A stretch of DNA of 64,000 nt. Origin: Nitrosomonadales bacterium. GTDB taxonomy: Bacteria > Pseudomonadota > Gammaproteobacteria > Burkholderiales > Gallionellaceae. The stretch covers positions 124,001 through 188,000 of the forward strand of contig JAHFQZ010000001.1 of NCBI GenBank assembly GCA_023259055.1. The letters are read 5' to 3'. Shown here in pieces: positions 1-64,000 of this stretch. Made by a program: the position numbers and the translations under genes. The notes under the pieces are model-generated. The model ran no database searches and was not told the DNA's origin. It saw only the letters and a list, made by a program, of their open reading frames with translations. The first letter of the stretch is position 1; each line of letters starts with the position of its first letter.

Positions 1-139
1 GTCCGCGATCCGCCTGTTCACGCGCCAGAGCGGTCAGTGCACCGGGTGTTTTATTTTGACCAGCTTCCTCTGAAAGGGAATGGGTTGAAATTGAGCCAAG
101 CGAAAGGATCGCCGCAATAATGACTAACTTTTTGTACAT
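1..139 (-). CDS. N-terminal fragment of a secreted protein, probably BcsC
   Basis: An open frame begins at the ATG complementary to 137-139, behind a GAGGTGG ribosome-binding site, and runs off the left edge. The 46 visible residues start MYKKLVIIAAILSLGS, a typical Sec signal peptide. A segment reading ALTALAREQADRG follows and could be the first helix of a TPR array. The start overlaps the end of bcsZ by 16 bases, so translation is probably coupled. In many bcs clusters the gene after bcsZ encodes BcsC, the TPR/beta-barrel cellulose exporter. The identity is inferred from position, because too little protein is visible to prove it. Confidence 0.5.
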   Translation of the reverse strand, partial: MYKKLVIIAAILSLGSISTHSLSEEAGQNKTPGALTALAREQADRG

Positions 140-1272
140 TTCCACCTCGGTTTGAAAGCGCCATCACGTTCAAATTTGTAAAGCCCTTCGAGCCAGCCCA
201 GGCCAAATAGAGTCAGCACTTGATCGTAGTAGTTATCGGTTCGATCAAGCGGAGAAAGCGCAACGATCCGTTGACTCTGTTGATGCAGCGCTACACTCTG
301 TTTTGATGCTTTCAGAAAAGGAAGCAGTGCGGATGAAAATCCGGCTGAGGCACTCTCCTTGACAACTCCGCTGGGAGTATTAATTTCACGCAACAGTGTG
401 CCGTTACTGGCCACGTGTTGTCCCATCGGGGCTAATTTTTTCAGCAGTATATGAGATGCAGGATCCCGGCTGTCCAGCATCCCTGCCCACAAATAGACAC
501 GGATTGCATTAAAGCCGCTCCCTGACGCTGCTGAATTGTCTGACAGAAATCCTTTCCCTGCCTGATAATCCACCCACTCTGGAACAAAGCCGAGCGGTAC
601 GGAGCGAACGATAATTTCGAGCGAAGTCTCAGCAATTTTTTTCCACTCAGAGTCAGGATAAATTACCGCGAAGCGGCGCATGATCTGTATCGGCAGGTAG
701 CTGGGATTAAACCGCCAAGTGGTTTCATCGGCGTGAAAACCTTTCGGTCCGGGTAGAAGTACCAGCCCCAATCCCGGTACTTCCGCCGTTTCCTCCCTCA
801 GTATTCGCGCAGCCAGAAGCTCGGCAAGAGCGGAATATTTTGGGGTTTTCCACAACCGCCCGGCTTCATTCAGCGCATATGCGGTCCAAAGGTCGGCATC
901 GGTTGCCGCGTTGCTATCTATCACGCCCCAGCTGCCATCGGCGCGTTTTCCCCAATTCCACGCTGGAAGCTGGCTGGTCAGGTCGCCGCCAGCCAGATTG
1001 GCTTCAACCCACTGCAGGATCAGGTCAAATGAGGCGCGATCATTCGCGATTAACGAAAACATCAGCCCGTAGGCTTGCCCTTCAGAGGTGGTTACATGTT
1101 GCGGAAGTGAGCGGTCGACTACTCGCCCTTCATCGCTGACAAACTTGCTGCGAAAGCTGTTCCATGCCGGCCAGATTTCGCATTTGCTTTCGCTCGCATC
1201 AACGGGGAGCGAACAGGAAAGCAATCCCACGAAAACAAGAAAGATTATTTTGATGGTGGTGCGATGTGACAA
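124..1272 (-). CDS. bcsZ: Periplasmic endo-1,4-beta-glucanase BcsZ (GH8)
   Basis: 382-residue glycoside hydrolase family 8 cellulase. It cuts beta-1,4-glucan in the periplasm and is needed for normal cellulose export. An N-terminal hydrophobic signal (residues 5-22) ends near LLSC, an imperfect lipobox, so cleavage by signal peptidase I is also possible. The family acid sits in TTSEGQAYGL (Glu64), followed by the aromatic-rich PAWNWG segment and a DADLW motif. Length and order match the BcsZ family (about 370 residues). It is divergent from bcsG and overlaps the next minus-strand gene by 16 bases. The assignment is firm from the motifs and the bcs context. Confidence 0.93.
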   Translation of the reverse strand: MSHRTTIKIIFLVFVGLLSCSLPVDASESKCEIWPAWNSFRSKFVSDEGRVVDRSLPQHVTTSEGQAYGLMFSLIANDRASFDLILQWVEANLAGGDLTSQLPAWNWGKRADGSWGVIDSNAATDADLWTAYALNEAGRLWKTPKYSALAELLAARILREETAEVPGLGLVLLPGPKGFHADETTWRFNPSYLPIQIMRRFAVIYPDSEWKKIAETSLEIIVRSVPLGFVPEWVDYQAGKGFLSDNSAASGSGFNAIRVYLWAGMLDSRDPASHILLKKLAPMGQHVASNGTLLREINTPSGVVKESASAGFSSALLPFLKASKQSVALHQQSQRIVALSPLDRTDNYYDQVLTLFGLGWLEGLYKFERDGAFKPRWKCTKS

Positions 1273-1817
1273 TTTTCTCCCCTGAGCCGATTTTTCCGCT
1301 GTCAGGACTAGTGCACCCCGATCAAGGTAAAACAGGCATTCTCAAGCAAACGTCCATGCTGGATTATTCAATCCCGGACTAGTGGCCGCGCAACCATTTG
1401 ACCCCCTTGCTTTCCAGCCAGGCGGATTCAGTCAAAACAAATAGACTCGTCCAGCTTTATTGCGTTGGCACAGCCAGTCAGGCCAAATTATAGCCCGACA
1501 AGCCAATTACGCTATACGGTATTTGTCGGCTTCTTTATATTGTCAGTCCGAGGAAGGGCGATGCCGCTTTTTACATCGCTGATCTGAACTACCCTGCCTG
1601 ACGCACACCAGCCAGCCGTTACACCCTTGCATTCTGGTTCGGTAAAAAAATCGCTTGTTATATAATAATCTGCATTAAAATTTTAATAAAAATTCAGGTA
1701 AAAATTTGTAACGGGCGAATTTAGTATGGCGGAATGGAATTGAGAGGTACGGTTTCACTCTAGCTCATTCATTCACGCTCTGCACTAGCTGTCATTAAGC
1801 CCCGAGGGATCGAATTC
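1273..1817. other. Divergent intergenic region between bcsZ and bcsG
   Basis: 545 bases without a convincing gene. It separates the two halves of the cellulose locus and must hold both divergent promoters. An inverted repeat (GCCCGACAA at 1493-1501 against TTGTCGGC at 1523-1530) could be an operator or an attenuator. The last 160 bases are AT-rich and contain a TATAAT box at 1661-1666, which would direct transcription toward bcsG. No RNA gene was recognised. Confidence 0.5.
1638..1666 (+). promoter_or_regulatory. Possible bcsG operon promoter
   Basis: A perfect TATAAT (1661-1666) lies 17 bases after a weak TTCGGT (1638-1643), in an AT-rich stretch about 150 bases upstream of bcsG. The poor -35 fits an activator-dependent promoter or a chance -10. 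It is the best sigma-70-like site seen here. Confidence 0.3.
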
Positions 1818-3668
1818 ATGAGCAATACAGCCGCACCAGTACCCGAATCAAACACCACTTCGGCGCCGGCCAGAAACCTCAAGTCTCGCCTTGCCAATAT
1901 TTCGATGGGCATATGGGGCTTCTACTTCATTGCTAAATTGGCCCTGTACTGGAAACAGCTGATTGGCTTCCACACATTGGCAAACCTTGCATTTGCTGCT
2001 TTCATATTGTTTCCGGTAAAGCATGTGATCTGGCGCAGAGTAAAGCAGGTGGCAATCGCCCTGAGTGCATTGGCTTTGCTCTATTACGATTCCTGGCTGC
2101 CCCCGATCGGCCGTGTATTGTCTCAAGCCTCGCTGGTATCGAGTTTCAGCCCTGCCTATCTGATTGAATTAGCCGGACGGTTTATCAGCCCTCCCATTGT
2201 CGCTTTATTAGCCGCGGCTGGAGCTGCTTACTGGCTTGTTTCACGCTGGGTGCGGCTGGATACGATAGTTGTCGCCGTAATGATGGCGGTGCCTCTGGTA
2301 GCTTATTTCAAGAGTCCTGTGCCGCGCACAGTTGACCAAACAAAACAGTTCGCACAGTTTGAAGAGAATGGACAGACCGGGCTGCCCATTCAGACGATTC
2401 AACCAGCCCTGCCCGCTCAACCGGCCCAGCCCGTTCAACCAACTCTGCACGCTCAGTCAGCCATCCAAAAACAGGCTGCGCTACCTGACAAGGCCACCCA
2501 GAACACACTTCCACCTCCCCCGCTTCCAAGCCAGCATGCACAGAAAAACGAACCGGCTGAAAGCAGCGATACTGCCAATGCCAGCCCGGATTTTGAAAAG
2601 ATATTGCGCGATTTTCTTGCACAAGAAGCAACACGGTCGGTTTCGTTTCCTGCGCCAAAGCCAGGCGCCACTCCATTTGACATTATTTTCATACATGTAT
2701 GTTCGCTATCCTGGGACGACGTGCGGGCCGTAGGATTGGAGCATCATCCGTTATGGCAGCGATTCGATATATTACTAACACGCTTTAACACCGTCTCCGC
2801 TTACAGCGGCCCCGCAGCCATCCGGTTGCTGCGCGCCACCTGCGGACAACCTTCACATGTCAGCTTGTATTCGCCGGCACCCGACAAGTGTTATCTGATG
2901 AACAATCTCAAACGCAGCGGCTTCGAACCCGGTTTGGCGATGAATCATGATGGGCACTTCGATAAGTTTCTTGAAACCGTTCAAGCGCAAGGTCAAATGA
3001 ATGTTCCGCTTATGCCACTTAACGGGGTTACAATTTACCAGCATGCATTTGATGATTCTCCCGTCTATGATGATTTGTCCGTGCTCACTCGCTGGCTGGA
3101 AAATCGCAAAAAATCAAATAGCCAACGCGTCGCGCTGTTTTATAACACGGCAAGTTTGCATGACGGCAACCATTTAACCGGCGCCAATTCAAATCTGAAC
3201 AGTAAAGAGACATTTAAAATGCGCTTGTCCAAGCTGCTGGACGATCTGGAAAAGTTTATGCAAAACATGGAGGCATCGGGAATACGGGCTGTTGTGGCGA
3301 TGGTTCCTGAACATGGCGCGGCATTCCGGGGTGATAAAATGCAAATTGCCGGACTGCGTGAAATCCCCAGCCCATCGATTACGCTGGTTCCAGTAGGGAT
3401 CAAAGCCGTCGGTACCGATTTCCAGCGTGCAGGGCGCACGATGCAAATTGATAAACCCACCAGCTATCTGGCCTTATCGCACATCGTTGCGCGCATGCTG
3501 GAAAAACCACCCAACACCAACAAAACCTTTACCCCGTCCGATTACGTCGCCGACTTGCCAATCACCCCTTTTGTTTCAGAAAACGAAAATGTGATCATGG
3601 TCGGCTACAAGCAACGCTATTACCTGCGCCAGGACACATCCGAGTGGCTTGATTACACCGATTTTTGA
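1818..3668 (+). CDS. bcsG: Cellulose phosphoethanolamine transferase BcsG
   Basis: 616-residue inner-membrane enzyme of the alkaline phosphatase superfamily that transfers phosphoethanolamine from phosphatidylethanolamine to nascent cellulose. The N-terminal half has several membrane segments (residues 30-185). It is followed by a Pro/Gln/Ala-rich linker (about 188-260) that makes the protein longer than the roughly 560-residue E. coli form. The periplasmic domain keeps the active site: Cys295 in HVCSLSWDD, Ser330 in NTVSAYSGPA, and Glu498-His499 in MVPEHG. These align with E. coli Cys243, nucleophile Ser278, Glu442 and His443, and the 35-residue Cys-to-Ser spacing is identical. The start follows a GAGGGA site. 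First gene of the plus-strand bcs group. Confidence 0.93.
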   Translation: MSNTAAPVPESNTTSAPARNLKSRLANISMGIWGFYFIAKLALYWKQLIGFHTLANLAFAAFILFPVKHVIWRRVKQVAIALSALALLYYDSWLPPIGRVLSQASLVSSFSPAYLIELAGRFISPPIVALLAAAGAAYWLVSRWVRLDTIVVAVMMAVPLVAYFKSPVPRTVDQTKQFAQFEENGQTGLPIQTIQPALPAQPAQPVQPTLHAQSAIQKQAALPDKATQNTLPPPPLPSQHAQKNEPAESSDTANASPDFEKILRDFLAQEATRSVSFPAPKPGATPFDIIFIHVCSLSWDDVRAVGLEHHPLWQRFDILLTRFNTVSAYSGPAAIRLLRATCGQPSHVSLYSPAPDKCYLMNNLKRSGFEPGLAMNHDGHFDKFLETVQAQGQMNVPLMPLNGVTIYQHAFDDSPVYDDLSVLTRWLENRKKSNSQRVALFYNTASLHDGNHLTGANSNLNSKETFKMRLSKLLDDLEKFMQNMEASGIRAVVAMVPEHGAAFRGDKMQIAGLREIPSPSITLVPVGIKAVGTDFQRAGRTMQIDKPTSYLALSHIVARMLEKPPNTNKTFTPSDYVADLPITPFVSENENVIMVGYKQRYYLRQDTSEWLDYTDF

Positions 3669-3800
3669 AAGCCTGACGCGTTCGACAAACACGAAAAAAT
3701 GATCTACCCACAACCCTTTTCAAAAAGATACAATACAATTCAAGAAAAATCTGCCAGGAACAAAAGCAAAAATTATAAATAGCTCGATCTGAGGGAAATA

Positions 3801-5639
3801 ATGAGCGAATTAAAGCAACTTGGTCGTTATGAAATTGTCCGCGTGCTGGGCAGCGGCGCGATGGGCATTGTTTATGAAGGCCTCGACACCAGCCTCAATC
3901 GCCAGGTTGCGATAAAAACTATCATCAAAAGTGCGCTGGTTGACTCGGAACAAGCAGCGGACTATTCCAAAAGATTTATGCGAGAGGCTCAGGCGGTTGC
4001 GAGGCTCAACCATGCCAATATAGTAACTGTTTATGATTTCGGTGAAGAAGGTGATGTCGCGTACTTCGTCATGGAATTTATTCAAGGGAATGAACTAAAG
4101 CAGTTCATCGATAGCGGAGTCCGGTTTTCCCTTTCCAAATCACTGGGCCTGATGATCAAATTGCTGGACGCGCTGGATTACGCCCATTCGCAGGGAATCG
4201 TTCACCGGGATATAAAACCGGCGAATATCATGATCGACAAGGCCGGCAAACTGAAGCTGACAGATTTTGGTGTCGTTAAATTTGTGGACAGTCAGGAAGG
4301 CACGCAAGCCGGCACCATGGTTGGAACGCCGGGCTATATGTCTCCGGAGCAGATTCTTGGCACCAGTGTCAGCCCAAAATCAGATATTTTCGCGGCTGGT
4401 GTCGTCCTGTACCAGCTATTGACCGGCCAGAAACCCTTTACCGGAGACGGCGTATTTGCCATTCAGCAAAAAATCGTTAATGAAGAACCGCCGCCCCCTT
4501 CTTCTATAGACGCAAACCTGCCGCCAATTTTCGATCAGATCATCAGCAAAGCACTGGCGAAGAAACCCGAACAGAGATACGCGCACGCAAGTGAATTTGC
4601 CGAGGATCTCAAGCGTTGTCTTTCGTTGGATGCATCCCAGCAGAGTGAGGCAACCCCAGGCTTGACTGGTGCAGCACAGCAAGCCGATGAGAAAACGGTC
4701 GTAACAGCGAGCGGCTCGCGACAGGCTGCCGAAAAAACAGTAGTGACTGCAAAGGGCTCGCCGCAAGCGATTGAGAAAACCGTCGTTACATCTGCTGTGA
4801 AAAGCGGCGCGGAGGAAGTCAAGGCGGAGGATGTCAGCCTGGACAAGTTCCTCGAAGAACGTGCGAAGCTCGATGCGCTCTTCGCCGACAAGTTCACTAA
4901 ATTTATAACAGTCATGTTCACCGACCTCAAGGGGTCGACAACAATCGCAGAAAATGAGGGTGATCTGGTTAGCCGCATGCTGATCAAGCACCAGAACGAC
5001 ATCGTCATGCCTGCAATCAAGGATAACAACGGGATATTCGTCAAGTCCATTGGCGACGGCACGCTGTCCTATTTCGAAAATGCACTCGATGCGGTGCGAA
5101 CCGCAGTCCGTATTCAGAAGGGTATGGATGCTCTTAACATGTCGAAGATATTCCGGTTTCCGGTATTTATGCGGATTGGTATGCATTCCGGCAAGTGCGT
5201 GGTCGAAGAGCACGATATTGCCGGCGACGTTGTGAACACGGCTTCCCGCTTCGAATCTGCCGCCGATGGCGGAGGAATTCTCTTATCCGAGGATACCTAC
5301 AATGCCCTGTCCGACAAATCGGAGATCTACTGCCGTTTCGTCAAGCAAGTAACGCTCAAGGGCAAGAAAGAACCTTTTAACGCCTATAAGGCTTTCTGGA
5401 ACCCCCAGGAGATCGAACTCGACAAGCAAGGCAAAACTGCTGAGGCAAGCCGGGACGCGGTTGCTGTTCCGGCCAAATCGCCTGGCGGTAAACTGGTCTG
5501 GGGGATAGCCGTGGCGGTAATTATCCTGCTGCTGGTCTTCGCCACAAAGTTTTTCGGATCACCGACAACACATGAAGAAAGCCGGCATTCCATAAGCGAT
5601 TCAACCGCGCCTGCGGATAAATCGGATATTCAGCGCTAG
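3801..5639 (+). CDS. Ser/Thr protein kinase fused to class III adenylate cyclase
   Basis: 612 residues. Residues 9-275 form a PknB-type kinase: glycine loop GSGAMG, Lys39 in VAIKT, HRDIKPAN (Asp137), DFG (Asp155) and a SPEQ activation-segment end. Residues 297-338 contain three 14-residue repeats starting EKTVVT (Glu297, 311, 325). Residues 365-530 form a class III cyclase with metal aspartates Asp375 (FTDLKGST) and Asp419 (SIGDG), the adenine-selecting pair Lys415/Asp472, and transition-state residues Asn479 and Arg483, all intact. A single membrane helix (about 560-585) follows, leaving a short tail beyond the membrane. It lies 132 bases after bcsG and 12 before bcsA, behind a GAGGGAAAT ribosome site. 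Both activities look competent. The link to cellulose synthesis is inferred from position. Confidence 0.9.
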   Translation: MSELKQLGRYEIVRVLGSGAMGIVYEGLDTSLNRQVAIKTIIKSALVDSEQAADYSKRFMREAQAVARLNHANIVTVYDFGEEGDVAYFVMEFIQGNELKQFIDSGVRFSLSKSLGLMIKLLDALDYAHSQGIVHRDIKPANIMIDKAGKLKLTDFGVVKFVDSQEGTQAGTMVGTPGYMSPEQILGTSVSPKSDIFAAGVVLYQLLTGQKPFTGDGVFAIQQKIVNEEPPPPSSIDANLPPIFDQIISKALAKKPEQRYAHASEFAEDLKRCLSLDASQQSEATPGLTGAAQQADEKTVVTASGSRQAAEKTVVTAKGSPQAIEKTVVTSAVKSGAEEVKAEDVSLDKFLEERAKLDALFADKFTKFITVMFTDLKGSTTIAENEGDLVSRMLIKHQNDIVMPAIKDNNGIFVKSIGDGTLSYFENALDAVRTAVRIQKGMDALNMSKIFRFPVFMRIGMHSGKCVVEEHDIAGDVVNTASRFESAADGGGILLSEDTYNALSDKSEIYCRFVKQVTLKGKKEPFNAYKAFWNPQEIELDKQGKTAEASRDAVAVPAKSPGGKLVWGIAVAVIILLLVFATKFFGSPTTHEESRHSISDSTAPADKSDIQR

Positions 5640-5651
5640 CATCCCGCCACA

Positions 5652-8333
5652 ATGTCCGCGACATTCACCCAGAAATATTGGCCGAGCAACCGTATGTGGC
5701 AGCTCGCCCTGTCGGTTCTGATTGCCGGTGCGCTGGTTTATCTGATACGTTATTCCTCAATTTATTTTGATCATCCTAACCAGATTGTTCTCGGGTGGGG
5801 CTGTCTGGCATGCATGTTTCTGATGTACAAACTGAAAATTACCCGGCAACAGCCCTGGCGCATGATCTTTATCGTGCTGGCCTCATTTGTCGCGTTGCGT
5901 TACATCATGTGGCGCACGTTCGATACGATGATATACACGGGCGCGCTCGATTTTTTTGGAATGTCGCTGCTTCTCGTAGCCGAGATATATGCATGCACCC
6001 TTTTATTTCTTGGCTTGTTCATTAATACCTGGCCACTGGAAAGAGGGGCTTTCGCGCTTCCTGACGACACAAACCTCTTGCCCACCGTCGATATTTTAAT
6101 TCCCACATATAACGAGTCTGATGAAATCATCCGGATAACCGCCACGGCCGCTATTCAGGTTGAGTACCCCAAAGAGAAAGTAAAAATCTATCTGCTCGAC
6201 GATGGGGGCACGCTTGCTAAACGCAATCACCCGGAAGCTGGCTCGGCCGCTTGGGATAGACATTACCGGTTGCGGCAAATGGCCGAAGATCTCGGTATCG
6301 GCTATATCACACGGGAAACAAACCAGCAGGCGAAGGCCGGTAACGTCAACCATGCTCTGAATAATACCGACGGGGATGTGGTACTGATACTGGATTGCGA
6401 CCATGTGCCCACCCGTGACATTTTAAAAAACACCATAGGGCATTTTGTTTCCGATGAAAATTTGTTTCTGGTGCAGACACCGCATTTCTTCATCAACTCA
6501 AGCCCGGTGGAAAAGAATCTTGATGGTCTCGCCAATCCATCGGGGGAAAACGACATGTTTTACCGCAGGATGCATCCGGCGATGGATTTCTGGAATTCAA
6601 GCTATTTTTGCGGCTCTGCCGCATTGTTGCGTCGCAAATTCCTGATGGAGGTTGGGGGTGTTTGCGGCACCACCATTACCGAGGATGCCGAAACGTCATA
6701 TAACTTGCACAGCAAGGGCTATAACAGCGTCTACGTCGACAGGCCGATGATTTGCGGATTGTCCCCGGAGTCATACGACGATTACGTTATCCAGCGCTCG
6801 CGCTGGGCGCAGGGCATGACGCAAATGCTGCTGCTCGACAACCCTCTGCTCTCGAACAAATTATCCATACCACAGCGCCTTGCTTACTTTAATTCATGTG
6901 TGTTCTGGTTGTTCGGCTTTGCGCGCATCATGTATTTCATTGCACCAGCCGCTTTTCTGATTCTGGGAATAAATACATACAACGCTTCCTGGCTGCAAGT
7001 CATGGCTTTTTCAATTCCGTTTTTGCTGAGCACTTTTGTGGTGATGGATTTTTTGTATGGAGGAACCCGCCAGCCATTTTTCTCCGAAATCTATGAATGT
7101 GTGCAGGCGATGTTCCTGCTGCCGGCTGTCATTTCCGTGCTGTTGAATCCCCGCAAGCCATCATTCAAGGTAACGCCGAAAGGCAACATTAATGACAGCG
7201 ATTATCTCAGCCCTTTGTCAGCGCCGTTTTTCGCCATTATATTAATCAATTTAACTGCATTGGCACTATCCATCAACAGGTGGTTTGACGACCCCATCAT
7301 GCGCGACGTGCTCCTTGTTACCGGTGTTTGGTGCGTATACAACCTTTATCTGGCGCTGATATCTCTGGGCGCATTCTGGGAACGCAAACAAATACGAAAA
7401 TTCCATCGCATCCATGCAACCGGCCCTGTCACCGTAAATTTCCCCCGTATGAACACATCTGCCATTGGCAAAATATGCGATGTTTCACTGACAGGTATCG
7501 GTTTCGAGATCGACCTGCCCTTCACGCCAATAGAACAGGAGTTTGCTACGCTTGAAGTCAAAGACAGCTATGGGCAGGAGTACAAGTTCGAGTGCAAAAT
7601 ACATCACGCCTTCAAACGTCGCGGAGGATATTTTTGCGGCAGTGAATTCGTTGTCAGTCTGACCTCTTATTCCAGTGTGGTCGGCTTTGTCTTTGGAGAC
7701 AGCCAGCGATGGGTAGACAATTGGGAACGTAAAACGGAAACCAGGGGAACCTTTCGCATGCTGCTGCGCTTCTTGGCTATGGGCATCAAGGCAATCAGGG
7801 TGGGGTCCTATTCGTTTTTGAAGCAGTTACTGGTACGGTCATGGAAGTTCACGGCGATCTGCCTCACCACCCCGATTGTACGTGATACGATTTTGGCTAT
7901 CGGCAGCTGGCTAGCCTATCGTTTATATTTTTCCGTAGTGACGCTGTTTGAGTTATTGGAAAGAGGAAGAATACGCAAATTCCGGCGCATTGACGCAACC
8001 GGCAATGCTACCGTCTATTTCCCCCGTCTGAATGCCACGCTGCAAGGACAGGTAACGGACATTTCCCTTACCGGGATCGGCGTCATGGTTACGCCCCCAT
8101 TCACGTTAAAAGACCGGGAGTCCATTGTAATCAGCACAAAAGGCGGCGATGGCCAGGAATATCGCTTCGAATGCACACTGTGGCGCGCTATCAAGCGTGA
8201 TGGAAAATTCCTGTTCGGAACCGAGTTTGTCATGGATATGTATGCCTATCCGAAAATCGTCAAGTTCGTGTACGGCAGCAACACGAAAATGCTGCGCTAC
8301 ATATTGACACCCAAACAAATTTTTGCAACCTAA
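5652..8333 (+). CDS. bcsA: Cellulose synthase catalytic subunit BcsA with two PilZ modules
   Basis: 893-residue family 2 processive glycosyltransferase that polymerises UDP-glucose and extrudes glucan through its own membrane channel. Catalytic motifs are present: LLDDGG, DCD (Asp248/Asp250), TED (343-345) and QRSRW (381-385). A PilZ domain follows with RKFHR (582-586) and DVSLTG (from Asp610). Then the whole unit from residue 548, membrane helix plus PilZ, is repeated from residue 741 with RKFRR (775-779) and DISLTG (from Asp803), at an offset of exactly 193 residues. Both copies keep the RxxxR and DxSxxG residues that bind c-di-GMP. The ordinary enzyme has one such domain. It overlaps no neighbour and is followed at once by bcsB. 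Confidence 0.95.
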   Translation: MSATFTQKYWPSNRMWQLALSVLIAGALVYLIRYSSIYFDHPNQIVLGWGCLACMFLMYKLKITRQQPWRMIFIVLASFVALRYIMWRTFDTMIYTGALDFFGMSLLLVAEIYACTLLFLGLFINTWPLERGAFALPDDTNLLPTVDILIPTYNESDEIIRITATAAIQVEYPKEKVKIYLLDDGGTLAKRNHPEAGSAAWDRHYRLRQMAEDLGIGYITRETNQQAKAGNVNHALNNTDGDVVLILDCDHVPTRDILKNTIGHFVSDENLFLVQTPHFFINSSPVEKNLDGLANPSGENDMFYRRMHPAMDFWNSSYFCGSAALLRRKFLMEVGGVCGTTITEDAETSYNLHSKGYNSVYVDRPMICGLSPESYDDYVIQRSRWAQGMTQMLLLDNPLLSNKLSIPQRLAYFNSCVFWLFGFARIMYFIAPAAFLILGINTYNASWLQVMAFSIPFLLSTFVVMDFLYGGTRQPFFSEIYECVQAMFLLPAVISVLLNPRKPSFKVTPKGNINDSDYLSPLSAPFFAIILINLTALALSINRWFDDPIMRDVLLVTGVWCVYNLYLALISLGAFWERKQIRKFHRIHATGPVTVNFPRMNTSAIGKICDVSLTGIGFEIDLPFTPIEQEFATLEVKDSYGQEYKFECKIHHAFKRRGGYFCGSEFVVSLTSYSSVVGFVFGDSQRWVDNWERKTETRGTFRMLLRFLAMGIKAIRVGSYSFLKQLLVRSWKFTAICLTTPIVRDTILAIGSWLAYRLYFSVVTLFELLERGRIRKFRRIDATGNATVYFPRLNATLQGQVTDISLTGIGVMVTPPFTLKDRESIVISTKGGDGQEYRFECTLWRAIKRDGKFLFGTEFVMDMYAYPKIVKFVYGSNTKMLRYILTPKQIFAT

Positions 8334-8352
8334 AGTACCAATGGAGTTTTAT

Positions 8353-10512
8353 ATGTCGATCATGAAAAAGCTTGCAATCACATTCCTGCCTGCCTTGTGC
8401 TTCATTGCCGCTGCCCGCGCTGAAACTATCACTCTGCCATTGCAGAAGTTCACTGCATTGTCCAGCATGGAGATGCGCTGCACGAGTGGCACGCAGAGCG
8501 TGTCTATCCCCGTCCCTGACAGGTGGAAAATACGCAAGGCAGTTCTTTCCCTGCGTTATACGGTTTCGAACAATGTGCTTGGCGATCTCTCGCAGATGAC
8601 AGTCAGAATTAATGACGAGCCGATAGCGCAAACCAAGCTGAACCAGCAGAACCCAAGCGCATTGACCGACATCCAGATTCCCGTTACGCACTTGAAGCCG
8701 GGGTACAACACGCTTGATTTCGATGTGGTGCAGCATTATTTGCGCGGCCAATGCGAGCTCCCCTGCGGACCCGATTTGTGGACCAACATCAGCCTGATGG
8801 ATTCTACTTTGCAGATTGAATACGATTTAAAGCCGCTTCCGCTAAAGCTGGGAGAAGTCACCGGTTTGATCTTTGATGCCAAGCAATTCCCTGAGGCCGC
8901 CGTCAATATCGTTACCGAAAATACGAATCGAGACTCTGTAACCCTGGCAGCTATCGTAGCTTCGGGTATCGCCCGGCGCTTTGATTACCGCAAGGTCAAG
9001 TTCGGTTTTTCCAATCAGATAAAACAGGGCATGGACAATGTGCTGATCGGTTCTGAACAGTTTGCCAACAGCTTGGGATCATCGAACGGACAACCATCTG
9101 TTTCATCCGATGCGGGTCTATTGAGAATCTCGCATTTGCCAAACAACGCTGGCGGGGTAGATGACAAGCACGCCTTGCTGGTCATCACCGGTGAAAAATC
9201 GGCAGCGCTCAAAGTGGTTGCCGAAACGCTGGCCAGCATGACGTTGCCTTATCCCGGCACGGGGGAGATGAGCTCCTATGGGTTCAATATGTCGGACATC
9301 AGCATGTACAGCGGGCGTCAGACTATTACTGCGGACAAAACATATGATTTCAAAACGCTGAATCAATCGACGTATTCCTTCGAAGGTTTAAACCCCAATC
9401 CAATTATCCTGTCTTTTCGCCTTCCTCCGGACTTTTTGATCAAACAGAACCAATATGCAAAACTTTCGATAAACCTGTCTTATGGCGCCGGATTGCGGCC
9501 GGGGTCAGGGATCAACGTTGTGGTTAACGACAAACCTTTGCGTGCCATCCAGCTGGATGCGGTAGGCGGCAGTTATGTCGATGGATACAAAGTCGACATT
9601 CCGACCTATTTATTCAAACCGGGCGCAAACACGATCAGTTTCGCACCATCCTTCAATATGCAGGGACTTCAGTTGTGCGATGCAGTGCGCACAGACGGAT
9701 TGTTCGCAACCATTTATGAGAATTCAACGCTGTATTTCCCGAATATGCCGCATTTTGTCGAGCTGCCTAAAGTCGAACTGTTTGCACTCAACGGTTTCCC
9801 GTTCACCCGCTGGCCTGATGGTTTCGAGACCATTATTTATTTGCCGGAGCAGGATACCGCATCGATTGAAACCGCACTCAACGTGGCAGGTATGATCACC
9901 CAGAAAAATGGTTTCCCGCTTTTCAGCACCCAGGTCAGATTCGATGAACCCAAGGGCTGGAACGGCGAGCTTCTCGTGATCGGCAAAGCATCGTCTATTC
10001 CCAAATCCATTATGGATGCGGCACCAATGGGATTTACCGGCATTACCAATGTGCCTTATCCGGTTTCAAGAGGTTGGGACAGCGAGGCGGCAATTTCCAA
10101 CAGCAAGCAACAAAGCGGCTTGGGGCACGGTATCGGCGCGGTAATGGAATTCGAATCCGTATACAAGAAAGGGCGTACTATAATATTGCTGACAGCAGAA
10201 AGCGGTGAAGATCTTATGGTGCTAGGAGATGCAGTACTTGATCCGAATGTTCAGGGAAGCATGAAAGGAGATGCTGCCCTCATCGAACTGACTTCACCAA
10301 AATACAAAGTGACCTCCATGGCGGTGGGGAAAAAATACACCACGGGAGACAAAGGTGACGTTTCCTTTATCGACTCTTTCCTCCACGAATACCTTTATGC
10401 ATTCTATGGCCTGGTTGTCGTCCTCATCATTGCCTTGGCCATGTTTGGTTATAGGGGGCTGCGCCGCTATCGAGCAAAACGCGTGGAAGGAGAGCAGAAG
10501 CAACCTGCTTAG
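8353..10512 (+). CDS. bcsB: Cellulose synthase periplasmic subunit BcsB
   Basis: 719-residue partner of BcsA that guides glucan across the periplasm. The start is set at 8353 because TGGAG lies six bases upstream and the protein then begins MSIMKKLAITF, a good signal peptide cleaved near AAARA. A longer frame from 8323 overlaps bcsA and has no ribosome site. The body has the BcsB layout of two carbohydrate-binding/flavodoxin-like repeats. A single C-terminal membrane helix (YGLVVVLIIALAMFGY) is followed by a basic cytoplasmic tail, which is how BcsB docks on BcsA. It follows bcsA after 19 bases. Confidence 0.93.
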   Translation: MSIMKKLAITFLPALCFIAAARAETITLPLQKFTALSSMEMRCTSGTQSVSIPVPDRWKIRKAVLSLRYTVSNNVLGDLSQMTVRINDEPIAQTKLNQQNPSALTDIQIPVTHLKPGYNTLDFDVVQHYLRGQCELPCGPDLWTNISLMDSTLQIEYDLKPLPLKLGEVTGLIFDAKQFPEAAVNIVTENTNRDSVTLAAIVASGIARRFDYRKVKFGFSNQIKQGMDNVLIGSEQFANSLGSSNGQPSVSSDAGLLRISHLPNNAGGVDDKHALLVITGEKSAALKVVAETLASMTLPYPGTGEMSSYGFNMSDISMYSGRQTITADKTYDFKTLNQSTYSFEGLNPNPIILSFRLPPDFLIKQNQYAKLSINLSYGAGLRPGSGINVVVNDKPLRAIQLDAVGGSYVDGYKVDIPTYLFKPGANTISFAPSFNMQGLQLCDAVRTDGLFATIYENSTLYFPNMPHFVELPKVELFALNGFPFTRWPDGFETIIYLPEQDTASIETALNVAGMITQKNGFPLFSTQVRFDEPKGWNGELLVIGKASSIPKSIMDAAPMGFTGITNVPYPVSRGWDSEAAISNSKQQSGLGHGIGAVMEFESVYKKGRTIILLTAESGEDLMVLGDAVLDPNVQGSMKGDAALIELTSPKYKVTSMAVGKKYTTGDKGDVSFIDSFLHEYLYAFYGLVVVLIIALAMFGYRGLRRYRAKRVEGEQKQPA

Positions 10513-10538
10513 CAAATGAGTGCAATGTAATATGGGTT

Positions 10539-10566
10539 CCAGGCACCAATGCAAATGGGTGCCTGG
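10539..10566 (+). terminator. Hairpin after bcsB
   Basis: CCAGGCACC (10539-10547) pairs perfectly with GGTGCCTGG (10558-10566) over a 10-base loop. No U tract follows, so it may be an attenuator or mRNA stabiliser rather than a full terminator. It covers an upstream possible start codon (10549) of the next gene and argues for the later start at 10624. Confidence 0.45.
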
Positions 10567-10623
10567 TATAAGCGCTACGAAATCGCTATTTGTAATGCAT
10601 TATTGGATTTATATCTGCCAAGC

Positions 10624-13600
10624 ATGAACAACCTGTTTCGCCCAGCCATCTCGCTGATGAACAAACTGCGCTACCCCCACAAACTCATGGTGCTGGGGCT
10701 GATTTATCTCATCGCGGTTACGGTGTTGTTCTACAGCCTCTATACGATTCTTTCCCGGAATATTTACAGCTCGCGACGCCAACTGGAAGGCCTTGCTCTG
10801 ATCAAGCCGGTTTCCAGAACAATGCAGCTCATGCAGCAACATCGCGGGCTGGAGTTGGGTTTGATTGACGGCAACGAATCGATGCGAAAGGCACACAATG
10901 CCAAGGAAAACGATATAGATGCAGCTCTTGACGAGCTGGAACGGCAACTGCCTCCGGATTTATCTTCAGGCGAAGAGTGGAAAAATATCAAAACTCACTG
11001 GGAAGGCCTGCGTGAAGGCAGGTTTACCGGGACATCGGAAGAAAGTTTTGCCACGCATACCGAATTGATCAACCGGTTGCAGATATTCATGGTGAGCATT
11101 GCCGATCTGCGCGGCCTGACTCTTGAGACTGATATCGGCATATATTATTCAATTGAGACTGCCATCAGCGCGCTGCCGAGAGCGCTGGAAAGAATGGGGC
11201 AAATACGCGCTTATGGCACTGGTATCCTGGCATCGAATCAGGCTTCAGGTCTTCAGCAGCACAAGATACTTGAGTTGATCACCGAGCTCAGGAACACGAC
11301 CCACCTACTCGTCATCAACCTGAATAAGACCGGCCAATACAATCCTGGAATGCAGGATCGACTATCCCATGTATCCGGGGATATTGACAAATTGGAACAG
11401 CAAATTACCGGCATATTAATCTCAAACGTTCTAACCAAAAATTTTTTGGTTTCCTCAGAAAAATTTTACCTGTTAACTACCGAGGTAATCGACGAAGGTT
11501 ACGAGCAGCTGTATCAGACCTTGTTGCCAACGACCGAGGTATTGATCAAAGCACGCATCCAGCGCGAAAAGAACGTACTGTTCGTTATCGGCGGAATCGC
11601 ATTGCTGTTATTGCTGGCAGCCTGCTACTTAATCATCGGCGGGTACTATTCGATGATCGACGGCATCCGATCGCTTGTTCGTTCGGCGCAAAATTTTGCC
11701 CGAGGTGACATGAGCGAGCGCGTCCGTCTGGATTCGCGCGATGAGCTCAGGCAGGTTGGCGACAGCTTCAATGAAATGGCCGACGGATTCAACTCGCTAC
11801 TGATAGCCCGTCTCGAGGGCAAGGAACGTTTGTTGTCCATCGTTAACACCTCGCTGGATGCATTGATTCAGATGGACTCCAATGGTCTTATCACCGGCTG
11901 GAATAATCAGGCCCAAATGTATTTTGGCTGGGCCTATGAGGAAGCTGTCGGCCGCGAACTGAGCAAAACGATCATCCCGCCCCGCTACCGCGAGGCCCAC
12001 AATCGGGGCTTTAAACGCTATTTGGCCTCGGGTGAAGGTCTTGTTCTTGATACGCGCCTCGAAACGACCGGGTTGCACCGCGACGGCCATGAGTTTGCGA
12101 TTGAAATGTCGGTGTCCGCAATCAGGACAGCGGGTGCGGTTGAATTCAACGCTTTCATCCGCGACATCACCGATCGCAAGCAGTCTGAAAACTCCTTGCG
12201 CAAACTTTCTCAAGCCGTGGAACAAAGCCACAGCTCGATTTTCATTACCGACCTGGATGCGAATATCGAATACGCCAATGACGCCTTTTTAAAAACGACC
12301 GGCTACAGTCTTGGCGAGGTCATCGGGAAAAATCCGCGTCTGTTGGGTTCCGGTAAAACACCCAAGGCAATCTATGCCGACATGTGGGCAAAAATAACCA
12401 GGGGTGAAATATGGGAAGGCGAACTCATCAACCGGCGCAAGGACCGCAGTGAATATACCGATTCGACGAAAATATCCCCGTTGCGGCAACCGGATGGAAG
12501 CATCACCCATTATCTGGCGCTCAAGGAAGACATCACCCATCGCAAACTGGCGGAAGAAGAAATCCAGCAATTGGCCTTTTTCGATCCGCTCACCAAGCTG
12601 CCCAACCGCCGGCTGCTGATGGACCGGCTGCAACAGGCGCTGGCTGCCACAACCCGTGGCGGAGAACATAGGGCGCTGTTATTCATCGATCTGGACAATT
12701 TCAAAACACTCAACGACAGCCTCGGTCATGGCATAGGCGACCTGTTGCTCCGGCAAGTCGCACAGCGGCTTACCGGGTGCGTACGCGAAGGCGATACCGT
12801 ATCGCGTCTGGGTGGAGATGAGTTCGTGGTGATGCTGGGAAACCTGAGCGAAAATTTCCAGGAAGCCGCCTTCCAGAGCGAGGCCATTGGCGAAAAGATC
12901 ATTGCCTCCCTCAATCAGCCTTACCTGCTTGCCGGCCACGATTGCCACAGCACCCCGAGCATCGGCATCACGCTGTTTGCCGATCATCAATCAACCGCCG
13001 AAGAAGTAATGAAGCGGGCAGACATCTCAATGTATCAGGCCAAGAAGGACGGGCGCAACACGATACGTTTTTATGACCCGGCCGTGCAGGCGGCGGTCAC
13101 CGCGCGTGCTGCATTGGAGACAGATTTGCGCCATGCGCTGGAAAACAGTCAATTCCAGCTTTATTACCAGGTGCAGGTAGACGAAATAAATCAGGCTATC
13201 GGCGCAGAAGCACTGTTGCGCTGGGAGCATCCGAAAATTGGCATGGTGCCGCCGATGCAGTTCATCCCGCTGGCTGAAGAAACCGGACTCATTCTGCCAA
13301 TCGGTAAATGGATATTGGAAACAGCCTGCAAACAAATCAAAAAATGGGAGTCAAGCCCTCACACACGCAATCTGCAGCTTGCGGTCAATATCAGCGCAAG
13401 GCAATTCCACCAGGCCGGTTTCGTTGCGCAAGTATGCGAAATCATCAAACAAACCACTATCAATCCAGCTCACCTCGAGCTTGAATTGACCGAAAGCATG
13501 GTACTCAGCGATATTGCCGACACAATTGACAAGATGCAAGCACTGAGAAAAATTGGGGTGCGTTTTTCCCTGGATGATTTTGGCACAGGGTATTCATCAC

Positions 13601-13878
13601 TGTCTTATCTGACCCGGCTTCCGCTCAATCAGTTGAAGATAGACCAGTCATTCGTGCGCAACATCGGCACAAAACATACTGATGCGGTGATTGTTCAAAC
13701 CATTGTCGGCATGGCCAACAATCTGGGCATGGAGGTAATTGCAGAAGGCGTGGAAACACAGTCCCAACGAGATTTCCTTCAGGACATCGGATGCCTGCTC
13801 TTTCAGGGATTCTTATTCAGCAAACCGGTGCCCATGGAAGAGTTTGAGAAAAAACTTATGGCATCTTTTACAAAATAA
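10624..13878 (+). CDS. HAMP-PAS-PAS-GGDEF-EAL membrane c-di-GMP enzyme
   Basis: About 1084 residues from the chosen start (MNNLFRPAISLMNKL); the frame is open from 10549, but that start lies in a hairpin. Membrane helices near residues 23-45 and 319-342 flank a helical periplasmic sensor. A HAMP, two PAS domains and a GGDEF domain follow, with an intact GGDEF signature (from Gly730) and an RxxD product-inhibition site five residues before it (REGD). The EAL domain has EALLRW (Glu862), NISARQF, ELTES, DDFGTGYSSL, KIDQSF and AEGVET, so both synthase and phosphodiesterase residues are kept. It follows bcsB and probably sets the c-di-GMP level read by the two BcsA PilZ domains (inference). Confidence 0.92.
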   Translation: MNNLFRPAISLMNKLRYPHKLMVLGLIYLIAVTVLFYSLYTILSRNIYSSRRQLEGLALIKPVSRTMQLMQQHRGLELGLIDGNESMRKAHNAKENDIDAALDELERQLPPDLSSGEEWKNIKTHWEGLREGRFTGTSEESFATHTELINRLQIFMVSIADLRGLTLETDIGIYYSIETAISALPRALERMGQIRAYGTGILASNQASGLQQHKILELITELRNTTHLLVINLNKTGQYNPGMQDRLSHVSGDIDKLEQQITGILISNVLTKNFLVSSEKFYLLTTEVIDEGYEQLYQTLLPTTEVLIKARIQREKNVLFVIGGIALLLLLAACYLIIGGYYSMIDGIRSLVRSAQNFARGDMSERVRLDSRDELRQVGDSFNEMADGFNSLLIARLEGKERLLSIVNTSLDALIQMDSNGLITGWNNQAQMYFGWAYEEAVGRELSKTIIPPRYREAHNRGFKRYLASGEGLVLDTRLETTGLHRDGHEFAIEMSVSAIRTAGAVEFNAFIRDITDRKQSENSLRKLSQAVEQSHSSIFITDLDANIEYANDAFLKTTGYSLGEVIGKNPRLLGSGKTPKAIYADMWAKITRGEIWEGELINRRKDRSEYTDSTKISPLRQPDGSITHYLALKEDITHRKLAEEEIQQLAFFDPLTKLPNRRLLMDRLQQALAATTRGGEHRALLFIDLDNFKTLNDSLGHGIGDLLLRQVAQRLTGCVREGDTVSRLGGDEFVVMLGNLSENFQEAAFQSEAIGEKIIASLNQPYLLAGHDCHSTPSIGITLFADHQSTAEEVMKRADISMYQAKKDGRNTIRFYDPAVQAAVTARAALETDLRHALENSQFQLYYQVQVDEINQAIGAEALLRWEHPKIGMVPPMQFIPLAEETGLILPIGKWILETACKQIKKWESSPHTRNLQLAVNISARQFHQAGFVAQVCEIIKQTTINPAHLELELTESMVLSDIADTIDKMQALRKIGVRFSLDDFGTGYSSLSYLTRLPLNQLKIDQSFVRNIGTKHTDAVIVQTIVGMANNLGMEVIAEGVETQSQRDFLQDIGCLLFQGFLFSKPVPMEEFEKKLMASFTK

Positions 13879-13986
13879 GAATGCGCAGGGAATTTCTACG
13901 CTTGATTCAGGAAATTATTTGTCTTTCCATAATCAATAACAATTTCAGGTAAGCGCAATAGCTGGGAAATCCCCGCTACCCACCAC

Positions 13987-15891
13987 CTACCTTCCCTCCA
14001 GCTCCTCCCAACGCGCCATCACCGCCGATATTTCCGCCTCGATTTCCTCGGTGCGCATTTGCAGTTGCTTGGCGCGTTTCGGATCGTTGCGAAAGATGGC
14101 GCCGTCCGCAAAATGCGCAGTGATATCGATCTGCTCGCGCTCCAGTGCCTCGATGCGCTTGTGCAACTCTTCCAGTTCGCGCGCGTCCTTGAAGCTGAGC
14201 TTGCTGGCGGGCTTCGCTTTTTCGGCTGCGACAACAGCCGCGCGCGGTGGCGTGGAAACGGCGGGCTTGGCAGCCGCAACGGTAGCCTGATATTTTTTCA
14301 CGCGCACCCAGTCCTCATAGCCGCCGGCATATTCGATCAGCTTGCCGTCGCCCTCAAACGCGATCACCTGTGTCACCACGTTGTCGAGAAACGCGCGGTC
14401 ATGGCTGACCAGAAACAGCGTGCCGTCATAGTTCGCCAATAATTCTTCAAGCAGTTCCAGCGTCTCGATATCGAGGTCATTGGTCGGCTCGTCGAGCACC
14501 AACACATTTGAAGGCTGGGTGAACAATCGCGCCAGCAGCAGGCGGTTGCGCTCGCCACCGGAGCAACTCTTGACCGGCGAACGGGCGCGCTCCGGCGGGA
14601 ACAGGAAATCGCCGAGATAGCTGATGACATGCTTCTTCTGCCCGCCGATTTCGACAAAATCCGAGCCTTGGCTGATGGTGTCGGCCAGCGTCGCTTCGTC
14701 ATTCAACTGCTCGCGCAACTGGTCGAAATACGCCACTGAAATTTTTGTGCCGAGCTTCACCTGCCCGCTGTCCGGCTGCAACTCGCCGAGAATGATCTTG
14801 AGCAGCGTGCTTTTCCCCGCGCCGTTCGGCCCGAGCAGGCCGATCTTGTCGCCGCGCTGGATGCGGCAGGAAAAATCGTCGATGATCCTGCGCCCGCCAT
14901 ACGACTTGCTGACATTCTCAAGTTCCGCCACCAGCTTGCCGGAGCGCTCGCCAGCATCCACGCTCATCTCGACCTTGCCGAGTTTTTCACGGCGCGCCGC
15001 ACGGTCGCGGCGCAATTGTTCCAAGCGCAGCACGCGGCCTTCATTGCGTACACGGCGCGCTTTGACGCCTTGGCGTATCCACACTTCTTCCTGCGCCAGC
15101 ACCTTGTCGAACTTGGCGTTCACTACCGCCTCGTCGCTCAACATGCGTTCCTTGATCGCCTGATAGGCGGAAAAGTTTCCGGGGAAGCTCGCCAGTTTGC
15201 CGCGATCCAGTTCGAGGATACGCGTGGCGACGTTATCCAGAAAACGCCGGTCGTGGGTGACGAACAGCACCGCACCGACAAAGTTGTTCAGCAGCCCTTC
15301 CAGCCATTCAATAGATGCAAAATCCAGATGATTGGTCGGCTCATCGAGAATCAGCACATCCGGCTCGGCTACCAGAGCCTGAGCCAACGCTACGCGCTTG
15401 CGCTGCCCGCCGGACAGTTCGCCGATGCGCTTGTCGGCATCCAGGTCCAGTTTTGCAATGGTAGTCTCGATGCGCGCCTGCATCGACCAGCCGTCCTGCG
15501 CTTCGAGTTGCGTCTGCAGGTGCTGCATTTTTTCCAGCAGCACCTCCACGTCCGCATCGGGTTCGGATAATTGATGGGAGACATGGTGGTAATCGCTGAG
15601 CAGCGTATGCAACTCGCCCAGGCCCTGCGCTACCGCATCGAACACCGTGTCGCCGGAAGCCAGCACCGGCTCCTGGCTGACGTAGCAAATCCGCGCGGTC
15701 GGTGCGCGCCACACCAGCCCGTCATCGAGATTCCCCTGCCCGGCCAACACGCGCATCATGCTCGACTTGCCGCCGCCGTTGCGCCCGATCAGCCCGACGC
15801 GCTCGCCCTCATCAAGCTGGAAATCGGCGTGGTCGAGCAGCGCGACGTGCCCGAATGCAAGGCTCGCCTTGTCTAATATAATGATTGGCAT
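13987..15891 (-). CDS. uup: ABC-F ATPase Uup
   Basis: 634-residue cytoplasmic protein with two ABC ATPase domains and no membrane segment. Walker A motifs are GRNGGGKSS and GPNGAGKST, signatures are LSGGQRKR and CSGGERNR, and Walker B motifs read LILDEPTNHLD and LVLDEPTNDLD. The ABC-F linker lies between the domains. The tail (about 540-634) is an Ala/Lys-rich stretch followed by a coiled coil, the DNA/ribosome-binding tail that separates Uup from EttA and matches E. coli Uup in length (635). Uup acts on ribosomes and influences transposon precise excision. It stands alone, convergent with the GGDEF-EAL gene. Confidence 0.9.
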   Translation of the reverse strand: MPIIILDKASLAFGHVALLDHADFQLDEGERVGLIGRNGGGKSSMMRVLAGQGNLDDGLVWRAPTARICYVSQEPVLASGDTVFDAVAQGLGELHTLLSDYHHVSHQLSEPDADVEVLLEKMQHLQTQLEAQDGWSMQARIETTIAKLDLDADKRIGELSGGQRKRVALAQALVAEPDVLILDEPTNHLDFASIEWLEGLLNNFVGAVLFVTHDRRFLDNVATRILELDRGKLASFPGNFSAYQAIKERMLSDEAVVNAKFDKVLAQEEVWIRQGVKARRVRNEGRVLRLEQLRRDRAARREKLGKVEMSVDAGERSGKLVAELENVSKSYGGRRIIDDFSCRIQRGDKIGLLGPNGAGKSTLLKIILGELQPDSGQVKLGTKISVAYFDQLREQLNDEATLADTISQGSDFVEIGGQKKHVISYLGDFLFPPERARSPVKSCSGGERNRLLLARLFTQPSNVLVLDEPTNDLDIETLELLEELLANYDGTLFLVSHDRAFLDNVVTQVIAFEGDGKLIEYAGGYEDWVRVKKYQATVAAAKPAVSTPPRAAVVAAEKAKPASKLSFKDARELEELHKRIEALEREQIDITAHFADGAIFRNDPKRAKQLQMRTEEIEAEISAVMARWEELEGR

Positions 15892-15970
15892 AAGTGAAAG
15901 TTACTTGTTGAAATTAAGCGATTAATTGGATAGAGCAGATTAATAAATAATTTATTAAAACCAGGACAAA

Positions 15971-17146
15971 TCATGCCGGGTCATTAAAACTCCAGAAGCG
16001 CAGCAACAGCGCGCTAAGCAAGGCCAATACTCCGGCAAACAAAAATGCGACACCCGCATTCCAGTAATGCCATACAGTACCGAACAGCACTCCGGCGGGT
16101 ATGGCGCTCAGGCCGACGGCGAGATGATACCAGCCAAACGCCGTGCCGCGCTCGTGTTCATCGGCGTACAGGCTGATCAATGCGCGTTCCGAGCCCTCGC
16201 CGAGGCCGGTCAGCAAACCGTATAGCACGGTGCAAACCCACAATGCATTGCCATGCTCAACCAGTCCGAGCGCAGCAAAACTCACGGCATAACCCGACCA
16301 ACTGACAAGACTCAAACGGCGCATGCCGAATATATCCGCCATGCGCCCGCCAAGCAGCGAGGCCCCGGATTTAGTGAGATTCAGCACCGCCCACAACAGC
16401 AGCAACTGCACCATGCTCATGCCCAGCTCATTGCCGCGCAGTAAAATGAAACTCTCCGAAACGCGCGCAAACGTGAACAACACCAGCACCAGCAAATAGC
16501 GGCGCATGTTGAGCGCGAGCGACGACCAATCCAGCGGCGCGTGCAGTTTTTCCTCTTCCACTTCCAGGCGCGGCGGTTCGCGCACGCCAAAGATCAGCAC
16601 CAGCAATACCAGCACGCCCGGCACCACCGACCAAAAAATCACCTCGCTCACCGGCCAGTGCATCCAGCTTAACGCCGCAACGGCAAGCAATGTGCCGCCC
16701 AATGCACCTGCGTTATCCATTGCGCGATGAAAGCCGTAGGCTAAGCCATGAATGGCGGGATGCGTGCTATCCGCCAGCATCGCGTCGCGCGGCGCATTAC
16801 GCAAGCCTTTGCCGGCGCGATCCATACTGCGCAGCAGCAGCAACGCGCCCCAACTCGACACCAGACCCAACAGCGGCCGCGTTAGATTGGACAGGCTATA
16901 GCCCCACACCATCAATTCTTTGCGCCGTCCGCTTTTGCCGTCGGAGTAACGCCCCGCCCACAGCTTGAGAAAGCTTGCCGCCGCATCCGCTACCCCTTCA
17001 ACCAATCCCAAAATCACCGGCCCCGCGCCCAGTACGGTGGCAATCAGGATCGGAATGAATGGTGTCACCATTTCCGAAGCCAGGTCGTTAAAAAAACTGA
17101 CCAGGCCGATGGCAATCACGGTGCCGGGCAATTTATGTTTTTTCAT
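15971..17146 (-). CDS. Major facilitator superfamily transporter
   Basis: 391 residues with about twelve hydrophobic helices. The loop after helix 2 reads GRYSDGKSGRRKE, the MFS A-motif position, and RSMDRAGKGLRNAPRDAM lies in the first half. The family is widespread and mostly uncharacterised; the substrate cannot be read from the sequence. No cognate enzyme or regulator is adjacent. It is separated from uup by 79 bases and may share transcription with it. Confidence 0.85.
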   Translation of the reverse strand: MKKHKLPGTVIAIGLVSFFNDLASEMVTPFIPILIATVLGAGPVILGLVEGVADAAASFLKLWAGRYSDGKSGRRKELMVWGYSLSNLTRPLLGLVSSWGALLLLRSMDRAGKGLRNAPRDAMLADSTHPAIHGLAYGFHRAMDNAGALGGTLLAVAALSWMHWPVSEVIFWSVVPGVLVLLVLIFGVREPPRLEVEEEKLHAPLDWSSLALNMRRYLLVLVLFTFARVSESFILLRGNELGMSMVQLLLLWAVLNLTKSGASLLGGRMADIFGMRRLSLVSWSGYAVSFAALGLVEHGNALWVCTVLYGLLTGLGEGSERALISLYADEHERGTAFGWYHLAVGLSAIPAGVLFGTVWHYWNAGVAFLFAGVLALLSALLLRFWSFNDPA

Positions 17147-17184
17147 GATTGTGCTATCAAGCGGGTTCTGATTATGCGGAATTT

Positions 17185-17327
17185 ACAGGGTGTTGAAAAA
17201 CGTAGCGAGCGATGGCAGAACAAGGCGCGAAAGGGCAAAAAAGCGGAGTTTACATTAAGTAAATGAGCATTTTTAGCCCTTGAGCAACGCAGTTATGCCA
17301 AGCGCAGTAGTTTTTCGACGCCCTGTT
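17185..17327. repeat. 143-bp imperfect palindrome (MITE-like)
   Basis: Terminal arms ACAGGGTGTTGAAAAAC (17185-17201) and GTTTTTCGACGCCCTGT (inside 17310-17327) are inverted with two mismatches. The interior also pairs imperfectly around GTTTACATTAAGTAAAT, giving one long hairpin. There is no ORF. The size and architecture suggest a non-autonomous mobile element beside a tRNA gene. Confidence 0.7.
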
Positions 17328-17364
17328 AAGCTAGAATGCGCCCCTGCTTCTGTAGTCTCAAGTT

Positions 17365-17439
17365 GTCCCCGTAGTTAAATGGATATAACCGGCCCCTCCT
17401 AAGGGTCAATTACAGGTTCGATTCCTGTCGAGGACACCA
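17365..17439 (+). tRNA. tRNA-Arg (anticodon CCU)
   Basis: Full cloverleaf of 75 bases including an encoded CCA (17437-17439). The acceptor stem GTCCCCG pairs with CGAGGAC, with one C-A mismatch. The anticodon stem is GGCCC/GGGTC with loop CTCCTAA, placing CCT at 17398-17400. The T arm reads ACAGGTTCGATTCCTGT. It decodes AGG. Confidence 0.95.
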
Positions 17440-17522
17440 GTTTTTTGAGCTTCATCTTCTCTTCGTGCCGTGGTCAACTTCTCGCCTGATTAGCACCAAT
17501 TTCAGTTGCACATTAAAAGAGC

Positions 17523-17619
17523 CGTCATTGCGAGCGAAGCGCGGCAATCCAGTTAATCAAAAATGCCTTAATCATAGAAGCATCTGGATTGCCACGTCGC
17601 TTTGCTCCTAGCAATGACG
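17523..17619. repeat. REP-like inverted repeat (CGTCATTGCGAG type)
   Basis: The left arm CGTCATTGCGAGCGAAG and the right arm ending GCTCCTAGCAATGACG enclose a second inner pair, GGCAATCCAG / CTGGATTGCC. The result is an imperfect palindrome of 97 bases. Similar repeats are common between genes in many bacteria. It lies between the tRNA and the end of the aldolase gene. Confidence 0.7.
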
Positions 17620-17698
17620 TGTGATGAACTCAATGGCTATTCAGGACTTCCCAAGTTCGAAGAGCTTACCTTTGGAGCAAGACCTTTCATGTTAACCC

Positions 17699-19681
17699 TT
17701 ATATTACCCGCTCGTTGCCACCATCGATCGGCACTTGTGCGCCGGTGATCTTCGCAAACAACGTACCGCACATTTCCGCGATCAACTCCGCCACGTCCTT
17801 GCTGGTAACTTCCTCATGCAGCACGTTGTTGCGCTTGTAATCGTCGACGCTCATGCCGTAATGGGCGGCGCGCTGCTGCAGCACTTCCGGGGTCCAGATG
17901 CCGGTGTCGAACACCGCGTTCGGATGCACCAGGTTGATCCTGATTTTATCCGCGCCCCACTCTAATGCGGCGACGCGCGCCACCTGCGTCAGCGCCGCCT
18001 TGGACGCGGAATAGGCCACCGCGCCGGGGCCCGGCGCCGGAACGTTCTTCGAGCCGTTCACCACGACCCGGCCATACCTCGGCGCAGCTTTCAGCAACGG
18101 ATGCGCCTCGCGCATGATCGCAAGGTTGGAATCCAGGTTGATCGCCATCACCTTGCGCCACTCCTCGTCGGACAGCGCCTCGATCTTCTTGCCGCCGGGA
18201 AAGATGCCCGCATTCAACACCAGCATATCGAGGCCGCCATAGCGGCGCAGCGTCTGTTCGATGACGCGCCTGATGTCCTGCGTTGATGTCAGATCGGCGG
18301 TGATGCCCAGATAATCTTCACGAGCACAGTCATCGCGGTTGCCGAATAAAGTCTCCACTGCCGGATTGATGTCCACCGCCACGACCGCCGCGCCCCGGTT
18401 AATGAACGATTGCACGCACGCCTTGCCGATGCCTGATGCCGCGCCGGTCACCAGCGCGACTTCACCGGCGAACGCCTTCGGCGCACCGGCTTTTTTCAGC
18501 TTGGCCTGTTCGAGGTCCCAGTATTCCATGCTGAATAGCGGAGCCTCGCCCAGCGCCTGATAGCCGCCGAGCTTTTCGCCGCGCAGGATGATGTCCTGCG
18601 TATGCAGATAGATGTCCTCGACGATCTGCGTGTCGCGCGCCGAACGGCCCGCGCTGACCAGCCCGAACTCCGCGTCGACGATCACGCGCGGCGAGGGGTC
18701 GAGCATCGTCAGTGGCTGCTTCGCCTGTTTCGAGTTTTTCTCGAAATAATCTTTGTACTTCTGTGCATAGGCATCGACGTCGCGCCCGAACATCGGCAGG
18801 CGCTTGGTGCGGATCACGTGATCCGGCGTGGCCGGGCCGCGTTGCGTAATGCTGGCCGCCAGAGAATGGCGCGCAAAGGCCAGCGCAGCCGCGCTCGAAC
18901 AAGTGCGCAACAGTAGCGGGAAACCGGCGGCAGCGGAAACTTTTTTCCTCAATGCAGCCAGCGCCAGCCAATCGGCTTGCGGCTCGATGTTCGCTGCCGG
19001 TGCAAGCGGCGCGTTTTTGTTCAGGTAAGTTTCGGCGCGACCAACCAGCTCGATCATCCGGTCGTATGCCTGCTTCGATGTGTCGCCGAAACTGAAGATG
19101 CCGTGGTTCATCAGCACCATGCCGACAGTGCGCGGTGTGGCCTGTGCGGGGAATACTTTGGCGCATAGTTTCGCAAGATCGAATCCCGGCATCACGTAGG
19201 GCAGCACGATGACTTCGTCGCCGTAAATTTCGCGGATGCGCGCCTCGCCATCGGCGGTATTGGTGACCGTCACGATCGCATCGGCGTGGGTGTGGTCCAC
19301 AAAGCGGTGCGGAATCAGCGCATGCAGGATGGCCTCGACCGACGGCGCGGGCGCAGAGGGGTCGAGCGAAGCCAGCTTGAGCTCGCGCGCCATGTCGATG
19401 TCCGACAGCTTTTCAAGTCGAGACAGCTTCAGCATCGCATCCATGCGCACCGCGACAAAGTCCTTTGCCTCTATCGTCGCAAGGTCGGAGCCACTTCCCT
19501 TCACGAATAATGTTTCTACATCCTCGCCGAAGATGTTCCTGCTGACGCCCTTCACCGAGGTATTGCCGCCGCCGTGCAGCACCAGGTTAGGGTTCGCGCC
19601 GAGTAAGCGCGACGAATAAACGCGCTCCGCGAGGATGTCTTTGTGTTTGCTTGCTTCCGTTTCGTTCCAGAGATTTTCCAT
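17699..19681 (-). CDS. Bifunctional class II aldolase / short-chain dehydrogenase
   Basis: 660-residue fusion. The N-terminal half (about 1-390) is a class II (RhaD/FucA-type) sugar-phosphate aldolase with LHGGGNTSVK at the phosphate site and zinc ligands in HTHAD plus a later MNHGIF histidine. The C-terminal half (about 405-660) is a short-chain dehydrogenase with VTGAASGIGKA cofactor loop, NAG, and YSASK catalytic Tyr-Lys. The best-known relatives act on rhamnulose 1-phosphate. Here no rhamnose genes are present, and the gene follows mtnA, 168 bases downstream. Cleavage of 5-methylthioribulose or 5-deoxyribulose 1-phosphate to DHAP and an aldehyde, with the SDR half acting on the aldehyde, is a reasonable inference. 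Confidence 0.85.
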   Translation of the reverse strand: MENLWNETEASKHKDILAERVYSSRLLGANPNLVLHGGGNTSVKGVSRNIFGEDVETLFVKGSGSDLATIEAKDFVAVRMDAMLKLSRLEKLSDIDMARELKLASLDPSAPAPSVEAILHALIPHRFVDHTHADAIVTVTNTADGEARIREIYGDEVIVLPYVMPGFDLAKLCAKVFPAQATPRTVGMVLMNHGIFSFGDTSKQAYDRMIELVGRAETYLNKNAPLAPAANIEPQADWLALAALRKKVSAAAGFPLLLRTCSSAAALAFARHSLAASITQRGPATPDHVIRTKRLPMFGRDVDAYAQKYKDYFEKNSKQAKQPLTMLDPSPRVIVDAEFGLVSAGRSARDTQIVEDIYLHTQDIILRGEKLGGYQALGEAPLFSMEYWDLEQAKLKKAGAPKAFAGEVALVTGAASGIGKACVQSFINRGAAVVAVDINPAVETLFGNRDDCAREDYLGITADLTSTQDIRRVIEQTLRRYGGLDMLVLNAGIFPGGKKIEALSDEEWRKVMAINLDSNLAIMREAHPLLKAAPRYGRVVVNGSKNVPAPGPGAVAYSASKAALTQVARVAALEWGADKIRINLVHPNAVFDTGIWTPEVLQQRAAHYGMSVDDYKRNNVLHEEVTSKDVAELIAEMCGTLFAKITGAQVPIDGGNERVI

Positions 19682-19725
19682 TGCTTGTTCCGTTCATATG
19701 AATTTCAAAAACTCTCGCCTACCAT

Positions 19726-19831
19726 CCCCTCCCCCTTGCAGGGGGAGGGCTAGGGAAGGGGTAGAAACTTGGCTTCCCCGCTGCTCCACTGTTCTACCCC
19801 CATCCTAACCTTCCCCCTGCAAGGGGGAAGG
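19726..19831. repeat. Paired GC-rich palindromes (BIME-like)
   Basis: Two hairpins, at 19727-19749 (core CCCCCTTGCAGGGGG) and 19809-19831 (core CCCCCTGCAAGGGGG), lie in opposite orientation together with their flanks (GGGGTAGAA against TTCTACCCC). Between mtnA and the aldolase gene they form a two-copy inverted module like interspersed mosaic elements. They may also reduce read-through. Confidence 0.75.
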
Positions 19832-19849
19832 AACTGGTATTGCACGTCC

Positions 19850-20926
19850 CTACTTCAACACCCGCATCGCCCCCGAATCTGCCTTCACCACACCGCGCTC
19901 GGTAATCAACCCCGACACCAGCCGCGCCGGCGTGACGTCGAAGCCGTAGTTAGCAGCACGCGAACCCTGCGGGGTAACCTGCACGGTGCGCACCTGCCCG
20001 TCGTCGCACAGCCCGGCGATATGCGTCACTTCCTCCGCCGCGCGTTCCTCAATTGGAATTTCCTTCACGCCATCCTGCAGAGTCCAGTCTATCGTCGGGG
20101 TGGGCAGCGCCACGTAGAACGGCACGCCGTTGTCGTGTGCCGCCAAGGCTTTCAGGTAGGTGCCGATCTTGTTGCACACGTCGCCACGCGCGGTGACGCG
20201 GTCGCAGCCGACGATCGCCATGTCCACCATGCCGTGCTGCATCAGATGCCCGCCCGCGTTATCGACGATCACGGTATGCGGCACGCCGTGCTGGCCGAGC
20301 TCCCATGCGGTGAGGCTCGCGCCCTGGTTACGCGGACGGGTCTCGTCTACCCACACATGCAGCGGAATGCCCGCGTCGAACGCGGTATAGATAGGCGCCA
20401 GCGCCGTACCCCAGTCCACCGTCGCGAGCCAGCCGGCATTGCAGTGGGTGAGCACGTTAACCGTGCCGCCCTTCTTTTGGTGGATCGCGCGGATAATATC
20501 GCTGCCATGCCTGCCGATCGCCGCATTGATCGCCACGTCCTCGTCGGCGATGCGCGCCGCTTCTTTCCACGCCGCAGCAACGCGTTCGTCCTCGGGCAGC
20601 GGAGCCAGCAGTACGCGCATCTTCTCAACGCCCCAGCGCAGGTTCACGGCCGTCGGGCGTGCGGCCAGCAGGACCTTGCAGGCATTTGCCAGCGCTGCAT
20701 CCGAAGCAAGTTCACGCATCGCCAGCGCCACGCCATAAGCCGCCGTCACGCCGATCAGCGGCGCGCCGCGCACCTGCATGTCCTTGATCGCGCGCTCGGC
20801 GTCACGCATGGTGTCGAGGCGCAGCGTGGCAAAAACATGCGGTAGTCTGGTCTGGTCGATGATCTCCACCGCCGCGTTGTCGGAGGTGGGCCAGATGGTG
20901 CGATAAGGGGTGCCGTTAATTTTCAT
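19850..20926 (-). CDS. mtnA: S-methyl-5-thioribose-1-phosphate isomerase MtnA
   Basis: 358-residue cytoplasmic isomerase converting 5-methylthioribose 1-phosphate to 5-methylthioribulose 1-phosphate. It shows the MtnA/eIF2B-like fold motifs: VRGAPLIG at the phosphate site, the catalytic cysteine in [25 protein letters not shown], and the catalytic aspartate in [11 protein letters not shown] followed by NKIGTY. The length is standard. It lies downstream of mtnP and apt but is separated from apt by a foreign-looking gene. No mtnB, mtnC or mtnD is present in the window, so the usual methionine salvage cannot be completed from this cluster alone. Confidence 0.95.
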
Positions 20927-20937
20927 AGTTTGTAAAT

Positions 20938-22140
20938 TTATTTAATTGCTGAAAGAGCCAACCATTCATCAAAATTGTTTTTTTCTGGAAAACCAAGTTC
21001 AGGGGATTCAAGGATAACCAATCGACGCATCCCTATCAGGCTGATACCTGAAGCAGATTCGAACAATTCGTACATGCATTTCCACAGATTGTTGATGACG
21101 TCAAAATCGGGGATAACCCCTTCATGTACTAAATTGTTTCGTTGCTTACGCGCTGACGACAATGCAGCAAAACAGTCCTCAGAAAGAAGTTTAGTTTGCC
21201 ACAGCAATTCATGTTTAACTGACGTTGACCATGTGCGGTTATCTTGTTTGAGCGAATCGAGTCTGTATTTCATATTGACTGGGTGAAACTCTGGTGTGCT
21301 CAGGAAGCGGTTTTCCCATAAGAAGGATGTGAGTTGCTCAATAACAATCCAAAGGCTGCTTAAAGCTTCACTCCGATTTTGGTGCACCATTGCAGAGTAT
21401 CCATGCAACAGAAAAAACGGTGAGAAATTCTTTATCGCATCAATTACATTAATCCCTTGAAGATATGCATTCCTCAGCTCGAACACACGAACGGTTCGAG
21501 GATTCATTAAGACAATACGTTCTTGCACTGATGCCCACTTATGTCGAAGTCTGGAGTGCAATCCGTCGTGGTAAACAAAAATATTTGTCTTGCTTTCCAA
21601 ACTGCCACCAAGCAATTCTCGCGGGCTTATTACTTCAGCATGTACCCCACCAAGTAAAATCGCACAAAATATTCGGTTGATGTTATCGAGTGCAATCTCC
21701 GCCGAAGGATAGTCAGCATTTCTTGGAATTGCGATTACCCCATAGTAACCAATCAGAGCATTAATATGCTTGGTATTGGTGAGCGGTAATGTTGCAACAG
21801 CTTCGGACAACTTCCCGTTGTCATAAGAATTAAAATTTATCTGTTCAATCGAAATTTCAAACTTGCCTTCTGTATCAGGAAGGACAACGGTATAGGGATT
21901 TAGAAATGCCATCCATGCCGGATTGTATGCAGGAACGCTAGATTTTGGTGGCTTATAACCTTTGGGCACTTCGGTATCTTTAACCCAATCACCGTTGAGC
22001 CAAACATGAGACTCGCTTGGCTTGGGAATAACATTCTCAGACAACGTGGTAGGAACATTTCGATTATTGAGCTTGAATGGATCAACCCCGTCATCAAATG
22101 CATGAAGCTGTCCTGTCTCGGTGTCTTGGTAAGTTTTCAT
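20938..22140 (-). CDS. Uncharacterised protein with C-terminal HEPN-like (Apea-type) motif
   Basis: 400 residues from the start at 22140, chosen because AGGAA lies five bases upstream, 10 bases after the apt stop; an upstream extension would overlap apt. No known enzyme was recognised in the N-terminal 250 residues. Near the C-terminus, [11 protein letters not shown] contains an Rx4H pair (Arg334, His339), in a helical region. This resembles the RNase motif of HEPN domains of the Apea-like group. The gene is clearly AT-richer than its neighbours and splits a purine/methylthioadenosine salvage cluster, which suggests recent acquisition. A defence or toxin role is possible but unproven. Confidence 0.7.
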
Positions 22141-22150
22141 GGGGTTCCTG

Positions 22151-22693
22151 CTAGTCACCCTCGAACTCGCACAACGCAAACACCTTGTGCCCCAGCTTCT
22201 CCAGCCTGGCACGCCCGCCGATATCCGGCAGGTCGATGATGAAGCAGCATTCGACGATCTTGCCGCCCATCTTGTCGATCAGCGTGCAGGCGGCTTCGGC
22301 GGTGCCGCCGGTGGCAATCAGGTCGTCTACCAGCAGCACGCGGTCGCCTTTCTGGATCGCGTCGGTGTGGATCTCGATGCGGTCGGTGCCGTATTCGAGT
22401 TCGTAGTCGTGGCCTATGGTTTCGGCGGGCAGCTTGCCTTTCTTGCGGATCGGGATGAAGCCTTTGTTCAGCGCGTAAGCCAGCGGCGCACCCAAAATAA
22501 AACCGCGCGACTCGATGCCGGCGATCTTGTCGATCTTCTGGTCTTTGTAGCGCGCCACCAGCTCGTCCACGGTGGCGCGGAAACCTGCGGGGTCTTTGAG
22601 CAGGGTGGTGATGTCGCGGAACTGGATGCCCTGCTTGGGGTAGTGCGGAACGGTGCGGATTTTGGATTTTATGGTCACTTTAATTCTCCTCAA
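22151..22693 (-). CDS. apt: Adenine phosphoribosyltransferase
   Basis: 180-residue cytoplasmic enzyme that makes AMP from adenine and PRPP. The 13-residue PRPP-binding motif is present as [13 protein letters not shown], preceded by [10 protein letters not shown] and KKGKLPAET, all typical of Apt. The length matches the family. A few residues at the N-terminus are uncertain because several close starts exist. Adenine is the product of MtnP encoded upstream, so the pair recycles the purine half of methylthioadenosine. Confidence 0.95.
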
Positions 22694-22727
22694 TATTTTC
22701 TATATGGCACAAACCTAGTAGTCCGTT

Positions 22728-22783
22728 CGCCCTGAACTTGTCGAAGAGCTTATTTTCGGTTCATGTGGTTCGACAAGCTCTGA
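22728..22783. repeat. Inverted TTCGACAAGCTC repeat pair
   Basis: CCTGAACTTGTCGAAGAGCT (22731-22750) and GGTTCGACAAGCTCTGATT face each other around a short spacer. The arm belongs to the widespread CTGAGCTTGTCGAA intergenic repeat; single related copies occur near 50824 and inside actE near 52886. Confidence 0.65.
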
Positions 22784-22866
22784 TTAAACAACTAAGTATT
22801 GTCTAACCACGATAACCCCGTGCTAAGTCACTACTTAACCACGAACGGCCTAATGCATTTTATTTG

Positions 22867-22925
22867 TTGTAGGAGCGGGCCATGCCCGCGACATGATTGT
22901 TCGCGGGCATGGCCCGCTCCTACAA
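22867..22925. repeat. Perfect 25-bp inverted repeat (REP, GTAGGAGCGGGC type)
   Basis: The arms 22867-22891 and 22901-22925 (TTGTAGGAGCGGGCCATGCC...) are perfect inverse complements with a 9-base loop. This is the familiar GTAGGAGCGGGC...CGCGA type of REP. It abuts the mtnP stop codon (22926-22928). It has no U tract in either direction, so it is a repeat rather than a classical terminator. Confidence 0.85.
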
Positions 22926-23789
22926 TTATTTTTTCAACACCCGCCCTGCTACGGCAGATAACTTCTCGATCATCGCCGGATCGCGCGCTTCTGGCGCGGT
23001 GATGATGGCGTATTGCAGCACGCTGCGGCATCCGCAGTCGCACGCTTTCGCATCACCATGTACGCGCGGGGCGACGTTCTTTACCAGCGCGCGTGCCTTG
23101 TCGGCATTTTCGAACAGCACCTTGATGATCGCCTCGACCGTGACGTCGTCATGATTGGGATGCCAGCAGTCGTAGTCGGTGACCATCGCAACGGTGGCGT
23201 AGCAAATCTCGGCTTCGCGCGCGAGCTTGGCTTCCGGCATGTTGGTCATGCCGATCACATCGCAATTCCACGAGCGGTACAGCTCGGATTCCGCAAGGCT
23301 GGAGAACTGCGGGCCTTCCATCGCCAGATAGGTGCCGCCGCGCGACACCGGGATGCCAACCTGCTGCGCCGCCGCATAAAGATGATCGCCCAGACGATGG
23401 CACACCGGGTGCGCCATCGAGACATGCGCGACCAGGCCGTTGCCGAAGAAGCTTTTTTCGCGAGCGAAGGTGCGGTCGATGAACTGGTCGACGATGACGA
23501 ACATGCCCGGTGCGAGGTGTTCGCGCAGCGATCCCACCGCGCTCACCGAAATGATGTCCGTCACGCCGAGGCGCTTGAGCGCGTCGATGTTGGCGCGGAA
23601 GTTGATCCCGGACGGCGGTATCTTGTGCCCTCGTCCGTGGCGCGGCAGAAAGGCGATGGACTGCCCCGCAAGTTCGCCGATCAGTACTTCATCCGAAGGT
23701 TCGCCGAATGATGACGTCGCCTTGACCCAGCGGGTGTTCTGCAATCCATCAATGTTGTAAACGCCGCTGCCACCAATGATACCCAACAT
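22926..23789 (-). CDS. mtnP: S-methyl-5'-thioadenosine phosphorylase MtnP
   Basis: 287-residue enzyme of the purine nucleoside phosphorylase (PNP/MTAP) family that splits methylthioadenosine with phosphate into adenine and 5-methylthioribose 1-phosphate. Seen are the start IGGSGVY, the phosphate loop FLPRHGRGHKIPPS, and YLAMEGPQFS with the substrate-site segment IGMTNMPEAKLAREAEICY. A Cys-rich segment (CDCGCRS) sits near the end, as in many bacterial and archaeal MtnP proteins. The first gene of the salvage group; apt lies 232 bases further on, after two repeats. Confidence 0.94.
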   Translation of the reverse strand: MLGIIGGSGVYNIDGLQNTRWVKATSSFGEPSDEVLIGELAGQSIAFLPRHGRGHKIPPSGINFRANIDALKRLGVTDIISVSAVGSLREHLAPGMFVIVDQFIDRTFAREKSFFGNGLVAHVSMAHPVCHRLGDHLYAAAQQVGIPVSRGGTYLAMEGPQFSSLAESELYRSWNCDVIGMTNMPEAKLAREAEICYATVAMVTDYDCWHPNHDDVTVEAIIKVLFENADKARALVKNVAPRVHGDAKACDCGCRSVLQYAIITAPEARDPAMIEKLSAVAGRVLKK

Positions 23790-23829
23790 GTTCTTTATCT
23801 CCCTCTATCAACATCAAAACAACAATTCA

Positions 23830-23948
23830 TCCACGAAAGACACGAAAAATACAAAAAACTTCATGCCAAAAATAAACGTCTGACGAAGACATTAGTTGGT
23901 CATTTCGAATTGTTGTCTTAATTTCGTGCTTTTCGTGTCTTTCGTGGA
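23830..23948. repeat. Inverted pair of CCACGAAAGACACGAAAA repeats
   Basis: TCCACGAAAGACACGAAAA (23830-23848) is matched exactly by its complement at 23930-23948. About 80 bases lie between the arms. The same kind of pair occurs at 33921-34042. It fills the gap between alr and mtnP. Confidence 0.8.
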
Positions 23949-23954
23949 CAGGTT

Positions 23955-25016
23955 TTAACAGACAACCGGCACGCGTTCCGTCAGCGCGCACATCAATTCA
24001 TAGCTGACGGTCCCCGCCGCACGCGCCACTTCCTCGATCGGCAGGCCATCACCCCACAGCGTAACGGCACTCCCGACACCGGCTTGCGGCAGTTTGCTCA
24101 AATCAACATAAAGCATGTCCATCGAGACACGCCCCAAAGTTTGTACTCGCTGCCCCTCCACCAGGATCGGCGTGCCGTTCGGCGCATGGCGCGGATAGCC
24201 GTCGGCATAGCCGCAGGCGACAATGCCGATGCGCATGGGATGTTCGGCACGGAACAGCGAACCGTAGCCAATCTCGTCGCCGGCACGCAATTCCTGCACT
24301 GCAATGATGCTGCTGCTCAGGGTCATCGCCGGTTTCAAGCCGAGTTGTTGTGCACTGACTTCGGCGAACGGCGACGCGCCGTACAACATAAGGCCGGGAC
24401 GCACCCACTCGCCGTGAGTTTCCGGGTAGCGCAGCAGCGCGGCGGAATTCGCCAGGCTTCGCGGCACGCGGCAAGGTGCGGCAATTTCGTTGAATAAGGT
24501 GAGCGGCTCTTTCACTCCGCGCGCCTCGTCGGCATTGGCAAAATGCGTCATCAGGGTGATGCTGCACACGGCGCGATGGCGGCGCAAATGCTCCATCGCC
24601 TGCGCCACTTGCTGCGGCGCAAAACCGAGACGGTTCATGCCGCTGTTGACCTTGAGCCAGACATCCAGCTGCCCGTTTTTCGGATAGGCATCCAGCAAGG
24701 CGAGCTGCCACGGGCTGTGGATCACGCAAGCCAGATCGTGTTCGGCAACCGGGGCCAGGTCGTCCGCATCAAAAAAACCTTCCAGCATCAGGATAGGCTG
24801 GCGAAAACCCGCATCGCGCAAACGCACCGCATCCTGGATATCCAGCAACGCAAAACCGTCCGAGGCAGACAGCGCTTCGGCAACTCGCAGCATGCCATGC
24901 CCATAGCCATCCGCCTTGATGATGGACATGAGGCGTGCGGATGTGGCACGGCGCGCCACCTGGAGATTGCTCTCCAGCGCGCTCAGATCGATATAGGCTT
25001 GAATGGGACGTGGCAT
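23955..25016 (-). CDS. alr: Alanine racemase
   Basis: 353-residue PLP enzyme making D-alanine for peptidoglycan. The PLP lysine is in IIKADGYGHG, the second catalytic tyrosine in IGYGSLFRAEHP, and conserved CGYADGYPR and RVSMDML follow. The length is standard. It is divergent from lplT with a 99-base shared upstream region. Confidence 0.95.
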   Translation of the reverse strand: MPRPIQAYIDLSALESNLQVARRATSARLMSIIKADGYGHGMLRVAEALSASDGFALLDIQDAVRLRDAGFRQPILMLEGFFDADDLAPVAEHDLACVIHSPWQLALLDAYPKNGQLDVWLKVNSGMNRLGFAPQQVAQAMEHLRRHRAVCSITLMTHFANADEARGVKEPLTLFNEIAAPCRVPRSLANSAALLRYPETHGEWVRPGLMLYGASPFAEVSAQQLGLKPAMTLSSSIIAVQELRAGDEIGYGSLFRAEHPMRIGIVACGYADGYPRHAPNGTPILVEGQRVQTLGRVSMDMLYVDLSKLPQAGVGSAVTLWGDGLPIEEVARAAGTVSYELMCALTERVPVVC

Positions 25017-25115
25017 GAAAACTGACTTACCGCAAGAATATTTGCTAAGCTCGAATAATAGCAGGGGCTATGCTTTCGTGATATAAATCGGCCTGTAAAA
25101 ATTATCTTATTCTGC

Positions 25116-26354
25116 ATGAATTCCGGTTTCTACATCATCCTTGCGGCGCAGTTCTTTTCCGCGCTTGCGGATAACGCCCTGCTGTTTGCTGCCATTGCCC
25201 TGCTGAAGGATATGCACGCTCCTGCCTGGCATACTCCCGTGCTGCAGGAAGCATTCGTGGTGTCCTACATTGTGCTGGCGCCGTTCGTCGGTGCATTCGC
25301 CGATTCCATGCCCAAGGGCCGCGTGATGTTCATCAGCAATACCATCAAACTTTGCGGCTGCCTCACCATGCTGGCCGGGGTCAACCCTCTCATCGCCTAC
25401 GGTGTGGCAGGATTCGGCGCGGCGGCTTATTCACCTGCCAAATATGGCATCCTCACCGAATACCTGCCGGCGGGAAAACTGGTTCTGGCGAATAGCTGGA
25501 TGGAAGGCTTGACCGTCCTCGCCATCATCCTCGGCGCAGTGGTCGGCGGCGTACTCATCACCCCGGAAATCGCCAACCCCATACTGAGGTGGTGGGACGT
25601 ACCGCTGATAGACATCGGCATAGACACACCGCCGAAACTGGCCATCGCATTCATCGCATTCATCTATCTCGTCGCGACGATGTTCAACCTCCGCATCCCG
25701 CATGTGGACATTGACCACAAGCCATTAAACCGAAGCCCGATTTTTCTGATAACTGAATTCGCACACTGTTTCAGGCTGCTGTGGAAAGACCCGCTCGGCC
25801 AGGTTTCGCTGGCGGTCACCACGCTATTCTGGGGAGCGGGAGCCACGTTGCGCCTGCTGGTACTCGGCTGGGCTGCCGTCGCCCTGAATTACAACATCGG
25901 CGAGGCCGCCAAGCTCACCGCCTGGGTAGCCGTCGGCATCGCCATCGGCTCGGTGCTGGCGGCGAAGTTCATCAAGCTGGAACATTCGGTGAGGGTACTA
26001 CCGGTCGGCATAGCAATGGGCATCGCCGTGCTGATGATGATTCCGGTGACAAACAGCACGCTGGCAATTTTACTGTTGATTGTGATAGGCGCGATGGGCG
26101 GCTATTTTGTGGTGCCGATGAACGCTCTGCTGCAACATCGCGGCCACCTGCTGATGGGCGCGGGGCGCTCCATCGCTGTGCAGAATTTCAACGAAAACCT
26201 GAGCATTTTCGCGATGCTGGGGCTGTATGCAGAGATGCAGAAACTGGATTTCGGCATCTACTTCATCATCCTGGTATTCGGCCTGCTGCTGTCCGGCATC
26301 ATGGCCGCGCTGTACAAGAAACACGGGCACGATCAGGACAGGGGAAACATGTAG
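25116..26354 (+). CDS. lplT: Lysophospholipid transporter LplT
   Basis: 412-residue MFS-type inner-membrane flippase moving lysophospholipids inward. Features are the start NSGFYIILAAQFFSALADNALL, QEAFVVSYIVLAPFVGAFAD and the SPAKYGILTEYLP segment typical of LplT. In E. coli lplT precedes the acyltransferase gene aas; no such gene is here. The TAG stop codon (26352-26354) is part of the GTAGGGG end of a REP element, so the repeat sits exactly on the 3' end. Confidence 0.9.
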   Translation: MNSGFYIILAAQFFSALADNALLFAAIALLKDMHAPAWHTPVLQEAFVVSYIVLAPFVGAFADSMPKGRVMFISNTIKLCGCLTMLAGVNPLIAYGVAGFGAAAYSPAKYGILTEYLPAGKLVLANSWMEGLTVLAIILGAVVGGVLITPEIANPILRWWDVPLIDIGIDTPPKLAIAFIAFIYLVATMFNLRIPHVDIDHKPLNRSPIFLITEFAHCFRLLWKDPLGQVSLAVTTLFWGAGATLRLLVLGWAAVALNYNIGEAAKLTAWVAVGIAIGSVLAAKFIKLEHSVRVLPVGIAMGIAVLMMIPVTNSTLAILLLIVIGAMGGYFVVPMNALLQHRGHLLMGAGRSIAVQNFNENLSIFAMLGLYAEMQKLDFGIYFIILVFGLLLSGIMAALYKKHGHDQDRGNM

Positions 26355-26450
26355 GGGAACGGCGTGGGCGATTCGTGATAACCAGCGACTTGGCTATCGT
26401 CTTTTGATAGCCAAGTCAAATGGCTAGTTGCGTTGCCAATCGCCCCTACT
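26351..26450. repeat. Composite REP: GTAGGGG...CCCCTAC ends around an AACCAGCGACTT hairpin
   Basis: The outer arms GTAGGGG (26351-26357) and CCCCTAC (26443-26449) belong to the RAYT-linked REP family. Nested inside is a different palindrome, AACCAGCGACTTGGCTATC against GATAGCCAAGTC (26379-26418), which has relatives at 31943 and 62658. It directly follows lplT. Confidence 0.75.
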
Positions 26451-26466
26451 GAATGATAGTGTGGGC

Positions 26467-26510
26467 GTAGGGGCAATTCACGAATTGCCCTTTTGCGAAT
26501 TGTCCCTACG
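26467..26510. repeat. REP element at the RAYT stop codon
   Basis: CGTAGGGGCAATTCACGAATTGCCC continues into GCGAATTGTCCCTACG, giving nested palindromes. The TAG stop of the transposase gene (complement of 26506-26508) is formed by the right-hand CCCTAC arm. Confidence 0.85.
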
Positions 26511-27084
26511 TTGCATTCGGGTGCAACGTATCATCTTCCCAGCGGCGCGGATTATCCCCGATGTATTCGGCAATTTGCGCGTAATCAGCTTCGTTGCGGA
26601 TGACATGTTCATAATAATTACGTTGCCAGACCGAAACGCCGGACATTTGGCGGGTTTCGTTAATGCGTTTTGCGGTTAGCATTTTGAATCGTCCGACGAT
26701 CTTTGATAATGTCATCTGGCGTCGTTGTTGCCGCGATGGCAAGGGCGATTCGTGAATCGCCCCTACAGAATGGTCGTATGGTAGGGACAATTCACGAATT
26801 GCCCCAAAGGTTGGTTCGGCAATGATGATAATCCCATGAAAATGATTGGGCATCACCACGAATTCACTCACCTGAATTTCCGTGCGGATTTCTGCTGTCT
26901 TCAACCATTCATCCCGCACCACGCATCCGTATTCATTCAATGCCATCGCATCGTTTTCGATGCCGCCGAACAAACACTCCCTGCCTTGCGTACATACCGT
27001 GACAAAATACGCGCCTGCTTGCGAATAATCGTACCCTTGCAAACGAATGCTGCGGCGGTGTGGAAGGTTATCTGGACGATTCAT
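26506..27084 (-). mobile_element. REP-associated tyrosine transposase (RAYT)
   Basis: 192-residue single-domain HUH nuclease of the Y1/TnpA-REP family. The two-histidine motif is MPNHFHG and the nucleophile tyrosine lies in VWQRNYYEHVIRNE. The N-terminal PHRRSIRLQGYDYSQAGAYF is the usual opening. Such enzymes process REP hairpins. Here REP palindromes cover the start codon (27075-27097), the middle (26743-26805) and the stop (26467-26510). The central REPs are translated as GAIRELSLP and VGAIHESPLP between the HUH motif and the tyrosine helix. Both motifs look intact, so the enzyme may be active. Confidence 0.9.
26743..26805. repeat. Two REP arms inside the RAYT coding sequence
   Basis: GGGCGATTCGTGAATCGCCC with CCCTAC (26743-26766) and GTAGGGACAATTCACGAATT with GCCCC (26781-26805) face each other. 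They are translated in frame as part of the transposase linker. Confidence 0.85.
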
Positions 27085-27136
27085 GAATCGCCCCTACGGA
27101 ATTTTTGCGTACGGGCAATTCACGAATTGCCCGTAC
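27075..27136. repeat. Two REP palindromes between RAYT and the GGDEF-EAL gene
   Basis: The first palindrome (27075-27097, GATTCATGAATCGCCCCTAC) contains the RAYT start codon. Read on the minus strand it supplies AGGGG as a ribosome site six bases before the ATG. The second (27109-27136) is a perfect 13+2+13 palindrome, with arms GTACGGGCAATTC, and supplies the TGA stop codon (27120-27122) of the next gene. Confidence 0.85.
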
Positions 27137-30100
27137 CCAGCAGAGCTTCAAACTCCTTGATCGGCACGGGTTTGCTGAACAGATAGCCCTGATACGCCAT
27201 GCAGCCATTCTGCTTGAGGAAGCCCAGTTGAGCTTCTGTCTCCACACCTTCAGCGATCACGTTCAGGCGGAAGTTCTGCGCCATGTCAATAATGGTTTGC
27301 ACCATCACCGCATCATTGGGATCGGTTGCAATATCGCGCACGAAGCTCTGGTCGATCTTGATTTGATCGAGCGGCAATAGCTTCAAATAGGACAGCGATG
27401 AATAGCCGGTGCCAAAATCATCCATCGACAACTTGACGCCGAGCGCCTTCAGCGCGTGCATCTTTGCCACCACATCGGCCACGTCGTTCAATACCACGCT
27501 CTCGGTCAACTCCAGCTTCAGGTGCCCCGGGTCAACTTGATGGGCACCCAGCACTGCCGAAATTCTTTCTACGAAGTCATGCAGGCGGAACTGTTGCCCG
27601 CTGACGTTGACCGCAAGTGTCAGTTCACGCGTCAACTCATTTTTACTCCATCCCTCAAGTTGCTGGCATGCCGTTTCCAGCACCCAATGCCCTATATCGA
27701 GAATCAGCGAACTTTCCTCTGCGATGGGAATGAATTGCGCTGGTGAAACCATGCCTCGCTTCGGATGCGCCCAGCGCACCAGCGCCTCCGCACCCAGCGG
27801 GCGCTGATCGTTGTCAACCTGTATCTGGTAATACAGGCGAAGCTGTTTGCCTGATACGGCACGGCGCAAATCCGCCTCGAGGGCCGCGCGTGTTTCCACT
27901 GCCAGTTGCATGGCGGGGTCGAAGAAGTGCGCAGCATTTCGCCCTGCACCCTTGGCCTGATACATCGCCATGTCGGCATGTTTGAGCAATTCTTCCACCG
28001 ACTCTTCATTGCCGCGATACAAACATACGCCGATGCTCGGCGAGCTGTGATACTCGTGCCCTTTAAGCAGGTAGGGCTCAGTCAGTGCCACGCGTATCTT
28101 CTCGGCAATCTGCGCGGTCTTTTGCGAAGCCTCTTCCGCGATCATATCGACTTCTTCGAGCAACACCACGAATTCATCGCCACCCAGGCGCGCCACGGTA
28201 TCCGCCTCGCGCACACATGACCGGAGGCGCCCGGCCACTTCGATCAGCAACAGGTCGCCATAATCGTGACCCAGGGTATCGTTGAGCGTCTTGAACCTGT
28301 CCATATCGAGGAACAGCACCGCGCCGTAATGCCTGCTGCGCGCCGACAGCGACAGCGCCAGGCGGAAACGGTCCAGCAACAAGCGGCGATTGGGCAAACT
28401 GGTCAGCGAATCATAGAATGCCAGATTGTGGATATCCTCCTCGGCCTGTTTGCGCGAGGTGATGTCGCTGAAGATGGCGACATAGTCGGTTGTTTCCCCA
28501 CGTTCGTCTTTAACGGCGGTGATGGTCAGCCACTTCGGATAATGTTGCCCATCCTTGCGTTTGTCCCACAACTCACCGGTCCACGAGCCGGTAGTCAGCA
28601 ACTGTTGCCACATGTTCGTATAAAAAGCCCTGTCCTGGCGGCCCGAACTGAGAATGCGCGGATTCTTGCCCAACACTTCTTCCGAGCTGTAACCGGTAAT
28701 GTCCTGAAACGCCTGATTGACGCGGATGATATTCGCATTCTTATCGGTAATCAGGATGGCTTCGTGTGTCTCGAACGCCGTCGCCGCAATACGCAAACGA
28801 TCTTCTGCCACCTTCTGCTCGGTAATATCCTGCACCGCCCCCACCGAACGCAGCGGCTTGCCGGATGCATCAAACTCGCTGCTGCAATGTTCACGCACCC
28901 ATTTGATACGGCCATCCGCAAGCCTCAAGCGGTGAATCACATCGTAAGGCTTGCGATACTCCAGCGATTGCGTATAAGCCTGATTCACCTTCTCACGGTC
29001 ATCGGGATGAATCACGCTCAGGAAATTTTCATAGGTAGGCGTGAACGTCGCCCGTTCAAGCTCGAAGATACGGTAGATTTCATCCGACCAGCGCAACTCG
29101 CTGCTAACTAGATCCAGCTCCCAGCTACCCAGTTGTCCCAGCCGTTGCGCTTCGTTGAGCAATTCCTGGTTGTGCAGCAACTCAACCTGGCTTTCCCGCA
29201 GCGATTTTTCTATATGCTCGCGCTCGTTAATTTCTTCCAGCAGCTGCTCGTTGGTCACATTCAAATCACGGGTGCGCTCCTCGATGCGGTCTTCCATCGT
29301 GCGATACATCGATTGAAGGTTTTCAGTCATGCGGTTAAAGGCGCGCCCTAATGCGCCGATTTCATCCGCGCGGGTTTCGTCGACACGCTTGCTTAGATCG
29401 CCTTTGGCAACTTCATCTGCGGTGAGGGCGAAGCTCTTGAGCGGCACGACCAGCCGCCTGCCAAAATAGAATGCAACAACTCCAGTAAACAGTATCAACG
29501 CCAACAACGCCTCTAGAAGGTTTTTTCGCTGTTGGTAAAGGGGAGCAAAAGTTTCATCCGCATCCATCTTGACTACCATTCCCCAGCTTAATTCCGGCAG
29601 GTAGCGCCACGCGGCCACAACCTGCTTGCCCCTGTAGTCGAGCCCCATTCCGGTGCCGCGCTCACCCATCAATGCATTTCGCATCGGGATCGCCGACGTT
29701 TTGAGATTTATTTTGTGCTTGAAGGCCGCCTGCGGATCGCTATCGAGCGGAGCGACAAAGATTGCCTGTTCGGAATCGATCAGCTTGGCGAGTGCGGTCT
29801 CCCCGGTTAAACCCAGCCCTACCGAATCCCTTGCCACCTGATAGATACGCTCGGTATTAAGCTGTAATGCAAGCACCCCTGTTAATGCGCCACCACGGAT
29901 AATCGGCGCGGCAACAAACGCGGCGGGTGCGTTGGTGGGTGCATAAAACTCGAAATCAGAAATACTGCTTTCCAGTGTCATGCGCGACTCGCGGAATACT
30001 TGGGCTAACAGCGAATCACGATAGGGACCCTTAATCAGATTGGTGGCGAAATCAGATTCATGTTGCATGGTGTAAATGATTTCGCCCTGTTGCGTAATCA

Positions 30101-30467
30101 GGAATACATCATAAAACAGCGAGTTTTCGTCAATGTAGGCTTTAAAATAATTATCGAATTGTTTTAAAGCCTTGTTATATTCCGCCGAATCAGGTCGATG
30201 GCGCGAGTAAGCAACCGACAAACTGGATATTGCTTCTTCTACCAGCTTACCGCGTGCCAACAGCCTGGCATTCTGCTCCCGCTCAAATAAATAGTTTTTT
30301 ATTTCCAGTGTTTTCTTGTCCGCGAGACGCGTAAGCCTGTTTTGTATTTCACTCTGCAACGCGGCTTCGTTTTGAAGCAAGGTTAAATAACCGAACAATG
30401 CCAACGGCAATAGCGAGCCCACGAGGAACCAAAGCAAAAAGCGATAGGTGAGCGAAGTGAATTTCAT
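27120..30467 (-). CDS. dCACHE-HAMP-PAS-PAS-GGDEF-EAL c-di-GMP enzyme
   Basis: 1115 residues from the ATG at 30467, which overlaps the stop of the upstream gene as ATGA; a longer frame has no support. A membrane helix (about 8-30), a periplasmic double-CACHE-like sensor, a second helix near 290, HAMP, coiled coil and two PAS domains lead to GGDEF and EAL domains. GGDEF is intact with READ as the RxxD inhibitory site. The EAL domain has GAEALVRW, NVSGQQF, ELTES, DDFGTGYSSL, KIDQSF and AEGVET. Its last residues (LGTGNS) and stop are encoded by a REP palindrome. The coupled upstream gene may provide its ligand sensor. Confidence 0.92.
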   Translation of the reverse strand: MKFTSLTYRFLLWFLVGSLLPLALFGYLTLLQNEAALQSEIQNRLTRLADKKTLEIKNYLFEREQNARLLARGKLVEEAISSLSVAYSRHRPDSAEYNKALKQFDNYFKAYIDENSLFYDVFLITQQGEIIYTMQHESDFATNLIKGPYRDSLLAQVFRESRMTLESSISDFEFYAPTNAPAAFVAAPIIRGGALTGVLALQLNTERIYQVARDSVGLGLTGETALAKLIDSEQAIFVAPLDSDPQAAFKHKINLKTSAIPMRNALMGERGTGMGLDYRGKQVVAAWRYLPELSWGMVVKMDADETFAPLYQQRKNLLEALLALILFTGVVAFYFGRRLVVPLKSFALTADEVAKGDLSKRVDETRADEIGALGRAFNRMTENLQSMYRTMEDRIEERTRDLNVTNEQLLEEINEREHIEKSLRESQVELLHNQELLNEAQRLGQLGSWELDLVSSELRWSDEIYRIFELERATFTPTYENFLSVIHPDDREKVNQAYTQSLEYRKPYDVIHRLRLADGRIKWVREHCSSEFDASGKPLRSVGAVQDITEQKVAEDRLRIAATAFETHEAILITDKNANIIRVNQAFQDITGYSSEEVLGKNPRILSSGRQDRAFYTNMWQQLLTTGSWTGELWDKRKDGQHYPKWLTITAVKDERGETTDYVAIFSDITSRKQAEEDIHNLAFYDSLTSLPNRRLLLDRFRLALSLSARSRHYGAVLFLDMDRFKTLNDTLGHDYGDLLLIEVAGRLRSCVREADTVARLGGDEFVVLLEEVDMIAEEASQKTAQIAEKIRVALTEPYLLKGHEYHSSPSIGVCLYRGNEESVEELLKHADMAMYQAKGAGRNAAHFFDPAMQLAVETRAALEADLRRAVSGKQLRLYYQIQVDNDQRPLGAEALVRWAHPKRGMVSPAQFIPIAEESSLILDIGHWVLETACQQLEGWSKNELTRELTLAVNVSGQQFRLHDFVERISAVLGAHQVDPGHLKLELTESVVLNDVADVVAKMHALKALGVKLSMDDFGTGYSSLSYLKLLPLDQIKIDQSFVRDIATDPNDAVMVQTIIDMAQNFRLNVIAEGVETEAQLGFLKQNGCMAYQGYLFSKPVPIKEFEALLGTGNS

Positions 30468-31711
30468 GGCTGCGCTTCCGTCAATGCTTTCTGTTCGTCG
30501 AGCCATTCCACTTGGCTGCGATAAAACGGAAATGGCGCGGGACGTACCGGCTGCGGGGCTTTCCAGACGATGTCAAATTGCCCGTCAGGTCGCGCCTTCC
30601 CTATAAGCGGCGTTTTCCACAGATGGCCGGTTGCGTAATCAACCGCGACGATTCCCTCCGGGGCAAGCAGGGTTTGCTGCGCAAGAATAGTTTTTACCAG
30701 TTTTAGATCCGTTGTATCCATGCTGCGAATGGTATTCACCCAGAGCTTCACACCGATATAGGCTGCCTCCATCGGGTCGTCCAGCACACGCTCCCTGCCG
30801 AAGCGCTGCTTGAAGCGCTCGACAAAGGCTTTGTTCTCGGCATTATCCAGGCTCTGAAAATAATTCCACGCGGCGTAATGTCCCGTTGTCAGGTCTGCCC
30901 CCATTGCCGCCAATCCAACCTCCGCGATGCTGGTGGAAAATACCGGCAGCTTCGACGCACTAATGCCCGCCTCATGCAGCGCGCGAAAGAAATGCAGATT
31001 GCTATCGCCATTCAGCGTGTTCAACACGAAATCGGGACGCTGCGTGGCAATTTCTTTCACCACTGCCGCCATATCGCTTGCCCCCATCGGTACATACCGT
31101 TCGCCAAGCAACTGTCCGCCTTGCGCGAACAATATCTCCTTGACCATGAGATTCGCGGTACGCGGAAAAATGTAATCCGAACCGATCAGGTAAAAGCGTT
31201 TACCCTTGTGCTCCAACGCCCATAACGCCATCGGAATGATTTGCTGGTTGGGCGCCGCGCCGGTGTAGATGATGTCGGGCGATTGTTCCAGACCTTCATA
31301 TTGCAGCGGATAGAACAACAGATGATGGTGCTTTTCGACAACAGGTTTGACGGCTTTGCGGCAAGCCGATGTCCAGCAGCCGAACAACGCCTGCACACCA
31401 TCCTGGGTGATGAGTTTCTCCGCCTGTCGCGCGCAATACTCGGCATCCGAGCGGCAGTCGGCAACGATCATCTCGATCTGCCGGCCGTTCACCCCGCCTG
31501 TCTGGTTCGACTCTTCCACCGCCAGCCGCACCGCGTCCACCAGCGGTGTTTCGCTGACTGCCATCGTGCCGCTGAGCGAGTGCAGCACACCGATTTTTAT
31601 GCCGGGCCTGGAGCGGCCATATTGGACGTACAACAGCGCGACGAACAGCAAAGCCACTGTCACCGAAACTATTACAAACACATTGATTTTGCCGAGATAC
31701 CGGTTTTGCAT
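30464..31711 (-). CDS. Membrane-anchored periplasmic-binding protein (UrtA/AmiC-like)
   Basis: 415 residues. A single hydrophobic helix (about 10-30) anchors a type 1 periplasmic-binding fold that starts IKIGVLHSLSGTMA and continues with AVEESNQTGGVNGR. This is the layout of urea/short-amide receptors of the UrtA/AmiC/FmdD group. No ABC permease or ATPase gene lies nearby. Instead it overlaps the GGDEF-EAL gene by four bases (ATGA). It therefore looks like the ligand-binding half of a two-protein c-di-GMP sensor, not a transporter component (inference). The helix lacks an obvious cleavage site. Confidence 0.82.
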   Translation of the reverse strand: MQNRYLGKINVFVIVSVTVALLFVALLYVQYGRSRPGIKIGVLHSLSGTMAVSETPLVDAVRLAVEESNQTGGVNGRQIEMIVADCRSDAEYCARQAEKLITQDGVQALFGCWTSACRKAVKPVVEKHHHLLFYPLQYEGLEQSPDIIYTGAAPNQQIIPMALWALEHKGKRFYLIGSDYIFPRTANLMVKEILFAQGGQLLGERYVPMGASDMAAVVKEIATQRPDFVLNTLNGDSNLHFFRALHEAGISASKLPVFSTSIAEVGLAAMGADLTTGHYAAWNYFQSLDNAENKAFVERFKQRFGRERVLDDPMEAAYIGVKLWVNTIRSMDTTDLKLVKTILAQQTLLAPEGIVAVDYATGHLWKTPLIGKARPDGQFDIVWKAPQPVRPAPFPFYRSQVEWLDEQKALTEAQP

Positions 31712-31790
31712 GGTTTGAATTGATGCGCCTTAAATGCACTCTGTGAGGATTCTAGCAGATACCCGCTGGAACAAGGCACGCCTTGCCCCG

Positions 31791-32771
31791 CTACAATTTC
31801 TGCATTACATCCGTTGCGAAACACAAATCCTGCCACGCCTTGGCTTTTTCCGATGGGCTGCGAAGTAAATACGCCGGATGGTAAGTGACGATCAAAGGGA
31901 TAGCCGCCCCGACACGGCGCGATGAAGTCGTCTGGTGCGGGACAACCAGCGACTTGGCGAGCGTTGTTTGCTCGCCTAGTCGAGTGGCTGGTAGTTCCAT
32001 CAGGGGCGGCTGGCGGCTGCTCACGTCCACTTGCACCTCACCCAATCCTGTCGCAGTCGACATCCGATAGTCATGCAGCTTGCCGCGCAACGAACCCAGT
32101 GGCGCATCTTTACCCAGCAGCGCGGTCGATGCAGTCTTGCCCAATGCCACAATCAGTTTGGGTTTTATCAGTTCGATCTGCCGTTGCAGATATGGCAGGC
32201 AGGTCGCGATTTCCTCCGCATCGGGATTGCGGTTGTTGGGCGGGCGGCATTTGACAATGTTGGCGATGTACACATTTTTCCCGCGCTTGATTTTGATCGC
32301 AAGCAGCATGTTGTCGAGCAGCTTGCCCGCCTGCCCGACAAACGGCTCACCCTGTATGTCTTCATCCGCCCCCGGCCCTTCGCCGATGAACAGCCATTCG
32401 GCTTGCTCGTCACCCACGCCGAATACCGTTTGTGTGCAGCCGGCGCGCAACTTGCAGGCGGTGCAGTCGCGCACCATCGCCTTCAGTTGCGGCCAGTCGA
32501 GTTCGCCGATGCGTTGTTCGCGGCTTTTGTCAGCCACTCCCACGGGAATGACAGCCGCACGCCTCTCTCCCATAACTGAATCAACGGCGACCTGGCCTTC
32601 GGCTATCGACGGATCGATCAATTGGCTGGGGATATTATCGGGAACATGAGATGAAACGGAATGGGCTGCCTCAACCGCCGTTTCAACGGGCGCTGGCTTG
32701 CCGCGCCGCTGCCACAACGGGTACAAATTCAACTCGCGCAGGATTGCTTCACGCCTGTCCATTTTTTTCAT
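31791..32771 (-). CDS. Type 4 uracil-DNA glycosylase with in-frame insertion
   Basis: 326 residues. The iron-sulfur uracil-DNA glycosylase core is present: [10 protein letters not shown] cysteines, the active-site [28 protein letters not shown] with a later cysteine in ATCLPYL, and the [10 protein letters not shown] motif. The N-terminal 90 residues are variable. Between KLHDYR and IPLIVTYHP lie about 54 extra residues, encoded around 31903-32063, which include the palindromic repeat at 31943-31996. Family members normally have almost no spacer there. Excision of uracil is likely retained if the insert loops out. It overlaps rimI by 23 bases. Confidence 0.88.
31943..31996. repeat. AACCAGCGACTT hairpin inside the glycosylase gene
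   Basis: AACCAGCGACTTGGCGAGC (from 31944) pairs imperfectly with GCTCGCCTAGTCGAGTGGCT plus GGTAGTT. The left arm is shared with the hairpin at 26379-26418. It encodes part of the extra residues in the glycosylase. Confidence 0.75.
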
Positions 32772-33213
32772 CCATCAACTCGCACATCATTGTGATGGCA
32801 TCTTCGCTGCCACCCGCATTCCGGTAGTAACCGCGCCGCACGCCGATCTCGCTGAAACCCGCACTGCGATACAAGGCAATTGCGGCGACATTGGATGAGC
32901 ACACTTCGAGAAATACGCGCCGTATATTCCTGCCTCGCGCTGCCTCCAGCATCTCGCCCAGTATCGCGCGCCCCAATCCCCTGCGCTGCTGCGCCGCCGC
33001 CACGCCGATGGTCAGCAACTCCGCCTCGTCCACCACCGGCATCAATACCGCATAGCCGCGAATTTCGCCGCTATCTGCTTCATCGACGCGGCATATATAG
33101 CCGTTGTCCAGCGCATCGTCAAAATTCGCGCGCGTCCACGGGTAGGCCTGCACGGCCTGTTCGATGGCCAGCACCGCATCCACATCGGCCTGCGTCATCG
33201 CGCGCATCAACAA
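32749..33213 (-). CDS. rimI: Ribosomal protein bS18-alanine N-acetyltransferase RimI
   Basis: 154-residue GNAT acetyltransferase. The acetyl-CoA loop reads QQRRGLGRAILGEM, preceded by TIGVAAA and followed by EVCSSNVAAIALYRSAGF, the standard RimI pattern. It acetylates the N-terminal alanine of S18. It overlaps tsaB upstream by 7 bases and the glycosylase downstream by 23 bases; tsaB-rimI is a common pair. Confidence 0.92.
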   Translation of the reverse strand: MLMRAMTQADVDAVLAIEQAVQAYPWTRANFDDALDNGYICRVDEADSGEIRGYAVLMPVVDEAELLTIGVAAAQQRRGLGRAILGEMLEAARGRNIRRVFLEVCSSNVAAIALYRSAGFSEIGVRRGYYRNAGGSEDAITMMCELMDEKNGQA

Positions 33214-33908
33214 TTTACTCTTGCGCGAGCTTGCTGTTCACGTTCGCTGGTTTTGAAAGCCACCTTGTTGCGCAGATACAGAGGCAAAGCCTCTGCCGCA
33301 TCCACCCCGCGGCCCTGCGCAAACTGCGCGGCGCCGAGGATGGCAATCGCGGCAGCCTGCGGCACGGCGGAGCCATCTGCGCTCATCAACTGCCCGGCGT
33401 AACGCCCGCTCAATGCCGCACTGTATATTGCATAACCACTACCCGCACCAAACCAGTCATTGCCCGGCACAGGTGATGCGTCTTCCGGTTTGCACAGGCA
33501 GGGTTCACTCACGGTTGCCCAGGCGCCATCATGTTTTTCATACGCTGCGTGATAAATCTCGCCCATGCGCGCATCCAGCGCCACGATCACGCGCGGCCTG
33601 CCGGAAGCCTCCGCCAGTGCTTGCAGCGTACATATACCCGCTACCGGAAGGTTTGCACCGAGCGCCAAGCCCTGTGTCACACCGCAGGCGATGCGCACGC
33701 CGGTGAACGACCCCGGCCCCATGCCGAATGCGATGCCGTCGAGTTGCGCCAGCTTTACGCCAGCTTCCTTGAGCAATGCATCCAGCATCACCATCAGAAT
33801 TTCGGAATGTTTCTGCCCGGCCAGCTCGCAGCGATCCGTGACCGCACCATCCTGCCACAACGCAACCGAACAGTATTCGGTAGAAGTTTCTAAAGCGAGA
33901 ACGTTCAT
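33207..33908 (-). CDS. tsaB: tRNA threonylcarbamoyladenosine biosynthesis protein TsaB
   Basis: 233-residue ASKHA-fold protein. It starts MNVLALETSTEYCSVAL and has GQKHSE, GMGPGSFTGVR and a conserved GICTLQALAEA. TsaB scaffolds TsaD and TsaE in making t6A on ANN-decoding tRNAs. The length is typical. It overlaps rimI and is preceded by the inverted CCACGAAA repeat pair. Confidence 0.94.
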   Translation of the reverse strand: MNVLALETSTEYCSVALWQDGAVTDRCELAGQKHSEILMVMLDALLKEAGVKLAQLDGIAFGMGPGSFTGVRIACGVTQGLALGANLPVAGICTLQALAEASGRPRVIVALDARMGEIYHAAYEKHDGAWATVSEPCLCKPEDASPVPGNDWFGAGSGYAIYSAALSGRYAGQLMSADGSAVPQAAAIAILGAAQFAQGRGVDAAEALPLYLRNKVAFKTSEREQQARARVNC

Positions 33909-33920
33909 CTACAAGTCTTT

Positions 33921-34042
33921 TGTCCACGAAAAACACGAAAGGCACGAACAAATACAACAACTCGAACTGGATGAGGCAGCTTCCGATTGCATGTGTTGGA
34001 TGGCTTTGTCGTTGTTCGTGATTTTCGTGTTTTTCGTGGACA
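33921..34042. repeat. Inverted pair of TGTCCACGAAAAACACGAAA repeats
   Basis: The 20-base arm at 33921-33940 is matched exactly by its complement at 34023-34042. It has the same family and geometry as 23830-23948. It lies between ispF and tsaB. Confidence 0.82.
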
Positions 34043-34056
34043 TTTGTTTTCTGTTC

Positions 34057-34530
34057 TCAATCTGCAAGCAACAACACCACCGCCTGCGCCGCGATGCCCT
34101 CGCCGCGTCCGCTAAACCCCAGTTGCTCGGTGGTGGTCGCCTTAACGTTGACTGCGCCTTTTTCCACGCGCAGGTCGGCGGCGATATGCACCACCATCTG
34201 CGGGATATGCGGCGCCATCTTCGGCGCCTGCGCGATGATCGTCGCATCCACATTCCCCACGCGATAGCCCTGTTCGCGCACCAGATGCAATGCCTCGCGA
34301 AGCAGGATGCGGCTGTCGATGTCCTTGTACTTGGCGTCGGTATCGGAAAAATGTCTGCCGATGTCGCCTAGCGCCGCCGCACCGAGAAGCGCATCGCAGA
34401 TTGCATGCAGCAGTACATCCGCATCGGAATGTCCGAGCAGCCCCTTGCCGTAAGGAATCTCAACGCCGCCGATGATGAGCTTGCGGCCCTCTACCAGTTG
34501 ATGAGCGTCAAAACCTTGTCCGATTCTCAT
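34057..34530 (-). CDS. ispF: 2-C-methyl-D-erythritol 2,4-cyclodiphosphate synthase
   Basis: 157-residue trimeric enzyme of the MEP isoprenoid pathway. Metal ligands are in GQGFDAHQL and [22 protein letters not shown], and the substrate region ISDTD-like [10 protein letters not shown] is present. The C-terminal [19 protein letters not shown] is diagnostic. It follows ispD, with a REP between them, the usual ispDF pair. Confidence 0.95.
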
Positions 34531-34551
34531 TGCACTCCTCCCGCGTGTTTC

Positions 34552-34595
34552 GTAGGGTGGGCTATGCCCACCATGTCGGGCATAGCCCGATCTAC
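34552..34595. repeat. REP element at the ispD stop codon
   Basis: GTAGGGTGGGCTATGCCCAC and GGGCATAGCCCGATCTAC form an imperfect palindrome. The ispD stop TAG (complement of 34592-34594) is formed by the CTAC end. This is the same positioning as at lplT and RAYT. Confidence 0.8.
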
Positions 34596-35272
34596 ATTTT
34601 TTCCTTCAGCAGCAACTCCGCCAGCAGCAAGTCCTGCGGATAGGTCACCTTGAAATTAGTCGGTTCGCTCAACACCAGCTTGGGCCGCAAGCCCAACGCC
34701 TCAATTGCCGAAGCCTCGTCCGTAACACTGTTGCAGCGTTGCAATGCCTGTACCAGCAATCCGGCATGGAACATCTGCGGCGTCTGCGCCTGCCATAATT
34801 GTTCGCGGTTTTCAGTGCGCAAAACGCGCCCATCCTCATCGGCGCGTTTCAATGTATCAGCCACCGGCACAGCAAGAACGCCCCCTACCGCATCGTCGCG
34901 CAATTCGGCAATCAGTTTGGCAAGGTGCGCATGTGTCAGACAGGGGCGCGCCGCATCATGCACCAGCACCCAGTCATCCGGCTCCAGTTCGGAAGCCAGC
35001 AGCCCGTTCAGCACACTCTCTGCTCGCGTCTTCCCGCCGCAATACAGCGTCTGCAGCTTGTCGCCGAAGCGCGACCAGTCATAGGTGTGGAACAGCGTAT
35101 CATCGGGAGCCAGCGCAACGAACACCGTGGAAATTTCCGGACTGGCACACAGGGTATTCAGCGCATGAAAAATCATCGGCTGCCCGGCCAGCGGCAGATA
35201 CTGTTTGGGCAGCTCATTGCCCATGCGCGCGCCAAAACCGGCTGCGGGAACCAATGCGTGAAATTCAGACAT
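34592..35272 (-). CDS. ispD: 2-C-methyl-D-erythritol 4-phosphate cytidylyltransferase
   Basis: 226 residues from the start at 35272 ([12 protein letters not shown]); the frame is open 14 codons further upstream but homology begins here. Nucleotide-binding [27 protein letters not shown] and the later [10 protein letters not shown] are family motifs. It activates MEP with CTP. The gene ends inside a REP that separates it from ispF. Confidence 0.93.
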
Positions 35273-35406
35273 GGGTGAATTGTAATGTAAAACCCTGTTA
35301 GGGAGTTTCGCCAAAACGATGGCACTGAGTTTCGCTAAAACGGCAAGTTGCCGTTTCTCTTATAATATGCGCCTCTGATTAGCCGCAACCCTTAGCCGTT
35401 CCCCAC

Positions 35407-38400
35407 ATGCTGTTCTCGTCCTCCCATTCCCGTCCGCGCTACTCTCAGCTAATCGGTTCCTCCGATGCGCTTGCGCTGGCGCAATACGCAAAAAGCAAAT
35501 CTCCGCTGGCAGTGATCGCCGCCAACGCGCTTGAAGCGCAGCGGCTGGTGGAAGAAATCCCATTTTTTAACCCTGCACTGCGCGTGCATCTTCTTCCCGA
35601 CTGGGAGACGCTGCCATACGATCATTTCTCGCCGCATCAGGATTTGATCTCCGAGCGGCTGGCTACGCTGCATCACATACGCAGCGGTTCAAGCGACGTG
35701 ATAGTGGTGCCACTCACCACCGCGCTGTACCCGCTTCCGCCGGTCGAACATCTGGCCGCCTACACCTTCTTCCTCAAACGGGGCGAAAAGCTTGACATCG
35801 CCAAGCTGCGCGAGCAACTTACCCTCGCCGGATACAACCATGTGCAGCAGGTACTTACCCCCGGCGAATACTGCGTGCGCGGCGGCATCATCGATTTATT
35901 TGCGATGGGCAGCGTACTGCCGTACCGCATCGACCTATTCGACAACGAAATCGAGACCATCGCCACCTTCGACGTGGATACTCAGCGCACGCTGTATCCC
36001 GTGCCGGAGATCCGCCTGCTGCCCGCGCGCGAATTCCCGCTGGATGAAAAAGGCCAGGCGCGCTTCCGCCAGAACTTCCGCGATCGCTTCGAGGGCGATC
36101 CGTCCAAATCATTTATTTACAAGGGCGTGAGCAAGGGCATTGCCCCGGCGGGCATCGAGTATTACCTGCCGCTATTCTTCGACAAAACCGCGACGCTGTT
36201 CGACTACCTGCCGAAGAATGCCACGCTTTGCCTGCATCACGAGGTCGACGAGGCCATCGCCACTTTCGCTAAGGACGCGGCGTCGCGCTACAACCTGTTG
36301 CGCGGCGACCCGCAACGCCCGCTGCTTGAGCCGAAGGAGTTGTTCCTGGATACAGAGCGGTTCTTCATCCGCGCGAAAGAGTTTGCGCGGCTGGACATAC
36401 TCCCCTCGCTCTCCACAGGCTCCGCGCTCCAAAAAGACACCCCGTGCCCTACCGCTTCAATTCCCGACATCGCGGTGAACCGCCGCGCCGATATTCCCAC
36501 ACAGGCATTCCAGGGCTTCCTGCATGGATTTGACGGACGCACGCTGCTGTTGGCCGACAGCCTCGGACGACGCGAGATCATGGCGGGCTATCTGCACGAA
36601 TACGGCCTTGCACCGGCGGTCTGTGAGAGCTATGCGGAGTTTCAGCAAAACAATGCGGCCTTCATGCTGTGCGTCGGCCCGTTGCAAAACGGATTCATCC
36701 TGGCCGACGAAAAAGTGGCCATCGTCACCGAAACCGAACTGTATGCAGCACAACCGCGCAGCCGCGCCGCGCGCGCCGCGAAGAAGAGCAACGTCGAGGG
36801 CATGTTGCGCGACCTGTCCGAGCTCAAAGTCGGCGACCCGGTGGTGCACGAGCAGCATGGCATCGCGCGCTATCAGGGCTTGGTCAACCTCGACCTCGGC
36901 GAGGGCGAGAACGAATTCCTGCTGCTGGAATATGCCGGCACCGACAAACTTTATGTGCCGGTGGCGCAACTGCACGTCATCAGCCGCTACAGCGGCGGCG
37001 CGGCGGATACCGCGCCGCTGCACAAGCTCGGCACACAAGCATGGGACAAGGCGAAGCGCCGCGCGATGCTGCAGGTGCGCGACACCGCCGCCGAGCTGCT
37101 AAATCTCTACGCGCAGCGCGCCCTGCGCAAGGGCCATGCGTTCAAGCTGACTCCACACGATTACGAGGCGTTCGCCGCCGGATTCGGTTTCGAGGAGACG
37201 CCCGACCAGGCCGCCGCGATCGAGGCGGTGATCGCCGACCTGCAATCCGGAAAGCCGATGGACAGGCTGATCTGCGGCGATGTCGGCTTCGGCAAGACCG
37301 AGGTCGCGCTCAGGGCAGCGTTCGTCGCGGCGATGGACGGCAAGCAGGTCGCGGTGCTGGTGCCCACCACGCTGCTGGCCGAACAGCATTTCCAGAATTT
37401 TTCCAACCGCTTCGCCGACCTGCCGGTGAAGATCGCCGAGCTGTCGCGTTTCCGTTCCGCGAAAGAGCAGGCGCAAGCGCTTAAAGACATGGCCGACGGT
37501 AAGCTCGACATCATCATCGGCACACACAAGCTGATCCAGAAAGGCGTGAAGTTCCACAACCTCGGCCTGGTCATCATCGACGAGGAACACCGATTCGGCG
37601 TGCAGCAGAAGGAGCGTCTGAAGGCATTGCGGGCGGAAGTAGATGTCTTGACCCTCACCGCCACGCCGATCCCGCGCACGCTGGCGATGTCGCTGGAAGG
37701 GCTGCGCGATTTTTCGATCATCGCCACCGCGCCGCAGCGCCGTTTGTCGATCAAGACCTTCGTCGCGCAGACCAGCAACGGCATCATCCGCGAGGCGGTG
37801 CTGCGCGAGCTGAAGCGCGGCGGGCAGGTGTATTTCCTGCACAACGAAGTGGACACCATCGCCAACATGGCGGAAAAGCTGACTACGCTGCTGCCCGAGG
37901 CGCGTATCCGCGTGGCTCACGGGCAGATGGGCGAGCGCGATCTGGAATCCGTGATGCGCGACTTCTACCAGCAGCGTTTCAATGTGCTGCTGTGCACCAC
38001 GATCATCGAGACCGGCATCGACATCCCGACCGCCAACACCATCCTGATGAACCGCGCCGACCGCTTCGGCCTCGCTCAATTACATCAACTGCGTGGACGC
38101 GTCGGACGCTCGCACCACCAGGCCTATGCCTATCTGCTGGTGGAAACCGAAGCACTCACCGCACAGGCGAAGAAGCGTCTCGAAGCAATCCAGTCGATGG
38201 AACAGCTCGGCAGCGGCTTCTACCTCGCGATGCACGACCTGGAGATACGCGGCGCGGGCGAAGTACTGGGCGAATCACAAAGCGGCGAGATGCAGGAGAT
38301 CGGCTTTTCGCTGTACGCCGACATGCTCAACGCCGCGATCAGCTCGCTGCGCCAAGGCAAGGAACCGGACATGGCGCATCCGCTGGGCGTCACCACCGAG

Positions 38401-38823
38401 ATCAACCTGCACACCCCGGCACTGCTGCCAAACGAATATTGCGGCGACATCCACCAGCGGCTGGTGATCTACAAGCGCCTCGCCAACTGCAACACGCAGG
38501 AAGAACTGGACGACATGCATCAGGAACTGATCGACCGCTTCGGCCTGCTGCCGGAACCCGCGCAGACCCTGCTCGATTGCCACCGCCTGCGTATCGCCGC
38601 CAAACCGCTCGGCATCAGCAAGGTGGACGCTTCTTCAGAAGCCATCCAGATTCAGTTCGTGCCCAACCCGCCAATCGATCCGCTGAAGGTTATCACCATG
38701 ATCCAGAGCAAGCGGCACATCAAGATGGCGGGGCAGGATAAGCTGCGCATTGATTTAAAATACAGTGACCTGCAGCAGCGGGTGTTGGCAATCAAGAATT
38801 TTTTCAATGAACTGGTAAAATAG
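35407..38823 (+). CDS. mfd: Transcription-repair coupling factor Mfd
   Basis: 1138-residue DNA translocase that removes stalled RNA polymerase and recruits UvrA. The UvrB-like N-terminal module (1-340) is followed by the RNA polymerase-interaction region (GDPVVHEQHGIARYQGL onward), the RecG-like translocase with Walker A GDVGFGKTE, DEEHRFGVQQKE box and TATPIPRTL, and the C-terminal UvrA-regulating domain. The length is standard (1148 in E. coli). A TATAAT -10 box lies at 35361-35366, about 40 bases upstream. Confidence 0.96.
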   Translation: MLFSSSHSRPRYSQLIGSSDALALAQYAKSKSPLAVIAANALEAQRLVEEIPFFNPALRVHLLPDWETLPYDHFSPHQDLISERLATLHHIRSGSSDVIVVPLTTALYPLPPVEHLAAYTFFLKRGEKLDIAKLREQLTLAGYNHVQQVLTPGEYCVRGGIIDLFAMGSVLPYRIDLFDNEIETIATFDVDTQRTLYPVPEIRLLPAREFPLDEKGQARFRQNFRDRFEGDPSKSFIYKGVSKGIAPAGIEYYLPLFFDKTATLFDYLPKNATLCLHHEVDEAIATFAKDAASRYNLLRGDPQRPLLEPKELFLDTERFFIRAKEFARLDILPSLSTGSALQKDTPCPTASIPDIAVNRRADIPTQAFQGFLHGFDGRTLLLADSLGRREIMAGYLHEYGLAPAVCESYAEFQQNNAAFMLCVGPLQNGFILADEKVAIVTETELYAAQPRSRAARAAKKSNVEGMLRDLSELKVGDPVVHEQHGIARYQGLVNLDLGEGENEFLLLEYAGTDKLYVPVAQLHVISRYSGGAADTAPLHKLGTQAWDKAKRRAMLQVRDTAAELLNLYAQRALRKGHAFKLTPHDYEAFAAGFGFEETPDQAAAIEAVIADLQSGKPMDRLICGDVGFGKTEVALRAAFVAAMDGKQVAVLVPTTLLAEQHFQNFSNRFADLPVKIAELSRFRSAKEQAQALKDMADGKLDIIIGTHKLIQKGVKFHNLGLVIIDEEHRFGVQQKERLKALRAEVDVLTLTATPIPRTLAMSLEGLRDFSIIATAPQRRLSIKTFVAQTSNGIIREAVLRELKRGGQVYFLHNEVDTIANMAEKLTTLLPEARIRVAHGQMGERDLESVMRDFYQQRFNVLLCTTIIETGIDIPTANTILMNRADRFGLAQLHQLRGRVGRSHHQAYAYLLVETEALTAQAKKRLEAIQSMEQLGSGFYLAMHDLEIRGAGEVLGESQSGEMQEIGFSLYADMLNAAISSLRQGKEPDMAHPLGVTTEINLHTPALLPNEYCGDIHQRLVIYKRLANCNTQEELDDMHQELIDRFGLLPEPAQTLLDCHRLRIAAKPLGISKVDASSEAIQIQFVPNPPIDPLKVITMIQSKRHIKMAGQDKLRIDLKYSDLQQRVLAIKNFFNELVK

Positions 38824-38846
38824 ATAGCTTTTCACAAGGAATACCA

Positions 38847-40106
38847 ATGAGTCTGATCCGCCCTTTTACCGGGTTGCGCCCCGCGCCATCCCGAGCCGCC
38901 GAAATCGCCGCTCCACCCTACGATGTGCTTTCCACCGCCGAGGCGCGCGTGCGCGCGGCAGGCAAGCCGTGGAGCTTTCTGCATATTTCCAAACCGGAAA
39001 TCGACTTGCCCGTGGGCACGGATCCCTACTCGGCAGAGGTCTATGCCAAGGCGGCGGAAAACCTCGGCAAAATGCTGGCAGATGGCGTGCTGGTGCGCGA
39101 TGCGGCACCCTGCTATTACGCATACCGCCTGATCATGGGTAGCCACAGCCAGACTGGACTGGTGGCGGCGGCTTCGGTGCCGGACTATGACACCAACCGC
39201 ATCCGCAAGCATGAGTTCACCCGCCCCGACAAGGAGGATGACCGGGTGCGCCAGATTGATGCGCTCAACGCCCAGACCGGCCCCGTGTTGCTGGCCTATC
39301 CTTCCGCACCGCAGGTGGACAAGCTGCTGGAGCGCGCCTCCGGCGGCACACCGGACGCCGATGTAACCGCGGATGGCGGTATCCGCCATACGCTGTGGGT
39401 GATCCGCGATGCGGCGACGCTCGGCCAGTTGACCGCCGCATTCGACGCCATGCATGCCCTCTACATCGCCGACGGCCATCACCGTTCGGCTGCCGCTTCG
39501 CGCATCGCCGCAGCGCGGCGCACAGCCAATCCGAAGCACAGCGGCAATGAAAGCTACAACTATTTCCTGTCCGTCATCTTCCCCCACCACCAGATGAAGA
39601 TCATGGATTACAACCGCGTCATGGCCGACCTTAACGGCATGGACGCGGCGCAATTTCTGCAACGCATCAGCGAGAATTTCTCGGTGCGGGCCAGCGCCGC
39701 GCCGGTCAAGCCCTCTCAGCCCGGCGAGTTCGGTTTATACCTGCCGGGCCAGTGGCACCGCCTGCAAATCCGCGCCGACCTGATTCCCGCAAACGACCCG
39801 GTGGCACGCCTTGACGTGAGCCTGCTGCAAAACCACCTGATCTCGCCAGTACTCGGCATCACCGACCCGCGCCGCGACAAGCGCATCGATTTTGTCGGCG
39901 GCATCCGCGGTTTGGCGGAGCTGGAAAAACGTGTCAACAGCGGTGAAATGGCCGCAGCCTTTTCCATGTTTGCCACGAGCATGGAAGACCTGATGGCAGT
40001 TGCCGACGCCAATGAAGTGATGCCGCCCAAATCCACCTGGTTTGAGCCGAAGCTGGCGGATGGCCTGGTGTCCCACATGCTGGATTTAGCGTCCTCAGAA
40101 TCTTGA
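38847..40106 (+). CDS. DUF1015 family protein
   Basis: 419-residue soluble protein of the conserved DUF1015 family. Characteristic features are the opening IRPFTGLRPAP with APPYDVLS, and the central YIADGHHRSAAASR. Its function is unknown. It begins 23 bases after mfd behind an AAGGAA site and is followed without gap by the HPP protein, so the three may be co-transcribed. Confidence 0.85.
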   Translation: MSLIRPFTGLRPAPSRAAEIAAPPYDVLSTAEARVRAAGKPWSFLHISKPEIDLPVGTDPYSAEVYAKAAENLGKMLADGVLVRDAAPCYYAYRLIMGSHSQTGLVAAASVPDYDTNRIRKHEFTRPDKEDDRVRQIDALNAQTGPVLLAYPSAPQVDKLLERASGGTPDADVTADGGIRHTLWVIRDAATLGQLTAAFDAMHALYIADGHHRSAAASRIAAARRTANPKHSGNESYNYFLSVIFPHHQMKIMDYNRVMADLNGMDAAQFLQRISENFSVRASAAPVKPSQPGEFGLYLPGQWHRLQIRADLIPANDPVARLDVSLLQNHLISPVLGITDPRRDKRIDFVGGIRGLAELEKRVNSGEMAAAFSMFATSMEDLMAVADANEVMPPKSTWFEPKLADGLVSHMLDLASSES

Positions 40107-40123
40107 AAATCAAAAACTTCATC

Positions 40124-40807
40124 ATGTCTTTCAGGCCGCACATCGCGCCTGTACCAGCCGCGGAAAAAATACGTAGCGCACTGGCCGCCGGTATTGCAAT
40201 CCTGCTCATGGGATTAGCGCTAAAATTCCTGCCGCAATTCAATTACCCGCAACTCATGCTCGGTTCGATGGGCGCGGCAACCTTCCTCCTGTTCGCGGCA
40301 CCGCACAGCCCCATGGCGCAGCCATGGCCGATGCTCGGCGGAAACCTGGTTTCAGCACTGGCTGGATGGGGATGCAGCCTGCTCATTCCGGATCATGTGC
40401 TGGCTGCAGGCTGTGCGGTCGGCTTGGCGATATTCCTGATGCATTACCTCCATTGCCTGCACCCTCCGGGTGCGGCAACGGCGCTCATCATGGTGCTGGG
40501 CAGTGCGCAATTCCACGCGATGGGCTGGCAATGGGCAGGTTACATTGTGGCGGCCAATACCGGAATCCTGCTTGTGCTGGCACTGCTGCTCAACAACATC
40601 TTGGGCAGGCATTACCCGTTACCGCAAGCTTATCCGCACCACCCTGTCCCGCAAACAACTCTGCCGGTTGCAGTGCTGGAACTGGGTGACATCGAGTGGG
40701 CGATATGCCAGATGAATGAAGGTGTGATAGACGTCAGCGAGGAAGACCTGGCCGAGATATATGAGCTGGCCGTCCTGCATGCGCAAGGCCGCAGCAGCCC
40801 CAATTAA
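40124..40807 (+). CDS. HPP family integral membrane protein
   Basis: About 227 residues with five or six hydrophobic helices; the signature LHPPGAATAL gives the family its name. Some HPP proteins have been linked to nitrite transport in chloroplasts and cyanobacteria, but the substrate here is unknown. The ATG at 40124 is preferred; a TTG at 40103 would overlap the previous stop and is possible. The C-terminal 60 residues are soluble and acidic. Confidence 0.82.
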   Translation: MSFRPHIAPVPAAEKIRSALAAGIAILLMGLALKFLPQFNYPQLMLGSMGAATFLLFAAPHSPMAQPWPMLGGNLVSALAGWGCSLLIPDHVLAAGCAVGLAIFLMHYLHCLHPPGAATALIMVLGSAQFHAMGWQWAGYIVAANTGILLVLALLLNNILGRHYPLPQAYPHHPVPQTTLPVAVLELGDIEWAICQMNEGVIDVSEEDLAEIYELAVLHAQGRSSPN

Positions 40808-40818
40808 GGAAATAACTC

Positions 40819-41004
40819 ATGGCAGGCCAGCCTGAGACCAAACGCAAGAAGACAGCAATAGAAGTATTCGTCATTACGCAACTAATTGATGCAATCCATG
40901 CGCCGTCACCCAGCCGAGTATCCCGGAGGCAATTGAATATTGCATATAATTTATTTCACCCCGCAAAGATCAACAACTACGCTTCAAGATTTAAGCTTGC
41001 CTAA
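40819..41004 (+). CDS. Small hypothetical protein
   Basis: 61 residues starting MAGQPETKRKKTAIEVFV behind a good AAGGAA ribosome site, 11 bases after the HPP gene. No family was recognised. Composition changes midway, so it may be a real small protein or the truncated start of a lost gene. Confidence 0.35.
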   Translation: MAGQPETKRKKTAIEVFVITQLIDAIHAPSPSRVSRRQLNIAYNLFHPAKINNYASRFKLA

Positions 41005-41400
41005 CTTGTCTGGATAATTTAGTCAAATTATCCAGGCCAAAAATACTGCTTGCCAAATTATTTTTCACTACTACAATTAGTACAAATTAGTGGATACACT
41101 ACTAGATGTAGTGGTTTTTGCTTTACTGGCTAAAGTAGCTTGTGTAATCAAGGGGATTGGGTTGTTCTCGTTTCACGCTGCATTTTTATTCAGTATCCCC
41201 CGAAATATTTCCGGACTTGCCAGCTTCTTCCAGTAAGCAAATCCGTCCAACACTACGGCACCTCGCAGCATGAATTCCCCGGTTTTTATTCAAACTGGCG
41301 AAGATTTTCATAATTCCACAGGCCGCATGAATATTTTCGTGCCTGTTTTGCAAAAAATATTGAAACCTGCTCAAAAATATCTTTTGAAGGAACCTCGAAA
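41005..41400. other. nrdJ upstream region
   Basis: 396 bases without a credible gene, AT-richer than the flanks. It contains two short palindromes at 41069-41113, described separately. No cobalamin riboswitch core (B12 box) was found despite the B12-dependent gene downstream. Confidence 0.5.
41069..41113 (+). promoter_or_regulatory. Two palindromic boxes, possible NrdR sites
   Basis: TACTACAATTAGTA (41069-41082) and CACTACTAGATGTAGTG (41097-41113) both carry the ACTA...TAGT dyad found at the core of NrdR boxes. Their centres are about 30 bp apart, close to the three-turn spacing usual for paired NrdR boxes. The second has a longer spacer than the consensus, so the match is imperfect. Confidence 0.35.
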
Positions 41401-44235
41401 ATGCCACAAGAAATCAGCACTGAAGTATTACTGGAAAAATACGCCGAACCCGGCGAAACTTCGGTTGAAGATGTGCGCCGCCGCGTGGCGCGCGGTTTGG
41501 CCCAGGTTGAAAAACCGGAACAGCGCACCCGATGGGAAGAAGCGTTTTTCCTGGCACAGGAAAACGGTTTTGTTCCGGCAGGGCGCATCAATTCGGCGGC
41601 AGGATTAAATATCCAGGCGACTCTGATCAACTGTTTTGTGCAACCGGTGGGAGATGCGATCTCCGGCATCAGCGATGGCAAACCCGGCATCTACGACGCC
41701 TTGCAGCAAGCCGCCGAAACCATGCGGCGCGGCGGTGGAGTCGGCTATGACTTCTCGTCCATCCGCCCCGAGGGCGCTCAGGTCAGGGGCACGAATTCCC
41801 GCGCCAGCGGGCCGATTTCATACATGCGCGTGTTCGACCGCTCCTGCGAAACCGTGGAATCGGCAGGCGCGAGGCGCGGCGCGCAAATGGGCGTGTTGCG
41901 CTGCGACCATCCCGATATCGAGAAATTCATCCACGCCAAGGATAAGGGCGATCTGCGTAACTTCAACATTTCCGTCGGCGTCACGGATGCCCTGATGCAA
42001 GCCGTAGAAAATAACCAGCAGTTTGAGCTTGTACATCCCGCAGAGCCTGCTGCCGCGCTCAAGGAACAGGGTGCGACGCGACGGGCCGATGGCAAATGGG
42101 TGTACCGCAAGGTCCAGGCTGCCGATCTGTGGAAACAGATCATCGAGAGCACCTACGACCACGCCGAGCCCGGCGTGTTGTTCATCGACCTGATGAACCG
42201 CGACAATAATCTCAGCTATATCGAGGTGATCGAGGCCACAAACCCGTGTGCGGAGCAACCGCTGCCTCCCTATGGCTGCTGCTGTCTAGGTTCGATCGAC
42301 CTGACGCGCATGGTGAAAAACCCTTTTTCGGCACAAGCAAGTTTCGATTACGAGGCCTTCAAGCAACTGGTGCAAGTCGCGGTGCGCATGCTCGACAATG
42401 TGCTGGACGCAACTGCCTGGCCGCTGCCCGAACAGCAGCAGGAAGCGCAGAACAAGCGGCGCATCGGGCTGGGTTATACCGGGCTGGGCGACGCGCTGGT
42501 GATGCTGGGCTTGCGCTACAACACCGATGAGGCGCGTTCGTTTGCTTCCGAACTGACACGCGCCATGCGCGACGATGCATATCTTGCTTCGGTGGATCTG
42601 GCCATAGAACGCGGCGCCTTTCCGCTGCTGGATGCCGAACAATATCTTGCCGAGCCGCGCTTCGCCTCGCGCCTGCCTGAAGACATCAAGAACAGGATAC
42701 GCCAGCACGGCATCCGCAACAGCCACCTGTTGTCGATCGCGCCCACCGGAACCATCTCGCTGGCATTCGCAGACAATGCTTCCAACGGCATAGAACCGGC
42801 CTTCTCCTGGTTCTATACCCGAAAAAAACGCACGCATGATGGCAGCACAAAAGATTATCCGGTGGAAGACCATGCCTGGCGCCTGTACAAAAAAATGGGC
42901 GGCGATGTAGACAAGCTGCCGCCCGCCTTCATCACCGCGCTGGAAATTTCGGCGATCGATCACATGAAGATGGTGGCTGCTGTCGCACCGTTTATCGACA
43001 CCTCGATCAGCAAGACCGTCAACGTGCCAGCCGACTATCCTTTCGAGAATTTCAAAGACCTCTATACCGAAGCATGGAAAGCCGGACTGAAAGGGCTGGC
43101 GACCTACCGCCCCAACAGTGTGCTGGGCTCGGTGTTATCCGTCACGCCGGAAAGCAAGCCGGTAAAGAAAGAAGATCAGCCGCAGGATCTGGTATTCGAC
43201 CAGGACAGGCGCATCGTGCTGGAAGCCACCCCAAAACCGGCGCTTGCCTCCCTGCGCTGGCCTGGCCGCCCCAAGCTGCCGAGCGGCAGCGAAGGCTGGG
43301 TCTCGCAGGTGGTGAAACATCCGCTGGGCAGTTTCGTGGCCTTCGTTTCCCACACCTCGAATGGCAACAATCATCCATTCGAAGTCTGGGTGAATGGCGC
43401 AGAACAACCGCGCGGCCTGGGTGCGCTGGCAAAATCACTGTCGATGGACATGCGCGCGCGCGACCCGGTGTGGTTGCGCATGAAGCTGGAAATGCTGATG
43501 AAGACCGCCGGTGATGACGCCTTCGACATGCCGATGCCGCCCAACGGCGAAGTGAAGCGTATGCCGAGCCTGGTGGCCGCGTTTGCGCATTTGCTGAAAT
43601 ACCGCATCGAGGAATTGGGCGCACTGGAAGTCAACGATGATGTCACCACTCCGATGATGGACGCGCTGTTCACCAAAAAAGAACCGAAAACCGGCACCGA
43701 TGGCACGATGAGCTGGACAGTGGACATTTCCAACGCCGGAACCGGCGATGATTTTGTCGTAGGTTTGAAGGAACTGGTGCTGTCCGACGGCCAGCGCCGC
43801 CCCTACTCGATGTGGCTGTCAGGGGTTTACCCGCGCGCGCTCGACGGGTTATGCAAAATATTGAGCCTGGATATGCGCGTCATCGACCCCGCGTGGATAG
43901 GCATGAAGCTGCGCAAGCTGCTTAACTTCGGCGAGCCGCTGGGCGACTTCATGGCGCGCGTACCCGGCAGCGTCAAGATGGAAAGTTACCCGTCGACAGT
44001 TTCCTATGTCGCCAGGCTGATCCTCCACCGCTACGCCATGCTGGGCATACTCGACGAACACGGCTACCCGATTCAGCAAATGGGCGTGATGGAAATTCCC
44101 GCATCGAAAAACAAGGGTTCTGGAATCAAGCCAATCACCGGCAAGATCTGCAAGGAATGCGGCAACGCCACACTGATCAAAAAAGACGGCTGCGAATTTT
44201 GTACCAGTTGTGGAACAATAGGTGCGTGCGGATAA
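41401..44235 (+). CDS. nrdJ: Adenosylcobalamin-dependent ribonucleotide reductase (class II)
   Basis: 944 residues. The radical-site triad is in NPCAEQPL (Asn281, Cys283, Glu285), with [13 protein letters not shown] and the C-terminal barrel elements around [20 protein letters not shown]. The tail holds a four-cysteine cluster (CKECG...CEFCTSCG), probably zinc-binding and involved in reductant delivery, typical of the long NrdJ form. It makes deoxynucleotides with or without oxygen, useful at an oxic-anoxic boundary. No nrdAB or nrdDG is in the window. It is followed by a terminator at 44321. Confidence 0.95.
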
Positions 44236-44320
44236 TTCTGTAGGAGCACGCCCTGATGGAACTTGTTACTTTGCATCAATTTTCTGTGGCGGTCAGCCCG
44301 CTTGGTAAGCAACCAATTTA

Positions 44321-44355
44321 TTCCGGGAACGTGTGCCCGGGATTTTTTCTTTTTA
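44321..44355 (+). terminator. Rho-independent terminator after nrdJ
   Basis: TTCCGGG (44321-44327) pairs with CCCGGGA (44336-44342), with one mismatch, around an 8-base loop, and is followed by TTTTTTCTTTTT. It ends the nrdJ transcript just before the next gene. Confidence 0.8.
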
Positions 44356-44392
44356 GTAAAGTTCGCTAATCACTTCTTCAGGAGAAACCATC

Positions 44393-45469
44393 ATGTCTTT
44401 GCTATTCTCAAAAGCCACTCTCGGGCCGCTCTCGCTGCAAAACCGCATGATCATGTCACCGATGACGCGCAATCGCGCCACCGGCAACATCCCGAACGAT
44501 CTGATGGCGCAGTATTACGCGCAGCGTGCAACTGCCGGCCTCATTATCACCGAAGGCACGTCTCCGTCCCCCAATGGGCTGGGCTATCCGCGCATACCCG
44601 GGATATTTTCGGCGGCTCAAGTTGCGGGGTGGAAGCTCATTACCGAAGCGGTTCACACGCAGGGTGCGAAGATGTTCATTCAGTTTATGCACTGCGGGCG
44701 CATCGGCCATGCGCTCAACCTGCCCGCCGGCGCGCGCCTGCTGGCGCCGTCGGCAGTAGCAGCAGCGGGCGACATTTACACCGATGCCGAGGGCTTGAAG
44801 CCGAATGGCATGCCGCAAGCAATGTCAGATGCGGACATCAAAGCCACGATTGAAGAATTCGCGCAGGCCGCGAAGAACGCCGTTGCTGCGGGATTCGATG
44901 GCGTTGAGCTGCACGGGGCGAACGGTTATCTACTCGAACAGTTCATCCGCCCGAACTCGAACCAGCGTACGGACCGCTACGGCGGCTCGATCGAAAACAG
45001 GGCGCGTTTCGTGCTCGATGTGGCCGATGCGGCGATAAAGGCGATCGGCAAGGATAGAGTCGGTATTCGCCTGTCACCATTCGGCGTATTCAACGACATG
45101 CCTTTGTACGACGGAATGGAGTCAGATTACACCTGGTTGGCACAACAACTCAATGAGCGCGGCTTGGTCTACATCCACCTTGTAGACCACTCTTCGATGG
45201 GTGCGCCGCCAGTGCCTGAATCGATGAAAACGACATTCCGCAAAACGTTCAATAGGACACTGATTCTCTCCGGCGGCTACGATGCAGCTCGCGCCGAGAG
45301 TGACTTGGCAACGGGCAAAGGCGACCTGGTTGCATTCGGCCGGCCATTCCTCGCCAACCCGGATCTGGTAGCCCGGTGTAAAACCGGGGCGGCGTTGAAT
45401 GCGCCCGACTTCAGCACGTTCTATACGCCCGGGGAAAAGGGATATACCGATTATCCGGCATTGAGCTGA
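44393..45469 (+). CDS. nemA: Old yellow enzyme family alkene reductase (NemA-like)
   Basis: 358-residue FMN-dependent TIM-barrel reductase of electrophilic alkenes, quinones or nitro compounds. It shows MSPMTRNRA with the flavin-binding pattern and TEGTSPSPNG. The active-site pair is in VELHGANGYLLEQF (His and Asn), and NQRTDRYGGSIENR and the phosphate site FGRPFLANPDL follow. FMHCGRIGH replaces the more usual LWHVGR. It has its own AGGAG site and follows the nrdJ terminator. The natural substrate is unknown. Confidence 0.88.
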   Translation: MSLLFSKATLGPLSLQNRMIMSPMTRNRATGNIPNDLMAQYYAQRATAGLIITEGTSPSPNGLGYPRIPGIFSAAQVAGWKLITEAVHTQGAKMFIQFMHCGRIGHALNLPAGARLLAPSAVAAAGDIYTDAEGLKPNGMPQAMSDADIKATIEEFAQAAKNAVAAGFDGVELHGANGYLLEQFIRPNSNQRTDRYGGSIENRARFVLDVADAAIKAIGKDRVGIRLSPFGVFNDMPLYDGMESDYTWLAQQLNERGLVYIHLVDHSSMGAPPVPESMKTTFRKTFNRTLILSGGYDAARAESDLATGKGDLVAFGRPFLANPDLVARCKTGAALNAPDFSTFYTPGEKGYTDYPALS

Positions 45470-45506
45470 AACTGTATTCAACCCAAATAATCCTATTGCG
45501 CTCGGT

Positions 45507-47135
45507 TTATAGCCATTTGATACTCACCTGCTCATAGTCCTTACCCTCCGCAAACAGGCCGGTTAATTGTATGTCGCGGCTCTTTTCTCCCATCATCATC
45601 TGATAGATGTTGCCCGGCTCATAGCTGCCTGTTTCCATCAGCAGCGTGGCATTCGCATAGGAATTGCTCGCATCGGGCAGCAGGATGACCGACATATAAT
45701 CGTATTCGAAGGAACCGGAACTCGATTCCCAGTTGGACACCCTTTCAGCGCCCTTGCCTAAAGAGCGCAGCCACACCGACAGGGGTTTCTTGGCGAGGAT
45801 TTCGATACCCACATGCACCGTGCCATTGTGGTCGGTGTGCAACCGCCTGATCAAACCGACCCACCACAACGGGCTGTTTCCGGCCTTGATGCCGCACAGG
45901 TCACCGATTACCACCCATGCACCCGCATTCTTCGGAATTGTGCAGCCGATGCCATCTACACTCAGATCAAGAACAGCCCATGTTTCCGTCGTGTAATCGA
46001 TTTCGTCTTCGGCAGCAAGATCGATCTTCGATTTTTCTTTCATCACAGCCGCATCTTTTTCGGAAACGTTAACTGCATCGCCTATGTCGATATGCGTAAC
46101 CAGTTTGCTGATGGTGCCAAAGCCATGCACCACGCTGATGGCAGAATTGATCCCCCTGCGTTCATGAGGCGGAGGCGGGTGATTCTTTCCCCAATATAGC
46201 TGCAGGTGCTTGAGCACGGTGAGCTTGCCATCCGGGGTGAACTCGGTGCCGAAGCGTTGTTCCTGCTGGATCAAGCCTTGCTCAAGCTGATTAATGATGC
46301 CTGCAATTTTTGGAACTGCTTTGGCTGCTCCAAAGAAACGCATAGACGGTGTTGAAAGGAGGCCACTATCCAACCGCTTGGGCGCACCGGGCTTGGATAA
46401 ATCAATGCAAAAGAAACAATCAGGATCAGGCGCTTCCTTGAAATCAAAGAGGCTGGACATACGCCCGGCGACGCGAAAACTAACCTCGATCTGATCCGGC
46501 GACAGCGTGTCGGGAGAGGACAAATAGAGCATCATCGCCCTCACCAGCTCCCGCTGCGGGCTGATATGAATAGCCTGTCGGGGATATGCGAAAACCATAG
46601 TGTCTGCAAACTGGTTGGTTTCGGAGAAACTGTAGCAATGGTACAACTGATCCCACACTGACTGCTCGACATCCAGATAATGCATCAATTCCAGTTTCAT
46701 CTGCTCGGCAATAGATCGCAGCAACCTGACACAGATAATCGGCATAATCTCCTTGAGGCTCAAGGGCTTTTTTTCTGCGTGCTGATAGTCATGCACACAC
46801 ACAGCATAAGCTTCGGCCAGCGTCTTCTTGAAATCATGAAGTCCCTGCCATAAGTGCATACCCTTGAAATCCTGCAAATGCGGCTCGCCGAGGTATAGCT
46901 GCAACAGCTCCGCATGTAACGGCAACCCGGTTTCATCCAGCAGCATGATGATGGGGGTGCGTATCTCGGGACGAAAACCCGGTGTATCTTTAACCGAAGT
47001 CAGCCATGAGGTAATTTCGTCCAGTGCCTTGAAGGCATCGCCCTTGGGCAGTCCGGCCAGAAGCCTCCTGGCCTCCGTTAGGTCGTACATGGGATGGTCC
47101 GGTTTCCCCTCAAATACGTTGTGCAAAGAAAACAT
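45507..47135 (-). CDS. Uncharacterised protein with C-terminal PilZ-like domain
   Basis: About 542 residues from MFSLHNVFEG (a start four codons earlier is possible). The N-terminal 330 residues are helical, with no recognised domain. From about residue 380 the text AVLDLSVDGIGC has the DxSxxG of PilZ domains, followed by WWVGLIRRL and HVGIEIL, which fit PilZ beta strands. The RxxxR arm is not obvious, so c-di-GMP binding is uncertain. No membrane segments are seen. It is convergent with nemA. The window holds two GGDEF-EAL proteins that could feed it. Confidence 0.6.
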   Translation of the reverse strand: MFSLHNVFEGKPDHPMYDLTEARRLLAGLPKGDAFKALDEITSWLTSVKDTPGFRPEIRTPIIMLLDETGLPLHAELLQLYLGEPHLQDFKGMHLWQGLHDFKKTLAEAYAVCVHDYQHAEKKPLSLKEIMPIICVRLLRSIAEQMKLELMHYLDVEQSVWDQLYHCYSFSETNQFADTMVFAYPRQAIHISPQRELVRAMMLYLSSPDTLSPDQIEVSFRVAGRMSSLFDFKEAPDPDCFFCIDLSKPGAPKRLDSGLLSTPSMRFFGAAKAVPKIAGIINQLEQGLIQQEQRFGTEFTPDGKLTVLKHLQLYWGKNHPPPPHERRGINSAISVVHGFGTISKLVTHIDIGDAVNVSEKDAAVMKEKSKIDLAAEDEIDYTTETWAVLDLSVDGIGCTIPKNAGAWVVIGDLCGIKAGNSPLWWVGLIRRLHTDHNGTVHVGIEILAKKPLSVWLRSLGKGAERVSNWESSSGSFEYDYMSVILLPDASNSYANATLLMETGSYEPGNIYQMMMGEKSRDIQLTGLFAEGKDYEQVSIKWL

Positions 47136-47446
47136 AGCCCATCCCACCCTTTATTCTGTCGAGGCCGCCCCTCTGTATGGCAATCATATCGGAACGGCCA
47201 TTAATAGAGAAGGTTTCATCCGCGTTACCGGGCAGCCCTGATTTGACCGATCATAAAGGCTGGAGAGCCGATTTTTTTCTGATAAGTCATAAGAAAAAGT
47301 TTCACATTTTCTCGCAACGGATTATCATTTGCGCGCGCTGTGTTTGACCGAAATTCTGGTTGGCACATCGGCAGGGAAACATCTGTGACGCGATCGCATC
47401 AATTGTCACACATTTTATTATGTCTTCACTACCAAGGAGAACGATC

Positions 47447-47533
47447 ATGGCTAAAGGACAGCAACGTAAAAACAAAGAAGAAAAGAAACCCAAGAAGCAG
47501 CCAGTGCCCGCCAAGGTGACTGGCCAAGCCTGA
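47447..47533 (+). CDS. 28-residue Lys-rich microprotein
   Basis: ATG at 47447 follows a perfect AAGGAGA site by six bases and encodes MAKGQQRKNKEEKKPKKQPV plus eight more residues. Half the residues are Lys, Arg, Gln or Glu. Similar short MAKGQ-type proteins occur in other proteobacteria without known function. A hairpin follows the stop by 31 bases. The ribosome site, size and 3' hairpin together make it a likely real gene. Confidence 0.7.
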   Translation: MAKGQQRKNKEEKKPKKQPVPAKVTGQA

Positions 47534-47564
47534 GCAAACGCTCCCGAGAAAGCGCGCCTCCTGA

Positions 47565-47598
47565 AGCAAAGCCCCGATAACAAAGCCGGGGCTTTGCT
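47565..47598 (+). terminator. Hairpin after the microprotein gene
   Basis: AGCAAAGCCCC (47565-47575) pairs perfectly with GGGGCTTTGCT (47588-47598) across a 12-base loop. There is no U tract on the plus strand, so termination may be weak or Rho-assisted. Confidence 0.55.
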
Positions 47599-47711
47599 AT
47601 CGGGGCGCGGTCAATATCACCCTTCGTCTCCGCATTGCTCCGTTTCGTACGAACAGTTTTTTCTGGTTTGTCGGAATACACACGCGAAAGACTGCCGAGC
47701 CATAAGCAATC

Positions 47712-48086
47712 ATGCCAAAACAAACCACTCCCGATCATTCACGACTCGACCGGGTCGTCGCAGACGCTCGCCGACGGAGTGATGAACGTGAGGCGACTTA
47801 TCGCGAGCGGGCACTCAAATTATTCCCATGGATTTGCGGACGATGCGGGCGCGAATTTGCCGGTGCGCGCCTGCGCGAGTTGACAGTACACCATAAAGAC
47901 CACAATCACGACAACAATCCACCCGACGGTAGCAACTGGGAACTGCTCTGCCTGTATTGCCACGACAATGAACACTCACGAGTTCTGGAAGAAGAAACGC
48001 GGGCAAGAGGCTCGGGAAACCAGGCACCCGTGGCGACGCATAATCCATTTGCCGATTTGCAGGCGCTGCTGAAAAAGAAGGATTGA
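47712..48086 (+). CDS. yajD: YajD-like HNH nuclease family protein
   Basis: 124 residues. Two zinc-knuckle CxxC pairs (CGRCG and CLYC) flank the HNH core LTVHHKDHNHDNNPPDGSNW, ending CHDNEH. The size and order match YajD (about 115 residues). The substrate is unknown; the fold suggests a metal-dependent nuclease. A strong terminator lies 37 bases downstream. Confidence 0.85.
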   Translation: MPKQTTPDHSRLDRVVADARRRSDEREATYRERALKLFPWICGRCGREFAGARLRELTVHHKDHNHDNNPPDGSNWELLCLYCHDNEHSRVLEEETRARGSGNQAPVATHNPFADLQALLKKKD

Positions 48087-48122
48087 TTACGGAGCTGCTT
48101 CAAGCGTGAATGACAGGCAAAA

Positions 48123-48152
48123 AAACAGGGGAGACCGAAGTCTCCCCTGTTT
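48123..48152. terminator. Bidirectional terminator between yajD and cyc2
   Basis: A 13-bp perfect stem (AAACAGGGGAGAC, 48123-48135, with 48140-48152) is closed by a CGAA tetraloop. On the minus strand it runs into TTTTT, so it best serves cyc2. On the plus strand it can also end yajD. Confidence 0.88.
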
Positions 48153-48230
48153 ATATTACAACTACAGTTTTGCTGTTGTCTGTCGGGCTATGCGATGAAA
48201 CCGCCAACCCAACCTACGCGAGCTGTCCGA

Positions 48231-49529
48231 TTACAGACCTGCGGACAAGATCAGGGTCATGCGTTTGGTACCGCGTTCTGGGGTACCAGCCATAGTTGTT
48301 GCATAGTTGGCCGAATTGGCACCACCGGAGCCGCCTGCGTTATACGCCGTACCGGAGAACTTGGTGTAAGCCCAGCCAAGCTTCACGTTTTGACGCAGTT
48401 TATACCTGGCGCCAAGCGAGATGGAGTTGTCGGTTTCATTAGCGCCTGCGGCATCCACTAAGCCTGTATTTGCGCGCATCATGCCGACTTGAAGACCCAG
48501 CGTGCCGGGTATTACCCACACGTCAGCCATCATGCCCAACGCGGTTTTGCTCTTGGTGCCAGCGTTGTAGTTATTCGTTGTAGCAGCAGTACTCGCTGCT
48601 GCCGTACCATAGCTAGCATACAGACCAACGGGCATGCCGCCCATTTCACCTTGTGCCTGGCCGTCGATGACCATCAGCTTATCTTCCTTTTTAGGTACGA
48701 CGACCGCTGTGTTAGCACTCCAGGTAGAATCGCCGCTCCAGTTCTGCAAGCCCACGCCTACATCCATACCGCCAATGTTGGGTGTCCACCCTGCACGCAG
48801 ATAAGTTCCACCCAGCTTGTTTGCTGAGGTTAGCGAACCGAGACTGGTATATTGCGACAAGTTAACATGGAAATCATCATTAACAGCAACCAATGCAACA
48901 CCGGTCGCGGCTGGATTGTTTGTCGAACCCATGTATAACGCGGCACTATAGCCCATGCCGTTTTCAGTGATCCGGCCGCCGCCGTTGGAGCCCGTGGCAA
49001 ACACGTCAAAACCGTAACCAGCGCCGAGACCACCCGTCGAGTAAGGAACCAGACCCACCTTCATGTTGCCGGCATCAAACATAATCGGCATCTTTACGCC
49101 AGCGCCGCCAGCAGGATTCATTAAACTTAATTCTGTCAGGAAGCCAATGCCCTCGGAAACACGCCCGCCCATGAACATCGAAAATTCATCCGGCCAGTCA
49201 TAACGGCCATAGTTGGTAGATACGCCTGAACCATCACCTGGTGTAGGTCCACTGGTCTTGATATAGCGAAATTGAATGTAAATCGATGTGTTCAGCGTGT
49301 CAGGGATAGACAGGCCGTGTTCGCCTTCAATCTTGCCTTCTGCGCCCATCATCGTGTAGCCGGCAGCCTTGAAAGAACGGCCGAAAGCTGTCAGAGCAGG
49401 GAAGGTCTGGAAGTGGCACGAATTACATGCCATGCCGGTTTGACGGGCAAATGACGGAACAGCTGCCGCCTCCGGGGCAAATGCGGTTGCTGCCAACACG
49501 CTTGCCAGGGTGAGAACAATTTTCTTCAT
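48231..49529 (-). CDS. cyc2: Cyc2-type outer-membrane cytochrome-porin (Fe(II) oxidase)
   Basis: 432 residues. A signal peptide (1-23) precedes a single c-type heme site CNSCH (Cys35, Cys38, His39) in the diagnostic context FARQTGMACNSCHFQTFP, then FGRSFKAAGY. The remaining 370 residues are alternating polar/aromatic strands, Gly/Asn-rich loops and a final strand ending LILSAGL, consistent with a 16-stranded barrel. Cyc2 takes electrons from Fe(II) at the cell surface and passes them through the outer membrane. It stands alone, with AAGGAAAAATT before its start and a strong terminator after its stop. The identification as Cyc2 family is strong; substrate use is inferred. Confidence 0.9.
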   Translation of the reverse strand: MKKIVLTLASVLAATAFAPEAAAVPSFARQTGMACNSCHFQTFPALTAFGRSFKAAGYTMMGAEGKIEGEHGLSIPDTLNTSIYIQFRYIKTSGPTPGDGSGVSTNYGRYDWPDEFSMFMGGRVSEGIGFLTELSLMNPAGGAGVKMPIMFDAGNMKVGLVPYSTGGLGAGYGFDVFATGSNGGGRITENGMGYSAALYMGSTNNPAATGVALVAVNDDFHVNLSQYTSLGSLTSANKLGGTYLRAGWTPNIGGMDVGVGLQNWSGDSTWSANTAVVVPKKEDKLMVIDGQAQGEMGGMPVGLYASYGTAAASTAATTNNYNAGTKSKTALGMMADVWVIPGTLGLQVGMMRANTGLVDAAGANETDNSISLGARYKLRQNVKLGWAYTKFSGTAYNAGGSGGANSANYATTMAGTPERGTKRMTLILSAGL

Positions 49530-49842
49530 AATTTTTCCTTTGTGATTTTATTAAAGGTTGTAAAAATTTAACTAGTTAACGTTATACAACTCATGACAAA
49601 CGCCCCCCTAACCGCCTGGCCGCATGCCATAAGCAAACATATCACAGCTTAGTCAAATATTGCAAACAATATAAACCCCCTTGTTGTTTTTATCGCAAAT
49701 CCCGCAAAAACACGGGTTAAAACGGGTATGAGTGTGGCCAGCGAAACAGGCGAAACACATGGACGTACTCCGGCTGAAACTGAATAAGCCGCATTCTGCC
49801 GCTCATCCTCTTTACCTCTTGATCCTCGAACTTTTTTGCGAC
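49530..49842. other. cyc2 / rpoH divergent upstream region
   Basis: 313 bases with no gene. The 150 bases nearest cyc2 are AT-rich and should contain its promoter, but no clear -35/-10 pair was fixed by eye. The rpoH promoter and CIRCE lie just beyond. Confidence 0.5.
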
Positions 49843-49872
49843 TTGGCACTCTTAACTTGCGAGTGCTAGAAT
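49843..49872 (+). promoter_or_regulatory. CIRCE operator over the rpoH promoter
   Basis: TTGGCACTC (49843-49851), nine bases, then GAGTGCTAG (49861-49869) matches the HrcA operator TTAGCACTC-N9-GAGTGCTAA with one change per arm. A sigma-70-like pair, TTGGCA (49843-49848) and TAGAAT (49867-49872) at 18-base spacing, overlaps it exactly. HrcA binding would block rpoH transcription until heat shock. Confidence 0.9.
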
Positions 49873-49896
49873 GGTTCCAGTCAAGGAGGAAACATC

Positions 49897-50757
49897 ATGA
49901 ACGCTACATTCAACTTGCCCGTACCGTCCGCCGTTGGCAGCCTGGAAGCTTATGTCCAGTCGGTCAACCGCTTCCCCATCCTGTCGCAGCAGCAAGAATT
50001 TGCGCTGGCGACGCGCTTCAAGACCGACAACGATCTGGATGCGGCGCGCCAGTTAGTGCTTTCTCACCTGCGCGTGGTAGTCAGTGTGGCGCGCGGCTAT
50101 GCCGGTTACGGTTTGCCGCAGGCCGACCTGATCCAGGAAGGCAACATCGGCCTGATGAAGGCAGTGAAGCGCTATGACCCGGATCGCGGGGTGCGCCTGG
50201 TGTCGTTCGCGCTGCACTGGATACGCGCCGAGATCCATGAGTTCGTGGTGCGCAACTGGCGGCTGGTGAAGATTGCCACCACCAAGTCGCAGCGCAAGCT
50301 GTTCTTCAATCTGCGCAGCATGAAGAAGGGGCTGGAGCCGCTCAAGCCGCAACAGGTCAGCGAGATCGCGCAGCAGCTCAATGTCAGCGAGCACGATGTG
50401 GTGGATATGGAAGCGCGCTTCGCCGGCCATGAGGTCGCGCTGGAGCCGGGCAATGGCGACGACGAGAGTTTCGCGCCGGTTTATTATCTGGCCGACGATG
50501 AGGCGCATGAGCCTTCACGCATACTGGAAACGGCGGAACGTGAGCGCCTGCAAACCTCCGGCTTGGCAAATGCCCTGGGTGAGCTGGACGAGCGCAGCCG
50601 CCGCATCGTCGAGGCACGCTGGTTGTGCGATGAGGGTGCTGCCGCGACGCTGCATGAACTGGCCGCCGAGTTCAAGGTGTCGGCTGAGCGCATCCGCCAG
50701 ATCGAGCAGAAGGCGATGTGCAGGATGCAGGCTTCGATGGCCCTGGCAGCCGCATAG
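49897..50757 (+). CDS. rpoH: Heat-shock sigma factor RpoH (sigma-32)
   Basis: 286 residues. Region 2 contains LVLSHLRVVVSVARGYAGYGLP and DLIQEGNIGLMKAVKRYDP, followed by the RpoH box-like WRLVKIATTKSQRKLFFNLR. Region 4 ends with LAAEFKVSAERIRQIEQKAM. A strong AAGGAGG precedes the ATG. It is controlled at least in part through the CIRCE element upstream and ends at a U-rich terminator. It stands alone. Confidence 0.95.
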   Translation: MNATFNLPVPSAVGSLEAYVQSVNRFPILSQQQEFALATRFKTDNDLDAARQLVLSHLRVVVSVARGYAGYGLPQADLIQEGNIGLMKAVKRYDPDRGVRLVSFALHWIRAEIHEFVVRNWRLVKIATTKSQRKLFFNLRSMKKGLEPLKPQQVSEIAQQLNVSEHDVVDMEARFAGHEVALEPGNGDDESFAPVYYLADDEAHEPSRILETAERERLQTSGLANALGELDERSRRIVEARWLCDEGAAATLHELAAEFKVSAERIRQIEQKAMCRMQASMALAAA

Positions 50758-50775
50758 CAGGGAGCGAAAAACAAG

Positions 50776-50803
50776 AAAGCCGCATGTTCTGCGGCTTTTT
50801 TTT
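50776..50803 (+). terminator. Rho-independent terminator of rpoH
   Basis: AAAGCCGCA (50776-50784) pairs with TGCGGCTTT (50790-50798) around a five-base loop, followed by a run of T to 50803. Confidence 0.92.
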
Positions 50804-50823
50804 CGGCTGAAACCAAGATACCA

Positions 50824-50838
50824 TTCGACAGGCTCAGG
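50824..50838. repeat. TTCGACAGGCTCAGG repeat, single copy
   Basis: One arm of the dispersed repeat family also present near 22731 and within the 3' end of actE (52886-52900). It lies between rpoH and sspB. Confidence 0.6.
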
Positions 50839-50845
50839 CCAAGCC

Positions 50846-51244
50846 TTATTTCACGACCTTCAAGTGTGGCTTGTGCGGTGCGGGTATGTTTTTTTGACCA
50901 CCGCCGTTTGTTGTGGGCGGCGGATGTTGCGGATCGTTGCCTTGAAACACCAGACCCTGCCCGTTTTCCTTGGCGAATATTCCGATGACCGCCACAACCG
51001 GTACCATGAGATCAAATGGCGCGCCGCCAAAGCGTCCGCTGCAAGTGATCATCTCGTTACCCATCTCCAGATTACGCACTGCACCCGCGCCGAGATTCAG
51101 GACGATCTCGCCGTCTTTTACAAAGGCAGTAGGGACTTCAGTTTGCTCATCCACTCGGACTGCCAGATAGGGAGTCAGGCCGCTATCCACACACCAATCG
51201 TAAATCGCACGGATCAGGTACGGGCGCGTCGACAGGTCGCTCAC
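50846..51244 (-). CDS. sspB: ClpXP specificity-enhancing factor SspB
   Basis: 132-residue adaptor delivering ssrA-tagged proteins to ClpXP. The substrate-binding domain starts STRPYLIRAIYDWCVDSGLTPYL and contains VLNLGAGAVRNL and FGG. A Pro/Gly linker then leads to the C-terminal ClpX-binding peptide PHLKVVK. The GTG start overlaps the sspA stop (GTGA). Usual sspA-sspB pair. Confidence 0.95.
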   Translation of the reverse strand: MSDLSTRPYLIRAIYDWCVDSGLTPYLAVRVDEQTEVPTAFVKDGEIVLNLGAGAVRNLEMGNEMITCSGRFGGAPFDLMVPVVAVIGIFAKENGQGLVFQGNDPQHPPPTTNGGGQKNIPAPHKPHLKVVK

Positions 51245-51840
51245 TTGCGCATCGCTCTTTCGGAGGGTGTCAATGAATCAATAAAGCCCTGACGGGAAAA
51301 CAGCCTCTCGGCGTATTTCATCAGCGGCATCGCATCCTTGCCCATCTGGATGCCGTAGTGGTCGAGTCGCCACAGCAGCGGTGCAATTGCAACATCCAGC
51401 ATGGATAGCTCACCGCCCAACAAAAACTTCTGATGGACCAGTATCTGCGAGAGTTGCGTCAGGTTGTCGCGAATCACTCCGCGCGCCTTGTCGGCAGACT
51501 TCACGACGCCGCGCTCTATCAGGTCAACCTGGCTGTATAGCTCCTGCTCGAATCGAAACAGGAACAGCCTCGCCCGGGCGCGCATGACGGGATCTGGCGG
51601 CATCAGTTGCGGATGAGGGAATCGCTCATCAATATATTCGTTGATGATATTGGCTTCGTACAGGATCAAGTCACGTTCGACCAGAACTGGTACTTTATTG
51701 TATGGATTGATCACCGCGATATCTTCAGCACGGCTCGCCATGTTGACATCGATTATGTCAAAATCCATGCCTTTCTCGTACAACACAATCCGGCAGCGGT
51801 GGGAGAACGGGTCAGTGGTGCCCGAGTACAATCTCATCAT
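51241..51840 (-). CDS. sspA: Stringent starvation protein A
   Basis: 199-residue glutathione-transferase-fold protein that binds RNA polymerase. The thioredoxin-like half starts MMRLYSGTTDPFSHRCRIVLYEKGMDFD and includes NPYNKVPVLVERDLILYEANII. The helical half follows. It lies 6 bases after actF and is coupled to sspB. In most betaproteobacteria the upstream neighbour is petC; here it is the alternative complex III operon. Confidence 0.94.
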   Translation of the reverse strand: MMRLYSGTTDPFSHRCRIVLYEKGMDFDIIDVNMASRAEDIAVINPYNKVPVLVERDLILYEANIINEYIDERFPHPQLMPPDPVMRARARLFLFRFEQELYSQVDLIERGVVKSADKARGVIRDNLTQLSQILVHQKFLLGGELSMLDVAIAPLLWRLDHYGIQMGKDAMPLMKYAERLFSRQGFIDSLTPSERAMRK

Positions 51841-51846
51841 ACTTAA

Positions 51847-52860
51847 TTATTCCTTGATCAGCTTGGTGCGCTGCATTTGCATACGTACTAAGAAAAAGCC
51901 TATTGTTGAAACCACACTGCCGACAGCAATACTAGCCAGATAAGGATACGCGCCTGTGCCTTCGATGCCACCTATCCACACATAGCGTTCGAACAGCGTA
52001 CCTACGATGATGCAAACTGCTACCGCGTTGATCGCAGAGACATTGTGGCGTGGGCCGGGAAAGCAAAATGCGACGAACGGAATGACAAACTTCAGCACCA
52101 GCGTAGACCACCAGATAAAGGCGTAATCACCGTTTTGCATGGCAAACAAACGATCTGTCTCATCAGGAAGGTTGCCATACCAAATAGTCAGGTATTGCGC
52201 ATCGAAGGTGTAAATCCACAGCAGCGAAAATGCGAGCAGCATTTGCGCCAGGTAGTTGTAAATGTAATCCGGCACCGGGCGCACCAGCTTTTGACGGCTG
52301 TTCAATACATAGATCCATACTACCAGAAAAGCCAGGAACATGCCAAAGTTGCTGATGAACTGATGCATCCCGTAAATCGCGCTATGCCAGTGCGGCACCA
52401 GTGTCATCTCGAAATCCCACGCGATCATGGTGCTGTACAACACGAAGAAGAACGGTATCCAGGTTGCAATATGGTGAAAACGCTCCGCATCTTCCGGGCT
52501 GTTCTCACTCACTGCCTGACGCTGAATGAACTCCCAGTACAAGCCAATCATGAACACTATACCAACGATCTCCCGTGAGACCAACCAAGCCGGGTGGTAC
52601 CAGCCGGGCATATGGGCGCCGTGAGTATCGAGGTGCGCCCACCAATGAAAGGTATTCGTCCCACCCACCAGCAAGATGATCAACAGCACAAACGCCAGCG
52701 GGAACAACGCGAACAAAGAAGCCGCCAAATGGCGCACTTCAAAACGCCATTTGGCATTAATCAGATGCAGCACTGAACACAACGTGACGCCACTCAATGC
52801 GAGCGACAGCACCACCACAAAACTAACGGTCAACACCGACCAATTACTGTATGCAAACAT
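51847..52860 (-). CDS. actF: Alternative complex III membrane subunit ActF
   Basis: 337 residues with about ten hydrophobic helices. Conserved features include WWAHLDTHGAHMPGWYHPAW and SAIYGMHQFISNF. ActF is a peripheral integral-membrane subunit homologous to the C-terminal half of ActC-like proteins. It is the last of seven co-directional act genes, 12 bases after actE and 6 before sspA. The quinol:acceptor oxidoreductase as a whole moves electrons between quinol and periplasmic cytochromes. Confidence 0.88.
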   Translation of the reverse strand: MFAYSNWSVLTVSFVVVLSLALSGVTLCSVLHLINAKWRFEVRHLAASLFALFPLAFVLLIILLVGGTNTFHWWAHLDTHGAHMPGWYHPAWLVSREIVGIVFMIGLYWEFIQRQAVSENSPEDAERFHHIATWIPFFFVLYSTMIAWDFEMTLVPHWHSAIYGMHQFISNFGMFLAFLVVWIYVLNSRQKLVRPVPDYIYNYLAQMLLAFSLLWIYTFDAQYLTIWYGNLPDETDRLFAMQNGDYAFIWWSTLVLKFVIPFVAFCFPGPRHNVSAINAVAVCIIVGTLFERYVWIGGIEGTGAYPYLASIAVGSVVSTIGFFLVRMQMQRTKLIKE

Positions 52861-52872
52861 ACTCGCTGTCTC

Positions 52873-53451
52873 CTATTTTGCCTGTCCTGAGCCTGTCGAA
52901 GTGGCTTGAGTCGCAGCCTGTCCGGCCTGGCCCTTTTGCAATACCTTGCGCATGTAGTTCACCACATGCCAACGCTCGGTCGCCGATAGGTCATTGGCGT
53001 AGCTGGGCATCACCGCGCCGCCTAATGATATATAGCCCCAGATAAAGCCGTCGGGATAATCTTTCGGGTCCCAGTTGTGCATTTCGTTGCTATTGGTCAA
53101 ATTCCACGGCTTCATGATGAGCTTATCACCAACCAAGCCATCCCCTGTTCCCGATTTCCCGTGGCAAGGTGTGCAATAAATTGCATATAAACGACCTCCC
53201 TGTTCCACTGATTTATCGTCAGCCGGGATAGGGTTGAGCATCTTGCGTGCTGCATCTGCATCCTTGACCATAACGGTCGTGCCAGCGACCGGCACGGAGC
53301 GTTTGGGGAACGCCGTCATGCCCGGATTTGCTTCATCAACACTTTTCTGCGGCTTGACACTAATCTGATTAGCCATATCCCGCGACCAGGGCCACGCGTG
53401 CGCCAGAGAGGGCGCAAGCAACAACACAACCACCAAGGATAATTTTCTCAT
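52873..53451 (-). CDS. actE: Alternative complex III monoheme cytochrome ActE
   Basis: 192 residues with a signal peptide (1-19) and one heme site CTPCH inside YAIYCTPCHGKSGTGDG. The axial methionine is probably in GGAVMPSYA. The start overlaps the actD stop as ATGA. The last residues, ATSTGSGQAK, are encoded by a dispersed TTCGACAGGCTCAGG repeat, so the natural C-terminus was likely extended or replaced by repeat DNA. Confidence 0.9.
   Translation of the reverse strand: MRKLSLVVVLLLAPSLAHAWPWSRDMANQISVKPQKSVDEANPGMTAFPKRSVPVAGTTVMVKDADAARKMLNPIPADDKSVEQGGRLYAIYCTPCHGKSGTGDGLVGDKLIMKPWNLTNSNEMHNWDPKDYPDGFIWGYISLGGAVMPSYANDLSATERWHVVNYMRKVLQKGQAGQAATQATSTGSGQAK
52886..52900. repeat. CCTGAGCCTGTCGAA repeat inside actE
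   Basis: Same repeat as at 50824, here translated as STGSGQ at the C-terminus of ActE, close to the stop codon. Confidence 0.65.
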
Positions 53452-53975
53452 TTACTTACCTCTTCCTGAATCTCCAACGCTTGATGATTGAGGAACACCC
53501 CTTTGATTTTCGCCATTGCAGACTCGTCTGCCTTCACCAAAACTCCGATCTGGTCTTCCGACACCTTCGCGTTATACAACGGCGACCTCTTTGCCGGCAA
53601 ACCAGCGCAAATCAGGAAGCCCAGTATCGTGATAAACACACCACCCAAAACGCACATCTCGAAGGTCAACACAAAGTTAGGTGGGAACGGCACGATGGGC
53701 TTCCCACCTTTCATCTGCGCGTAAAAATTCGCCTGCGAACCGGAAATCAGGAAAAACCCCAGCAAGCCTCCCAGCAACGAGCCACCCAGTGAAAACCATT
53801 GCACGTTGGCGGAGCGTTGGCCCAAAACACTCTCCACCTCGTGGTGCTCGATGGGAGATTTCAGCGTCAAATCATCAAAGTTGAATCCCTTGATGTCCGC
53901 CGCACGCAACTCGTAAATCGCGGCTTCGGCATCTTCAAAGTTGTTAAACAGCGCGAGTAAATGACGTTGGCTCAT
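53448..53975 (-). CDS. actD: Alternative complex III subunit ActD (DUF3341)
   Basis: 175 residues from the ATG at 53975, one base after the actC stop; a longer frame overlaps actC. A small alpha-beta domain (MSQRHLLALFNNFEDAEAA) precedes two membrane helices (about 70-95 and 115-140) typical of ActD. It is coupled to actE through ATGA. Confidence 0.9.
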   Translation of the reverse strand: MSQRHLLALFNNFEDAEAAIYELRAADIKGFNFDDLTLKSPIEHHEVESVLGQRSANVQWFSLGGSLLGGLLGFFLISGSQANFYAQMKGGKPIVPFPPNFVLTFEMCVLGGVFITILGFLICAGLPAKRSPLYNAKVSEDQIGVLVKADESAMAKIKGVFLNHQALEIQEEVSK

Positions 53976-53976
53976 A

Positions 53977-55341
53977 TTAGTGCGCTCCCTGTTCGGCCGT
54001 TTCACTGTTCTTCAGATGCAATTTGCGGTGATAAACCATTTCCTTCACTTCATACATCGACACGGATGGGAACACTTTACAGAACCCCATGAACAGCATG
54101 GTAAACCAACCGAAGCTGGCGAACACCATGCCCCATTGAACAAAGCCCGGCCATTGATCGTGATCCCATGTCCAAGGGTAGTAGCCGTGCGAGAATGTCG
54201 GCGCAACAATCATCCAGCGTTCCAGCCACATGCCCAGGTTCAATAACAGCGATACCACGAACAGCACCGGAACGTTGGTCTGGAAACGTTTGAAAGCCAG
54301 CATCAGCGGCACCACCGAACCGCAGAAAATCATCCCCCACCAGAATGGCGCGAAAGGGCCGACCACCTTCTGAATCAACACGTCCTTGGAGGCCTGATCG
54401 TGGCTGTACCAGACGGAGGCAAATTCCACCGCATTCAGATAGGTCCATATCATCGCAATCGCGAAAGTCAGACGCACAGTCTTCTTCAGGATAGGCAAGG
54501 TCATGTATTCCTCAAACTTGAACACGTAGCGCAAGATGATGAACAGGGTGATGATCGCCGAGCAACCGGAATACAGCGCACCGGCCACGAAGTACGCCGG
54601 AAACGAGGTCACGTGCCAGCCGGGTTGTTGCGACATGGCGAAGTCGGCGGCCACGATGGAGTGCACCGACACTGCCAGTGGAATCAGGAAACAGGCAATG
54701 GTCAGGTAAGTGACACGGAAGTTACGCCATTGGCGGTCAGTTCCTTCCCAGCCCAGTGACAACAAGGTGTACAACTTCTTGCGCCATCCTTCGTGGAGAT
54801 GATCGCGACAAATCGCCAGATCGGGGATCATGCCTATGTACAGAAACAGGATCGACGAGCTTAAATAAGTAAAGATCGCCATCGCATCCCATAGCAGCGG
54901 GGACTGGAAGTTCGGCCACAAGCCGCGCTCGTCTGGATACGGCACCGAGTAGTAGAACTGCCATAAACGTCCCAAGTGCACCATTACGAACAGCCCCGCT
55001 GTCATCAGCGAGAAGGTTGTCAGCGCTTCGGCGAAACGAAAAATCGGCTTACGCCAGTCGGCATGCATCAAGTGCAAAATCGCGGACAACAGCGTCCCGG
55101 AGTGGCTCATGCCGATCCAGAAAATGAAGGTAGAGATATACAGCCCCCACGCATGCGGGTTGTTCTTATTCGCTACACCCATCCCTGTTTGGTACTGGTA
55201 CACCTCGCAGCCTACGCCCACGCAAAATGCTGCGAACGCGAAAAACAGGATGACCCAATACAGCTTTCTCGGGCTTTCCATGCTCTTCAGCACGTCTTGG
55301 TTAATCTGCGCCCAAGCTATGTCTTCACGGATATCTTTCAT
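53977..55341 (-). CDS. actC: Alternative complex III NrfD-like quinol subunit ActC
   Basis: 454 residues with about ten membrane helices of the NrfD/PsrC family. The conserved opening after the first helix, GLYISTFIFWIGMSHSGTLL, and histidines in LHLMHADWRKP match the quinol-site region of ActC. It lies between actB2 (64 bases upstream) and actD (one base downstream). Confidence 0.93.
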   Translation of the reverse strand: MKDIREDIAWAQINQDVLKSMESPRKLYWVILFFAFAAFCVGVGCEVYQYQTGMGVANKNNPHAWGLYISTFIFWIGMSHSGTLLSAILHLMHADWRKPIFRFAEALTTFSLMTAGLFVMVHLGRLWQFYYSVPYPDERGLWPNFQSPLLWDAMAIFTYLSSSILFLYIGMIPDLAICRDHLHEGWRKKLYTLLSLGWEGTDRQWRNFRVTYLTIACFLIPLAVSVHSIVAADFAMSQQPGWHVTSFPAYFVAGALYSGCSAIITLFIILRYVFKFEEYMTLPILKKTVRLTFAIAMIWTYLNAVEFASVWYSHDQASKDVLIQKVVGPFAPFWWGMIFCGSVVPLMLAFKRFQTNVPVLFVVSLLLNLGMWLERWMIVAPTFSHGYYPWTWDHDQWPGFVQWGMVFASFGWFTMLFMGFCKVFPSVSMYEVKEMVYHRKLHLKNSETAEQGAH

Positions 55342-55405
55342 TGTTGTTTCCTAGAGAAATTGCAGTAATTTTGCCAACCGGGTGCCCGGCCAAAAGTTTT
55401 TCGGA

Positions 55406-56275
55406 TTAAACGGCGCTTTCGCGCACCCGCTCCAGATACATCACCGAGGGATAGGGGCGCAACTCTTCAAAAATTCGATACCCGCGCAACCCACTCCCAC
55501 CCTCCTTCTGATCCTTGACTTGTGCATCTTTATCCAACTCAACCTGTTGAGATTGCCATTGCTTGTGCACTTTTGATTCGGGGTCAACCAGATTGCCGAA
55601 AGTAATGGCACTGGTTGGACAGGCTTGCTGACAGGCCGTCTGCACATCGCCGTCATGCACGAGGCGGCCTTCGTTCTTGGCTGTTCCCTTGGCGGCATGC
55701 AGGCGTTGCACGCAGAACGTACATTTCTCCATCACACCCTTGCTGCGCACCGTCACATCAGGATTAAGCTGCTGATTCATTTCGGCAGGCCAAACGTTGT
55801 CGGTGGTGGGATAGTCATACCAGTTAAAATAACGCACCTTGAAAGGGCAGTTGGCCGAGCAATAACGTGAACCGACACAACGGTTATAAATCTGCGAGTT
55901 CAAGCCATCCGCAGTATGGTTGGTCGCGGCAGCCGGGCATACCGTTTCGCAAGGGGCAGCTTCACACTGCTGACACATCATCGGCAGGAATTGAGCGCCC
56001 TGTTCGGGGAAGTCGCCGCCACCTGCAACACCAAGGCTCTCGTCCCAGTAACGTTCGATGCGTATCCAGTGCATGACATGGCCGTGCTGATATTTCTCCT
56101 TGCCCACTACCGGCAAATTATTCTCCGCATAACAAGCCACGCTGCACGCATTGCAACCGGTACAGGCATCAAGGTCGATACTCATCGCCCACTTGTACGG
56201 ATCATGCGGTTTGTCATCAACCGGATGGAAGTGACGGAACTGTGCCCAGTTCTCTAATAGATTGTTTACCGACAT
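55406..56275 (-). CDS. actB2: Alternative complex III iron-sulfur subunit (ActB C-terminal part)
   Basis: 289 residues with cysteine sets CTGCNACSVAC, CQQCEAAPCETVC, CVGSRYCSANC, CTFC and CQQACP, enough for four iron-sulfur clusters. This is the ferredoxin half of ActB, which in many organisms is fused to the molybdopterin-like half. Here it is a separate gene starting three bases after actB1 ends. It has no signal peptide, so it is probably carried to the periplasm with the Tat-exported partner. Confidence 0.92.
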   Translation of the reverse strand: MSVNNLLENWAQFRHFHPVDDKPHDPYKWAMSIDLDACTGCNACSVACYAENNLPVVGKEKYQHGHVMHWIRIERYWDESLGVAGGGDFPEQGAQFLPMMCQQCEAAPCETVCPAAATNHTADGLNSQIYNRCVGSRYCSANCPFKVRYFNWYDYPTTDNVWPAEMNQQLNPDVTVRSKGVMEKCTFCVQRLHAAKGTAKNEGRLVHDGDVQTACQQACPTSAITFGNLVDPESKVHKQWQSQQVELDKDAQVKDQKEGGSGLRGYRIFEELRPYPSVMYLERVRESAV

Positions 56276-56278
56276 ACC

Positions 56279-58477
56279 TTAGACCTCCTTCGAAAGATCG
56301 ACTTCATCGGTGGACATGCTCACGGCAATCTTCCTGCCCATTTGCTTGCCACCTGCAGAACCCTCATCCTTGACCACGATGACGCACTGCCCGGTCTTGC
56401 TGACCTTGACGCGCGTTTCATGCATCGCCAATTCACCGGTTTCCTGGTCAAACACCGCATCCAGAATCTGGAACGGGTTCGCGCCATATCCCTTGGCATA
56501 ACGGCCCAACGCATCGTGACCGCGACCTAACGGCACAGAAATCGCGTCCGGGTGAATGCCGGGAAACAAATAAGCTTGCGCCTTGATTGAGCCGCTCCTG
56601 GAAGTTACCTCGAGGATATCGCCTTCCTTGATACCTAACTCGGCCGCTTTTTTGGGATGGATCTCTACCCAGGAATCCCATACGATGGTAGTCAATGGAT
56701 CCGGCGATTCCTGCAACCAGGGTTGGTTGGCATGGCGGCCATCGCGCAGGCTGGCTGTCACACCCGGAATCAAATGCAACGGATATTGCGCATCTGCGGC
56801 AGATGGAGCCGGCAGCGTCAACCCTACCACACTGGCTTTGCCGGACAACGCCCCGGACGAACCCGCCAGCTTGACGATGCCCTTGGTCAGGGTATCGTTC
56901 CAGAAGGTGTCATCATCAGCACCGCCCCCACCCAACGCGCCCTTGTTCTGCAACATTGCGGCGCGCAGATAGGCGTAATAGTCGTCAAAACTCTTGTACT
57001 CTTCGGCACGACGTTGTTTGACCAAGGCCAACAGAATGTCGCCCATGCCGCGCGTATTGGCGTGCAACTTTTCCATCAGCGGTTGCTGAATATTGATTTG
57101 CGCGCCTTCGGCCATGTACTCGGGAACCTGTGTATTCCAATCTTCCAGCGCGGAATCCAGCGGCAACACCAAATCAGCCTGCAACGCGGTTTCATCGAGG
57201 TAGTGTGCGAACGACACCTTGAAATCCGCCTTGGCAAGATTGTCCTTGAACTTCAACGCACCCGGCGCGGTGAATACCGGGTTGGCCGCGTAGCTGAACA
57301 ACACTTTGTACTTACCGGCGGCCAGACCGTCGTTCAACGACTTCAGCGCAGCGGTATTACCCTTCGCCGGAGCCATTTGCGTGAACGTCACGGAGGATGA
57401 TGCTTCGATTGTCTTGCCAACATTACCCAATACATGGTTAAGCAAATTGATTGCGGCGGCATTTTGCGAGCCGTGCGCATAACCTTCCGCCGCACTGCCC
57501 GCCAACACCAGACTAGGCGAGCGCAATTTCAGCAAGGCTGCGATCTTGTCTATTTGCCCGGGCGGGACGCCGGTTTCTTTGCTGACACGGATTCTGTCGT
57601 AACCCTTCACAGCGGCCGCTATATCGCCACTGGCCATACCCAGTTCGTTGATGATACCCAATGCCAGAATACCTTCGGTTCCCGGACGCACGGGAACCCA
57701 GCGATCCGCGTTTGCACCAGTCAAGGTCATCTTCGATTCCACCTGGATCAACACGCCACGCTGACCATCCACGCCTTTACGGAACTGCGCGTATTGTTGC
57801 GAGAAATGCACCGGAGACACCCAGCTGCCAAGAAAGTCTGCACCGAAAGACAGCACCACCTTGGCTTTGTTGATATTGAAACGCGGCATCTCTATGCCGT
57901 AGGCTTTCTTGTTGGCAGCGCGCGCCACAGCCGGTGCAAGCGCTTCGTACACGTAATGATTCTTGCAGCCGATGCTGGCCAGATAGTTACCCAGCAATAC
58001 CTTGAGATGGCCACTCACCCCGCCGCTCAAGAACGCGACTTCTTCACCCTTTGCGCCGTTCAGCTTTTCAGCAATCAGCGCGTAAGCCTTGTCCCAGGTG
58101 ATGGTTTCAAACTTGTCACCCTTACGCAGCATCGGCTCGCGCACACGATCAGGATTGTAGTGATGTTGCACTCCCGCCTGCCCCAAACCGCAGGTCTTGC
58201 CGCGATTGATCGCGGAAGCAGGGTTGCCTTCCAGCTTCAACACACGTCCCTCGCGCACACGGCCATTTATGCTGCAACCCGCATCGCATTGCGCACAGGT
58301 CGAGTTGTAATACACGCCGATACCGGGAATCGCATAGTCCGCAGCTTCCACATAGGAAACCACCGTTTCCTTACCGTCTTCGATAGAGGTGTTGCCACAG
58401 CCGCTTAGCGCGGCTGCCGCGCCACCCCAGCCCAACACCTTCAGAAAATCACGCCGATCCAGACCACTGTCAATCAT
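56279..58477 (-). CDS. actB1: Alternative complex III molybdopterin-like subunit (ActB N-terminal part)
   Basis: 732 residues from the ATG at 58477, chosen because AGAGAGG lies five bases upstream and the protein then opens MIDSGLDRRDFLKVLGW, a Tat signal. The body is a molybdopterin oxidoreductase-type fold. It retains CAQCDAGC and a downstream GKTCGLGQ, the positions of an N-terminal iron-sulfur cluster in related enzymes. A metal cofactor is usually absent in ActB. It lies 39 bases after actA and 3 before actB2. Confidence 0.92.
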   Translation of the reverse strand: MIDSGLDRRDFLKVLGWGGAAAALSGCGNTSIEDGKETVVSYVEAADYAIPGIGVYYNSTCAQCDAGCSINGRVREGRVLKLEGNPASAINRGKTCGLGQAGVQHHYNPDRVREPMLRKGDKFETITWDKAYALIAEKLNGAKGEEVAFLSGGVSGHLKVLLGNYLASIGCKNHYVYEALAPAVARAANKKAYGIEMPRFNINKAKVVLSFGADFLGSWVSPVHFSQQYAQFRKGVDGQRGVLIQVESKMTLTGANADRWVPVRPGTEGILALGIINELGMASGDIAAAVKGYDRIRVSKETGVPPGQIDKIAALLKLRSPSLVLAGSAAEGYAHGSQNAAAINLLNHVLGNVGKTIEASSSVTFTQMAPAKGNTAALKSLNDGLAAGKYKVLFSYAANPVFTAPGALKFKDNLAKADFKVSFAHYLDETALQADLVLPLDSALEDWNTQVPEYMAEGAQINIQQPLMEKLHANTRGMGDILLALVKQRRAEEYKSFDDYYAYLRAAMLQNKGALGGGGADDDTFWNDTLTKGIVKLAGSSGALSGKASVVGLTLPAPSAADAQYPLHLIPGVTASLRDGRHANQPWLQESPDPLTTIVWDSWVEIHPKKAAELGIKEGDILEVTSRSGSIKAQAYLFPGIHPDAISVPLGRGHDALGRYAKGYGANPFQILDAVFDQETGELAMHETRVKVSKTGQCVIVVKDEGSAGGKQMGRKIAVSMSTDEVDLSKEV

Positions 58478-58516
58478 CACAACCTCTCTTGAAAATTCTT
58501 GAAATGTCATGCCCGT

Positions 58517-59248
58517 TTATTTGTGGCATTGCCAGCAATCATTAGGGCCCTGCGCCTTGATATTGTTAGTGTCTTGCGCCTTGACTTCGCCACCGGCGGT
58601 ACCAGCGACTGGCTTCTGGAAGCTATACCAGTAGGCCTGGTTGCCAACCGGCGTTCCGCCTGCTGCCGTCACAGGATGATCCTTCTGATGGCAATTTGCA
58701 CACCAACCCATGGTCAACCCTTTGCTGCGACGTGCAACCGTCATCTGCTTCACGTCGCCGTGGCAATAACCGCATGCCTCCTGGGTCGGGCGATTTTGCT
58801 GCTCGACGAAACGCTTGATGTGACGCTCGTGGTTGAAGCGGACGAAGTCGGGCATGTCATGCACCTTCTTCCAGGGAACCGGCTTTTTCGCATCCCAGTA
58901 CTTGAACAGCTCCTGGATACGAGGCTTATTGCGCACGCTCTCGATGCTCTGATGACAGCCGATACATTTCTGCAACGTCGGAATCCCCGCGACTGCACTA
59001 CGCCTGGCATAGGTATGGCAATACATGCAGTCGATCTCCATGCCACCCTTAAGCGGGTCGCTATTGGTAGGGTCGCTCGGATTACGAAGACCTGCATGGC
59101 GATCATGAGGAAACTCGATTGGCTGAACGACTTGCGGACCTGAACTATCCTCAGTCGTTAGCGCTGGCTGCGGGGCATCGGCTGCATAACTATTTACAGT
59201 AGCAAACAATCCCATCAGCAAAACAAATAAACTTAACAAACAGCGCAT
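58517..59248 (-). CDS. actA: Alternative complex III pentaheme cytochrome ActA
   Basis: 243 residues from the ATG at 59248, which gives a clean signal peptide (MRCLLSLFVLLMGLF); a 68-residue upstream extension is non-coding. Five heme sites are present: CMYCH, CIGCH, CGYCH, CANCH and CWQCH, the usual ActA count. It is the first gene of the operon, about 150 bases downstream of a strong promoter. It probably passes electrons between the complex and periplasmic carriers. Confidence 0.94.
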   Translation of the reverse strand: MRCLLSLFVLLMGLFATVNSYAADAPQPALTTEDSSGPQVVQPIEFPHDRHAGLRNPSDPTNSDPLKGGMEIDCMYCHTYARRSAVAGIPTLQKCIGCHQSIESVRNKPRIQELFKYWDAKKPVPWKKVHDMPDFVRFNHERHIKRFVEQQNRPTQEACGYCHGDVKQMTVARRSKGLTMGWCANCHQKDHPVTAAGGTPVGNQAYWYSFQKPVAGTAGGEVKAQDTNNIKAQGPNDCWQCHK

Positions 59249-59374
59249 TGTAAAGGCTCCCCCCCGGCAAACAATGACCCCATGCCAGCTTCTGCCAGCA
59301 TGAACGAACAAGTAAATCGAATTATTCTTTGAGATACGATGTGTCGCGATAAAAATTATTATCTGCTTATTTTC

Positions 59375-59407
59375 CGTCCGAGCGAGTTCGGCGCGACCAC
59401 ACGGACG
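59375..59407. promoter_or_regulatory. CGTCCG/CGGACG inverted repeat at the act start site
   Basis: CGTCCG (59375-59380) and CGGACG (59402-59407) lie at and just downstream of the expected transcription start of the act operon. This is a possible operator or leader hairpin. Confidence 0.4.
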
Positions 59408-59408
59408 A

Positions 59409-59437
59409 ATAATGTCTAGTTTGAAAAATAAAGTCAA
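59409..59437 (-). promoter_or_regulatory. Sigma-70 promoter of the act operon
   Basis: On the minus strand TTGACT (59437-59432), 17 bases, then CATTAT (59414-59409). Both boxes are near consensus with ideal spacing. The 5' leader to actA would be about 150 bases. Confidence 0.8.
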
Positions 59438-59931
59438 TACAGAAAATCGCATCCATCATCAACTTTGCAAAAATTTATTTGCTTCACAGAATCACAGCAT
59501 TTGCTTATATACCTTTTCAAATTAAACCATAGGGTCACCATGAATGAAGAACAGGCCGTACTGGATGGTTTGCCCAGAAAGAAAATTTACCGCGGGTATT
59601 GCGGTTGCAGGGTAGGTGGATCAGATTCGCGAGCAGATGAACACACGTTTTTGGCGGGAATTGCATCAACGCCTAAACGCGTTGATTGCCGAGAAGCCAA
59701 CCAGCGGACATTGACACAAGTAGCTAGTCGAGCCCTCAGATGAAAGGGACGCACTGGATAGCATGGTCGGATTGCATTGCAAGTTACACACATAGCTTCC
59801 GCTTTATTTGAGTCCGACGCTCGAACAGCAATATCTGTGCGAGCACTGGTATATTTTCCTTGGGATAGTGTGGGTTTCCGCGCTCCCGGCGGATCAACTG
59901 ACCAGCAAATGCAGCAATCAGATCGGTGCGA
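59438..59931. other. Region between the act promoter and the Nif3-like gene
   Basis: About 490 bases. The only notable frame is 59540-59743 on the plus strand (67 residues, MNEEQAVLDGLPRKKIYRG), behind a weak GGGTCACC site, with no recognised family. A different frame in the same stretch looks coding-like (IREQMNTRFWRELHQRLN) but contains a stop, which hints at a decayed gene. Nothing else is visible. Confidence 0.4.
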
Positions 59932-60678
59932 TCAAATGGGATTGGGCTGATCGAAGAAACAGTGTTCCAAACCAAATTGGATTGCCAGATGCTCGCCCAG
60001 CGCCTGGATACCCAGGCGCTCGGTGGCATGGTGTCCAGCGGCGATGAACGCCACGCCGCTTTCCTGCGCGAGATGAAAATTCTGTTCGGAAATTTCTCCG
60101 GTGATATACGCATCTACACCTTGCGCGATAGCCGCCTCGAAATAACCTTGTGCGCCCCCGGTGCACCACGCCACTTTTTGCATGGTCATGGCATCGTCGC
60201 CAATGACTTGTGGTGCGCGATTCAATGCATGCGCAACCCGCCGGGTAAATTGCGCCAGTGTCTGAGCATGCACCAACGATCCCAGCCAGGCGATGTTCTG
60301 TTCGCCGAATCTGCCCTGCTCCACCAAGCCCAGCAACTTGCCGAGTTGTGCGTTGTTGCCCAGCTCTGGATGTGCATCAAGTGGCAGATGATAAGTCAGC
60401 AAACTTACATCGTTGCTCAACAACCGGGCGATACGCCGTTTCTTGATACCAACTATCGTGGCATCTTCATTGCGCCAGAAATAGCCGTGATGCACCAGAA
60501 TCGCGTCCGCACCCCATTCAATCGCCGAATCCAGCACGTTCTGCGAAGCTGTTACCCCGGTAGCGATACGCCGAATTTCTGCTCGCCCCTCTACCTGCAC
60601 GCCATTCGGGCAGTGATCTTTGAACAGACCGGTTTGCAACAGGCTTGCGTTATAATCGCGCAATTCATTGAGCAGCAT
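59932..60678 (-). CDS. Nif3-like dinuclear metal centre protein (YbgI family)
   Basis: 248 residues. Metal-site histidines are in AILVHHGYFW near residue 65, YHLPLDAHPELGNN, and AAGHHATERLG near the end, the standard Nif3/YbgI set. It starts MLLNELRDYNASLL. Its molecular role is debated (GTP cyclohydrolase I type 2-like or hydrolase). It is divergent from the htrA-like gene with a 39-base gap. A long plus-strand frame covers it but is a shadow. Confidence 0.92.
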   Translation of the reverse strand: MLLNELRDYNASLLQTGLFKDHCPNGVQVEGRAEIRRIATGVTASQNVLDSAIEWGADAILVHHGYFWRNEDATIVGIKKRRIARLLSNDVSLLTYHLPLDAHPELGNNAQLGKLLGLVEQGRFGEQNIAWLGSLVHAQTLAQFTRRVAHALNRAPQVIGDDAMTMQKVAWCTGGAQGYFEAAIAQGVDAYITGEISEQNFHLAQESGVAFIAAGHHATERLGIQALGEHLAIQFGLEHCFFDQPNPI

Positions 60679-60717
60679 GAGTTTCCCTTAATCCGAACAA
60701 TACAAATTAATCATACC

Positions 60718-61872
60718 ATGCGTAAACACTGGCTATTATTTACTCAGACCGTCACCATCGCGTTGGCGCTGCTGTTTATCATCCAAACCCTCAAGCCGGA
60801 GTTGCTGCCAAGCGCGGCGCATGGCGGAGTGGTTACCCTCCATGAAAGTGCGCCATTGGATGAAGACAGCAAGTCACTTGGCTCAGGCCTGAGTAGCGCG
60901 GCAAAAAAAGCCATGCCTGCGGTGGTGAACATCTTTACCAGCACTATCGTCAAGACTCCACCCTCCCCCTTTATGGATGACCCGCGTTTCCGAGAATTCT
61001 TCGGCGATCCTGGTGAAGGCGAACCACAAAGCAGATCCAGCCTTGGCTCAGGGGTAATTGTCAGCCCTGATGGCTATATCCTCACCAACCGTCATGTAGT
61101 AGAAGCCGCCGATCAGATCGAAGTCGCGCTGACGGACGGACGGAAGGCAAAAGCACATGTTATCGGTTCCGATCCCGAAGCAGACCTTGCCGTAATCAAG
61201 ATCGAACTGCCCGGCAAATTCCCCTCCATCATTTTCGGGCATTCGGAACATGCTCAAGTCGGGGACATGGTGCTTGCCATCGGCAATCCGTTTGGCGTCG
61301 GACAGACAGTGACCATGGGTATCATCAGCGCGCTCAAGCGCGACCACCTGGGGCTCAGTACTTTTGAAAATTTTATCCAGACCGATGCCGCAGTCAACCC
61401 TGGCAACTCCGGTGGCGCATTGGTGGATGTTAACGGCAATCTGATCGGTATTAACAGTGCGATCTATTCACCGAATGGCGGTTCGCTCGGCATCAGCTTT
61501 GCCATTCCAGTCAGCACTGCAAAAAAATCCATGGAACAAATCATTCAATATGGCTATGTGACGCGCGGCTGGATCGGTGCTGGCGTACAGGAACTTACTC
61601 CCGAACTGGTCGAATCCTTCAAACTCGGAGATATCAAAGGTGTATTGATTACCGATGTGATACACAACAGCCCTGCGGAAATGGCCGGTGTAAAAACCGG
61701 CGACATTCTGGTCTCAATTGACAACAAGGCCATCTACAACTGGGGCTCCATGCTTGAAACCGTTGCCAATCTTCCACCCGGCAAAATTGTACCCATTAAA
61801 CTGGTACGCAACGGCGGAGTAACGGTTATGCAAGTAAAAATCGGCAAACGGCCAAAACCGGCTGTGCGGTAA
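60718..61872 (+). CDS. Membrane-anchored trypsin-like protease with one PDZ (DegS/AlgW-like)
   Basis: 384 residues from the ATG at 60718; the frame is open 264 codons further but that part is antisense to the Nif3 gene. One N-terminal membrane helix is followed by the protease domain with His126 (TNRHVV), Asp156 (EADLAVIKI) and Ser231 (GNSGGAL), then a single PDZ domain ending near residue 378. This layout is that of DegS/AlgW, periplasmic stress sensors or quality-control proteases, rather than two-PDZ DegP. Its position beside tatABC is usual in betaproteobacteria. Confidence 0.92.
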   Translation: MRKHWLLFTQTVTIALALLFIIQTLKPELLPSAAHGGVVTLHESAPLDEDSKSLGSGLSSAAKKAMPAVVNIFTSTIVKTPPSPFMDDPRFREFFGDPGEGEPQSRSSLGSGVIVSPDGYILTNRHVVEAADQIEVALTDGRKAKAHVIGSDPEADLAVIKIELPGKFPSIIFGHSEHAQVGDMVLAIGNPFGVGQTVTMGIISALKRDHLGLSTFENFIQTDAAVNPGNSGGALVDVNGNLIGINSAIYSPNGGSLGISFAIPVSTAKKSMEQIIQYGYVTRGWIGAGVQELTPELVESFKLGDIKGVLITDVIHNSPAEMAGVKTGDILVSIDNKAIYNWGSMLETVANLPPGKIVPIKLVRNGGVTVMQVKIGKRPKPAVR

Positions 61873-61884
61873 TGGCTTGGACTG

Positions 61885-62619
61885 TCAGGGCTGATCCCCC
61901 TTCATCCTGCCCTTGCCCACCCATGCGGCAACCACGATTCCCGCCTCATAAAGCAACCACAGCGGAATGGCCAGCATGAATTGTGACACCACATCCGGTG
62001 GGGTGAATATCGCGCCCACCACAAATGCGCCGACCACCACATAGGGACGGATTTCGCGCAACTTCTCGACCGTGACGAATCCCATGCGCACCAGTATCAC
62101 CACCACTACCGGCACCTGGAAAGTGGTGCCAAATGCCACGAACATCGTCAAAACGAAGCTGAGGTACTTATCAATGTCAGTCATAACCGCCACACCCTTC
62201 GGCGCGGATGCGGTGATAAAACCGAACACTACCGGGAACACCAGAAAATAAGCAAACGCCATCCCGCAAACAAACAGTGTCGTGCTGGCAACGATGAGCG
62301 GCACGACCAAACGTTTTTCATGCGCATATAAACCAGGTGCGATGAACCTCCATATTTGAAAAAGTATGTAAGGCAAGGCGATTACAAAAGCAGTCATCAT
62401 CGCCACCTTGAGCGGCACGAAGAACGGCGTTGTGACATCGGTGGCGATCATCTGCCCACCTATGGGCAGCTTGGCCAATAGCGGTTGCGCCAACAGTGCG
62501 TAGAGATCGGAGGCCCAGGGAAACAGGCAGATGAACACCAACGTCAAGGCCACCACGGAATTCAGCAAGCGGGTGCGCAATTCGATCAAATGGGTGATGA
62601 AACTCTCGGTAGCGCTCAT
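61885..62619 (-). CDS. tatC: Sec-independent translocase subunit TatC
   Basis: 244 residues from MSATESFITHLIELRTRLLNS. The frame opens 16 codons earlier, but that part runs into a dispersed repeat at 62658. Six membrane helices are present, with the signal-binding N-terminal HLIELRTRL, and PFFVPLKVAMMTAF and FIAPGLYAHEKR are family motifs. TatC recognises twin-arginine signals such as that of ActB1. It lies downstream of tatA and tatB. Confidence 0.95.
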   Translation of the reverse strand: MSATESFITHLIELRTRLLNSVVALTLVFICLFPWASDLYALLAQPLLAKLPIGGQMIATDVTTPFFVPLKVAMMTAFVIALPYILFQIWRFIAPGLYAHEKRLVVPLIVASTTLFVCGMAFAYFLVFPVVFGFITASAPKGVAVMTDIDKYLSFVLTMFVAFGTTFQVPVVVVILVRMGFVTVEKLREIRPYVVVGAFVVGAIFTPPDVVSQFMLAIPLWLLYEAGIVVAAWVGKGRMKGDQP

Positions 62620-62657
62620 TTGGGCAGCTATGAAATCTGTTGTGTCACTTCCGCACA

Positions 62658-62680
62658 TGGCCAGCAAAGTCGCTGGTTAT
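62658..62680. repeat. TGGCCAGCAAAGTCGCTGGTTAT repeat arm
   Basis: A compact hairpin (CCAGC...GCTGG) whose complement begins AACCAGCGACTTTGC, matching the arms at 26379 and 31944. It lies at the possible upstream start of tatC. Confidence 0.6.
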
Positions 62681-62712
62681 GCGTGGGGATGACAGCTTGT
62701 TAGAGGCGAACA

Positions 62713-63084
62713 TCAGGATTTTGGTTGCGCCGATGACGATTCAACGGATGATTGTGGAGGCAATTGCACCTGCTGTTGCGCCTCTTGCAGCGGCTTTGTT
62801 ACAGTGACATTGAGTTGTTGCATATGTTGATCAAGCGTTTGTGTGGCCTGCTGCACCGATTGTTCTACCGCGCTGGCTTCGGCTTGGACTTTTTGCTGCA
62901 ACTGGCGATACTCTTCGACTGCCATGTCGCGCTCGATGTCGGCCTTCACGCCGTTCACGTACCGTTGCGCCCGCCCATACAGATGCCCCAAGGTACGCGC
63001 CACTTTCGGCAGACGTTCCGGCCCGATAACGATGAGTGCCACCACCATTACCACCATCAGCTCCGCAAAACTGAAATCAAACAT
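62713..63084 (-). CDS. tatB: Sec-independent translocase subunit TatB
   Basis: 123 residues. One N-terminal helix (MFDFSFAELMVVMVVALIVI) is followed by GPERLPKVARTLG and a long amphipathic, Gln-rich coiled tail. The Glu in FAELM is the TatB hallmark. It follows tatA and precedes tatC. Confidence 0.95.
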   Translation of the reverse strand: MFDFSFAELMVVMVVALIVIGPERLPKVARTLGHLYGRAQRYVNGVKADIERDMAVEEYRQLQQKVQAEASAVEQSVQQATQTLDQHMQQLNVTVTKPLQEAQQQVQLPPQSSVESSSAQPKS

Positions 63085-63149
63085 GGTTTAAAGCTTGCAT
63101 AGATTGGCCAAACGAATCATGGAGTTTACGCCGCATAATTCCCGCACCC

Positions 63150-63368
63150 TTACACTTTGGTGTGTGTCTTGTCTTTTACTTCACCCTCTATGGTCCGGCC
63201 GTCTTCCTTTACCCGCTTCGCGGTTTCATCGTCGTCGCGCAAGCCCTCCTTGAAACCTTTCACCGCACCACCCAAGTCGCGGCCAATATTGGGCAATTTT
63301 TTGGTGCCAAAAATCAATACAACTACTATCAATACAATCAGCCAATGCCAGATGCTAAATGAACCCAT
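63150..63368 (-). CDS. tatA: Sec-independent translocase subunit TatA
   Basis: 72 residues from the ATG at 63368 ([20 protein letters not shown]), behind GGGAGAAAT. An upstream extension of 21 codons is not supported. The hinge [22 protein letters not shown] is typical; the charged tail follows. It forms the translocation pore oligomer. Confidence 0.95.
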
Positions 63369-63396
63369 GTCGATTTCTCCCTCAAAAAGTTGACTG

Positions 63397-63744
63397 TTAA
63401 CCGCGCCGTACCATAGGCGGTATGTTGACACCGCCGATGATATGGATATGAAAATGAAATACTTCCTGTCCTCCCCCCTTGCCGGTGTTGATCACGGTGC
63501 GGAAGCCGTTTTCCAGGCCCTGCTCGCGCGCCAGCCTGGGAACGAGCAGCAGCATCCTGCCGAGCAAGGCGGCATGTTCGTCCCCGGCCTCGGCCAGCGA
63601 GGCCAGGTGCAGCTTCGGGATCAACATGAAATGCACCGGCGCGACCGGGTTGATGTCGTGAAACGCCAGCACCTCGTCGTCTTCATACACCTTGCGACAG
63701 GGGATTTCTCCGCGTGCAATTCTGCAAAAAATACAGTCGCCCAT
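63397..63744 (-). CDS. hinT: HIT family hydrolase HinT
   Basis: 115-residue purine nucleoside phosphoramidase. Cys-containing start [14 protein letters not shown], and the histidine triad in [12 protein letters not shown]. It lies between hisE and tatA in the usual betaproteobacterial order. Confidence 0.95.
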
Positions 63745-63746
63745 GC

Positions 63747-64000
63747 TCAGTCCTTTTTCCGGCTTTCCTTTTCGGCAATGCCCGGCAAACCCTCGCGGCG
63801 CGCCAGTTCGTTCAGCACATCATCCGTGCTCAAGCCGTGCCTGGCCAGCAGCACCATGCAATGAAACCACAAATCGGCCGTTTCATAAACCAAATGAGCT
63901 TTATCGCCGCTTTTGCTGGCCAGAATCACCTCCGTCGCCTCTTCACCGATCTTTTTCAGAATGGCGTCTTCGCCCTTGCTGAACAGACTGGCGACATACG
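63747..64000 (-). CDS. hisE: Phosphoribosyl-ATP pyrophosphatase HisE (partial)
   Basis: The last 83 residues are visible; the start is beyond the right edge. [27 protein letters not shown] and [18 protein letters not shown] are the HisE helices with the metal-binding EEATE. It catalyses the second step of histidine biosynthesis. It ends two bases before hinT. Confidence 0.93.

Follow-up and report, generated by a model that had tools for sequence, protein, structure and literature searches.

A gene in which a Hanks-type serine/threonine kinase is fused to a class III nucleotidyl cyclase has been identified in the cellulose (bcs) gene cluster of the window -- the whole 64,000-nucleotide stretch analysed here, contig C4:124001-188000 of a 2.6-Mb genome (G000) -- and sequence comparison with its relatives indicates that it is the cyclase whose association with the bcs genes is conserved, the kinase being optional. 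Bacterial cellulose synthesis is a textbook case of control by c-di-GMP. The gene probably, if with ample room for doubt, encodes a tail-anchored class III adenylate cyclase associated with the cellulose system, carrying an N-terminal Hanks kinase in the window's lineage, through which cAMP would tune cellulose output.

The fusion gene lies on the plus strand at 3801-5639, as an ORF of 612 amino acids with an ATG start that matches Pfam Pkinase and Guanylate_cyc. The kinase domain occupies residues 10-261 (3828-4583; PF00069, E 2e-60, 204.9 bits) and has intact catalytic residues: the residue table finds G17, K39, E62, HRD 135-137, K139, N142, DFG 155-157, E183 and D195 all kept, so that the Gly loop, VAIK Lys, HRD, DFG and APE-type Glu of a Hanks-type Ser/Thr kinase are all present. 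It is followed by a linker with three EKTVVT repeats at 14-residue spacing (4689-4790), a self-similarity equalled in none of 500 shuffles; their threonines are possible phosphorylation sites. The cyclase domain, residues 368-524 (4902-5372), scores 63.5 bits against the PF00211 cut-off of 21.9 (E 2.4e-17), and its six catalytic and specificity residues, D375, K415, D419, D472, N479 and R483, spell out an intact D-K-D-D-N-R. D375, D419, N479 and R483 are those of a class III cyclase; we take the two aspartates to be the metal ligands, and N479 and R483 the transition-state residues. K415 and D472 make up an adenylate-type specificity pair, which presumably binds the purine and confers specificity for ATP. 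A helix at residues 562-585 (5484-5555), seen in the AlphaFold model and by hydropathy (best 19-residue mean 2.53), is predicted to be a membrane anchor, and behind it comes a 27-residue tail (5556-5636) with a conserved R596, common to fused and unfused relatives.

The AlphaFold model, built on a 41-row alignment, has confident kinase and cyclase domains, with a mean pLDDT of 81.8 and a pTM of 0.53 for the model and the relative placement of the domains not settled by it; residues 288-342 of the linker (pLDDT under 50) and the tail are predicted to be disordered. Among the structures in the PDB, the model's fold is matched best by PknB kinase domains of M. tuberculosis, at 37-38% identity, while the cyclase half matches by sequence the solved class III cyclases Ma1120 (4wp9, E 3e-16) and CyaB (3r5g, E 4e-13). 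An intact kinase and an intact cyclase on one chain had been proposed by an earlier, sequence-only reading of this DNA, and Pfam and the residue tables confirm it; the membrane anchoring also proposed there holds as a prediction.

The same reading had placed the fusion between bcsG and bcsA, and the Pfam and NCBIfam matches of the neighbours agree. The gene begins 132 nt past bcsG (1818-3668; CBP_BcsG, E 1.7e-193) and ends 12 nt ahead of bcsA (5652-8333; CelA, 810 bits, cut-off 699), which is followed by bcsB (8323-10512, start codon uncertain; BcsB, E 2.3e-109) and a HAMP-PAS-GGDEF-EAL gene (10549-13878; Pfam), all on the plus strand. On the minus strand lie the divergent GH8 gene bcsZ (124-1272; Glyco_hydro_8, E 4e-67) and the first codons of bcsC (1-145), the remainder of which is beyond the window, at G000:C4:121332-124145 (BCSC_C, 9.2e-106 on L195 7335-10145). 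Two C-terminal PilZ stretches were found by Pfam in the window's BcsA and likewise two in L076 and L084, with one in L103, L093 and L100. The further claim that the fusion sits inside an operon stands as far as strand and spacing go; the scan of the window gave 11 promoter and 15 terminator sites as against 14.2 and 13.9 in shuffles, no excess, and because of this we infer co-transcription with the bcs genes from strand and spacing. The idea that three signalling chemistries converge here, the third being that of the GGDEF-EAL gene, does not hold as a conserved feature: in the sister operon L076 (BcsA 94% identical) an ABC-F gene comes directly after bcsB, with no GGDEF-EAL gene at L076 5907-6024, and a match to the window's GGDEF-EAL protein is present in only three of 42 bcs-linked loci (L083, L084, L102). 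This gene was accordingly rejected as part of the unit, and its difference between the window and the sister operon is, judging from the two sequences, a recent gain or loss.

To look beyond the family, one genome for each of 84,980 species was scanned with a cyclase profile, neighbours not being considered, and the scan was restricted to loci with one of two short peptide patterns; this gave 70 loci, nearly all from metagenome-assembled genomes. BLAST with the window's proteins divided these into 55 relatives (at least 36% identity) and 15 distant cyclases (25-32%). In 45 of the 55 relatives, from Pseudomonadota, Nitrospirota, Nitrospinota, Elusimicrobiota and Thermodesulfobacteriota, the C-terminus of the cyclase consists of a hydrophobic helix followed by a short tail that bears an R[ST] motif. 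In the surrounding DNA examined, bcsA, bcsB, bcsZ or bcsG was found at 42 of these 45 loci, as opposed to none of the 22 cyclases lacking that end (7 relatives and the 15 distant ones) -- a contrast with a Fisher p of 8e-15, in which relatedness is ignored and the class was defined after the data had been seen. The loci are partly dependent, L087-L089 being near copies and seven coming from genomes of the window's own family. Of the three misses, L099 has no bcs gene in 8.8 kb upstream, with 666 nt examined downstream, where its sisters L094 and L101 have theirs; L115 has none in 6.6 kb upstream, with 40 nt examined downstream; and L109 could be followed on one side, for 9.8 kb without any bcs gene. 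The other ten relatives comprise the seven without the helix-tail end, L129, which is cut off, and the Planctomycetota loci L110 and L112, in which the helix is followed by a variant tail and a GH8 gene lies some 9 kb away, separated from the cyclase by large genes (in L110, Pfam identifies these as TPR/SPOR).

The tail was located by a pattern, R or H and then S or T, so its two motif positions are conserved by construction. Independently of that pattern, the 41-row alignment (41 of 46 rows, with L076, L088, L089, L091 and L126 omitted) shows R596 with a conservation of 90% or more, and 36 of 46 tails have H or D at position +4.

Gene order varies among the 42 bcs-linked loci (ARRANGEMENTS): the cyclase lies ahead of bcsA on the same strand in 24, at distances from overlapping ORFs to 285 nt, is convergent to bcsB within 131 nt in 11, lies between bcsZ and bcsG in three, and is otherwise placed in four (L094, L096, L101, L111). 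The convergent cases mean that the cyclase need not share the bcsA transcript, as had been supposed. Other genes also recur in these neighbourhoods. A GAF-HD protein (Pfam on L082), which we take to be an HD-GYP-type c-di-GMP phosphodiesterase from its appearance, is found near bcs at five loci (L082 1073-2734, L087 16264-17925, L088 13534-15195, L089 13649-15310 and L130 18781-20382); a second cyclase gene, of GAF-PAS-cyclase type (Pfam on L077), shares the bcs locus with the tail-bearing cyclase at L077 1597-3966 and L079 1661-3976; and a 331-aa protein encoded between bcsA and bcsB (L093 9308-10303), for which the L093 copy gave no Pfam or NCBIfam match, recurs in L104 and L105.

Within the window's family, a whole-protein search of 158 genomes returned full fusions, cyclase-only and mostly kinase-only matches, and seven places were read. 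The fusion is ahead of bcsA in G003 and likewise in G039, where most of the kinase is lost at a contig end; in G112, G114 and G115 (the loci L103, L081 and L080) the cyclase alone is directly ahead of bcsA; and in G010 a lone cyclase is flanked by bcsG on one side and by a convergent bcsB-bcsA pair on the other. A search for BcsA in the same 158 genomes found 44 matches, spread over 43 of them. All eight BcsA proteins with at least 54% identity to that of the window have a cyclase in the cluster, seven directly before bcsA and the G010 one after bcsB, though two of the eight cyclases, those of G036 (locus L102) and G112, are degenerate; by comparison, no cyclase was found within 1.5 kb of any of the 22 BcsA genes read among the 36 matches at 43% identity or less. 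Two further BcsA proteins of this lower class are that of G092 and the second one of G036 (30%), which belongs to the same cluster at L102, roughly 1.4 kb away from the cyclase and separated from it by bcsZ. Close to a bcsA and bcsB of another type, G092 (L041 8635-10767) encodes a kinase of the window's lineage on one chain with a divergent cyclase-like domain (PF00211, 23.8 bits).

In the order as a whole the cyclase gene is rare. A profile search of 399 genomes drawn evenly from it (E 1e-40) gave nine matches in eight genomes, seven of them with bcsA or bcsB within 1.5 kb; L191 (G286) is convergent with a BcsC-type gene, and L193 abuts a contig end. The proteins of six of these nine matches had already come up in the species scan, so that, besides the window, L191 and L192 are the only new cases. 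The survey of the neighbourhood had been set beforehand as the check on which the proposal could fall, and conservation was what it found: the linkage to bcs core genes, at 42 of 45 helix-tail loci and with eight of eight close BcsA proteins, is that of an accessory component of bcs cellulose systems.

A mechanism can be proposed in which the cyclase would dimerise at the inner membrane near BcsA and BcsB, held close to the Bcs complex by its helix or by its tail, which would be periplasmic if the helix spans the membrane once, and would there make cAMP locally from ATP. In the fusions, the kinase may phosphorylate threonines in its own linker, at the three EKTVVT repeats, and this could either change cyclase output or recruit a partner. 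The cAMP would then tune cellulose output alongside the control that c-di-GMP exerts on BcsA via PilZ.

A somewhat unlikely but serious alternative is that the cyclase feeds a general cAMP pool, through which a CRP-type regulator or a cNMP-binding Ser/Thr kinase acts on bcs and other genes, its position in the cluster reflecting joint expression. The means for this are at hand in the window's genome, in which 12 cNMP-binding domains and 10 class III cyclase matches were counted, and CRP-linked control of cellulose is known from other bacteria, going by titles and abstracts. One of the 12 domains is at the C-terminus of a Ser/Thr kinase (L152 559-1836, region of G000:C3:73299-73541; Pkinase 4e-52, cNMP_binding 1e-15), which by its domains is possibly a cAMP-responsive kinase and a candidate receptor. 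The window itself speaks against such a regulator acting in cis, with seven CRP-type palindromes where 24.8 are expected (that at 1265-1280 has two mismatches), and CRP-type sites were rejected as a sign of cAMP control in cis since they are not enriched there; moreover, a pool enzyme needs no conserved helix and tail, which are typical of the bcs-linked copies.

Clustering of the neighbours at the 55 loci recovered the core bcs genes and no regular cAMP receptor, other families occurring at seven loci at most. Proteins with cNMP-binding domains were seen near bcs at L082 (two), L097, L100, L118 and L125, a count close to their density in the window's own genome (12 in 2.6 Mb, a rough estimate), so that they are leads only; on both grounds, a regular receptor belonging to the bcs cluster was rejected as a candidate. 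The query set consisted of seven ORFs from that genome, of which L146 and L148 are apparently on the wrong strand and L152 matched through its kinase part, and with three faulty queries among seven the search was far from exhaustive. At L082 (3370-4806 and 5108-6799) and L125 (622-2962) the proteins take the form of a BrkB-cNMP fusion and of HATPase-cNMP-SpoIIE or cNMP-SpoIIE with separate HATPase and STAS, a partner-switching set; they are possible cAMP effectors, with no enrichment seen. Fusions of a cNMP-binding domain with a BrkB-type membrane protein also lie downstream of bcsG at L097 11997-13265 and L100 13957-15210.

It is improbable, though with some observations in its favour, that the protein serves the Bcs complex chiefly as a structural or docking component, its catalytic domains being relics or regulatory. 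Two tail-bearing cyclases that adjoin bcsA, L102 9989-10792 (DLDYNK) and L103 249-1088 (DQDDNH), have changed specificity or catalytic residues and, from these changes, are likely pseudocyclases; catalysis is therefore not always kept at bcs-linked loci, and since both retain the helix and tail, the protein may also have a role that is not catalytic. Together with the pseudokinase of L078, which likewise keeps helix, tail and bcs neighbourhood, they speak for this reading. Against this, the six catalytic and specificity residues are intact in 51 of the 53 readable relatives, and of the eight readable fused kinases, seven have every checked residue in place.

The kinase has a more complicated history than the cyclase. 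It is present in the cyclase ORF of nine of the 55 relatives (L076, L078, L084, L094, L099, L101, L113, L115 and L116), and 46 show none, one of which, L126, is cut N-terminally and cannot be judged; L076 contains just the last 26 kinase residues and was left out of the kinase tree. A quick tree of the eight readable fusions, the window and G092 gave three groups on long branches, and the fused kinases apparently derive from three lineages; its starred, strongly supported branches are, taken alone, compatible with one kinase origin. The fused copies are spread over the cyclase tree, which requires four changes (five without L102, L103 and L128). With quick trees and groups not all named beforehand, AU tests rejected a single clade of all fused cyclases (p 3e-43) and one of the cyclases joined to the window's kinase lineage (p 4e-5). 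One clade of all fused cyclases has accordingly been discarded; a single gain followed by losses is still compatible, and several gains, from the three kinase groups, look likelier than one on the sequences compared. The kinases of the window's lineage nevertheless form one clade, which makes kinase loss or domain exchange plausible there. In L078 the kinase has K changed to R, HRD to HGS and DFG to DFS, and its cyclase groups with the unfused L085, L086 and L091, so that it looks like a case of kinase decay and loss.

Repeated threonine motifs mark the linkers of the window's protein, of L084 and of the Nitrospinota loci L094, L099 and L101, each equalled in none of 500 shuffles, while L115 is moderately repetitive (4 of 500) and L113 unremarkable (104 of 500), the bounds of all of them having been set by eye. 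An FHA domain is a reader of phosphothreonine. Such domains are present in five tail-less relatives (L114, L119, L120, L124 and L127), and kinase genes adjoin the cyclases of L119 and L127; we infer from these sequences that this clade of cyclases takes part in phosphothreonine signalling. The arrangement singled out at the start, a kinase-cyclase fusion beside bcsA, is thus conserved in its cyclase, the kinase being confined to nine of the 55 relatives and degenerate in one.

That the kinase is the main regulator, acting on BcsA, BcsB or other proteins, with the cyclase incidental, is very improbable: kinases have been joined to the helix-tail cyclase in several lineages, and the G092 kinase, which is of the window's lineage and joined to a divergent cyclase-like domain, stands beside a different bcs cluster, both in its favour, yet the 46 relatives with no kinase in the cyclase ORF run counter to it. 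A gene that is a chance passenger near bcs is scarcely credible, being consistent with its absence within 1.5 kb of the 22 other-type family BcsA genes read (of 36) and strongly disfavoured by the contrast of 42 of 45 with 0 of 22 across several phyla while gene order changes.

Class III cyclases, Hanks kinases and fusions between the two are already known. The preferred reading, a tail-anchored adenylate cyclase of the cellulose system, shares its catalytic domain and D-K-D-D-N-R residues with Ma1120 (4wp9) and CyaB (3r5g), and differs from such enzymes in its conserved C-terminal helix, R[ST] tail, bcs linkage and optional N-terminal kinase. The TOMM kinase/cyclase fusion (NCBIfam TIGR03903) also has kinase and then cyclase on one chain, but the 612-aa window protein scores 172.8 bits against that 1267-position model, which has a cut-off of 705.75, and its nearest neighbours are bcs genes instead of a TOMM setting. 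With the PknB/Stk1-type Hanks kinases it has the kinase fold and residues in common; it falls short of PknB_PASTA_kin (NF033483; 354.8 of 450 bits), and it has a cyclase and no PASTA among its Pfam families. Like BcsC, BcsG, BcsZ and other bcs accessory proteins, it is encoded in bcs clusters of several phyla, and we know of no adenylate cyclase among the accessory genes described. No description of one in a bcs cluster was found in the titles and opening lines of abstracts of the papers listed from the mostly open literature, including PMC6416229, PMC2887384 and PMC10333796, nor in those on kinase-cyclase architecture. In the parts of these sources consulted, only a class IV cyclase is reported for Acidithiobacillus (PMC6416229), and the TOMM paper (PMC2887384) mentions a Ser/Thr kinase and not the fusion. 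The suggestion that the regulator is of an undescribed type thus survives, within titles and abstracts, for a cyclase of the cellulose cluster, and not for the kinase/cyclase fusion as such, for which TIGR03903 is a precedent.

More tentatively, it is possible that cellulose synthases in several phyla carry a dedicated, docked adenylate cyclase subunit that would make cAMP beside the c-di-GMP input, with kinases added repeatedly to bring in phosphorylation signals. Unfused copies in Nitrosospira, Nitrosovibrio and Methylobacter records make the cyclase testable without the kinase, and the scattered kinase fusions, pseudokinase included, form a natural series for the study of kinase-cyclase coupling. 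The occurrence of a bcs-linked cyclase in phyla as far apart as Pseudomonadota, Nitrospirota, Nitrospinota and Elusimicrobiota suggests that a second layer of cellulose control in environmental biofilms has been overlooked.
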